From: a virus
Length of the DNA: 32,631 bases
Strand: one strand, 5' to 3'
Virus record (IMG/VR): IMGVR_UViG_3300047673_000124
Span: 1-32,631 of that record
Positions 1 through 32,631 of the stretch are shown piece after piece; the stretch's first letter is position 1; each line of letters begins with the position of its first letter. Below the pieces are notes generated by a model, which saw nothing but the letters and a program-made list of their open reading frames with translations, was not told the origin of the DNA and did no database searches. A program made the translations under genes and the position numbers.

Positions 1-3000
1 TTGCCTGTGAAGTCGCCGTCCTTGATCAGCGAGCGCAGGCCCAGGATGGATGCGACTGCAGGTGAGTCCTCCTCTTGGCCGAGGAAGTTCCCGGTGTAGT
101 TGCCAGCGAGCAGCGAGTCGAGTCCGGCGATGCCGCCGCCTGCGTAGCCGTGGCCGTGGCCCCAGGTGCCGAGCAGGTCGCCGCCCCATCCCGACTTGAT
201 CCGACGCAGGCCGAGGCGCAGGTTCGTCAGCGGGTCGTAGAGGTTTCCGCCCAGTTCAGCGAGCCCGAGACCGGCGGCAGTCTGTGGCGTGACCTGCACG
301 AGGCCCTCCGCCTCGTTGCCTCCGCTGTTGACGTCCTGCACTGTCTGGATGATGTTCGGGTTGCCACCCGACTCGGTCATGATCTGCGCTTTGGCGGCCT
401 CGATGTACTCGGGCGTCGTCGGGAAGCCCTCCATTGCCAGCGCCTGCACGATGATCGGCACCCACTGCTCGGCGCCCGCACCGGACACCCACGCCTCGTT
501 CCCGCCCGCGCCCGAACCTGCGCCGGGGTGCATGCCGAGCCAGCCCTTGACCTTCTCGATTGCGCCGCCGACGAACTTCTCCGGAGTGCGCACGAGCGCG
601 TCACGCCAGAGCGAGTGATCGCCGGGCGAGCCCTGCGCCAGATCGGTCGCCTTGTGGAAGAGATCCTTGACGGCGCCGACCGGGTCCTTCGCGACCTTCG
701 CCAGGAGTCCGGCCGCGTCGGTGATGCCCGACCAGGCGTCGCCGACCACGTCGCCGATGCCGGAGAAGATGCCACCGATGTCGAAGTGGAATCCCGGTAC
801 GGCACCGTTCGCCGACCGCCGCCCGCCGGAGTACATGTGGTTCAGCGCGAGGAAGTTCGACGGTCCGATCGCCTGCACCAGCTCGGGCACCGCGACACCC
901 TCACCGGGTGAGAGCTTCGCGTTGACGGTGTCCTGTCCGGGCGCGTAGCCGGGCACGAGGCCGGGGCCCTGGTGGATGCCGCCTCCGGCGTAGTGCGCGA
1001 TGTCGAAGTGGTGCTCGGGGATCTCGTCGAGACTGAAGACGTGCGCGATACCGTTCCACACGGGCCGGATCGCATCGTTGTAGACGGTATTGATGATGTA
1101 GTTGACCGGAACCGCAACGATGTTCGCGATTTTCTCGAATTCGGTTTTCCACATTTCGACGAAGCCGGTGACGGTGGTCTTCAGGTTGTTGAAGACGTCG
1201 CCGATCTTGTCGCCGACGGGCTTGATGACGTGGTCATGCAGCCAGTTGAAGACGTCTCCGGCGGCCTGGATGTCGCCCTTGATGAAGCCGATGATCGGCT
1301 TGATGATGGTGTCGTACAGCCAATGCCAGATATCGCCGATCTTGTCCATGACAGGCTTGATGATGCTGTCGTAGACCCAGGACATAACGATGCCCCAGCC
1401 GGTGATCTCATCCTTGATGAATCCGATGACAGGCTTGATGATGCTGTTGTAGACCCAGTTGAAGATGTCGCCGATGGCGTGCATGGCGGGCTCGACGACC
1501 TGATGCCAGAAGGCCATGACTGCGGTCTCGGCGACCTTGAAGGCGAGGACGAACGGCACGGCGATCACGGTCGCGACGATCGCGCCGGCGTACTTGAGCA
1601 CGTTGAGGACGTTGCCGACGGCATGGCCGACGTTGTCGAGTGCGTGCATGACGTTGCCGAAGGCATGCTGCACCGGCTCGACCGCGGACACTATGCCGTG
1701 CCAGGCGGCCACGAATACGCCGCCGATCCAGGAGCCGAACGACTTCAGCGTCTCCCAAGATGTCTGAATGGCGTCGTGGAACCAGCCCCAATGGTCATAG
1801 GCGTACTTCACGCCAGCACCGAGCGCGATCAGGCCCGCGACGAGTGCCGCGACGCCGATGACGATCTCAGAGATGCCGGTGGCAGCCAGAGCGGCGGCCA
1901 GCCCTGTCGCGCCGGCCGTGGCGCCGGTCTCGGCCACAGCGAATCCGCCCATGGCCCAGGTCGCCGCCTCAATGCCGAGACTGATCACAGTCCACGTGGC
2001 AGAGGCTGTCTTCCAGACCGCGAACGCTGCAGCCGCACCCCCGATTGCAATCAGGAAGGTATCGACCGCCCACTTGTTGTTCCCGAGCCAGTCGGATACG
2101 TCCTTGAGTCCCCCTACCATGCTCGTCGCGGCGGGAAGGAGATCGGTACCGATCTTGATCGCCACAGCACCGATGCCGTCCTTGAACTCTGCCAACTTCT
2201 GATTGAAATTCCCCTGAACCTCTTCCCAGCCCTTGACGTTGCCCTCTGCGTCGCCGGATGACTCTGAGATCTTCTTGATTGCCTCGGCGGTCTCCGGGCC
2301 GTTCTCCTTCGTCACCATGAAGGCCGTGTTCACGCCCTCGACGGTGCCGAGGAGCTTCGTCATCGCCGTCGTGTAGGACTGCGACTGCGCGCCGCCGTTC
2401 TTCATCGTCGTCGTGAAGCCCTCGGCCTTGTCCTTCATTTCGACGATCGACTTCGCGGTATTACGGTTCTCGCCGCCGAGCGCGTCTGCACCCTTCGTGA
2501 ACTCTTTAACGCCGATATCGCCAGCATTGAACTGCACCGCAAGGTCTTTCAGCGGCCCGTTCAGTTGACCGATGGCGGAATCCAGGTTATGTGCGGCGTC
2601 GGTCGAGGAATGGAAGGAGTCGAGGAGCACTTTGCCGTCCGGCCCCATCTTCTTCATGACCGACTCCGAGAGCCATTGGAGCGTCCCTGCGACACCCCTC
2701 TCCCCGATGGAGTCGTTCAGCTGTGTTGCCGTGATGCCGAAAGATTCGAGTTCCTGGCGCGCCGGGCCCTGCGCGTTCTGCAGGCTGCGCATGGCCGAGG
2801 CCAAGTTCTGCGAGGCTTGCGCCGCGGGCACGCCGTGTGCCGTCATCTCGGCCAGCGTTCCGGTCACGTCAGCGATCGAGACACCCATCGTCGATGCCAT
2901 CGGTGTGACGTTGTGCAGCGCTTCAGAGAACGGCTCAAGCTGAGTCTTACCAAGAGATATGGCGGTGACGAGCTTGCTGGTGACATCAGCGGCCTGGTCG

Positions 3001-3872
3001 CCAGTCTGGTGATAGTCGCGCAGGATCGTCGTCACCGCGTCGGCGACGGTCCCAACCTCGGCGCCTTCCTGCTTGGCACCCTCAGACGCCGCCTTCAGGA
3101 TCGACAGCGCGTTCGCGGCGTCCTTCGTTGCGTCGGCCTGATGCACCATGCCCGACGACACCGTGTAGGCGCCCTTTGAGAGCTCCTCGGCCGAAACGCC
3201 GACCTGGCCCGCAAGGTTCAAGATGCCGTCCGAGACGCCCGTCAAGGCGTCCTTCGACAGGCCTGCCGATGTGACGAGGCGTACCTGCGACTCCTGGAAG
3301 TCACCGGCCGACTTGGTGGCTTCGGCCGCGCCGATGGCGAACGCACCGAAGCCGATGAGCGCCGCGCCCTTCAGTGCGGTGGCTGCCGTTCCGGTGGCCG
3401 CCGCAGAGCTTGCGACGGCGGTGTCCTGTCGCGCAATGAGTGCTTCCTGTGCGCGGGCTTCGTTGTTCGTGGCGGCCACAACCTCGGCGCTCGCCGCGAC
3501 CTGCTGGCGCTTGACGCGCTCGAGGTTCTCGTACGCCGCGATGTACTTCGACGAGTCTGCGGCGTACTTCAGCCGCGCTTCGTTCTCCTTCGCCTCGGCG
3601 ACCATGACGCGCCCGGAGGCGTCGGCGACGATGTCCTTGGACTTGACTACCGCCGCCGACGCTCGCTCGAGCGTGGCCGTCGCTGCACTGATCTGCCTCT
3701 CCATGGACGCCGTCATCGAGCCGGTGCCCGCGGTGACCCACTGCGAGAGGGATTCCGACATGGCCTTGCCGGTCTGCTCGCCGGCCGCCGTGCCGTCCTT
3801 GACCATCTTGGTCGCGACGCCCTCCATGCCGATCAACCGAGCAGCGATATCGAAAAACACGCCATCGGCCAC
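1..3872 (-). CDS. Tape measure protein with lytic transglycosylase domain (C-terminus cut by window edge)
   Basis: A single open frame runs from a GTG at 3872 to the left edge without a stop, giving more than 1290 residues. The GTG follows AGGAGG by 5 nt. The protein sets tail length and is packed in the tail tube. The N-terminal third is Ala/Lys/Glu-rich and helical. Residues about 600-695 are strongly hydrophobic, as in many tape measures. Residues about 806-895 hold four copies of a W-(V/L)-x-(D/N)-x-(I/V)-IKP motif. Near residue 1167 the segment MTESGGNPNI, followed by a GLVQVTP motif, matches the SLT/lysozyme-like fold, with E1167 as probable catalytic acid. This would cut peptidoglycan during DNA entry. 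It lies directly after the two overlapping tail chaperone frames, the standard siphovirus position. The identity is firm; the C-terminal end is missing. Confidence 0.95.
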   Translation of the reverse strand, partial: MADGVFFDIAARLIGMEGVATKMVKDGTAAGEQTGKAMSESLSQWVTAGTGSMTASMERQISAATATLERASAAVVKSKDIVADASGRVMVAEAKENEARLKYAADSSKYIAAYENLERVKRQQVAASAEVVAATNNEARAQEALIARQDTAVASSAAATGTAATALKGAALIGFGAFAIGAAEATKSAGDFQESQVRLVTSAGLSKDALTGVSDGILNLAGQVGVSAEELSKGAYTVSSGMVHQADATKDAANALSILKAASEGAKQEGAEVGTVADAVTTILRDYHQTGDQAADVTSKLVTAISLGKTQLEPFSEALHNVTPMASTMGVSIADVTGTLAEMTAHGVPAAQASQNLASAMRSLQNAQGPARQELESFGITATQLNDSIGERGVAGTLQWLSESVMKKMGPDGKVLLDSFHSSTDAAHNLDSAIGQLNGPLKDLAVQFNAGDIGVKEFTKGADALGGENRNTAKSIVEMKDKAEGFTTTMKNGGAQSQSYTTAMTKLLGTVEGVNTAFMVTKENGPETAEAIKKISESSGDAEGNVKGWEEVQGNFNQKLAEFKDGIGAVAIKIGTDLLPAATSMVGGLKDVSDWLGNNKWAVDTFLIAIGGAAAAFAVWKTASATWTVISLGIEAATWAMGGFAVAETGATAGATGLAAALAATGISEIVIGVAALVAGLIALGAGVKYAYDHWGWFHDAIQTSWETLKSFGSWIGGVFVAAWHGIVSAVEPVQHAFGNVMHALDNVGHAVGNVLNVLKYAGAIVATVIAVPFVLAFKVAETAVMAFWHQVVEPAMHAIGDIFNWVYNSIIKPVIGFIKDEITGWGIVMSWVYDSIIKPVMDKIGDIWHWLYDTIIKPIIGFIKGDIQAAGDVFNWLHDHVIKPVGDKIGDVFNNLKTTVTGFVEMWKTEFEKIANIVAVPVNYIINTVYNDAIRPVWNGIAHVFSLDEIPEHHFDIAHYAGGGIHQGPGLVPGYAPGQDTVNAKLSPGEGVAVPELVQAIGPSNFLALNHMYSGGRRSANGAVPGFHFDIGGIFSGIGDVVGDAWSGITDAAGLLAKVAKDPVGAVKDLFHKATDLAQGSPGDHSLWRDALVRTPEKFVGGAIEKVKGWLGMHPGAGSGAGGNEAWVSGAGAEQWVPIIVQALAMEGFPTTPEYIEAAKAQIMTESGGNPNIIQTVQDVNSGGNEAEGLVQVTPQTAAGLGLAELGGNLYDPLTNLRLGLRRIKSGWGGDLLGTWGHGHGYAGGGIAGLDSLLAGNYTGNFLGQEEDSPAVASILGLRSLIKDGDFTG

Positions 3873-3883
3873 GGGCACCTCCT

Positions 3884-4402
3884 CTACGTAAGGTCGGACA
3901 GATTCATGTCGCCGTGCACGATTGCCTGCAGTTCCCTGTCGGAGATCTGCTCGTCGTCGCGGGTTTCGGCCTCTTCGGCTGCCAGGTCGAGGACGTACCG
4001 CGGAGCGACCCTGGTGACGGATGATCCGGGCTCGATTTCGTACGAGCCCTCTTGGAAGACTGTCGAGCCGAAGGCGTTGAAATGGCGCACCGCAATGGTT
4101 TCCAGCGTTGTCCACGCCGATTTCAGCTTGCGGGACGTCTGAGAATCCTCGGGAAGTTTCTCGATGAGCACGTGCAGCTCGCGCGAGGTCATGCCCTCAT
4201 TGCGGGCGCTCACACGGTCGACGTAGTCCTGGCCGCGGTTGCCCGCCACGGTGAACGGGAAGGTGGTGCAATACCACTCGCGGAGATGGCGCCCAGGGTA
4301 GAAGTGCTGAATGTCAGCCTCTATCTCCTCGGGCGCCATCTCCAGCCGGGCGAGAACTTCGCCTATTTTGGGCCGTTCATCTCCTGCGTCATCTGACGCC
4401 AT
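3884..4402 (-). CDS. Tail assembly chaperone, -1 frame extension (T part of G-GT)
   Basis: This frame overlaps the 3' end of the preceding chaperone gene by 40 nt and ends with TAG 11 nt before the tape measure start. It probably has no independent start. It is expected to be translated as the C-terminal part of a G-T fusion after a -1 slip at 4366-4372, so the product would continue from the upstream frame into residues KIGEVLARLEM. GT-type chaperones bind the tape measure and recruit major tail protein during tail assembly. The reading frame is open throughout and the ribosomal slip site is at the exact end of the upstream gene. An ATG at 4402 exists, so separate initiation cannot be excluded from sequence alone. 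Confidence 0.9.
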   Translation of the reverse strand: MASDDAGDERPKIGEVLARLEMAPEEIEADIQHFYPGRHLREWYCTTFPFTVAGNRGQDYVDRVSARNEGMTSRELHVLIEKLPEDSQTSRKLKSAWTTLETIAVRHFNAFGSTVFQEGSYEIEPGSSVTRVAPRYVLDLAAEEAETRDDEQISDRELQAIVHGDMNLSDLT

Positions 4403-4698
4403 GCGATGAGGACGTCACCGGACCGGCCACCGGCGGCGATGAACCGGGAGTGCCGATCGGGGTCTGCCTCGGTGTTCAGAAGCGCCTTGGCGAGCGCGAC
4501 GGTGCCCTTCGCTGCATCGACGGCGTCGTTCTGGTCCTCCTCGAGCGACAGCGGGTGGTTGACGGTGAACGTTTCGTGCCGCTCTTCGCCCGTGACCTTG
4601 TCGGACCAGGTCAGCTCGAAGTCGTGGCCTACGCCGCCGAAGTTCTCGAGCTGCTGTTCGCGCCACTTCGCGAGGTCGGTGACATTCTGGTTTGCCAT
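4363..4698 (-). CDS. Tail assembly chaperone (G part)
   Basis: A 111-aa acidic protein with ATG at 4698 (MANQNVTDLAKW) preceded by an AAGGGATT ribosome site. It sits between the major tail protein and the tape measure, the fixed place of the first tail chaperone. Most ribosomes should stop at TAG 4363-4365, producing G alone. A minority slip at CCCAAAA and make the GT fusion. The family is poorly conserved in sequence, so the call rests on position, size, the overlapping second frame and the slip site. Confidence 0.9.
   Translation of the reverse strand: MANQNVTDLAKWREQQLENFGGVGHDFELTWSDKVTGEERHETFTVNHPLSLEEDQNDAVDAAKGTVALAKALLNTEADPDRHSRFIAAGGRSGDVLIAWRQMTQEMNGPK
4366..4372 (-). promoter_or_regulatory. 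Programmed -1 ribosomal frameshift site CCCAAAA
   Basis: Read on the minus strand the last codons of the upstream chaperone are GGC CCA AAA TAG. The heptamer C CCA AAA fits the X XXY YYZ slippery rule, and a -1 slip gives CCC AAA then ATA GGC in the downstream frame. The stop codon follows the slip site immediately. This layout is the conserved G/GT arrangement of long-tailed phages. I did not find an obvious strong pseudoknot downstream by eye. Confidence 0.9.
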
Positions 4699-4738
4699 GA
4701 TGAATCCCTTTCAGTTGGCTGCAATTTGGCTGCTAAAG

Positions 4739-4778
4739 CCCAGGCCACGCCGCCGCAGCCACAACGGCGCGACCTGGG
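4739..4778 (-). terminator. GC-rich hairpin after the major tail protein
   Basis: On the minus strand CCCAGG (4773-4778) pairs with CCTGGG (4739-4744), and inner CGCCG and CGGCG segments pair further, enclosing a short loop. It lies 14 nt past the major tail protein stop and is followed by only a short CTTTAG, so it may attenuate or stabilise the abundant tail-tube message rather than fully terminate it. Confidence 0.6.
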
Positions 4779-4792
4779 GGTTTCGGGGAGGG

Positions 4793-5737
4793 TTACGTGA
4801 TGGTGACGGAGCCCGACGCCGCGGTCTTCGTGGACGTCGACAGGTTCGAGCCGATGGCCTGCACCTTGTAGGTGTGCGGGCCGGCGACCTGACCGGAGAC
4901 GGTCAGAACGGGGTTCGCGGTGGTGCCGCCGACAACGACGTTCGCAGGATCGACCGGAGTCGTCTCGGCGTCGACGAACACGTTGTACGTGAACGGTCCG
5001 TTCGGCGTGGTCGGTGCGGTGAACGCCAGCGACACGACGCCGGCGGCACCCGCGGTTCCCACCGGGGTGCCGGGGAGGCCGGTGGTGCCGCCGAGCGCAC
5101 GCCAGCCGGGGCCGTCGATGAAGTACACGTAAGGCAGGCCGGTGGACGCCTCAATCTGAGACTCGAAGGTGAACTTCGCCGTCGACTCAGTCTTGCGGTT
5201 CCAAGCAATCTTGTCCGGCTTGGTCATCACAGCCCGCGGAATCAGCAGGGAGTGAGCGACGACGCCGTACTTCTTGTCGACGGCCACGAAGAGCACGGTG
5301 CGGTCGTAGAGGGTGATGTCGGCCTCGGGTGCGACCCGGTAGCCGGCGGTGCCGACGCTGGGCAGCGACGCGAGCGGCAGCTGGTGCTGCAGCGCGTGCG
5401 TGACGGGCAGGTTCGAGCCGAGCAGGGTGATCATTCCGGACAGTGCGCGCTGGGTGCCGTCCTTACGCAGGACGTCCGGGCTCTGGCCGGTGTTGGTGTC
5501 CGACGTCGTGAGGGTCGGGTTGAACTCGGGACCGTTCTCGTCGGTGTACCCGGTGCAGACGAATCCCTGCGTGGTGGTCAGGGTCCCGTCGAAGTTGCCC
5601 GTCGCCGAATCGAACGGCGTGAAGTTCGCCAGCGAGACCGTCGGGTCGTAGTCCTTCACGAAGACGGCGGTCTTGAGGCCCTTGAACGTGTCGTGGGGGT
5701 TCCCGGTGAAGAGCCCCTCGAAAGTGGTTGCAGTCAT
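4793..5737 (-). CDS. Major tail protein with C-terminal Ig-like domain
   Basis: A 314-aa protein starting at ATG 5737 (MTATTFEGLFTG), with a strong AGAAGGAGAT ribosome site. It forms the tail tube. The first 215 residues are rich in beta-forming stretches (TAVFVKDYDP, DITLYDRTVLFVAVD). After a Gly/Pro linker the last 90 residues (VVSLAFTAPTTP to GSVTIT) look like an immunoglobulin or fibronectin-type domain, a common surface decoration on tail tube proteins. It lies between the tail terminator and the tail chaperones, and a hairpin follows its stop. The call is strong from position and composition. Confidence 0.92.
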   Translation of the reverse strand: MTATTFEGLFTGNPHDTFKGLKTAVFVKDYDPTVSLANFTPFDSATGNFDGTLTTTQGFVCTGYTDENGPEFNPTLTTSDTNTGQSPDVLRKDGTQRALSGMITLLGSNLPVTHALQHQLPLASLPSVGTAGYRVAPEADITLYDRTVLFVAVDKKYGVVAHSLLIPRAVMTKPDKIAWNRKTESTAKFTFESQIEASTGLPYVYFIDGPGWRALGGTTGLPGTPVGTAGAAGVVSLAFTAPTTPNGPFTYNVFVDAETTPVDPANVVVGGTTANPVLTVSGQVAGPHTYKVQAIGSNLSTSTKTAASGSVTIT

Positions 5738-5754
5738 TTTCTTTTGATCTCCTT

Positions 5755-6192
5755 CTACAGGGGTGCTGAATCGACGCGGGAGTCGACGACATACGACGCG
5801 AGGTATCGGTGCACCTTCGGGTCGCCGTAGTCGAGCCAGGCTGGCCCTCGGATCGTGCGAACGTCGTCGATATAGACCGTGACGGCGGTTCCGTCATCGG
5901 CCGTGTAGCTCACTGCCGCGCCCAGCAGCCCGTCGAGGAACTGCGTGATCCAGTAGTGAGCTGCCCGGCCTGCGGTGGCTGCCGCGGATCGGGACGAGTG
6001 AAATGCCTCCACGTCAACGGTCGCGTGGTCGGTGAATCGGTTGTCGCCACCCGTGACGCGGGTGACCATGATGTGCGGGAAGGTGTTCGCCGGGCCCTCG
6101 ACGGACACCGAGCCGAATCCCTTCGACCGAAGGAATGCGACGACTGCCGCCTCGCTGTTCGCGAAGGTCAGTGCACCGGGTGGCACGGTCAC
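5755..6192 (-). CDS. Tail terminator protein
   Basis: A 145-aa protein. The GTG at 6192 is chosen because it overlaps the upstream stop by GTGA, the junction used throughout this operon. It caps the growing tail tube and joins it to the head. Features that fit the lambda gpU / HK97-type minor tail family are an N-terminal helix (EAAVVAFLRSKG), a central segment HATVDVEAFHSSRSAA in the usual beta-then-helix position, and a C-terminal strand HRYLASYVVDSRV. It directly precedes the major tail protein, where tail terminators normally lie. Confidence 0.85.
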   Translation of the reverse strand: MTVPPGALTFANSEAAVVAFLRSKGFGSVSVEGPANTFPHIMVTRVTGGDNRFTDHATVDVEAFHSSRSAAATAGRAAHYWITQFLDGLLGAAVSYTADDGTAVTVYIDDVRTIRGPAWLDYGDPKVHRYLASYVVDSRVDSAPL

Positions 6193-6551
6193 GCGCCGCC
6201 GCCCTTGAGCCACTCCTCGGTGCGGCGCATGACGGCCTGCTTCGGCATTTTCTTGGTGCCGTATTCGATCCAGTGCGCCTTGTAGTCGCGGGCGATGACA
6301 CGGCCGACCCAGCGGCCGTTCTTCATCATGACCAGGCCCTCGATCGAATCCTTGTAGTCGCCCGGCTCGTCGCGGTACCCGGATTTGAGCGTGTGCGCGT
6401 GCTCGCCGACCGGGGCGATGCTCTTGGCGTGCTCCTCGCCCTTCTTGGCGAGCTCGAGCATGCGCGCCTTGAGGACGGTGGATGTGGCGAGGAACTGCTC
6501 GCCCTTCAGTTCGAGTTCGGCCAGTACCAGGCCCATCTGTCCGAGTGCCAT
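6189..6551 (-). CDS. HK97 gp10-like head-tail/minor tail protein
   Basis: A 120-aa protein, ATG at 6551 (MALGQMGLVLAELEL). The segment APVGEHAHTLKSGYRDEPG followed by RVIARDYKAHWIEYGTKK is the typical pattern of the HK97 gp10 family (aPv.tG.L..S, then a strand and YA..vEyGT). These proteins work at the head-tail junction. It overlaps the tail terminator start by 4 nt. The exact structural role is not established for the family as a whole. Confidence 0.88.
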   Translation of the reverse strand: MALGQMGLVLAELELKGEQFLATSTVLKARMLELAKKGEEHAKSIAPVGEHAHTLKSGYRDEPGDYKDSIEGLVMMKNGRWVGRVIARDYKAHWIEYGTKKMPKQAVMRRTEEWLKGGGA

Positions 6552-6554
6552 GAC

Positions 6555-6908
6555 CTACCCCTTCCACTGAATGCAGTTGAGTTCGATGTGATCGCCGTTG
6601 CCGTCGAGGTCGGTCCATGGCCGTATCGGGCCCTGTATCTCGAATTCGATGCCCTGCCACGTGATCCGCGACTTGGCGTCGCACTGGGTGCCCCATGGGA
6701 GCCAGGCGCGGCCGTGTAGCTCGGTCCGCTGGACGTTCGAGTTCTCTTCCTGGGAGGAATCCAGCTCGAAGCCGCCGGTGACGGTCACGCTCGACGTGGC
6801 GGTCTTCGCGACACCGAGCGAATCGACGACGGGGTCGCCGTTCGTGTCGAGGACAGGCGTCACTGCGGTAACGACCAGGGTGTCGTTACCGAGGAATGGT
6901 GCGGTCAT
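6555..6908 (-). CDS. Head closure / head-tail stopper protein
   Basis: A 117-aa, mainly beta protein with ATG at 6908 and TAG stop. It lies between the head-tail adaptor and the gp10-like protein, where a head-closure (stopper) protein is expected. The C-terminal half (AKSRITWQGIEFEIQGPIRPW) resembles the conserved W-x-G..y.V.G.p pattern of phage head-closure proteins. It would plug the portal complex after packaging. The name depends on gene order as much as on sequence. Confidence 0.75.
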   Translation of the reverse strand: MTAPFLGNDTLVVTAVTPVLDTNGDPVVDSLGVAKTATSSVTVTGGFELDSSQEENSNVQRTELHGRAWLPWGTQCDAKSRITWQGIEFEIQGPIRPWTDLDGNGDHIELNCIQWKG

Positions 6909-7337
6909 TTACGAAATGCCCCATTCGGTGCTGGGCAGCCGAATCGGGTCGACGCCGCAGTAGGCATTGCCCATGGTGTAGCGGGGGCCCGCCTTCGGCT
7001 TCCAGATGCCGAGGAGCTGCTGGTGGTACTCGCTGAATTCGAGAGTCCGTGCCAGTTCCTCGGATGTCGCCGTACGTGCGCCGGTCCACGATTCGGTACG
7101 GCCACCGACCGTGCGCGTGTAGGTGTTGAGGCCTTCGAGCTTGTTCTTCTGCAGTGCAGCCCGAACGACCTCGATGGACACGATTCGGGCCGCAGGGTCG
7201 GAATCGAGGATGCCGGGCAGCCGGTTCCGAATCCACAACGCCGCGGCGTCGAGAAGGAGGTCTGCGTAGGCGGTTTCGGCGTCCGAGAGAGCGCGCCATG
7301 TGCCGGACACGTCCGTTGTGGTCGCGAATGCTGTCAT
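6909..7337 (-). CDS. Head-tail connector (adaptor)
   Basis: A 142-aa protein, ATG at 7337, abutting the next gene without a gap. The N-terminal region is helical and begins with a phrase usual for Gp15/Gp6-type adaptors: a short TTDVSGTWRALSDAE stretch, then LLLDAAALWIRNRLPGIL, an amphipathic helix. It would bind below the portal ring and form the first connector ring. The C-terminal half, with RTLEFSEYHQQLLGIW, is typical of actinophage homologues. Confidence 0.82.
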   Translation of the reverse strand: MTAFATTTDVSGTWRALSDAETAYADLLLDAAALWIRNRLPGILDSDPAARIVSIEVVRAALQKNKLEGLNTYTRTVGGRTESWTGARTATSEELARTLEFSEYHQQLLGIWKPKAGPRYTMGNAYCGVDPIRLPSTEWGIS

Positions 7338-7350
7338 GGCGCGCTCCTCC

Positions 7351-7692
7351 TCAGCTCTCGGTCAGTGCGATGAGTTCGGCCTTCTCGGACTTCTCGGCCT
7401 CGGCGCGGTCGAATCCCTTGGCGACGGCGTACTCGACCCATGCGGGCTTCGGTGCCGTCTTCGCGGGGCGCTTGACCTCGTCGCCGCCGTCGTCCCCAGC
7501 GGGGTCGGCCGGGCCCTCGTCGTCGACGACCACGGGGGCGGGGTCGTCAATCTCCTCGACGATGCCGTTGCTGAGCAGGTGCTCGGCCGTCTCGTCGTCC
7601 AGCCACGAGATCACAGCGCCCTCGTAGTGGTAGTGCACGGCGCCTTCCTGGTCCTTCGCCAGCGCCAGCGGGGCGACAACCAGGAAGCTCAT
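7351..7692 (-). CDS. Small acidic protein with C-terminal SAP/HeH-like helical motif
   Basis: A 113-aa protein; ATG 7692 overlaps the capsid gene stop by 4 nt (ATGA). Residues 1-45 are beta-rich. The middle (about 46-80) is an acidic low-complexity linker rich in Asp, Pro and Gly. The last 35 residues (WVEYAVAKGFDRAEAEKS, then KAELIAL) look like the small helix-extension-helix fold found at the ends of many phage structural proteins. It sits between major capsid and adaptor. Homologues in this place are usually of unknown function, so I assign no precise role. Confidence 0.75.
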   Translation of the reverse strand: MSFLVVAPLALAKDQEGAVHYHYEGAVISWLDDETAEHLLSNGIVEEIDDPAPVVVDDEGPADPAGDDGGDEVKRPAKTAPKPAWVEYAVAKGFDRAEAEKSEKAELIALTES

Positions 7693-8609
7693 GCCGAGAC
7701 TCCCGTGATCTTCCATGCCGCGGCCGGCTCGAGGACGATCGGCACGGTGATGCGCCGCGAGCGGATGCGCCACGCATCTTCGCCGTCCTCGCGCATCGTC
7801 TTGACCTGGACGCCGTCCTCGCCGCCGGTGTAGCCGGGCGCGGGCAACTTCTCGTCAGCGAACGCGCCGAACACGTTCGAGTCGAGAATGGTCGCCACGC
7901 CGCTCGTCGGCAGGTTCGGGCTGGTCAGCCACGTCATGCCAGCGATCTTCGCCATGTTGCCGGTGAAGACCGGGGTGTCGGTGGACTCGCGCGGGATGAG
8001 CAGCGACAGCTTGGGGTCGCTGATCACGTTCGCGAACGTGGTCAGATCGCACAAGACGGTGTCGGGGTTGTAGCCCTGCTTCAGGCCGATGATGTTCGCC
8101 TTGGCCAGCGCCACGTCGCGGAGGATGTTCGGCGAGCCGGTCGCCCAGGACGCGGACGCTGCGGTCGACTGCGTGACAGCCGAGTTGATGGCCGACAGCG
8201 CCACCGAGTCGATGGTCGAGACCATCGAGTTCATCAGCTTCGCGAAGGCGCGGTTGACGACATCGAACTTCTGACGAGAGATCGACTCGTCGAAGAGCAT
8301 GACGTCGTTACCCCACTTGATCGTGTTGGCCGTCTGTCCGGGGCCGGTGCTGATCGGGGTCAGCGGGTACTCGGCGCCGGGCTGGACGCCCTGCGGCGCG
8401 CGGTCGGCGTAGATCGTTTCGTTCTGCTCGTACAGAACCGATCCGGACTCGGTCCAGAGCTGCCCCTTGAGCAGCTTGTCCGAGATGAACATCTGCTGGG
8501 AGATGGTGCGCAGTGCGCGCAGCACCCAGGTCGGGTCCTTGAGGAACCGGGAGATGGAGATGATGTCACCCGACAGGGTGGGCGGCACCGGGGGGTTGGT
8601 GATAGGCAT
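7689..8609 (-). CDS. Major capsid protein
   Basis: A 306-aa protein, ATG at 8609 (MPITNPPVPPTLSGD). It follows the protease/scaffold and decoration genes, precedes the connectors and has a typical major head protein size. An N-terminal arm leads into SRFLKDPTWVLRALR, and the region around GNDVMLFDESISRQKFD fits the E-loop and spine-helix part of HK97-fold capsids as seen in actinophages. The later segment PDTVLCDLTTFANVISDP is typical of the A-domain. The identity is secure from synteny; the assignment of individual structural parts is inference. Confidence 0.92.
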   Translation of the reverse strand: MPITNPPVPPTLSGDIISISRFLKDPTWVLRALRTISQQMFISDKLLKGQLWTESGSVLYEQNETIYADRAPQGVQPGAEYPLTPISTGPGQTANTIKWGNDVMLFDESISRQKFDVVNRAFAKLMNSMVSTIDSVALSAINSAVTQSTAASASWATGSPNILRDVALAKANIIGLKQGYNPDTVLCDLTTFANVISDPKLSLLIPRESTDTPVFTGNMAKIAGMTWLTSPNLPTSGVATILDSNVFGAFADEKLPAPGYTGGEDGVQVKTMREDGEDAWRIRSRRITVPIVLEPAAAWKITGVSA

Positions 8610-8668
8610 CAGAAACCTACTTTCGTGTGCTGCCTACGCAGCGTCATGGGGATGTGACTGGCTGCGAA

Positions 8669-9034
8669 TCAGGAGCGGAGCTTGATGCGAACCTTGGAGC
8701 TGGCCGCGGCGGAGATGGCGACTCCGACCACCTGCGAGTAGGTGGTGCCGGCGCCGATCGCGGCGACCGCACCGGCGGCAGCCGGAATGACGACGTCACC
8801 GGCATTGATGGTGCCGCTGGCGGGCACCTCGTGGATGCCCTCGGTGTAGACGGTGACACCGGCGCCGCTGGCCACGTCGCGGGCCGCGACACCGATCCAC
8901 GCGCCAGTTGCGGCGGTCGTCGGCGCGACGGTGTTGTCGCCGGAGACGTACAGCAGCTGGCCCGCGGTGACAGCCGCGCTCGAGGTGCTCGAGAACCGGT
9001 CAGCGGGGAAGAAAACGGGTGCGTACTCAGCCAT
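8669..9034 (-). CDS. Capsid decoration protein (DUF2190-like)
   Basis: A 121-aa protein, ATG at 9034, low in Lys and rich in Ala, Gly, Val and Thr. The pattern AVTAGQLLYVSGDNTV, then GVAARDVASGAGVTVY, then INAGDVVIPAAAGAV matches the head-fibre or decoration family in which short beta strands alternate with Gly-Asp turns. It lies between the prohead protease and major capsid, as decoration proteins do. It would bind the outer capsid surface and stabilise it. Confidence 0.85.
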   Translation of the reverse strand: MAEYAPVFFPADRFSSTSSAAVTAGQLLYVSGDNTVAPTTAATGAWIGVAARDVASGAGVTVYTEGIHEVPASGTINAGDVVIPAAAGAVAAIGAGTTYSQVVGVAISAAASSKVRIKLRS

Positions 9035-9036
9035 GA

Positions 9037-9543
9037 TCAGGCGTCCTTTCCGAAGGCAGAGCCGGTGATGCGGGCGAAGACGTCCGACAGCTCGGCATCG
9101 AGTTCTGCGTTGACCTCGGGCTCGCCGGCGTGGCCCAGCTCCGAATTGACGGGCACAGTCCCAGCGGCGAGCGACGCGATGAGCTGCTCGGCGCCTTCCG
9201 GGTCGGCCTTGTGCAGGTTCTCGAAGTGCTCACGCCGGGCAGGCGGGAACTTTCCGGCGCGAACGGCCGCGTCGAGCACCGAGTTACGGTGGTCGACGAT
9301 CTGCTGCTCGCGGGCCTGCGTTCCGAGCTTCGCGGCGTTCTTCAGCTCGGCGAGGGTCGCGGCGTCGATGGCGACGACACCCTCGGGGAGCTTCGGGGCC
9401 GCATTGGCCGGGTTGGTGGCCTCTTCGAGTGCCTCGTCGCGCTCCTTGAGCGCATCGTTGATCTTTTCGAGCAGGGCCTCGTCGGAAAGGTCGGCATCGT
9501 CGATACCGAGCGCCTTACGGAGCCCCTCGTTAAGGGTCGACAT
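9037..9543 (-). CDS. Possible nested scaffold protein from internal start
   Basis: An in-frame ATG at 9543 (MSTLNEGLRKALG) is preceded by GAGAGG at 8 nt, and it falls exactly at the junction between the linker and the charged helical domain. Independent initiation would give a 168-aa scaffold without the protease, as lambda Nu3 is made inside C. The sequence allows this but does not prove it; scaffold could also arise only by self-cleavage. Confidence 0.55.
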   Translation of the reverse strand: MSTLNEGLRKALGIDDADLSDEALLEKINDALKERDEALEEATNPANAAPKLPEGVVAIDAATLAELKNAAKLGTQAREQQIVDHRNSVLDAAVRAGKFPPARREHFENLHKADPEGAEQLIASLAAGTVPVNSELGHAGEPEVNAELDAELSDVFARITGSAFGKDA

Positions 9544-10266
9544 GTCGTCGTCCTCTCTGTTGGGTGACACCCCTGCACGCTCGGCAGAGGGGGTTTGAGT
9601 GACGGTCGTCGGCGCGGGTGCCGCGCTGCGGCCGGCGTAATTGAAGATCGACAGGTCAAATGAGGCCTTCGCGCCGTCTTTTTCGCCGTCGTCAGCAGAC
9701 TTTGCTGCGACACGATCTGCGAGACCGGCGTCGACGGCTTCCTGCGCCGTGTACCAGGTTTCGGCCGTCATCGCGGCGCGCCAGTCCTCGGCGGTGCCGC
9801 CAGCCTTGTCGGCGTAGATGCTGGCGATGTTGTTGCTGGCGCGCTCGAGGTTGGCGGCCATGGCGATCATGTCCTTCGCCTTGCCCGAGGCCCATCCGCT
9901 GGCGTCGTGAATCATCATTTCGCTGTTGCGGTTCATCACGACTTCGTCACCCGCCATGGCGATGAAGCTGGCCGCGCTGGCCGCCAGGCCGTCGACCACG
10001 GTGGTGATGGTGGCCTTGTGGCCGCGCAGCGCGTTCATGATGGCGATGCCGTCGAAGACGTCGCCGCCGGGGCTGTTGATCCGCACGGTGATGGCGTCGC
10101 TGTCGACTCCGGCGATGTCGCGAACGAAGTCGCTGGCCGTGACACCGTAGTAGCTGCCGATCGTGTCATAGATGAACACCTCGGCGGGCGCATCAGTGCC
10201 GTCGGCGGCGTTCTGGATGCGATACCAGCGCTCCGAGCGGTTGTGGGACTGCTCTTCTCGGCTCAC
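9037..10266 (-). CDS. Prohead protease (ClpP-like, S14/S49 type) fused to scaffold domain
   Basis: A 409-aa protein; GTG 10266 overlaps the portal stop as GTGA. Residues 25-190 are a ClpP-like serine protease: INSPGGDVFDG at 64-73, the nucleophile S97 in DGLAASAAS, and H120 in MIHDASG. This part matures the capsid. After a Pro/Ala-rich linker (residues about 210-240), residues 242-409 form a charged helical scaffold region with a predicted coiled coil (INDALKERDEALEEA). A second start lies inside the gene at 9543. Protease plus internal scaffold is the lambda C/Nu3 arrangement. Confidence 0.92.
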   Translation of the reverse strand: MSREEQSHNRSERWYRIQNAADGTDAPAEVFIYDTIGSYYGVTASDFVRDIAGVDSDAITVRINSPGGDVFDGIAIMNALRGHKATITTVVDGLAASAASFIAMAGDEVVMNRNSEMMIHDASGWASGKAKDMIAMAANLERASNNIASIYADKAGGTAEDWRAAMTAETWYTAQEAVDAGLADRVAAKSADDGEKDGAKASFDLSIFNYAGRSAAPAPTTVTQTPSAERAGVSPNREDDDMSTLNEGLRKALGIDDADLSDEALLEKINDALKERDEALEEATNPANAAPKLPEGVVAIDAATLAELKNAAKLGTQAREQQIVDHRNSVLDAAVRAGKFPPARREHFENLHKADPEGAEQLIASLAAGTVPVNSELGHAGEPEVNAELDAELSDVFARITGSAFGKDA

Positions 10267-11627
10267 TCGGCCGCTCCTTCGTCTGCGGGGTCGTCGCCGG
10301 GCGGCGCGACGTTCGGCTGTGGCGGCGGCGTCTTCTGCGGTGCCTCCGGGTCGGGTGAGCCGATTTCCTTCTGTGGCAGCCCGAACTGGGTACGCACGGT
10401 CTGCTCGAGGATGCGATCGGGCACCAGCAGCCCGGCGCCTGCCAGCGTGGCGATGGCCTCGGCCGTCGCATCGTGGCGCGAACCGATCTCGTCGAACACG
10501 ATCCGCGGCGCGGGCTCGTCCTCACCGAAGTTGAGGTCGACGAGGTCCTCGACGATGTGCTGGTTGGCGGTATCGGCGATGGACTGCGCGAGCGTCTGCA
10601 GCGACATCACGAAAAAGTCGGCGAACGTGCTGCCGAGCGCCCATGAGCCTGTCTGCGTGCCGAGGTTCAGGAAGTGGGCGAGCACGGCGCGCGCCATCTG
10701 CTCGTCGTGGTACCGAATCGCAGGTTCAGCGTCGGGCAGGGCACCTTCGACGCCGAGAAGGCGCAGTTTCGCGCCGAACGGCAGTGCCGCACCGGAGGAA
10801 TCGCCTGCGCGGTAGTCGGTCGCCATGCGGCGGCCCGCCTCGAGGCCTTCCTCGGTGTCGTCGGGGCCCGCCTGGTAGACGGGGACGCCCATGCCATTGC
10901 GGTCGATGGTCTGCGCCTGGACGCGGAGCAGCTTGTCCTTGATAATCCAGTTCTTGTACGCCGGGCGAAGCACCGAGTTGCCGATCCAGTCGCCGCCCTC
11001 ACGGTCATTGATGTACGCGACCAGTCGGTTTACTGGAATCTCGGCCATGCCGCCGAAACCGCCCGCCATGCCGCCGCCGGCAGCGAATCCGAGGCCCATG
11101 GCGTGCTGGGAGATCGATACCAGGCCGCCGTCGCGGGCAACCTTGATGTTCGCGATAGATCGGGGCATGCGCGGCGCCAGCTTCGCGAGCCGCGCGTAGC
11201 CGTTTTCGTCGATCCGGTAGACCTGCTCGAAGAACATGTGGCCGTACTGCGTGCACAACAACGCCATCTGGACGTGATCGGACCACGAAAAGCGGCCCTT
11301 CGAGCGCGTCGCGACCGGATTCGCGGTCTCGTCGCCCTTGATCGGCAGTCGCAGGTCATCCGCGACCATCTTCACGACCTCGGGGCGGGCCCCGGTGGGG
11401 TCGATCGACGCGGCAGACAGTGCACGGCGGCAGGGCAGCGTGATCGCGCGCAAAATCGACGTAATCTGCGCATCCTGGCGGCGCATCATCTCGTAGACGC
11501 GCGACGACAGCGGCCAGCGCAGCTCGGGCGTCGTCTCGGAGTCCATCAGCCAGAAATCGCCGGGGTTGGCGACGGCATAGCCGATTTCGGAGGTGGCAGC
11601 CTTGACAGGTGCGGTGGGCTTGGCCAT
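10263..11627 (-). CDS. Portal protein (DUF935 / Mu gp29 type)
   Basis: A 454-aa protein, ATG at 11627 (MAKPTAPVKAATSEIGY) with an AAGGAGG ribosome site 8 nt upstream. Longer upstream reading is rejected because it has no start with a ribosome site. It forms the dodecameric DNA gate of the head. The segment SSRVYEMMRRQDAQITSILR followed by TLPCRRALS, and NRLVAYINDREGGDWIGNSV with RPAYKNWIIKDKLL, are diagnostic of the DUF935-type portal. A Pro-rich tail ends the protein. It lies directly after the large terminase. Confidence 0.93.
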   Translation of the reverse strand: MAKPTAPVKAATSEIGYAVANPGDFWLMDSETTPELRWPLSSRVYEMMRRQDAQITSILRAITLPCRRALSAASIDPTGARPEVVKMVADDLRLPIKGDETANPVATRSKGRFSWSDHVQMALLCTQYGHMFFEQVYRIDENGYARLAKLAPRMPRSIANIKVARDGGLVSISQHAMGLGFAAGGGMAGGFGGMAEIPVNRLVAYINDREGGDWIGNSVLRPAYKNWIIKDKLLRVQAQTIDRNGMGVPVYQAGPDDTEEGLEAGRRMATDYRAGDSSGAALPFGAKLRLLGVEGALPDAEPAIRYHDEQMARAVLAHFLNLGTQTGSWALGSTFADFFVMSLQTLAQSIADTANQHIVEDLVDLNFGEDEPAPRIVFDEIGSRHDATAEAIATLAGAGLLVPDRILEQTVRTQFGLPQKEIGSPDPEAPQKTPPPQPNVAPPGDDPADEGAAE

Positions 11628-11643
11628 TCGGGTCACCTCCTTC

Positions 11644-13164
11644 TCAGAATCCAGCGGTTGCGAGGTCGCCCGTGCTGACGTTTCGGGCAGCGGGGGCGGT
11701 CTTGATGTAGGCGAGCTTCTGCGTGACGACCACGCGGGTGCCGTAGGTGACGAGTCCGTAGTGCGCGAGCGATACGGCGACGAGTGGGGCAATCGGTGTC
11801 GGGCCGGTGCGCTTCCAGGCCCAGCCGCCGCCGGGCAGTTCGCGCTGTGTGGCACCGGCGAGCGCTTCCTCGAGGAGTGGGTCGCCTGTGTGGTCGAGTA
11901 GTTGGGCGATGGCGTCGTCGTAGAAGCCGCCGCAGGCCTGCACCATTTGCGTCGCGGTCGTCGTCTCGGCCTCGATGTCGGCGTTGAGCAGGTCGGGCAC
12001 GAGCGACATGGCCGGCGACTGCCGGTCGATGATCAGTGCGCACGGGTCCCAGCGGGCGATCAGCTTCGCGATGATCGCGACGGTCTGCGGCGTCGGCGCC
12101 GAGTGGTAGCCGACCTCGACGTGGATACGGTCCTCGTCCGTACGCTGCGCCGCGGCGATCGACAACCACTTGCGGTCGGGTGTCATGTCCAACGCCAGCG
12201 CGATCGGGCCGCGCAGAGTGGGAGCCGAATTCTCCATCGTCTTCCACACCCCCGCGGGAATCACGCCCTCGACGTCGTCTTCGTCCTTCGGCCAGTCGCC
12301 GCGGCCGAGCGCCTCGACGTCGAAGCTCTTGCGGCCCGCCGAGGTGTTCATGCCGCGCATGATCTTGCGGACCTTGGCGGCCGTCTGGACGACGCCGTAG
12401 GACGGGTTTGCGTACTGCCACGTCGCCTCGTCGGCGCGCGGCATCTCCTCCGGCGCCATGTATTCGGCGAAGTACAGACCCTCACCCTTGGCGAGGCCCA
12501 GGCGGCGGATACCGGCCAGAACATGACCGTTGGCGTGCTGCTCCTGGTTGACCGCCGACGATGCGTAGATGGTCTGCGGATTCAGCGACGCCATCTGAGT
12601 GAACGACAGTGCCGCGATCTCGCCGTCGGTGAGGTTGTACGCCTCGTCGTAGATGATCAGGTCGATAACCGTCAGGCCACGGCCAGAGTCGTTCGACCGG
12701 GTGCAGAACGTGATCTCGGCGCCCGACGCGAGCTTGATGACAGCCTGGCCCTGCGAGCACGTCTTCTTGACGACACGGTTCTTGAGCGACGGCCGAGACT
12801 CGATGATCTCGAGCAGCCGCTTGTAGGCGTCCTCCGCTGTCCGCCAGCGCTGCGCCGTGTACACGATGCGCTCGCCGAGCTTGAACAGCCCGAACAGGCA
12901 ACGCAGGATCAGGATTTCCGACTTGCCGTTCTGCCGCGGAACGATCAGGCAGCAATCGGGGTGGGTCCACGTGCCGTCCGGCGCGGTACTGAGGATGGCG
13001 TGCTGTGCACGAACCTGCCAGGGCATCGACTTCGTGCCGGCGCGGCGTGCGAGTTCGATCGACTTCTCGCCAAGCTCGACCGAGCCCTCGAGTATCGATT
13101 CGTGGTGCGGCAGCTGCCGCCCGGTCAGTTGCGGGAAGTCTTCAGAGATCAGCGAGGAGGTCAT
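11644..13164 (-). CDS. Terminase large subunit
   Basis: A 506-aa packaging motor. The N-terminal ATPase has Walker A VPRQNGKSE at 75-83 (K81) and Walker B LIIYDEAYN with D173 E174. The C-terminal RNase H-like nuclease shows ALDMTPDRKW (D326) and LIIDRQSPA (D380), the usual acidic metal ligands. Length and order are normal. Its start at ATG 13164 overlaps the end of the proposed small subunit by 23 nt, consistent with coupled translation. It cuts concatemeric DNA and pumps it into the prohead through the portal encoded next. Confidence 0.96.
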   Translation of the reverse strand: MTSSLISEDFPQLTGRQLPHHESILEGSVELGEKSIELARRAGTKSMPWQVRAQHAILSTAPDGTWTHPDCCLIVPRQNGKSEILILRCLFGLFKLGERIVYTAQRWRTAEDAYKRLLEIIESRPSLKNRVVKKTCSQGQAVIKLASGAEITFCTRSNDSGRGLTVIDLIIYDEAYNLTDGEIAALSFTQMASLNPQTIYASSAVNQEQHANGHVLAGIRRLGLAKGEGLYFAEYMAPEEMPRADEATWQYANPSYGVVQTAAKVRKIMRGMNTSAGRKSFDVEALGRGDWPKDEDDVEGVIPAGVWKTMENSAPTLRGPIALALDMTPDRKWLSIAAAQRTDEDRIHVEVGYHSAPTPQTVAIIAKLIARWDPCALIIDRQSPAMSLVPDLLNADIEAETTTATQMVQACGGFYDDAIAQLLDHTGDPLLEEALAGATQRELPGGGWAWKRTGPTPIAPLVAVSLAHYGLVTYGTRVVVTQKLAYIKTAPAARNVSTGDLATAGF

Positions 13165-13480
13165 CGAGAACCGGGCCCGTCGCCGCGTCCTTCTGGCGCC
13201 TGATCTCCGAGAGCATCTGCCGGAGGACGGCGGCCAGCTGGCGCGCTTCCTGTAGTCCCGAGTCGATCTTGATCTCGAGAACGTCGCCGTCTCCGCGGGT
13301 TGGCGCGAGCCGGAACCACAGATCCTCGTCGCCCGAAACGACTCGGTGAAGCAGGTCGAGCCGGTCCTTGATGCGGGCCGATTCGAGGATCATGACGGTC
13401 AGCGAGTACGGCTCGGCCTCGTCGTGCAGCGAGTCGTAGAGTCGGCGGCCCGCCGTGCATAGCTCCTCAACCTCATTCAT
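13142..13480 (-). CDS. Probable terminase small subunit
   Basis: A 112-aa protein, ATG at 13480 (MNEVEELCTAG), with a GGGGGTC-type ribosome site. It overlaps the large terminase by 23 nt. The sequence is helical with the conserved-looking phrase SLTVMILESARIKDRLDLLH and a C-terminal helix ARQLAAVLRQMLSEIRRQ, matching the small-terminase type common in actinobacterial HK97-like phages. It would recognise the packaging site. The family is divergent, so the call uses position and pattern. An alternative start exists at 13501. Confidence 0.75.
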   Translation of the reverse strand: MNEVEELCTAGRRLYDSLHDEAEPYSLTVMILESARIKDRLDLLHRVVSGDEDLWFRLAPTRGDGDVLEIKIDSGLQEARQLAAVLRQMLSEIRRQKDAATGPVLDDLLADL

Positions 13481-13501
13481 GCAGGTCAGACCCCCTTGCA
13501 C

Positions 13502-13601
13502 GTAGCGTTTTGGGCCCCGTACAAAAAAAGCTTGACTAGGGAGCGGTCATTGACCCCGGGGGCATCCGGCTTTTATGTGAATTCACGTCACACTCACCGG
13601 C
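13502..13601. other. Non-coding gap before small terminase; possible cos/pac region
   Basis: This 100-base gap separates the terminase genes from the HNH gene. It holds a run of seven A (13523-13529, a T-run for leftward transcripts), GGTCATTGACC (13544-13554), CCCCGGGGG and the perfect 10-bp palindrome GTGAATTCAC (13577-13586). In HK97-like cos phages the cos site lies between the HNH gene and the small terminase. The location and symmetric elements fit that, but no overhang can be fixed from the sequence. Confidence 0.4.
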
Positions 13602-14585
13602 TTAAGCCCTGCCGGCACTCTCTACGTCGAGCTCGTCACCCACTCGATTCGACTTACCGACGTTGCACGACAGGTGAGCCGCCTGGCAGTTGGCTGCAGT
13701 GTGTGGACCGCCGAGCGAGATTGGGATCACGTGGTCGAGGCTTGCGCTTCTCGGGTCCGGATAGGCCAGCGTGCGATCGATCAGCTCCGAGCAGATGCCG
13801 CACTGCCATCCATCGCGGTCGTAGACCTTGCGGCGACTGACGTACTCATACGGCACTCCGTAGTAGCGTGCGCGGCCCTTGTCGCCACTCGCTCGCGCTT
13901 GGTCCTTCATCCGCTTCACGTCACAGTCGCGGCAGCGGCGGCGAGCCCACACGTGACTGATGTCAGCATCGCAGTCGATGCAGTGCCGCTCACCGCGCTC
14001 GATGGGGCGCCCTACCCTGATCACCTGTGCGTCGTACTTGCACTCAGCCGAGCACCAGCGGCGCGCCTTGTCGTAGGTGACGATGTCAGCACCGCATTGC
14101 TCACAGGCGATGGTCAGCGTGAGGGTGGGCTGCCTCGGGCCCCCAATGTCACCACGCTCAGTCAGCATCGCAATACGCTTGCGATGTGACACCACCTGGG
14201 CGCAGGCTCGACATCTGGTGTACTCAGTCTCGGAACCGCGCTTCTTCGTGAACTCAATACCGCAGTCTGCACAGGTCCCACGAACGGTGCGCCGACACTC
14301 TGAGGTGCAGTGCATTTGGCGGGGGTCTTTCACTGCGAACGTTGTCGAACACCCGATACATACCCTCTCGAGTGGAGTGGGCTCCCTATGTGGCTTGGGT
14401 ACTCTCACCCGTTTCGGTCCGCTGTATTGCGCATCCGGATTCTTGCGGTGATACCGGGATGTCGCTGCCGCGATATGGCAGACCTTGCAGGCGTAGGCCC
14501 TGCCGCTAGGTCGACCCTTATCTGCATAGAACTCGTCTACCGGCTTCGCTTCTCCACACTTCGGGCAGACAGCTATCATGTCCAT
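13602..14585 (-). CDS. HNH endonuclease with several N-terminal zinc motifs
   Basis: A 327-aa protein. ATG 14585 is chosen because AAGGAG lies exactly 5 nt upstream; a longer start at 14609 has no such site. At least five Cys-rich zinc motifs are visible, beginning with CPKCGEAKP and ACKVCH, then CIGC, HCTSECRRTV, CADCGIEF, CEQCGAD, WCSAEC and CIDCDAD. The C-terminal part is an HNH nuclease: CGICSELIDR, SLDHVIPISLGGPHT, HLSCNVGKSNR. HNH proteins beside terminases assist cos cleavage in HK97-like phages, so it may be part of packaging; a homing role is the alternative. Confidence 0.9.
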   Translation of the reverse strand: MDMIAVCPKCGEAKPVDEFYADKGRPSGRAYACKVCHIAAATSRYHRKNPDAQYSGPKRVRVPKPHREPTPLERVCIGCSTTFAVKDPRQMHCTSECRRTVRGTCADCGIEFTKKRGSETEYTRCRACAQVVSHRKRIAMLTERGDIGGPRQPTLTLTIACEQCGADIVTYDKARRWCSAECKYDAQVIRVGRPIERGERHCIDCDADISHVWARRRCRDCDVKRMKDQARASGDKGRARYYGVPYEYVSRRKVYDRDGWQCGICSELIDRTLAYPDPRSASLDHVIPISLGGPHTAANCQAAHLSCNVGKSNRVGDELDVESAGRA

Positions 14586-14610
14586 ATCGACTCCTTGAAA
14601 GTCGGTCACG

Positions 14611-14639
14611 CCCTCGGACTGTTAGCGCAGTCGCGAGGG
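14611..14639 (-). promoter_or_regulatory. RNA hairpin upstream of the HNH start
   Basis: On the minus strand CCCTC and GACTG pair with CAGTC and GAGGG around a CGCTAA loop, with one bulged base. It lies 15 nt before the AAGGAG of the HNH gene and 19 nt after the stop of the preceding gene. No T-run follows, so it is more likely a processing or translation-control element than a terminator. Confidence 0.5.
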
Positions 14640-14657
14640 TTTCCTATTGGGGTTGAT

Positions 14658-15011
14658 TCACCACTGCAGGACGCACCAACGCGCCCTGTCAGCGTTTACT
14701 TCGAGAAGCTGCTGGCCGGTTACGGCTGGCCGCAGATGATCTCGGCTTCCATCTCCACGTGATCCATTGCACTTTCCGTGGAGAAGTCGATCGGTTGCGG
14801 TGCCGCCATGCGCCCTGGCGATACTGTGATCGCCCTCCAGTACTCGGCCGTCGAAGTTGCGCTCGGGATCGCGATACATGGGCAATTCGCACCACCAGCA
14901 CGGCGTGCCGTCAACATGCTTGCGCTTGAGCCTGTTCAGCTGCTGTACGTGCTGCCACCCGAGCCCGCGCTGCGTCGTCGTCTTGCGCGCAGCGGCGGAT
15001 CGGGTGGTCAT
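14658..15011 (-). CDS. Small HNH endonuclease
   Basis: A 117-aa protein, ATG 15011 (MTTRSAAARK). It has a basic N-terminus (QQLNRLKRKHVDGT), a CWWC zinc pair, VLEGDHSIARAHGGTAT containing the DH of the HNH core, and RLLHGKCNGSRGDG with the distal His/Asn. These parts make a compact single-domain HNH nuclease. A second HNH gene follows directly, so two nuclease genes stand between the tRNA and the terminase genes. Function may be DNA nicking in packaging or homing; the sequence cannot separate these. Confidence 0.82.
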   Translation of the reverse strand: MTTRSAAARKTTTQRGLGWQHVQQLNRLKRKHVDGTPCWWCELPMYRDPERNFDGRVLEGDHSIARAHGGTATDRLLHGKCNGSRGDGSRDHLRPAVTGQQLLEVNADRARWCVLQW

Positions 15012-15014
15012 GAG

Positions 15015-15401
15015 CTACTTGGTGCGACGAGCCCGCACGCCAGCGGCAGCGGACTCGAGTAGATCCGCCTGGGTGACTTCTGCGGGCTTGCCCTGCTCCG
15101 CCTCTGCCTCGGCCTGTGCCTCATCGACAGGCTCGGGCTCCACTGCCTCGGGCTGCTGTGCGGCCAGCTCCTGCACGCTGGCAGTGAGCACGGGCGCCTG
15201 TGCCTGCACCTGGGCTGCGGGTGAGGCGTTGGTGACGGTGCCGTTCACAGTGGCCTCGATGGTGCGCACTACATCCTTGGCTACAGCCAGGGCGTCATAG
15301 CTACCCTGCTCTACCTCGGCAATGGCGGCCTTGAGCCTGGGCAGGTAGTCCTTGGCGATGACTGTGTGGATCTCTACGATCTCGTCAACGATTCCGGTCA
15401 T
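15015..15401 (-). CDS. Unknown Ala/Glu-rich protein
   Basis: A 128-aa protein, ATG 15401 (MTGIVDEIVEIH) after AGAAGGAG. The upstream frame extends through the tRNA and is rejected. Residues 1-55 are predicted helical (YLPRLKAAIAEVEQ). Residues 60-115 are low-complexity Ala/Gln/Glu/Pro, and the end is basic (GVRARRTK). No family is recognised. It lies 23 nt after the tRNA and could be a head-associated or scaffold-like protein, but nothing visible proves that. Confidence 0.7.
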   Translation of the reverse strand: MTGIVDEIVEIHTVIAKDYLPRLKAAIAEVEQGSYDALAVAKDVVRTIEATVNGTVTNASPAAQVQAQAPVLTASVQELAAQQPEAVEPEPVDEAQAEAEAEQGKPAEVTQADLLESAAAGVRARRTK

Positions 15402-15424
15402 GGTGTTCTCCTTCTCGGTGAGTG

Positions 15425-15499
15425 TGCCCTGACGCGGAGTCGAACCGCCGACCTCCCCGGGTGGATAACCGAGGTGCTCTACCACTGAGCTATCTGGGC
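15425..15499 (-). tRNA. tRNA with 8-base anticodon loop (identity uncertain, Gly-like AUCC)
   Basis: The minus strand gives a 75-nt cloverleaf: acceptor stem GCCCAGA/TCAGGGC with one A-A mismatch, D-arm GCTC-AGTGGTA-GAGC, anticodon arm, variable AGGTC, T-arm GGCGG-TTCGACT-CCGCG with one G-G mismatch, and discriminator A. CCA is not encoded. The anticodon stem CCTCGG/CCGGGG closes a loop TTATCCAC of eight bases instead of seven. U33 is followed by AUCC and then A, which is the layout of +1 frameshift suppressor tRNAs. If UCC is the anticodon it would be tRNA-Gly; alternative triplets are possible. Confidence 0.8.
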
Positions 15500-15511
15500 T
15501 GGATGGGCTTC

Positions 15512-15757
15512 TCAGACTCGGGGCGGCCAGTTCCAGTGACCGGGCGTCGGCTCCTCGGCGAACGGCACGCCGTCGTCGTCCGGGCCGTGGTTGAAGTGGA
15601 CGCCGGTCGGGTTCAGTACCGCGAGCGAGACGAACATGCCGGTGCGCGGGCTGGCAGCGGTGATAATGGCGGCGCGAGGCTCGGGCAGGTACTCGCCGCC
15701 CGGGGTGCCGTAGCTCTGGTAGTGGACGATGCGTCCGACGGACGGCTGCTGACTCAT
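15512..15757 (-). CDS. Conserved actinophage protein of unknown function
   Basis: An 81-aa protein, ATG 15757, overlapping the upstream peptidase stop (ATGA). The pattern GRIVHYQSYGTPGGEY, RAAIITAA, VSLAVLNPTGVHFNHG and a final WNWPPRV is a recurrent small actinobacteriophage protein; I recognise the pattern but no function is known. It is predicted mainly beta and soluble. It lies 12 nt before the tRNA. Confidence 0.8.
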   Translation of the reverse strand: MSQQPSVGRIVHYQSYGTPGGEYLPEPRAAIITAASPRTGMFVSLAVLNPTGVHFNHGPDDDGVPFAEEPTPGHWNWPPRV

Positions 15758-16500
15758 GACTTCCCCAACTGTGTGAGATCGTTCTGCAGCGCCGTCAGGT
15801 CGAATCCCTCGGGCGTCTTTCCGTGGGTGAGCATTTCGGGCGACAGGTACACGATGGCTTCATCGCAGTACTTCTGGAAGAACCGCGGCGTGACCTTCAC
15901 GGTTTGACCCCAGGTGATGACCTCGATGAAGCCTCGGCGCGCAACGGCACTCACATAGTGCCCGCCTTCGATGCTGGCGCCCGGTACGACGTCCCACACA
16001 TGGCCGGCGTTGAACTGGTCCATGGCGCTGCTCGGGAACTCGATTCCGATGCCCACGGCGCCGAAGATCCACATTGCGGTGTAGAGCTGGTGGATGTCGC
16101 CGGGGTTGAGTGCGAGGTATGCGCCGATCTTGTGGCGCTTCCCGTGTGCGTCGAGTAGGCCGACCTTGCGGCGGTACTTGGCCGCGGCCTCCATGTCGGT
16201 GCCCTGGTCGGTGCTCGGGTCTTCCGGGTTGTATCCGGTGATCGCCGAGTAGTTCGCGATGGCGGCCTGGTCGTCGACGGCGACCGTCTTGCCGCCCTCA
16301 GCTGCCCAGAGCTGGGTCTCGTGTAGCCCACCCGCAATAACGCAACAACCGATCCGGTCATTGGCGAGCATGGGATAGCTCGAGACCAACTTCTCGTGTC
16401 CGAAGGTGTGCGGCGGCTCGGGCAGCTTCGGCAGGTACGTCGAGAGTGCGAGCTGCACGCTGTTCGGTCTCGCCGGAGCCTTGCCTAGACGATGCGCCAT
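15754..16500 (-). CDS. Papain-like cysteine peptidase (C1/C39-like)
   Basis: A 248-aa protein, ATG 16500, overlapping the preceding stop (TAATG). The segment YPMLANDRIGCCVIAGGLHE has the position of the nucleophile C53 of papain-like phage proteins, which usually read GDCVIAG; here the Asp is Cys. The second active-site region is IEGGHYVSAVARRG with H181, and the third is VITWGQT (about 195-200), like the N-S-W-G of papains but lacking the Asn. It may act in lysis (endolysin-like peptidase) or on virion proteins. No signal peptide or membrane segment is seen. Confidence 0.7.
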   Translation of the reverse strand: MAHRLGKAPARPNSVQLALSTYLPKLPEPPHTFGHEKLVSSYPMLANDRIGCCVIAGGLHETQLWAAEGGKTVAVDDQAAIANYSAITGYNPEDPSTDQGTDMEAAAKYRRKVGLLDAHGKRHKIGAYLALNPGDIHQLYTAMWIFGAVGIGIEFPSSAMDQFNAGHVWDVVPGASIEGGHYVSAVARRGFIEVITWGQTVKVTPRFFQKYCDEAIVYLSPEMLTHGKTPEGFDLTALQNDLTQLGKS

Positions 16501-16670
16501 TACTTGCCCTCCGCTGCAATCGTGATGACGGTCGAGCCGTCGACCTTCTGGAGTACGTGTGTGTCGAGTCCGAGCTTCGCGGCGAACATCCGCAGGATGG
16601 TCAGGCGCTGATCGCGTGGCATCCGCTTCGCGGTGGTGCTGGGCAGCTCGGCCAGATCCTTGAGGCTCAC
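16500..16670 (-). CDS. Small unknown protein (56 aa)
   Basis: Starts at GTG 16670, overlapping the upstream stop by 4 nt (GTGA), and its TAA overlaps the peptidase ATG. The sequence (SLKDLAELPSTTAKRMPRDQ then RLTILRMFAAKLGLDTHVLQ) suggests two helices and a C-terminal strand (STVITIAAEGK). No family is recognised. The tight coupling on both sides supports that it is translated. Confidence 0.72.
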   Translation of the reverse strand: MSLKDLAELPSTTAKRMPRDQRLTILRMFAAKLGLDTHVLQKVDGSTVITIAAEGK

Positions 16671-16999
16671 AGGACACCGGCCGTGGCCAGGTGGTCATGG
16701 AGGCTCCGTGCGATGAACGGGGCGAACACCGGATTGGTGCGCACGAGGAGCGCGCCGCGCTGGTAGTCGAGCATCCACTCACGGAGATCGTCTACGGCAG
16801 TGCCGTTCTCGACGAAATGCTTCTCCATGATGGCGGCGTACTTCTGCGACATCACTTCGTTGCCGACGAGCTTGTGGTTTTCGATCATCGGTTCGCCGTC
16901 GCGGTAGACGGTGGCGTTCATGAGCCAGGCGACGATGGCCAGCTCGCGTTCGCTCGGGTCGACGGTCGGTGTGATCGTGGGGAGCTGCTGCGTGTTCAC
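16667..16999 (-). CDS. Unknown protein (110 aa)
   Basis: GTG 16999 is chosen because it overlaps the upstream stop as GTGA. The protein is helical and acidic (SERELAIVAWLMNATVYRDG, YAAIMEKHFVENGT). It ends in a helix ARSLHDHLATAG. No catalytic or metal motif is seen. Position in the coupled cluster between the tiny peptides and the peptidase suggests a late or middle role; function unknown. Confidence 0.75.
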   Translation of the reverse strand: MNTQQLPTITPTVDPSERELAIVAWLMNATVYRDGEPMIENHKLVGNEVMSQKYAAIMEKHFVENGTAVDDLREWMLDYQRGALLVRTNPVFAPFIARSLHDHLATAGVL

Positions 17000-17169
17000 G
17001 GATTCCCAATCTCGGTTTGGATGTCGTGCCGGATTTCGAGAAGCGAGTCGACGTACTCGTCGAGGGCCTTGCCTGGCTTGATGCGGTAGCCGCGGAGGTC
17101 GAGCCCTGCGCGTGCCATGTTGAGCCAGATGTCGACTTGCGCCAGGCGTACGGCGGCGGGTGCGGGCAC
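16996..17169 (-). CDS. Unknown small protein (57 aa)
   Basis: GTG 17169 stands 5 nt after a strong AGGAGG, which decides against the GTG two codons upstream. The sequence VRLAQVDIWLNMARAGLDLR, then YRIKPGKALDEYVDSLLEIR, is helical and amphipathic. It ends GTGA-coupled to the next gene. It was not found by length-based calling. No family recognised. Confidence 0.72.
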   Translation of the reverse strand: MPAPAAVRLAQVDIWLNMARAGLDLRGYRIKPGKALDEYVDSLLEIRHDIQTEIGNP

Positions 17170-17190
17170 GGCCACCTCCTCGCATACGAG

Positions 17191-17219
17191 AACACCCCAG
17201 CCGGATCGACTGGGGTGTT
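17191..17219 (-). terminator. 10-bp perfect hairpin between small genes
   Basis: AACACCCCAG (17191-17200) is the exact complement of CTGGGGTGTT (17210-17219), with a 9-base loop. It lies 12 nt after the stop of the 27-aa peptide and before the ribosome site of the next gene. There is no long T-run on either strand, so it is a partial terminator, attenuator or RNA stabiliser. Confidence 0.65.
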
Positions 17220-17231
17220 CTGCGGGGTATG

Positions 17232-17315
17232 TCAGGATGCGCTGGCGAGCAGCGGCAGGACGATCGGCAGAGCGTCGAGGATGAGCTTGAAGACGTCGGC
17301 GAGGATTGTGAGCAT
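17232..17315 (-). CDS. Tiny hydrophobic peptide (27 aa)
   Basis: ATG 17315 is preceded by a very strong GAGGAGGTGAACCG ribosome site. The peptide begins MLTILADVFKLILDALP and continues IVLPLLASAS, one hydrophobic amphipathic helix with acidic residues (D7, D14) on one face and K10. It is too short for a normal holin but resembles membrane-active peptides. A perfect hairpin follows. It lies first or second after the presumed late promoter, in the block with the cysteine peptidase, so a lysis or membrane role is possible but unproven. Confidence 0.65.
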   Translation of the reverse strand: MLTILADVFKLILDALPIVLPLLASAS

Positions 17316-17328
17316 TCGGTTCACCTCC

Positions 17329-17418
17329 TCAGCGAAAGAACGGGTTTCGCATTCGGACGAGCCCGGAGATGGCCCAGCGGATGAGCTGCCAGCGTGTCAT
17401 GCTTTCCAGCTCGAACAT
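17329..17418 (-). CDS. Tiny basic peptide (29 aa)
   Basis: ATG 17418 after GAAGGGGCGGCG. The peptide reads MFELESMTRWQLIRWAISGL then VRMRNPFFR: an amphipathic Trp/Arg-rich helix with a basic end. It lies 13 nt before the 27-aa peptide start, whose ribosome site overlaps this stop codon region. It is the first candidate gene after the long non-coding gap. Real translation is suggested by its ribosome site and pairing with the next peptide, not by similarity. Confidence 0.5.
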   Translation of the reverse strand: MFELESMTRWQLIRWAISGLVRMRNPFFR

Positions 17419-17696
17419 CGCCGCCCCTTCGCTCGGGAAGAATTGACGGACCCTCGGCCCATGCCGCTCGGGCGTAGGTGTGTGTGACCGGGGTCCGACG
17501 TTTGGTTGCCGCAGCGCGCAGCGGTCGCCTAGCTCGTGAATGGGGCGAGCATCATGGGGATCGGCCGGAGCCGACGTGGCCGCTTGCCAGGAAGATTCCG
17601 CGAGAGCTGGTTACACGTGCTGCGGCAAGAATGGGATCGGGTGAACGTACTGGTCAGCGAATGTTTTTCGGCAGCACGTCGTTCCCTCTGGCGGCT

Positions 17697-17726
17697 AGTT
17701 TACGCAGGTCAGAGCGATTCGCGCAA
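17697..17726 (-). promoter_or_regulatory. Possible leftward promoter overlapping the palindrome
   Basis: Minus strand TTGCGC (17721-17726) as -35 and TAAACT (17697-17702) as -10 are 18 bases apart. Matches to the sigma-70 consensus are 3/6 and 4/6. The -35 element lies inside the palindrome, so a bound regulator would cover it. This is weak on its own and gains support from the non-coding gap. Confidence 0.35.
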
Positions 17727-17737
17727 TTGGGCGAATC
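17716..17737. promoter_or_regulatory. Operator-like 22-bp palindrome
   Basis: GATTCGC (17716-17722) and GCGAATC (17731-17737) are perfect inverted arms, and the centre CAATTG (17724-17729) is itself symmetric. Only one base pair of the 22-bp dyad (17723/17730, G and G) breaks the symmetry. Arm length and spacing fit a dimeric repressor or activator site. Confidence 0.6.
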
Positions 17738-17787
17738 AGTCGGCGTGTCGGGCGAACGTCATGCCCATTCGGCAGATTGTGGGCGCT

Positions 17788-18051
17788 TCACCCCAGAGAC
17801 TTCCGAAGGCTCGGGTCGAGGTGCGTTTCGAGGTGTTCCTGGCAGAGTCGTTCGGTGTCGCCGGTGCCGCGCATCCGTGTCATTTCGGTGCCTTGCCACC
17901 ATTCGACGGCGAGGGCCCAGCCGCATCCGTGGTGTGGGCATTCGAGCTGTCGGCGGACGTGCTCGCCGGGTGCGAGTGGTGCCGCGGTGTCGCCGCTGCC
18001 GTGCTTGATCTTGCGTTTCACGGCAGCGGCGATCATGCGCGCGAGACTCAC
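17788..18051 (-). CDS. Small Cys/His-rich protein, possible zinc ribbon
   Basis: An 87-aa protein; GTG 18051 overlaps the upstream stop (GTGA). The N-terminus is basic (MIAAAVKRKIKHGSG). The centre has CPHHGCGWALAVEW and later RLCQEHLETH, giving two Cys and Cys/His ligands that could bind one zinc. It is the last gene before the long non-coding gap, so it ends the early operon. Function unknown. Confidence 0.75.
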   Translation of the reverse strand: MSLARMIAAAVKRKIKHGSGDTAAPLAPGEHVRRQLECPHHGCGWALAVEWWQGTEMTRMRGTGDTERLCQEHLETHLDPSLRKSLG

Positions 18052-18428
18052 TGCGACCACCTCAACTGATAGTCGGGGTGATCGGACCACACCCGCGCGA
18101 AGCTGGCCGCCACTGTCACGGCCGGGCAGTCGTCGTGATGCACCAACTCGATCGTGCGGTCCTTGTACCAGGTCGCGGGGCCGTACTCGGCGCAGTCGCA
18201 CACACCCTCGCCCCGTTCGCCGATCAACGCCCGCTTCGCTTCGACCTCGAGCATCACTCGCTCGGGGTGATGTCGGGCGATATGGATCGCCATCGGCGCC
18301 GCTGCATACGACCTCGGGATGCCCGCGACCATCTCGGGCGACATCAGTACCTCACGTGCAGTCAGGTCGTCCTCGTCGAGGCGGTCCAGCACGAACCGCA
18401 CGACATCGACCCGCGACGCTTCGCTCAC
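18048..18428 (-). CDS. DUF6221-like protein, paralogue A
   Basis: A 126-aa protein, GTG 18428 overlapping the upstream stop (GTGA). It shares ARHHPERVMLEVEAKRALI and a C-terminal SDHPDYQLRW with the next gene upstream, so the two are tandem paralogues. The pattern (AxHxPxRVLxEVEAKR ... ADHPDY) is the actinobacterial DUF6221 family as I remember it, of unknown function. This copy has an additional Cys pair (VCDCAEYG) and HHDDCPA in the middle, a possible metal site not present in the other copy. Confidence 0.8.
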   Translation of the reverse strand: MSEASRVDVVRFVLDRLDEDDLTAREVLMSPEMVAGIPRSYAAAPMAIHIARHHPERVMLEVEAKRALIGERGEGVCDCAEYGPATWYKDRTIELVHHDDCPAVTVAASFARVWSDHPDYQLRWSQ

Positions 18429-18850
18429 AGTGCCCACTCCTGCCGGTAGTCGGGGTGATCGGCGTAGGCCGACGCGAGGATGCGCAGGGATGCGCGGTAG
18501 GCGTCCAAGATGCCTCCATGTCGCGCCTCGAATTCCAGTCGCGATCCAGCGGGCCCGCGGTCGACCTCGACTTCGTACTCGTGCACGATTCGCCGCTTCG
18601 CCTCGACTTCACGCAGCACGCGGACGGGATCATGACGGGCGATGTGCTCAGCGGTTCGCAAATCGCTTGCCGCAGCAATCGGACCCGACCCACGGCCGCG
18701 CTGATGAATGGGGACGTCGTCAGTAATTCGGCGGCGCTTCACTCGCTCGGTGTCACGAACCTCCCACCCTGAACACTCTGCTGCAAGCCCGAAAGCCCCA
18801 GCCTCATCCGCTCCGAGCCTGGCCTTCAGAAACTCCACAATCTCACTCAT
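18425..18850 (-). CDS. DUF6221-like protein, paralogue B
   Basis: A 141-aa protein, ATG 18850 (MSEIVEFLKARLGADEAGAF). It has ARHDPVRVLREVEAKRRIV in the middle and ASAYADHPDYRQEWAL at the end, the full DUF6221-like pattern. Compared with copy A it keeps the typical N-terminal phrase and lacks the extra Cys residues. Stop and start overlap neighbours by 4 nt on both sides. Function unknown. Confidence 0.85.
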   Translation of the reverse strand: MSEIVEFLKARLGADEAGAFGLAAECSGWEVRDTERVKRRRITDDVPIHQRGRGSGPIAAASDLRTAEHIARHDPVRVLREVEAKRRIVHEYEVEVDRGPAGSRLEFEARHGGILDAYRASLRILASAYADHPDYRQEWAL

Positions 18851-19770
18851 GCGCTCTTCTCCTCCATTCGGTCAGTATCTCGTAGTCGTCGCGCATCGCC
18901 GAGCCGGAACAGCGGCGAATCGTCCTCGTCGCCCTGGCGGTCGGTGATGCGCCCATCGCGCCGTCGGTATGCCCGCGGCTGGATCTTGCCGTCCTTGCGC
19001 CATCCATAGAACCGATTGCGCGGGATCGGCACGCCGAGTTCCCTTGTCACACGCAGGATCTCGGCAGCCGACATGAGAATATCGTCCATGTGGTCGAGCA
19101 AGCTCTGCTCGATCTCGTACACGTCATGGCTGGACTTGCACCGCGGGCACTTCGCGAACGCGCTGCCCTTCTCTGCGTACAGGTCGGTTGCGCAGTAGAT
19201 CGGCCGGCCCCGGTCCTCGCCGATCACGGTCGGGCACGGGCCGCGGTAGACGGGCGGCTCGGGGCGGTTGATCCACTCGACGGCCTTCTCGACGTGCAGC
19301 GTGATCTCCCCGTAGCAGAGCTGCGCGTCCTCGCTGTGCATGATCGCCACGACGTTGTGTGCCAGCCAGCGCGACAGGTCGCTGGTCGTGATCGGCCGGA
19401 GGTGGCAGCGCTCACGCCGCTCGCCTGGCCGCAGCGGCCCGACGAAGCGCTCGGGGTGCGTGCAGTCACAGTCGATGTGCTTGAACTGCACGCCACGGGA
19501 CTCGCACAGGTCGCGCACCCACCGGGTGACCGTGTCGCGCAGGCCCCGCCGGAACTCGCTGGCGCCGTCGTTGAACACGAGCGGCGTCTCGCTGGCCTTC
19601 GCCTTGACGGTGTCGACCTTGCCGAGTTGGTCCTGCCGCGACACCGTGACCTCGAGGTTCTCGTCGAGCCATGGCACCGATTCCAGCGTCTTGCGTAGCC
19701 GCTTCGAGCACTCCCAGCAGAGGAAGGCGTCGGTCGAGCGTTGGCAGATGACGCACGGGTTGCCGCTCAC
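18847..19770 (-). CDS. Zinc-finger and helix-turn-helix DNA-binding protein
   Basis: A 307-aa protein; GTG 19770 is chosen because it makes a GTGA overlap, while the ATG at 19827 would overlap the upstream gene by 60 nt. The N-terminus has CVICQRSTDAFLCWECSKRL (C2-C2 zinc finger). The middle holds CDCTHPE and a second finger YCATDLYAEKG with AKCPRCKSSHD. The C-terminal part (ILMSAAEILRVTRELGVPIP, then FYGWRKDGKIQPRAYRRRDG) is a MerR/excisionase-like HTH. Such proteins are frequent in actinophages and are presumed regulators. Confidence 0.82.
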   Translation of the reverse strand: MSGNPCVICQRSTDAFLCWECSKRLRKTLESVPWLDENLEVTVSRQDQLGKVDTVKAKASETPLVFNDGASEFRRGLRDTVTRWVRDLCESRGVQFKHIDCDCTHPERFVGPLRPGERRERCHLRPITTSDLSRWLAHNVVAIMHSEDAQLCYGEITLHVEKAVEWINRPEPPVYRGPCPTVIGEDRGRPIYCATDLYAEKGSAFAKCPRCKSSHDVYEIEQSLLDHMDDILMSAAEILRVTRELGVPIPRNRFYGWRKDGKIQPRAYRRRDGRITDRQGDEDDSPLFRLGDARRLRDTDRMEEKSA

Positions 19771-20087
19771 CCTTGCCGGTCCTGCATGATTCGAGCGGCG
19801 CGACCGGGCTGCCATTTGTGATCCCACGCGTTATGCGCCTCGGGTGGGCGGTTGCACATGTCGCACGCCATAAGTTCCCTGCAGAGCTTCTTTGCCTCGT
19901 CGAGCGCGTCCTGGCGGCGACGCTCCTCCTCACGCTCTTGGGCCAGTGCTTCGTCGCTCCACATCGACGACAGGGATGCCGGATCGCTTCCCCTGAGTAA
20001 TGCTGTGATGCGCTCGCGCCGTTCGTGGGTCAGCGGCGGGGCCTCCGCGACGACGCGGGCGACGTGCTCGGAAATGTTCGGATTCAT
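19767..20087 (-). CDS. Unknown protein with C-terminal Cys/His motif
   Basis: A 106-aa protein, ATG 20087. The middle is a charged coiled-coil segment (EALAQEREEERRRQDALDEA). The C-terminal MACDMCNRPPEAHNAWDHKW carries two Cys and two His that could hold one zinc. It is coupled at both ends by 4-nt overlaps. No known family. Confidence 0.75.
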   Translation of the reverse strand: MNPNISEHVARVVAEAPPLTHERRERITALLRGSDPASLSSMWSDEALAQEREEERRRQDALDEAKKLCRELMACDMCNRPPEAHNAWDHKWQPGRAARIMQDRQG

Positions 20088-20278
20088 TTGCCGACCCCCT
20101 TCATTAGAATGCGGAAACGTGGCAGCTCGGAGTGCTCGGCAAGGTAGATGATCTTTTCGGGATTCCGCCTGTCTGCCTCAATCTTCCCTTTGATCTTCCT
20201 GCTCTTGATTAATCCCTCGACAAGGGATGCGTCGACACCCAGCTCTCTTGCGAAGATGCGCGCAGGGATGTATCTCAT
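20084..20278 (-). CDS. Small helix-turn-helix protein
   Basis: A 64-aa protein, ATG 20278. ARIFARELGVDASLVEGLIK followed by the basic SRKIKGKIEADRRN and IIYLAEHSEL is a single MerR/excisionase-like DNA-binding domain. It lacks a second domain and may be a regulator or architectural protein. The base composition of this short gene is visibly more AT-rich than its neighbours, which suggests a separate acquisition. Confidence 0.7.
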   Translation of the reverse strand: MRYIPARIFARELGVDASLVEGLIKSRKIKGKIEADRRNPEKIIYLAEHSELPRFRILMKGVGK

Positions 20279-20547
20279 TGCCTGCCCCTTTCACGTTCGA
20301 TTCTCGCGATTGCGTCCATGACGTCGTCAATCGGCCTGGCCGTCGGATGACTCCAGCGCTTTTCCGCCGCCTGCTCGCGCGCCCGAAGTCGCTGGCCGGC
20401 GAGTGCCGCGTCGATGAGCACTTCCCGCGCCTGCCTGTCCTCGGCCAGCCGCTCCTCCAGCTCCTTCTCGAGCGCCTCCCACTGCCGCACGAGCCGGCGG
20501 TCAAGGGCCGCGCCGATCCGATCGCGCAGTCGCTTCCAGATGCTCAT
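20275..20547 (-). CDS. Unknown coiled-coil protein
   Basis: A 90-aa, very charged protein, ATG 20547. Residues 10-65 form a continuous amphipathic helix (LVRQWEALEKELEERLAEDR and on to REQAAEKRW). The end (PIDDVMDAIARIERERGR) is a second helix. No family recognised. Overlaps neighbours by 4 nt at both ends. Confidence 0.75.
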   Translation of the reverse strand: MSIWKRLRDRIGAALDRRLVRQWEALEKELEERLAEDRQAREVLIDAALAGQRLRAREQAAEKRWSHPTARPIDDVMDAIARIERERGRQ

Positions 20548-20762
20548 GACTCGCCGTCCTTCAGTGCGTCTCGGAGCTGCCGCCAGACGGATCGCTGGCC
20601 GTGAAGGTATGCGGCGTCTTCTGCGGTCGCCTGGCCGCCGAGGACGACCTCGCCGCGGGGCAGTACGGACCGCACCTTCGCGAGCTTCGCCTCGGCCGCG
20701 AGCATTCGTTCCCGGTAGCTCTCACGGAACTGCGCGCGCTGGTCGATCGGTTCGGCGCTCAC
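20544..20762 (-). CDS. Unknown small helical protein
   Basis: A 72-aa protein. Of two adjacent GTG codons, 20762 gives the usual GTGA overlap with the upstream stop; 20765 is equally possible. FRESYRERMLAAEAKLAKVR and YLHGQRSVWRQLRDALKDG are helical. Function unknown. Confidence 0.72.
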   Translation of the reverse strand: MSAEPIDQRAQFRESYRERMLAAEAKLAKVRSVLPRGEVVLGGQATAEDAAYLHGQRSVWRQLRDALKDGES

Positions 20763-20911
20763 CACTCGACCCTCGCGAACGGTGCGTACCTGTTGAGGTA
20801 TTCCCTCCCCTGTTGGGTCCTGGCGTCACTCGACCGCCAGTAGTCCCCGTCTCGGTCCGTCACCGTCACTCCTTCGGGCACGTCTTCGATCCGGTCCCAG
20901 GTGTCAGCCAT
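20759..20911 (-). CDS. Unknown small protein (50 aa)
   Basis: ATG 20911 shares one base with the upstream TGA. The sequence MADTWDRIEDVPEGVTVTDR, then GDYWRSSDA and YAPFARVEW, resembles small phage proteins with a W-xx-I-x-D-V-P-x-G-V-x-V-x-D-x-x-G pattern that form a beta fold. It was too short for length-based calling, but the spacing leaves no other use for this stretch. Confidence 0.72.
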   Translation of the reverse strand: MADTWDRIEDVPEGVTVTDRDGDYWRSSDARTQQGREYLNRYAPFARVEW

Positions 20912-21537
20912 CACTCGCCGCCTTCGAGGATTCCGAGGATGTAGTCCGCGTCGAGCTGGTAGCCCTTGGCCTGCGCGCGTTCGGCCACCATTCGCGCACC
21001 GGCGATGATGACGTCGAACTTCTCGGCGCGCGCCTTCTGCTCGTCCCTGTCGCGGATGGTTGCTTCCCAGATGTGCCCGCCCTTGGCCAGGAGTTCCCGA
21101 GTCTCTTCAGTCCGCCGTTTCCAGTTGGCAACATCGGCCGTCAGCCGCTCGTTTTCGTCGGCGACGTCATGGCAGCGGTTCGCCAGCGACTCGGATTCCG
21201 CGGTCAGCCGGGCCGCGGTCTTCACGAGGCCTGACGTTTCCTCGACGAGGTTCGTTCTCTGCGACTGCAGCTCACGCAGCTCCTGCACCTCGGCGATCAG
21301 TGCCGGGACGAGGGTCCGCGCCTGGGCTATGAACGCTGAGTCGGCCGCGGTGAGCACGAGCTGCTCATAGCTCAGGTAGGTGGGTCCAGTGGTCTCGGTG
21401 CCGACGATGGTTGCGAAGGGCTCGACCGTCTGGGAGACCTCGGCTCGGTCGTAGTCGCCGTCCGTGGCCCACGGGCCGGGTGTTGCTGCGTCGGCGAGGG
21501 CCTGTGCGGCGTCGAGGTCGAACGGTTCGGTGCTCAT
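20911..21537 (-). CDS. Ead/Ea22-like phage protein
   Basis: A 208-aa protein. ATG 21537 (MSTEPFDLDAAQALADAATP) is chosen because it follows AAGGAA and overlaps the stop of the 25-aa gene; the frame upstream is unsupported. The N-terminal phrase ATPGPW, then DSAFIAQARTLVPALIAEVQ, is the recurrent Ead/Ea22-like motif of phage accessory regions. Residues 90-180 form a long coiled coil. In lambdoid phages Ea22-type genes are early and dispensable; the function is not known. Confidence 0.8.
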   Translation of the reverse strand: MSTEPFDLDAAQALADAATPGPWATDGDYDRAEVSQTVEPFATIVGTETTGPTYLSYEQLVLTAADSAFIAQARTLVPALIAEVQELRELQSQRTNLVEETSGLVKTAARLTAESESLANRCHDVADENERLTADVANWKRRTEETRELLAKGGHIWEATIRDRDEQKARAEKFDVIIAGARMVAERAQAKGYQLDADYILGILEGGE

Positions 21538-21611
21538 GGGTGACGTTCCTTGTCTCGGTTCCATTCGGGGTCGCACTGGGCGCATGTGCAGGTGGTCCGG
21601 TCGTGGTTCAT
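21534..21611 (-). CDS. Micro-protein with Cys cluster (25 aa)
   Basis: ATG 21611 overlaps the upstream stop and its TGA overlaps the downstream ATG (both ATGA). The peptide includes TTCTCAQCDPEWNRD, with three Cys that could bind metal. The double coupling argues that it is translated. Function unknown. Confidence 0.6.
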   Translation of the reverse strand: MNHDRTTCTCAQCDPEWNRDKERHP

Positions 21612-21817
21612 GACTTGCCGTGCCAGCCGCCACGAGGCCGGAACGTGACACCCGACTCCGTGAGCAAGTTCCACACGAATCCGTACGATCGGCCCGTCTC
21701 TCGGGCGAGGGTGCGAATGCTCGCACCGGCCTCATACCGCGCCCGCAGCTCACGCCGGAGACCGACACGATCGTCGGCCGCAACCCAGGCGCTCTTTGCG
21801 TATCCCACACTGCTCAT
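21608..21817 (-). CDS. Small actinobacterial helix-turn-helix protein
   Basis: A 69-aa protein, ATG 21817, overlapping the upstream stop. LRARYEAGASIRTLARETGR followed by SYGFVWNLLTESGVTFRPRG is a resolvase-type HTH of a kind widespread in Streptomyces and other actinobacteria as a stand-alone protein. It ends in a basic GGWHGKS. Probably a DNA-binding regulator. Confidence 0.8.
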   Translation of the reverse strand: MSSVGYAKSAWVAADDRVGLRRELRARYEAGASIRTLARETGRSYGFVWNLLTESGVTFRPRGGWHGKS

Positions 21818-22320
21818 GCCGCAGCCTCCAGATTCATCAGTTCGTATGCAGCCCGGTACTGGCGAACCCACCGGAACGGGTCGTCCTCGCCGCGCTCCAT
21901 GCGGCCGGCGACGTCGGCCTGGGCGCGACGGAGCCAGACCCCGACGTCGAAATGCGTGTTCGACGCATCGGCCACGAGCAAGCCCATGCCGGAGTTCAGC
22001 CGCACGCCGCCTTGCGAATCCCGTGCGGCGGTGTAGTAGGCCCGCTCCTTCTCGGTCATCGGCGGTTCGATGTGGTAGCCGGTCTCCCAGTCCCGCACGG
22101 GCAGCCCTGCGACCGCCTCGTCGTCGCCGGACCAGTCCGCGAACAGCTCGCCGGTGGTGCCGTCGGACAGGTCATCCGGTGACCAGTTGGTGCCGCACGT
22201 GCCGCAGGTGATACCCGCGTCGTCGAACTCCAGCGAGTCGGAGTCGCACAGCTCGCCGGTGCAGGCGTACACGACCGAGAGCTGCGGGGCAGCGTTGTAC
22301 CGGAATTCGTAGCCGCTCAT
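21814..22320 (-). CDS. Unknown protein with zinc ribbon
   Basis: A 168-aa protein, ATG 22320 (MSGYEFRYNAAPQLS), overlapping the upstream stop. Cys pairs at YACTGELCDSD and ITCGTCGTNW form a probable zinc ribbon in the first 65 residues. The rest is mixed, with VWLRRAQADVAGRMERG near the end. No catalytic motif is seen. Confidence 0.75.
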   Translation of the reverse strand: MSGYEFRYNAAPQLSVVYACTGELCDSDSLEFDDAGITCGTCGTNWSPDDLSDGTTGELFADWSGDDEAVAGLPVRDWETGYHIEPPMTEKERAYYTAARDSQGGVRLNSGMGLLVADASNTHFDVGVWLRRAQADVAGRMERGEDDPFRWVRQYRAAYELMNLEAAA

Positions 22321-22541
22321 CGGGGCAGTCCCATCGAGTGACGCTGCCAAGCCTCGACGATGCCGTCAGCCGAGGAGTCTGGCCCGTAGTTGCCGATCGC
22401 GTGCCCGCACGAGCACATCGCGATTGCCTCGCAGTCGCCTTCGCCGATGACGAGCAGGTGACGCCCGGTTTCGAGGTACTGCTCGAGTTCGCGGGCGAGT
22501 TCTTCGACCTTCGGCGAGACGAACTGGGTTTCAGTCTTCAT
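22317..22541 (-). CDS. Unknown small protein
   Basis: A 74-aa protein, ATG 22541. Residues 7-24 are helical (VSPKVEELARELEQYLE). The centre has a CEAIAMCSCGHAIG cluster that could bind metal. Four-nt overlaps at both ends. No family recognised. Confidence 0.75.
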   Translation of the reverse strand: MKTETQFVSPKVEELARELEQYLETGRHLLVIGEGDCEAIAMCSCGHAIGNYGPDSSADGIVEAWQRHSMGLPR

Positions 22542-22975
22542 GCGGGGATCTCCTGGATTGTGATGGTGAGCCAGAGCGAGCCGGGCTGGCCCTTCTCGGC
22601 TGGATGAATGACGGGCATTCGCTTGGTCATGTACTGCGGGGTGTCGTCGGGAACTACTCGGGCGTCGACGATGCCGTCTGCACAGGCCTTGAGAACGGGC
22701 ATCAGGTTGTCGGTGTCGCGCCGGCGGTTGTCCCGTGGCCGGTAGTGCAGGCAGATCTCGATGTGCGCGAGTTCGGTCGGCAGGCCGCGGGCGAGCAGTC
22801 GCGTGGTTTCGCGCATCTGACGAGTGAGACGAGCGCGCTGACTCCAGTGCTTGCGGTCGTTCATCGACATCAGCGGCTTCTGCCAGGGCAGCATGATCGT
22901 GTAGGTGCCGCTTCCCGCGGCTGAGCTTGCCGCTGACGGCCGAACAGGGTCGGTCTGGTGTGACGGGGTGGTCAT
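22538..22975 (-). CDS. rusA: RusA-like Holliday junction resolvase
   Basis: A 145-aa protein, ATG 22975. After a Pro/Ser-rich N-terminus, residues 25-140 have the RusA order: a strand with YTIMLPWQKP, the acidic core RRRDTDNLMPVLKACADGIV (D87, D89, K96, D100), then VVPDDTPQY (D110, D111). These match the Asp and Lys residues required for metal-dependent cleavage of four-way DNA junctions. It resolves replication or recombination intermediates before packaging. It lies right after the replication genes, as in many phages. Confidence 0.93.
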   Translation of the reverse strand: MTTPSHQTDPVRPSAASSAAGSGTYTIMLPWQKPLMSMNDRKHWSQRARLTRQMRETTRLLARGLPTELAHIEICLHYRPRDNRRRDTDNLMPVLKACADGIVDARVVPDDTPQYMTKRMPVIHPAEKGQPGSLWLTITIQEIPA

Positions 22976-23313
22976 GCCTCTACCGCCTTGGAATCAGCGA
23001 TCTTACGAATGGCCGCCATGAGTTCCGCTCGCCGCTCCGCAGACGCCGGCGGGCCCGCGGGCAGTCCCAGCACCTCCGCTACCGGAGCGGGCTGACGCCT
23101 GGTTGCGCGGATCAGTTCCGTCACGTGCCCCGGCATCAGCCACTGAGTCACGTGTGCGTAGTGCTCGTGCACGGCGTTACATGCCGCACGGAAATCCCAC
23201 TGGGCACGAAGGGACGCTTCCCGCCACGCACCGAGGGTGACTCCATCGATCTTCCGCGAGTCGTACGTCGCGATGATCTGCACCAACTCGACGACCTGAT
23301 CTTCGCTCATCAT
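22972..23313 (-). CDS. Replication-associated protein of unknown family
   Basis: A 113-aa protein. ATG 23313 shares one base with the upstream TGA. The phrase WREASLRAQWDFRAACNAVH, then VHEHYAHVTQWLMPGHVTEL, is often found in small actinophage proteins between the replication initiator and the resolvase. It may load or assist a helicase, but this is only suggested by position. A basic/Pro-rich linker and a helix ERRAELMAAIRKIAD follow. Confidence 0.72.
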   Translation of the reverse strand: MMSEDQVVELVQIIATYDSRKIDGVTLGAWREASLRAQWDFRAACNAVHEHYAHVTQWLMPGHVTELIRATRRQPAPVAEVLGLPAGPPASAERRAELMAAIRKIADSKAVEA

Positions 23314-24242
23314 CACTGGCCTCCTGGGAGTGCTCGCATGCTGTTTGCGGGCTCGAGTCCTGCAGCACGCAGAAGCTCCATATTGGGGTTGGACTTGAAT
23401 CGTTCGGCCTGGGCAATGTTCAGCTCCCGTGGGGTGAGGCCACCCGTTGCAGCCTTGGTTGATCGGCCGTCGCGGTTGATGTGGCCGTCGAGGTACTGGC
23501 CGATGGTCTGGCGGGTGATCGGCTTGCCCATCTCGTAGACGGAGACGATGGCGTTCTCGACGGTGACGGGGTCGATGCCTCGGTCGTGGATTGCCCACTT
23601 CGCGATCTGTAGGACGGCGACGAACTTGAATGCCTTGCCGACTCGCTCGTAGGCCGCTTCGGTTGCGAGCTGCTCGGGCGACTTCGGCTTCACGGCGACG
23701 ACAGCCTTCGGCTCGGGCTCGCGGTCTTCCTCGGGCTCAGGCTCGGCGAACAGGTGCTCGGCCGCGACCGCCGGCGGCGGCGCTTTCTCTTCCTGTTCCC
23801 CTGTTCCCCTGTTCCCCTGTTCCCCTGTTCCAGGTGATGGGGACTCGCGCAACCCTCGCGACACACTCGCGAGACCCTCGCGCGTCATTGCGTTTTTGCT
23901 GGTGGGGAGCGGGTAGCGAGGTTTGTTGGGTCGGTCAATCTTCTGATGCTTAGCCCAGTTAACGATCGCGAGAAACTGGCGGCCGTCGATGGTGTAGCGA
24001 GCGATTCGACCGGCTGTTTCGAGACGCTCCAAGCCTCGCGAGACTCTCGCGAATATCTCACTGGGGTCTCGCTCCACATCATCGGGGAACAGGTCGGTAG
24101 CGATGAGCGAAAGCCTGTCGAGCCCAACGCCATTGTCGTCGACGTATGACCAGAGGCCGATGAAGAGGAACCGCTCATGCCACTCGAGCGAACTGATGTC
24201 CTGCGAGCGCCAGAAGTCGGGCTTGATGCTGCGAATTCTCAC
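23313..24242 (-). CDS. Replication initiator / replisome organiser (winged helix)
   Basis: A 309-aa protein, GTG 24242 after AAAGGAGGTC. Residues 1-110 (IRSIKPDFWRSQDISSLEWH, FIGLWSYVDDNGVGLDR, FLAIVNWAKHQKIDRPNKPR) are the standard N-terminal winged-helix domain of actinophage replication initiators. The linker 135-195 is low-complexity and coded by short DNA repeats (separate entries). The C-terminal part (200-309) is helical, as in DnaD-like organisers, and includes TRQTIGQYLDGHINRDGRST. The protein would bind the origin, which may lie inside this gene, and recruit host helicase. Confidence 0.88.
   Translation of the reverse strand: MRIRSIKPDFWRSQDISSLEWHERFLFIGLWSYVDDNGVGLDRLSLIATDLFPDDVERDPSEIFARVSRGLERLETAGRIARYTIDGRQFLAIVNWAKHQKIDRPNKPRYPLPTSKNAMTREGLASVSRGLRESPSPGTGEQGNRGTGEQEEKAPPPAVAAEHLFAEPEPEEDREPEPKAVVAVKPKSPEQLATEAAYERVGKAFKFVAVLQIAKWAIHDRGIDPVTVENAIVSVYEMGKPITRQTIGQYLDGHINRDGRSTKAATGGLTPRELNIAQAERFKSNPNMELLRAAGLEPANSMRALPGGQ
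23792..23831. repeat. Five exact tandem copies of an 8-bp unit (CCTGTTCC)
   Basis: Units begin at 23792, 23800, 23808, 23816 and 23824. Because 8 is not a multiple of 3, the unit is read in all three frames and codes a TGEQGNRGTGEQ segment. The array lies in the linker of the replication initiator gene, next to the CTCGCG array. Confidence 0.95.
23844..23882. repeat. Four CTCGCG boxes at exact 11-bp spacing
   Basis: CTCGCG starts at 23844, 23855, 23866 and 23877, one helical turn apart. A fifth and sixth copy at 24035 and 24046 are again 11 bp apart. The order next to the 8-bp array inside the initiator gene suggests initiator-binding iterons. Confidence 0.9.
24035..24051. repeat. Second pair of CTCGCG boxes, 11 bp apart
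   Basis: CTCGCG at 24035-24040 and 24046-24051. Both code parts of the SRGLERLE segment of the initiator, and the same box spacing appears 190 bp away at 23844-23882. A related TCGCGAG is at about 23968. Repeated spacing suggests selection on DNA rather than protein. Confidence 0.75.
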
Positions 24243-24394
24243 TGTTGAGCCGACCTCCTTTCAGTTTGCTCGAGCGGCAGGTGACGCCCGGTCATCGGGC
24301 ACATGCCGCCCGCCTTGTCGTTGTGACGCAGAACGCGCCGGGTTGTGTCGATGGCCGCCACCGGGCGGTAGCAGACCGGACAGCGAGTGTTCAT
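24239..24394 (-). CDS. Zinc-finger micro-protein (51 aa)
   Basis: ATG 24394 overlaps the previous stop, and the TGA overlaps the initiator GTG. MNTRCPVCYRPVAAIDTTRR, then VLRHNDKAGGMCPMTGRHLP, has CxxC, H, C and H in the spacing of a small zinc finger. The final codons also carry the ribosome site of the initiator. Such proteins are common beside phage replication genes; role unknown. Confidence 0.75.
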   Translation of the reverse strand: MNTRCPVCYRPVAAIDTTRRVLRHNDKAGGMCPMTGRHLPLEQTERRSAQQ

Positions 24395-24543
24395 GGTGTG
24401 CCCCTACATTCGATGTGCCGGACGACGCCCGCCGGCGTCTTCTCGCCGCAGACCGGGCAGCAACGCACGGGCGGCTGGTGCGGGTTCGTGGCCTGCAGGA
24501 TGGCCGCCGCGACGGGCACGCGGCCGGTGAGCGTTTCGGTCAT
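24391..24543 (-). CDS. Zinc-finger micro-protein (50 aa)
   Basis: ATG 24543 overlaps the methyltransferase stop. The C-terminal half has RCCPVCGEKTPAG, then VVRHIECRGTP, a C2HC finger. It differs from the next micro-protein but has the same general design, so the two form a small zinc-finger pair between methyltransferase and initiator. Confidence 0.75.
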   Translation of the reverse strand: MTETLTGRVPVAAAILQATNPHQPPVRCCPVCGEKTPAGVVRHIECRGTP

Positions 24544-25205
24544 GCCGCCACCTCACCCAGTTGTGCGATCAGCTGGCGCCCGATGTGCTCGGTATACGCC
24601 GGCGGGATGGACTCCCGAAGCCCGTCGCGGGTCATCCAGTCGATGCCCATGGCAGCCTTCGCCTCATCGACGCCGCTGAAGTTCCCGACGACGTGCATAA
24701 ACTCGCCGTCGACTGGCGGGCGGCCCATCTTCGTCGTCCGGGCGCGGTGCTCGGGGTGCTCAGGGACATCGATGGGGAAGTTCGATTCGAACTGCCGGTG
24801 CCTGTAGGTGCGCAATCCGAACATCGCACCGCACAACGTGACCGGGTCTACCAGTGGGTCGGGGTCCAGTGCGGCGTTCTCGGGCACGACATTCTCGATG
24901 ACATATGGGATTCGCAAGCTCTTGAGCAGCCCCCGCGTCGGAGCGATCAGGTTCGGGTGTGTATTCCCCTGGATCTTCTGCGCTGGCGTCCTCGCCTGGC
25001 ATGGCGGCGAAGCGTGGGCGCCGGCGAACTCGTGCCCGTACTCCATGAGGAACGCGAGAGCATCGGCCTGGATGAACTTGAATGGGTAGCGCGGCTGCGG
25101 GTTGATGTCGACGCCGACGATGTCGAATCCGGCCCGGTGGTAGCCCATCGACGCGCCACCCTGGCAGCAATAGAGGTCGACCATGAGCGGGCGTTTCGGC
25201 ATCAT
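24540..25205 (-). CDS. Compact C5 cytosine DNA methyltransferase
   Basis: A 221-aa protein, ATG 25205 (25202 possible). Motif I is DLYCCQGGASMGYHRAGF, motif IV ASPPCQ with nucleophile C69, motif VI YVIENV, motif VIII RHRQFESN, and motif X ESIPPAYTEHIGRQL. It transfers a methyl group from AdoMet to cytosine. Typical enzymes have over 300 residues; here the target-recognition region is short. No restriction nuclease of a matching kind is adjacent, so it is an orphan enzyme that may protect phage DNA or alter expression. It ends coupled to the zinc-finger genes. Confidence 0.92.
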   Translation of the reverse strand: MMPKRPLMVDLYCCQGGASMGYHRAGFDIVGVDINPQPRYPFKFIQADALAFLMEYGHEFAGAHASPPCQARTPAQKIQGNTHPNLIAPTRGLLKSLRIPYVIENVVPENAALDPDPLVDPVTLCGAMFGLRTYRHRQFESNFPIDVPEHPEHRARTTKMGRPPVDGEFMHVVGNFSGVDEAKAAMGIDWMTRDGLRESIPPAYTEHIGRQLIAQLGEVAA

Positions 25206-25297
25206 GCGCCGCCTGTGATGTCGCGGTAGATGCAGCGGCCGATCCACGACACGACGCAGGCGACACCGGCGCCGGCGAAGATGAGCGCGGCGATCAT
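25202..25297 (-). CDS. Small single-pass membrane protein (31 aa)
   Basis: ATG 25297 overlaps the WhiB stop, and TGA 25202 overlaps the methyltransferase start region. MIAALIFAGAGVACVVSWIG is one transmembrane helix, followed by a short basic tail RCIYRD. Tight coupling on both sides supports it. Function unknown. Confidence 0.65.
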   Translation of the reverse strand: MIAALIFAGAGVACVVSWIGRCIYRDITGGA

Positions 25298-25611
25298 GAC
25301 GCCACCCCCGCGATGCCGCGCAGCTTCTGCCGCGCAGCGTCACGCGTCTCCGCAGCCGTGCTCGGCGAGAGGTAGACGCCAGCCCACACGCCGTGACGCC
25401 ATTCGCCATTTAGTGCTTCGATGGCACACTCACGCTGCACATCGCAGGCCGCGCAGATGTCCCGTGCGAACCTCACCTTCGGGTCATACTCGGCACCGAC
25501 GCCGCTGCTCGGGCGCGGGAAGAAAATCTCAGGCTCATACGTCCGGCACTCGGCGCGGTCGCGCCAGAACGGGTTGCGCCGCTCGTTCTCGGATTGGACA
25601 GGCACGGTCAC
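25294..25611 (-). CDS. WhiB-family iron-sulfur transcription regulator
   Basis: A 105-aa protein; GTG 25611 makes a GTGA overlap. The four Fe-S ligands are C22 (AECRT), C53 and C56 (CAAC) and C62 (QREC), followed by the WhiB G-turn motif GVWAG at 74-78. WhiB proteins bind a 4Fe-4S cluster and work with the sigma factor; phage copies can switch host genes or block septation (as WhiBTM4). It lacks the long basic C-terminal tail of some family members. The presence of this family restricts the host to Actinobacteria. Confidence 0.95.
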   Translation of the reverse strand: MTVPVQSENERRNPFWRDRAECRTYEPEIFFPRPSSGVGAEYDPKVRFARDICAACDVQRECAIEALNGEWRHGVWAGVYLSPSTAAETRDAARQKLRGIAGVAS

Positions 25612-26186
25612 TCCCTGATTTCGTTGGTCGACGCGCCCATAAGGCGGCGGTACTGATAGTCGGATTCCGCCTGCATGTCCAAGCTCGGGTTATGGCTGCG
25701 ATTCGAGCGTGCGCGGGCACATGCCCGGCATTTGCGCATTCCACGCTTCGCCCACGACGGCACTATGTTCGGCTCGGTCAGCTCATGCCCCTGCGGGCAG
25801 CGGGTTTTGTTGGCGGCCCAATTGGTTCCATGACGTCGCGTGTCCCGAATGTTCTCGGATGGAGAGTCGTAGCGAAGATTGTCGACGTGGTTATTCGCGG
25901 CATTGCCGTCGTTATGGCAGACGTAGTAGCCGTCAATCTGGGGTCCGATGAACGCCTGGGCTACGAGTCGGTGGACGTATTCGCGCTGGCCGCCGAGCGA
26001 AACTCTTAAATGCCCCACGCCGTTGCTCACCCAAGGCTTCAGTAGACGGCCGGGGTACGCGCCCTGGCGCCCATCCTTGTAGTCGATGATGCGGTCGAGG
26101 CTGCGGACCTCGCCATGGTTGCTGACTTCATAACCAGGGTGGCCGACGATAGACACCCAGCGCTCGTTTGAATGGGTGGCATTCAT
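25608..26186 (-). CDS. NUMOD4-HNH homing-type endonuclease
   Basis: A 192-aa protein, ATG 26186. The N-terminal NUMOD4 motif is WVSIVGHPGYEVSNHGEVRS. The HNH core is VHRLVAQAFIGP and VCHNDGNAANNHVDNLRYDS. After this a Cys/His motif (RCPQGHELTEPN, then MRKCRACARAR) could hold zinc and bind DNA. The usual end for such genes is mobility as a free-standing homing endonuclease. It sits coupled between the esterase and WhiB, without clear disruption of either. Confidence 0.92.
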   Translation of the reverse strand: MNATHSNERWVSIVGHPGYEVSNHGEVRSLDRIIDYKDGRQGAYPGRLLKPWVSNGVGHLRVSLGGQREYVHRLVAQAFIGPQIDGYYVCHNDGNAANNHVDNLRYDSPSENIRDTRRHGTNWAANKTRCPQGHELTEPNIVPSWAKRGMRKCRACARARSNRSHNPSLDMQAESDYQYRRLMGASTNEIRE

Positions 26187-26923
26187 TCCTGCACCTCATT
26201 GATTCGGTCGGCGAGCCACTCGCAATAGGAGCGATCAGTGCCGGGGTAGCTACGCAAGTGATAGCTGACGTGATCGCCGCACCAGAGATAGCCCTCGACG
26301 TCGAAGATTGCCGCCGAATAGTCGTCCAAGTTCGGGCTCACGTTCTGCCTGCGGTGACCCCAGATTCGCTCAAAGAGGTCGATCGTCCACGCCGCCGGAT
26401 CAATGAGCGAGAACGCTGCAGACTCGTCGGCGAATGTGCGGAGCGGCGAGTTGGCCGGGCAGTTCGGGATAGCGTCGCGCGGGTCAGCGAGCTGCCAGAG
26501 CGGGAACCTGCCGCTGATGGCGCGCTGGCCGGCGATGCCCCAGCCCGACGCGCCTTCGTTGACCGAGTTGAGCGGCGACCGGAACGGGTCGGCGACCAGG
26601 CCGACTGCGCGGATGTCGAGGTCGCGGTGCAGGCCCTTCGCGATCTCGGTGGCGACGTCACCGGCCACGGCTGCTCCGCCCGAGTAGCCGAGCAGGACAA
26701 CGGGATTCGGGTCGTCGGCGATCATCTCAAGCAGCAGCTTGCGGCCTTCGGCGGTCGCCTTGTCGAACGACTCTCCGAGCAGTGACGGCACAGGGCCGTA
26801 CTGGGCTCGCCACGGCACCTGCTTGACGACGAACCGCGCAAGGTCGAGGTGCCGCGTCGTGTTGGTGAGCATGTTGACGTCGAGAGCCTCGCCGATGCCC
26901 CGGCAGCACAGGACGGTGATCAT
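26183..26923 (-). CDS. Cutinase/lysin-B-like serine esterase
   Basis: A 246-aa alpha/beta hydrolase, ATG 26923. The nucleophile elbow is VVLLGYSGGAA with S81. An acidic residue is likely in LADPRDAIPN (D147 or D150), and H222 in SYHLRSYP or H218 in GDHVS is the likely base. This plan is that of lysin B and cutinases of mycobacteriophages, which cut the mycolic-acid layer late in infection. No export signal is visible. Its place in the early operon, beside recombination and WhiB genes, is unusual for lysin B. Confidence 0.78.
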   Translation of the reverse strand: MITVLCCRGIGEALDVNMLTNTTRHLDLARFVVKQVPWRAQYGPVPSLLGESFDKATAEGRKLLLEMIADDPNPVVLLGYSGGAAVAGDVATEIAKGLHRDLDIRAVGLVADPFRSPLNSVNEGASGWGIAGQRAISGRFPLWQLADPRDAIPNCPANSPLRTFADESAAFSLIDPAAWTIDLFERIWGHRRQNVSPNLDDYSAAIFDVEGYLWCGDHVSYHLRSYPGTDRSYCEWLADRINEVQE

Positions 26924-27504
26924 GCGGGCTCACCGTTCGCGATGAAGTCGATCACTGCTGCGACCTCGAGGCTGGTGAGTTCCTTCATGGTTCCCAGGTC
27001 GCGTCCGAGGCGGCCCGACAGGAATGCTTTGATCTCGGCGACGTCGGTGATGTCGGCCGCCTTCAGTGCGGCGGTGAGCGCTTTCAGTTCGCTGGGGGTC
27101 ACGGTCTCCGGCTGTGCATCAGGCAGCGGGTCCACAACGTACGGTGCGCGTTTGCCTCGCGTGACGGTGAGCGCCAGGGTGATGCGCTTGCTGATATGCG
27201 ACATGTGGCTGACGCGTATCCCGCCGACATCTTGGCCGCCGAACCGTACGGCAGGATCGCGGTACAGCGACATCCGTCTGCCGGTATATGCGGAAGCCTC
27301 TGCACCCCATGCTGCGACGAGGATGCGCCGCACGGTCTTGCTCGGACGGAACGGTCGGCCGGGAAACTCGACGAGGTGGATGTTCACAGGTTGCTCAGCT
27401 GAACCTTGCGTGACCTGCTCGACCGTGACCGTGCGAGGGCCAGCGAGGAGATCTTCCGCATTGAGTTGGTCAGACTTTGGCGCTATCGAGTCTGTGAGAT
27501 TCAT
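26920..27504 (-). CDS. Recombination-associated protein of unknown family (partner of exonuclease?)
   Basis: A 194-aa protein, ATG 27504, 2 nt after the exonuclease stop. The core phrase SKTVRRILVAAWG, YTGRRMSLYRDPAVRFGGQD and IRVSHMSHISKRITLALTVT is a recurring actinophage motif. Its C-terminal part is helical (LKALTAALKAADITDVAEIK). It stands where a single-strand annealing or binding protein normally pairs with a YqaJ or RecE-type exonuclease, so that function is a context inference only. I do not recognise RecT or Redbeta motifs. Confidence 0.7.
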   Translation of the reverse strand: MNLTDSIAPKSDQLNAEDLLAGPRTVTVEQVTQGSAEQPVNIHLVEFPGRPFRPSKTVRRILVAAWGAEASAYTGRRMSLYRDPAVRFGGQDVGGIRVSHMSHISKRITLALTVTRGKRAPYVVDPLPDAQPETVTPSELKALTAALKAADITDVAEIKAFLSGRLGRDLGTMKELTSLEVAAVIDFIANGEPA

Positions 27505-27506
27505 AG

Positions 27507-28346
27507 TCAGATCACCATTTCCGTTTCAACGATTCGTTCAGTAAGGGGGAATCCGACGACCGACTCTTCGTAGACGCGGATCATCTCGGCAGCGTTCTGC
27601 TCGAAGGCTTCGACGGCGGCTGTAATGGCGTCGAACCAGCGCTGATCCGGGTAGACGCGGCGAACCCACAGGTGCATACCGCCGGAGTAGCTGATGTAGT
27701 CGCACCACTCACGGCCGGAAACCAGCAGGCCACACTGCATCTGCGCCATGTTCTCTGCCGGCGGGTGACCAGAGATGACGGTTTCGACCTGCTTCTTCTG
27801 CCTGCGGGACTTGATCTCAATCAGTCCGTCGTCGCCGACCAGTCCGTCTGGCGAGTAGCCGATCTTGACCCCGCGGTCTTCGCGGATCATGAATCCGGTT
27901 TCGGTGACGGGTGCGAAGTGTTCGGCGTATTTGTCACGCGCCCGCGGTTCGTCTTCGATGCCGCGCAGCATGTCGTCGCTGATGTAGGTCGGGTCGGTCC
28001 AGCCGGTGATACGCTCGGCCACGAGAAGGGTTGTGACGCTGCGGGCCGTGTCGCCCGTGGCTACCTCGAAAACGATCGAGCTGCGACCCTCTGCCGCAGC
28101 GGCGGTGCGCTCCGGGTGCATGGTCTTGATCGGGCCGGGATTGCGTTTGCCGCGACACGGATCGTTGGCCGGCGCACCGCACTCAGGGCAGTCGTACTCG
28201 AGTGCCTTGAGTGAGCGGGTGGTGATGAGGTTGCCGACGACCGATGCCGTCACAATCCCCCGGCGCTGTTCGAGCCACTCGTCCGTGCCCTGCTGGAGGT
28301 CTGGGAGCTCGGTCAGGGTCGGGCCGGTGCTGGTGGGCGTGATCAC
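27507..28346 (-). CDS. YqaJ-type exonuclease with zinc-finger-like insertion
   Basis: A 279-aa protein, GTG 28346 overlapping the upstream stop (GTGA). YqaJ/lambda exonuclease signature: WLEQRRGIVTAS at 24-35, IEDEPRARDKYAEHF at 130-144, YSPDGLV (D167), LIEIKSRR (E177, K179) and AENMAQMQCGLLV. The enzyme degrades one strand from double-strand ends for recombination. Between the first motif and the rest, residues 48-80 (YDCPECGAPANDPCRGKRNP to HPERTA) carry C53, C56, C64 and H77, a zinc-finger-like unit not normal inside this fold. Confidence 0.9.
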   Translation of the reverse strand: MITPTSTGPTLTELPDLQQGTDEWLEQRRGIVTASVVGNLITTRSLKALEYDCPECGAPANDPCRGKRNPGPIKTMHPERTAAAAEGRSSIVFEVATGDTARSVTTLLVAERITGWTDPTYISDDMLRGIEDEPRARDKYAEHFAPVTETGFMIREDRGVKIGYSPDGLVGDDGLIEIKSRRQKKQVETVISGHPPAENMAQMQCGLLVSGREWCDYISYSGGMHLWVRRVYPDQRWFDAITAAVEAFEQNAAEMIRVYEESVVGFPLTERIVETEMVI

Positions 28347-28636
28347 TGCGCCACCCCCGTCACTACCTCGATGGGGTGCAGTCCGCCGTAGACGTGCTGC
28401 CACTGGTCACTCGAGTCGAGCTGCCAGCAGTCGATGCGCACCCGGCCGTTCTCGCGGGTGATGCTGAGCTTGTTATGCCCGTCGATGTGCTCGGCAGGGA
28501 CGCTCGATGCGGCAACGATTGTGAAGCCATCGGCTTCGAGTTGCTTGACGATCAGGTTGGGCCACGGTGGACGCTCGTCGGGCTTCCATCCGATGGCGCG
28601 GGTGATGGACTCGAGTGCTGCGGATTGGTCAGTCAC
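28343..28636 (-). CDS. Unknown protein (97 aa)
   Basis: GTG 28636, coupled (GTGA). Helical N-terminal half (SAALESITRAIGWKPDERPP, then IVKQLEADGFTIVAAS) and beta C-terminal half with KLSITRENGRVRIDCWQLD. No catalytic motif. It is directly before the exonuclease. Confidence 0.75.
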   Translation of the reverse strand: MTDQSAALESITRAIGWKPDERPPWPNLIVKQLEADGFTIVAASSVPAEHIDGHNKLSITRENGRVRIDCWQLDSSDQWQHVYGGLHPIEVVTGVAQ

Positions 28637-28776
28637 AGGTGCCCCTCTTGGTCGCCCGATCGGACGCTGGTCAGTGCGTAGTCGACGTCGGTCTCGCGCA
28701 GGGCCCGGACGATGGCGTCGACGGCCTCGAGCGGGACGTTCTTCGCGGTCATGCGCAGGTCGAAGGCGACGCTCAT
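28633..28776 (-). CDS. Unknown small protein (47 aa)
   Basis: ATG 28776 overlaps the upstream stop (ATGA), with AGACG-type weak ribosome site, so translation is likely coupled. MSVAFDLRMTAKNVPLEAVD, then AIVRALRETDVDYALTS: a beta-alpha-beta arrangement. Function unknown. Confidence 0.65.
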   Translation of the reverse strand: MSVAFDLRMTAKNVPLEAVDAIVRALRETDVDYALTSVRSGDQEGHL

Positions 28777-28958
28777 CGTCTGTTCCTGTCGAATTCGAGG
28801 TTGGCCGGGTGCGTGGCGATGAGCGTTTCGCCGTAATAGACGTAGACGAGCCGTCTTTCGGCGACGCGGCAGAGCACGCCTTCCTCCTGGCGGCCGGTGG
28901 ACGGGTGCGTGTAGAGCACAGGCACGCCGGGGTTCTCGATGGCCTCTTCGAGCGTCAT
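28773..28958 (-). CDS. Unknown small protein (61 aa)
   Basis: ATG 28958 (MTLEEAIENPGVPVLYTHPS) overlaps the upstream stop. GVLCRVAERRLVYVYYGETL is a pair of beta strands, followed by IATHPANLEF. The fold looks like a small SH3-like barrel, but this is only a visual guess. A longer frame to 29030 is rejected because it overlaps the previous gene. Confidence 0.7.
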   Translation of the reverse strand: MTLEEAIENPGVPVLYTHPSTGRQEEGVLCRVAERRLVYVYYGETLIATHPANLEFDRNRR

Positions 28959-29158
28959 GACTCGCCGCCCTCTGTCTCGGGGTGCATGAAGTCGCAGCAA
29001 CTGGTGTCGCAGCCGTGCAGAATCCAGCACACGAGCGCCTTCGCCTGCTCGAGACCTGCAATGAATCCGGCGTTGTAGTCGTCCTCATGGAAGTTCGCGG
29101 GCGGGGCTGTGGCGATCTCGAGGGCGAGCTTCTCCGTGAGACGAGATGCGGCGCTCAT
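28955..29158 (-). CDS. Unknown small Cys-rich protein (67 aa)
   Basis: ATG 29158, coupled at both ends. DDYNAGFIAGLEQAKALVCW is a helix, then ILHGCDTSCCDFMHPETE contains C, CC and H residues that may bind metal. No family recognised. Confidence 0.72.
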   Translation of the reverse strand: MSAASRLTEKLALEIATAPPANFHEDDYNAGFIAGLEQAKALVCWILHGCDTSCCDFMHPETEGGES

Positions 29159-29313
29159 GACTCGCCCCCGTCCAGCCCGAGCATCGCGAGCAGCTGCCGG
29201 GCGTCGTCCTTGTCGGTGGCGTGGCTCACCACGGTGAGCGCTGCGGCCCGTCGCATCGCCGGCGTCGTCTCGGGGATGCTGCCGAGTTGGGCGTCGGATT
29301 CAACCTGCGTCAT
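29155..29313 (-). CDS. Unknown small protein (52 aa)
   Basis: ATG 29313 (MTQVESDAQLGSIPETTPAM), coupled both sides. The second half, RRAAALTVVSHATDKDDARQ and LLAMLGL, is two helices with spacing like a short sigma- or SAP-like motif, but it is not clear. Function unknown. Confidence 0.68.
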   Translation of the reverse strand: MTQVESDAQLGSIPETTPAMRRAAALTVVSHATDKDDARQLLAMLGLDGGES

Positions 29314-29615
29314 GGCGTGACTCCGTTCTCGCGGTCGATCGCAGCGTCGCGCGCTTCGTCGGCCCGTGCGCCCCAGTCGAACTCGGGCACGGCATACTCG
29401 GTCGGCACCGGCTCGGCGGTGAGGTAGAGCTGCGTGATGTCGCCGCCATTGGGCGTCCGGACCGCGATGTACGCCGCGGCCTGGCCGCGGTACTGTGCGC
29501 TTCCGACGTCCTCGTAGGTGGCCTGCCCCCACGGCCCGAAGCCGTCGACCTGCTGCAGCCGCTCGGCTGCCATCATCGCGACGTTCTCGGCGGTCAGTTC
29601 GTCGTCGCCGCTCAT
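29310..29615 (-). CDS. Unknown protein (101 aa)
   Basis: ATG 29615 (MSGDDELTAENVAMMAAERL) makes the ATGA overlap; an upstream in-frame start at 29630 is less likely. The centre is QATYEDVGSAQYRGQAAAYI and VRTPNGGDITQLYLTAEPVP, beta-rich. It ends with acidic Ala-rich helix. No known family. Confidence 0.72.
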   Translation of the reverse strand: MSGDDELTAENVAMMAAERLQQVDGFGPWGQATYEDVGSAQYRGQAAAYIAVRTPNGGDITQLYLTAEPVPTEYAVPEFDWGARADEARDAAIDRENGVTP

Positions 29616-29713
29616 GCCGGCATCACCCACGTCAGCGCAGCGATGAACAGGACGACGGTCAGGGACACGCCCAGGAGCAGGGCGAGCGCTTTTGCGATTT
29701 CAGACCAGCTCAC
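29612..29713 (-). CDS. Small single-pass membrane protein (33 aa)
   Basis: GTG 29713 overlaps the upstream stop (GTGA) and TGA overlaps the next ATG. SEIAKALALLLGVSLTVVLF followed by IAALTWVMPA is one long hydrophobic helix with no charged residue after K8. It is next to another protein with a C-terminal membrane helix, so both may act together. Confidence 0.65.
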   Translation of the reverse strand: MSWSEIAKALALLLGVSLTVVLFIAALTWVMPA

Positions 29714-30063
29714 GATGCGTTCACCAGCTCGAGGTAGCCGATGACGCCCAGTGCGGCGCCGAGGGTGAGCAGAGTCGTCCAGATGACGAGCCAGTTTCGC
29801 TGGACTTCGACGACGTCCTCGCCGGTCTCGTCTTCAGGCTCCTCGTCGTCAGCAGTGAACGTGGCGACGAAATCGGCGGCGGCGGCCAGTCGGGCCTCGA
29901 TGCGGGCGAAGTCGGGGCGCTCGTCTTCCTCGGTAAGGAGCTGGCCGTCGACCATGGCGGCGTAGATCGGTGTCGTGCGGTAGTGCTCGTCGAGTTCGTC
30001 CTCGCCGACCGCTTCGAGCTGCAGGTTGCCGAGTTGGGCGTAGATGGTGTCAGGGTTCGTCAT
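29710..30063 (-). CDS. Tail-anchored membrane protein
   Basis: A 117-aa protein, ATG 30063 after AGGAGATC. Residues 1-85 are soluble and acidic, with FARIEARLAAAADFVATFTA and a Glu/Asp-rich stretch. Residues 92-113 (WLVIWTTLLTLGAALGVIGY) form a C-terminal membrane helix, leaving a very short periplasmic end. No family recognised. Confidence 0.75.
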   Translation of the reverse strand: MTNPDTIYAQLGNLQLEAVGEDELDEHYRTTPIYAAMVDGQLLTEEDERPDFARIEARLAAAADFVATFTADDEEPEDETGEDVVEVQRNWLVIWTTLLTLGAALGVIGYLELVNAS

Positions 30064-30093
30064 GCGGATCTCCTGAAAATCGTCGGAGTGGTG

Positions 30094-30261
30094 TCAGTGC
30101 TTGCGGTTGGTGCGGCGCGCTTTGCGGGCGGCCTTGTTCTTCCGGCGCCGCTCGGCGGCCTCCGGGTGCCGCACGGTGTCGCCGTAGATGTTCGGCTTGA
30201 GACCGAGGGCGACGAGCAGGGTGCGCTTGTCGCCGGCAAGCTTGTGCGCGGGGTGTTCCAT
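30094..30261 (-). CDS. Small very basic protein (55 aa)
   Basis: ATG 30261 (MEHPAHKLAGDKRTLLVALG). The C-terminal 25 residues (EAAERRRKNKAARKARRTNR) are strongly basic and would bind nucleic acid. No good ribosome site precedes the start. Instead a stable RNA fold ends 20 nt upstream, suggesting unusual translation control. Function unknown. Confidence 0.65.
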   Translation of the reverse strand: MEHPAHKLAGDKRTLLVALGLKPNIYGDTVRHPEAAERRRKNKAARKARRTNRKH

Positions 30262-30367
30262 GCCATGTCCGTTCGTGGTGGCCAGCGGCGGCGGGGAGTC
30301 TTTCGCGTATCTGACGCGGGGTCCCCGAACTCCTTCGGTGATTCAGAACACCCGCCGCCGCTGGGGC
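30262..30367 (-). ncRNA. Candidate structured RNA element (branched fold)
   Basis: This is the second long gap in the early operon. CCAGCGGCGGCGGG at 30282-30295 is the perfect inverse of 30351-30364 (14 bp). The 55-base interior on the minus strand has hairpin CCGAA-GGAG-TTCGG (30325-30338) and hairpin GCGT-CAGAT-ACGC (30305-30317). The GGAG loop can also pair with ACTCC at 30295-30299. There is no T-run, so it is not a simple terminator. A cis-regulatory or processed RNA is possible. Confidence 0.5.
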
Positions 30368-30541
30368 TTAGAGGCGGTCGAGCCGTTCGATCAGCTCGGC
30401 CTTCGTGATGACGCCGCGCTTGGCCTCGACGATGAGGCGCTCGGCGATGGCGTCGTAGTGGTCGACCAGGGCCCGCGGGCGCTCGGCGTGCGGGACGTTC
30501 TCGAGCACCGCGTCGAGGTCACCCTCATACGGCGGCGTCAT
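30368..30541 (-). CDS. Unknown small protein (57 aa)
   Basis: ATG 30541 overlaps the upstream stop (ATGA). MTPPYEGDLDAVLENVPHAE, then DHYDAIAERLIVEAKRGVIT and ELIERLDRL, is mostly helical. It ends with TAA three bases from the branched RNA stem. Function unknown. Confidence 0.7.
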   Translation of the reverse strand: MTPPYEGDLDAVLENVPHAERPRALVDHYDAIAERLIVEAKRGVITKAELIERLDRL

Positions 30542-30786
30542 CGGATCGACCTCTTCATGAACTCGATCGCGAACGCCGCGCCGGCGTTGACGACGAGCGA
30601 ACCGACCTCGAAGGCGTCGACGGCGAACTTGATCAGGCCGGGAATGACCGGCTCGGGAGCAGGCTCGACGAGGTTCTCGAGAGTCTCGATCCGAATGTCC
30701 ACCTCAGAGCGGACGATCTCTCGGACGATCCTGCGAACGTCGGACTCGGTGACGCGCGGCTCGCGGCTGGGGAGGCTGATGCTCAT
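30538..30786 (-). CDS. Unknown protein (82 aa)
   Basis: ATG 30786 (MSISLPSREPRVTESDVRRI), coupled both sides. Residues 12-40 are helical and charged. The C-terminal half (IKFAVDAFEVGSLVVNAGAA) is moderately hydrophobic but not a clear membrane helix. No family recognised. Confidence 0.7.
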   Translation of the reverse strand: MSISLPSREPRVTESDVRRIVREIVRSEVDIRIETLENLVEPAPEPVIPGLIKFAVDAFEVGSLVVNAGAAFAIEFMKRSIR

Positions 30787-31109
30787 GATTGACCGCCCTG
30801 CGGGTCGTCGGTGCGAGTCATAGCGTTCGCATCGATCCAGGCGTAGACCTCAGCCCAGTCGTAGAACACCCGCTTGCCGAGCTTCAGAAATCTCGGCCCC
30901 GTTCCCTTGTATCGCTCCTGGGCGAGGCAGGCGACGGTGGTACGCCGGAATTCGGCGACCTCCTGCGGCGTGGCGAGCTCCGATCGCTTGGCCGCGGCCG
31001 GCGGGGGTGAGGTGGTCACACTGGGGATGGAAGACAATTCCTCACGCACGATGTCGCGTATGAGTTCTTCGATGGCACGTGTGAGTTTGTCGACGGCGGG
31101 AGTGCTCAT
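30783..31109 (-). CDS. Excisionase/MerR-type helix-turn-helix protein
   Basis: A 108-aa protein, ATG 31109 (MSTPAVDKLTRAIEELIRD), overlapping the upstream stop; the longer frame is rejected. LATPQEVAEFRRTTVACLAQ, then FLKLGKRVFYDWAEVYAWID, is the HTH_17 domain used by excisionases and regulators (strand after the wing with R-V-x-Y-x-x-x-E-V). The N-terminus is a helical dimer region. It may direct excision or regulate early genes. Confidence 0.85.
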   Translation of the reverse strand: MSTPAVDKLTRAIEELIRDIVREELSSIPSVTTSPPPAAAKRSELATPQEVAEFRRTTVACLAQERYKGTGPRFLKLGKRVFYDWAEVYAWIDANAMTRTDDPQGGQS

Positions 31110-31369
31110 GCCACACCGCCGATGTGGCGGACGTACACAGCTCCATTGATCGTCCGGGCCTCGAATTGGTCCGGTGGAAGGTTGACCATGTTGCCGCGGC
31201 GGATGTTCCCGACGGTGGAGTTCGCGGTTGCCTTGTTCTTGAACGTGCGAGGCCAGAGCGCCCACTTGCCGCTGTTCTCGCGGAGGGCGGCGGCGAATTC
31301 TTCGTACATTCCGTTTCGGCCGCGCTCGATTTTGGGCAGCTTGTCGACGAAGGTGAATTTTTCGGTCAT
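31106..31369 (-). CDS. Unknown small protein (87 aa)
   Basis: ATG 31369 (MTEKFTFVDKLPKIERGRNG). The region YEEFAAALRENSGKWALWPR, then ATANSTVGNIRRGNMVNLPP, then FEARTINGAVYVRHIG is a recurring pattern of small actinophage early proteins that look like a truncated DNA-binding fold (two helices and a hairpin). Function unknown; possible regulator. Confidence 0.75.
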   Translation of the reverse strand: MTEKFTFVDKLPKIERGRNGMYEEFAAALRENSGKWALWPRTFKNKATANSTVGNIRRGNMVNLPPDQFEARTINGAVYVRHIGGVA

Positions 31370-32175
31370 GCGTTCAGCTCCTGTCGCACGGACTGCATGA
31401 GGCGCAGGGGTTGTGTGCCGCCGAGCTTGGTGTGCAGGTACTTCAGGCCGGAGACCGTGACGCGGATCTGCCGCGAGAGGACAGGCTCACCGGAGTGCGG
31501 GTGCGGGTAGCTGGTGACGCGGAGCTGCAGGTGCGCGATGTGCCGTTGATAGGGCTGGCCACTGCCGTCGACCATGCCGAGTTCGCGAATGGAGACCATG
31601 AGCCGGTTCTGTCCGGTCTTGATCGCCGGATCGCGGGAGAGGATCTGCGCGGCGTCGCGGAGGGAGTAGTCACCTTCGGCTTCGGCGAGCGCATCCCAGG
31701 CGGCGGCAGCCGGTGCGGCCTGCTCGAGCTCGGCCTTCGTCTCCGCAAGTTCCGACTCGGCGGCGAGGATCATGCGGGCGAGATCGGAGCGCGTGAGCAT
31801 GGCGGCCGTTGTCGGTGCGGTCTCGGCCTCGCGGGTCTTGATGGCGAAGTATGCCTGTGCGGCTGCAACTTCGGCCTTATTGGGGTCGCCATTCATGGCG
31901 ACGAGGTAGGCCGCGAACCGAGTGAGGCTGTAGTCGTGGGCGTCGGGCCCGGATCCTGCAACTTTGCGGGATCCCGCAAAGTGTTCGATGAGCTTGTATC
32001 CCTGATTGTCAGCCGCAACCATGGCGCGCTCGAGCGGCGTCTGAAAGTTGCGCCACGCGGAGTAGCCGAGCAACGGCATCAGGTCGCGGGCCGACCAGAG
32101 TTCGGTGCCGTCAGGGCAGACGTGCTTGATGGCGTCGAACGGGGATTGTTGGCCGGATAGCGTAAGATCGGTCAT
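31366..32175 (-). CDS. Phage antirepressor (DinD-like N-terminus, KilAC C-terminus)
   Basis: A 269-aa protein, ATG 32175 after GAAGGAATGAC. The N-terminal 125 residues (WSARDLMPLLGYSAWRNFQT, HDYSLTRFAAYLVAMNGDP, VAAAQAYFAIKTRE) are the DinD-type BRO-like domain. A coiled segment (AAESELAETKAELEQAA) links to a KilAC-type C-terminus (YSLRDAAQILSRDPAI, GQNRLMVSIRELGMVD, LQLRVTSYPHP). Antirepressors release lysogenic repression and often sit next to cI/cro. Strong support for a temperate life cycle. Confidence 0.9.
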   Translation of the reverse strand: MTDLTLSGQQSPFDAIKHVCPDGTELWSARDLMPLLGYSAWRNFQTPLERAMVAADNQGYKLIEHFAGSRKVAGSGPDAHDYSLTRFAAYLVAMNGDPNKAEVAAAQAYFAIKTREAETAPTTAAMLTRSDLARMILAAESELAETKAELEQAAPAAAAWDALAEAEGDYSLRDAAQILSRDPAIKTGQNRLMVSIRELGMVDGSGQPYQRHIAHLQLRVTSYPHPHSGEPVLSRQIRVTVSGLKYLHTKLGGTQPLRLMQSVRQELNA

Positions 32176-32212
32176 GTCATTCCTTCGTGGTAGTGGGAAT
32201 CGATCTGGATAG

Positions 32213-32249
32213 GCCCTCAGTTGTTCTGGCAGCTGAGGGCTTTTTCTTT
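32213..32249 (+). terminator. Hairpin with T-run, rightward orientation
   Basis: GCCCTCAG (32213-32220) pairs with CTGAGGGC (32233-32240), followed by TTTTTCTTT on the plus strand. It is a clear intrinsic terminator for rightward transcription. No rightward gene precedes it, so it probably blocks antisense transcripts. Leftward, the T-run is missing, so it would not stop the operon efficiently. Confidence 0.75.
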
Positions 32250-32252
32250 GCC

Positions 32253-32471
32253 TCAGTCACGTTCACTCGGCAGCGAGTCGAGCCAGGCTTGAAGTTCGGC
32301 GGCGGGGATGAGTAGCGAACGCCCGGCGTACCGACACCCGAGGCGACCGGCCTTGATCTCCTTCCTGAGGTATTCGTCCGACATGCCCACTGCTACTGCG
32401 GCTGTTGCCGTGGTGTAGGCGAGCGGTGCGGGCGACTCTGAAAGCAGTCGGGCGGACTTTGCGCTCCTCAC
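32253..32471 (-). CDS. Excisionase-like helix-turn-helix protein
   Basis: A 72-aa protein, GTG 32471 overlapping the upstream stop (GTGA). TTATAAVAVGMSDEYLRKEI, then KAGRLGCRYAGRSLLIPAAE, LQAWLDSLPSE, is the full HTH_17 domain of Xis-like proteins. Its place next to an XRE protein and antirepressor suggests a role in the lysis-lysogeny switch. No integrase is visible in this window. Confidence 0.85.
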   Translation of the reverse strand: MRSAKSARLLSESPAPLAYTTATAAVAVGMSDEYLRKEIKAGRLGCRYAGRSLLIPAAELQAWLDSLPSERD

Positions 32472-32631
32472 GCTGCCCCCGCAAAGAGCACTTCGGGCTT
32501 CATTTCGAGGAGTCTCGCCACCTTCAGCAGTTCCTCGAGCCGGAAGGACCGCTCGCCTCGAACGCTTCGTTGGTATGTGGATTGAGAGATTCCGAGTCGT
32601 TCGGCGAGCGCTATCTGAGAGATGTTCTCTG
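32468..32631 (-). CDS. Cro/CI-type XRE helix-turn-helix protein (N-terminus cut by edge)
   Basis: An open frame enters from the right edge and ends with TGA at 32468. The visible 53 residues, ISQIALAERLGISQSTYQRS, then RGERSFRLEELLKVARLLEM and KPEVLFAGAA, form most of a classic XRE domain: HTH helices two and three, then the long helix. It ends just after the domain, so it is a small Cro or repressor-like protein. The start lies outside the window. Confidence 0.88.
   Translation of the reverse strand, partial: ENISQIALAERLGISQSTYQRSVRGERSFRLEELLKVARLLEMKPEVLFAGAA

What the first reader, a model, noticed from the sequence alone, without database searches (positions are those of the whole stretch)
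30262..30367. Candidate branched structured RNA in the early operon
Seen: a perfect 14-bp GC-rich inverted repeat encloses two further hairpins, one with loop GGAG. That loop can also pair with ACTCC just inside the closing stem (a possible pseudoknot). The gap is 106 nt in an operon where genes almost always overlap, it has no T-run, and the gene after it has no clear ribosome site. Inference: a cis-regulatory RNA, processing site or small RNA that controls the basic 55-aa protein. I do not recognise a named RNA family.
Basis: partly seen in the sequence, partly recalled or inferred. Interest (0 to 1): 0.72.

Follow-up and report, generated by a model that had tools for sequence, protein, structure and literature searches.

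The report
Conserved structured RNA in actinophage operons
A folded RNA of about 60-85 letters sits once, between genes, in the early operon of many temperate viruses of Rhodococcus and its relatives; its fold has been kept while its letters and neighbouring genes changed, so it is real and probably controls how the early genes are expressed, but what it does is untested.

Summary
The 106-nt gap at 30262-30367 (minus strand) carries a perfect 14-bp closing stem around two hairpins; 100 dinucleotide shuffles of the window gave no such inverted repeat. Relatives show a real, previously unclassified RNA family: 32 distinct copies were compared, from about 45 viral contigs, prophages and two named phages, Rhodococcus phages Whack and REQ2. 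Across 25 aligned copies, 96.8% of stem cells pair and 53 cells carry compensatory double changes (0 of 500 shuffles). Conserved: the closing stem P1 (9-15 bp), one hairpin P2 with a CAGAU pentaloop, and a semi-conserved GGAGUnCYG / GUARGACCG stretch. Not conserved: the GGAG hairpin as a helix, and the GGAG-ACTCC pseudoknot. No Rfam family matches. The element is always co-directional with the genes, usually 2-13 nt after a stop codon, between changing neighbours, so it is not tied to the 55-aa protein. Model hits were confined to Mycobacteriaceae in the genomes sampled. Best reading: a cis-acting structured RNA of the early transcript; a nascent-RNA antitermination or anti-polarity role is the leading guess (about 0.35). 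mRNA processing or stability, protein-bound regulation and an excised small RNA remain open. No expression or functional data exist here.

The parts
30351..30364 (-). P1, 5' arm of the closing stem (CCAGCGGCGGCGGG)
   Evidence: Perfect 14-bp complement to 30282-30295; P1 pairs in 98.6% of cells across 25 copies with double changes at three pairs
30325..30350 (-). Variable arm holding the GGAG stretch; forms hairpin CCGAA-GGAG-TTCGG (30338-30325) in this copy
   Evidence: Fold; the helix is also in L007 but broken in Whack/L008; the sequence stretch GGAGUnCYG / GUARGACCG recurs in the 32 copies
30304..30318 (-). P2 hairpin, CGCGT-CAGAT-ACGCG, conserved pentaloop CAGAU (30313-30309)
   Evidence: 94% of cells paired, four pairs with double changes; loop CAGAU in 27 of 32 copies, CCGAU in 4, CCUAU in 1
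30296..30303 (-). Junction strand between P2 and P1 3' arm, contains most of the ACTCC proposed for a pseudoknot
   Evidence: Sequence; no such complement inside the closing stem in L007, L015 or Whack
30282..30295 (-). P1, 3' arm of the closing stem (CCCGCCGCCGCTGG)
   Evidence: covariation
30368..30541 (-). Upstream gene, 57-aa protein; its stop codon ends 3 nt before P1
   Evidence: Homologues in Whack gene 44 and Mbo4 gene 39 and in L007 and L008
30094..30261 (-). Downstream gene of this copy, basic 55-aa protein; not a general partner of the RNA
   Evidence: PHROG 1622, unknown function, E 5e-8; C-terminal relative in Gudmit gene 42, and R2 found no copy in the L003 stretch around that gene

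Best explanation
The gap encodes one copy of a conserved structured RNA of the early lytic transcript. Its shape is a long closing stem (P1), a variable arm with a semi-conserved GGAGUnCYG / GUARGACCG stretch, and a hairpin (P2) with a CAGAU pentaloop. SHOWN: the fold is under selection, it is read in the sense of the operon, and it persists while the genes on both sides change. INFERRED: it works in cis as the transcript emerges. The mechanism I rate most likely is that, once the ribosome has left the upstream stop codon, the RNA folds at the RNA polymerase and, alone or with a host or phage protein reading the CAGAU loop and the unpaired stretch, lets the polymerase pass terminators or Rho-type polarity in the rest of the long operon. 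That resembles HK022 put RNA in logic, not in shape. I put about 0.95 on a real conserved RNA, 0.8 on a cis role and 0.35 on the antitermination or anti-polarity mechanism (the confidence given here is for that mechanism).
For: Structure: 25 aligned copies, 96.8% of stem cells paired against 82.8% in shuffles, 53 double-change cells against 20.9, covariation 0.356 against 0.124, 0/500 shuffles; slid registers fall to 30-60% paired. Same result on 19 copies. Sense strand: on that strand imperfect cells are G.U (20) more than A.C (8, six of them at one P2 pair that alternates U.G and C.A). Not coding: the stop-to-start gap (100-149 nt) takes all three values modulo 3, with stops in varying frames. 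Cis logic: one copy in the window; all 25 copies measured are oriented with the flanking genes, 22 of them 2-13 nt after a stop codon, next start about 19-73 nt after P1. Neighbours change: 57-aa gene (window, L007, Whack), other small genes (L014, L015, L045, L106), single-strand annealing protein (L179) or Sak4-like ATPase (L181) upstream. Whack carries it about 1.35 kb into the rightward run of genes 41-77 and REQ2 about 2.7 kb after Orf41.
Against: No transcript, terminator, polymerase or protein contact was measured. No T-run terminator or promoter of note was found near the element in the window. Mbo4 and L005 keep the upstream gene, and Mbo4 a similar downstream leader, but lack the element, so the operon can do without it. 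In the L179-L181 group it lies after recombination genes, so it is not always near the start of the operon. Strong GC stems right after stop codons could equally be stability or processing elements.
Confidence: 0.35

Rival explanations
1. mRNA processing or stability element: P1/P2 marks or blocks ribonucleases so that the genes on either side of the gap are expressed at different levels.
For: Very stable stem, usually 2-13 nt after a stop codon, in a gap of stable total length 100-149 nt; no terminator T-run.
Against: Stability alone does not call for a conserved CAGAU loop and a conserved unpaired stretch; a branched core is not a plain RNase III duplex.
Confidence: 0.22
2. Protein-bound regulatory RNA: a phage or host protein binds the P2 pentaloop and controls translation or transcription of the next gene(s), lambda boxB-like or as an autoregulatory operator.
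For: Pentaloop CAGAU kept in 27 of 32 copies while the stem letters change, and the second pair from the loop is U.G in 10 and C.A in 6 copies, which are isosteric wobbles. The window's 55-aa protein has an arginine-rich end (AERRRKNKAARKARRTNRKH).
Against: The 55-aa family is not seen beside the other copies examined, and its relative Gudmit gene 42 lies in a stretch without the RNA; spacing to the next start varies from about 19 to 73 nt and downstream genes differ.
Confidence: 0.2
3. Small RNA excised from the early transcript and acting in trans, for example on host mRNA, the ribosome (GGAG) or a defence system.
For: Compact, self-contained fold; conserved unpaired letters; independence from flanking genes.
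Against: No own promoter or terminator seen in the window; orientation never varies in the 25 copies measured and the post-stop position rarely; GGAG is replaced by GUAAG/GUAGG in whole lineages.
Confidence: 0.13
4. DNA-level element (replication origin, single-strand initiation site or recombination boundary) whose strands form a cruciform.
For: Lies near recombination genes and between exchanged gene blocks.
Against: Imperfect stem positions favour G.U on the sense strand, which would be A.C on the other strand; always co-directional with the flanking genes.
Confidence: 0.05
5. Chance GC-rich inverted repeat or missed gene.
For: High G+C sequence makes stems easy.
Against: Covariation and shuffles; no common reading frame.
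Confidence: 0.02

Closest known systems
HK022 put RNA (PMC9378689)
   Same: About 70-nt structured RNA in the early transcripts of a temperate phage; a conserved fold in cis
   Different: put is two side-by-side stem-loops, two copies near PL and PR; here one closing stem encloses the rest, one copy in the window, 1-3 kb into the operon where measured; no polymerase contact shown
Lambda-type nut site (boxB hairpin with N protein)
   Same: A small hairpin with a conserved pentaloop in an early operon (lambda side from general knowledge)
   Different: Loop CAGAU, enclosed in P1; no N-like partner found that travels with it
SAS/ESAS repeats of Cluster K mycobacteriophages (PMC3203893)
   Same: Conserved inverted repeats in non-structural gene regions of actinophages, function unknown
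   Different: SAS are 11-19 copies of a 13-bp sequence at translation starts; ESAS are 17-bp repeats with 4-13-bp spacers; here one copy in the window, no SAS match
EAR (eps-associated) antitermination RNA of Bacillus
   Same: Structured RNA between genes inside an operon (recalled, not read here)
   Different: No Rfam match of any kind to this element

Membership tests
Any Rfam 15 family | Score at or above the family's gathering threshold | tested here: not met
   Only a tRNA elsewhere in the window; weak chance matches at 30000-30600; no match on 13 loci holding relatives
HK022 put RNA | Two adjacent stem-loops, not enclosed | tested here: not met
   Covarying closing stem P1 encloses P2 and the variable arm; definition from PMC9378689
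HK022 put RNA | Suppresses termination by binding RNA polymerase | not testable with these tools
   Needs transcription assays
Lambda nut/boxB with N | Hairpin with a conserved pentaloop | tested here: met
   P2 with CAGAU in 27 of 32 copies
Lambda nut/boxB with N | Cognate arginine-rich N protein encoded with it | tested here: inconclusive
   Window 55-aa protein is arginine-rich (PHROG 1622) but it was not seen beside the other copies examined
Lambda nut/boxB with N | boxA sequence upstream of the hairpin | not tested
   No search for boxA was made
SAS/ESAS of Cluster K | 13-bp GGGATAGGAGCCC at starts, many copies | tested here: not met
   No match with up to 2 mismatches in the window
Intrinsic terminator | GC stem followed by a run of U | tested here: not met
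   No T-run after P1 in the window or in the relatives listed
Readthrough or frameshift stimulator | Frame joins upstream and downstream genes | tested here: not met
   Gap length takes all three values modulo 3 across copies

The most novel reading that the evidence does not exclude
A new class of phage RNA that by itself reprograms the RNA polymerase of Mycobacteriaceae hosts for processive antitermination or anti-polarity, a protein-free counterpart of HK022 put with an unrelated fold.
Probability: 0.22. Interest if true: 0.82.

Novelty: new variant of a known kind. Interest (0 to 1): 0.6.

Why it matters
To my knowledge little is known about RNA-level control in actinophages. This is a covariation-supported RNA family, without an Rfam entry, carried by two named phages (Whack, REQ2) and many prophages, so its function can be tested directly. 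If it is an antitermination RNA it would give mycobacterial and rhodococcal genetics a new control part and help answer how these phages read long early operons.

Tried and rejected
Close-relative searches with the 55-aa and 57-aa proteins alone in IMG/VR found nothing. DNA similarity of the element alone finds no true relatives in phage records, because the letters diverge. Most of the 85 hits of the degenerate pattern are chance matches: weak P2, no common flanks. The GGAG-ACTCC pseudoknot and a CAG-CUG loop contact were looked for by eye and are not kept. A hammerhead-like core was considered by eye: not kept in relatives, no Rfam ribozyme match. Stop-codon readthrough: rejected. An alternative hairpin GGACCG/CGGUCC that excludes P2 exists in the L101/L106 lineage only. 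Weak R1 model hits below about 40 bits in genomes are mostly chance; R2 was used for distribution.

Full report
WHAT WAS CHECKED. The minus strand from 30370 to 30261 was read directly. After the stop of the 57-aa gene come 3 nt, then a perfect 14-bp stem (30364-30351 with 30295-30282) enclosing CCGAA-GGAG-TTCGG and CGCGT-CAGAT-ACGCG, then 20 nt to the ATG of the 55-aa gene. The 83-nt core folds at -46.6 kcal/mol, z -4.76. None of 100 dinucleotide shuffles of the window held a 14-bp inverted repeat spaced up to 100 nt. The window is an IMG/VR virus record, G000.

FIRST RELATIVES. The upstream 57-aa protein led to Rhodococcus phages Whack and Mbo4, to IMG/VR contigs L005 and L007 and to a prophage of Rhodococcus sp. 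IEGM 1409, L008. Whack and L008 carry, 3-4 nt after the stop of this gene, an 11-bp stem around two small hairpins with quite different letters. L007 carries CGGTGGCGG...CCGCCACCG around CCGAAGGAGTTCGG and CCGCGTCCTATGCGCGG. Mbo4 and L005 lack it, with the upstream gene running into the next, although L007 and Mbo4 share the leader of the next gene. So the element can be gained or lost.

FAMILY. A covariance model (R1) found copies in further Rhodococcus prophages (L014, L015) and in contigs fetched through the neighbouring exonuclease (L043, L044, L045, L055, L057). A degenerate pattern in IMG/VR gave 85 hits, of which about 22 are true by structure, flanks and loop. A second model (R2) found copies in 8 of 401 Mycobacteriaceae genomes at E below 1e-4, one of them with two, none beyond the seed genome among 395 genomes sampled from the class, and only two already known genomes among 369 of the order. 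It also found phage REQ2 (L079 2890-2959). Two last patterns added more contigs. In all about 45 records; 32 distinct sequences were compared. The genome scans used strict filters and the samples are partial, so absence outside Mycobacteriaceae is not proven.

STRUCTURE UNDER SELECTION. On a MAFFT alignment made without structure (19 copies, A9), P1 (9 pairs) and P2 (6 pairs) pair in 97.2% of cells against 85.7% in shuffles, with 32 cells changed on both sides against 9.6, 0/500. On 25 copies (A10): 96.8%, 53 cells, covariation 0.356 against 0.124, 0/500; partners slid by one to three columns pair in 30-60%. On a tree built from the elements themselves, several pairs changed type repeatedly (P1 pair 9 eight times, P1 pair 7 seven times, P2 pair 2 six times by parsimony; the outside-anchored count misreads the bulged mycobacterial-type copies at some P1 pairs). 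The P2 loop is CAGAU in 27, CCGAU in 4, CCUAU in 1. The variable arm keeps a GGAGUnCYG or GUARGACCG stretch shortly before P2.

WHERE IT SITS. In 22 of 25 copies P1 starts 2-13 nt after a stop codon; in three (L113, L150, L178) another GC-rich hairpin lies between. The next start codon follows after about 19-73 nt. The gap is 100-149 nt in 19 measured copies, with no common frame. Upstream genes are of many kinds, including a single-strand annealing protein (L179, PHROG 3290) and a Sak4-like ATPase (L181), and downstream genes differ too. In Whack the element is at about 34315-34377, 1.35 kb after gene 41 begins the rightward run of genes 41-77; in REQ2 at about 35267-35338, 2.7 kb after Orf41.

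MECHANISM. Shown: a sense-strand RNA fold kept by selection, independent of its neighbours, single copy in the window, in early operons. Inferred: a cis role. The pattern (co-directional, flanks free to change, apparent restriction to one host family, conserved unpaired letters, no terminator tail) fits an RNA that acts on the transcription machinery or on polarity better than a gene-specific switch; I rate that 0.35. Processing/stability, protein-bound control and an excised small RNA follow. No step of function has been measured.

COMPARISON. No Rfam family matches the window or relatives. HK022 put RNA (PMC9378689) is the closest in logic but differs in fold, copy number and place. Cluster K SAS/ESAS repeats (PMC3203893) are a different kind. 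The 2026 survey of Rhodococcus phages (PMC13313380) discusses Whack and REQ2; a term search of its text showed no mention of such an RNA, though I did not read it in full.

Noticed in passing
window 15424-15499, minus strand: A tRNA gene (Rfam 42 bits) for which ARAGORN could not name an amino acid and gives a four-base anticodon (atcc), that is an enlarged anticodon loop.
   Followed up: partly
window 32211-32242: A hairpin of up to 14 pairs between the small HTH gene (32253-32471, minus) and the antirepressor (start 32175, minus). Rhodococcus relatives L014 and L015 have other hairpins preceded by A-runs upstream of the element, near the comparable place.
   Followed up: no
L113, L150, L177, L178, just upstream of the RNA element: A second GC-rich hairpin (GGCGCCGAACCCA...TGGGTTCGGCGCC type) lies between the upstream stop codon and the element, with no T-run.
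   Followed up: no
L079 (phage REQ2 JN116823) about 3029-3184: An unannotated 51-aa gene (MKLFNRNRPATPLDVL...) with a ribosome site follows the RNA element; L043 has a relative. The public annotation leaves the gap empty.
   Followed up: partly
window 4282-4343, 7289-7346, 17990-18032: Other long perfect inverted repeats (13, 12 and 14 bp; loops 36, 34, 15) in the left two thirds of the window.
   Followed up: no
IMGVR_UViG_2773857765_000002 and _000003; _2734481913_000002 and _000003; G194 contigs C247 and C202: Source genomes that carry two viral contigs or prophage places, each with its own copy of the RNA element.
   Followed up: no
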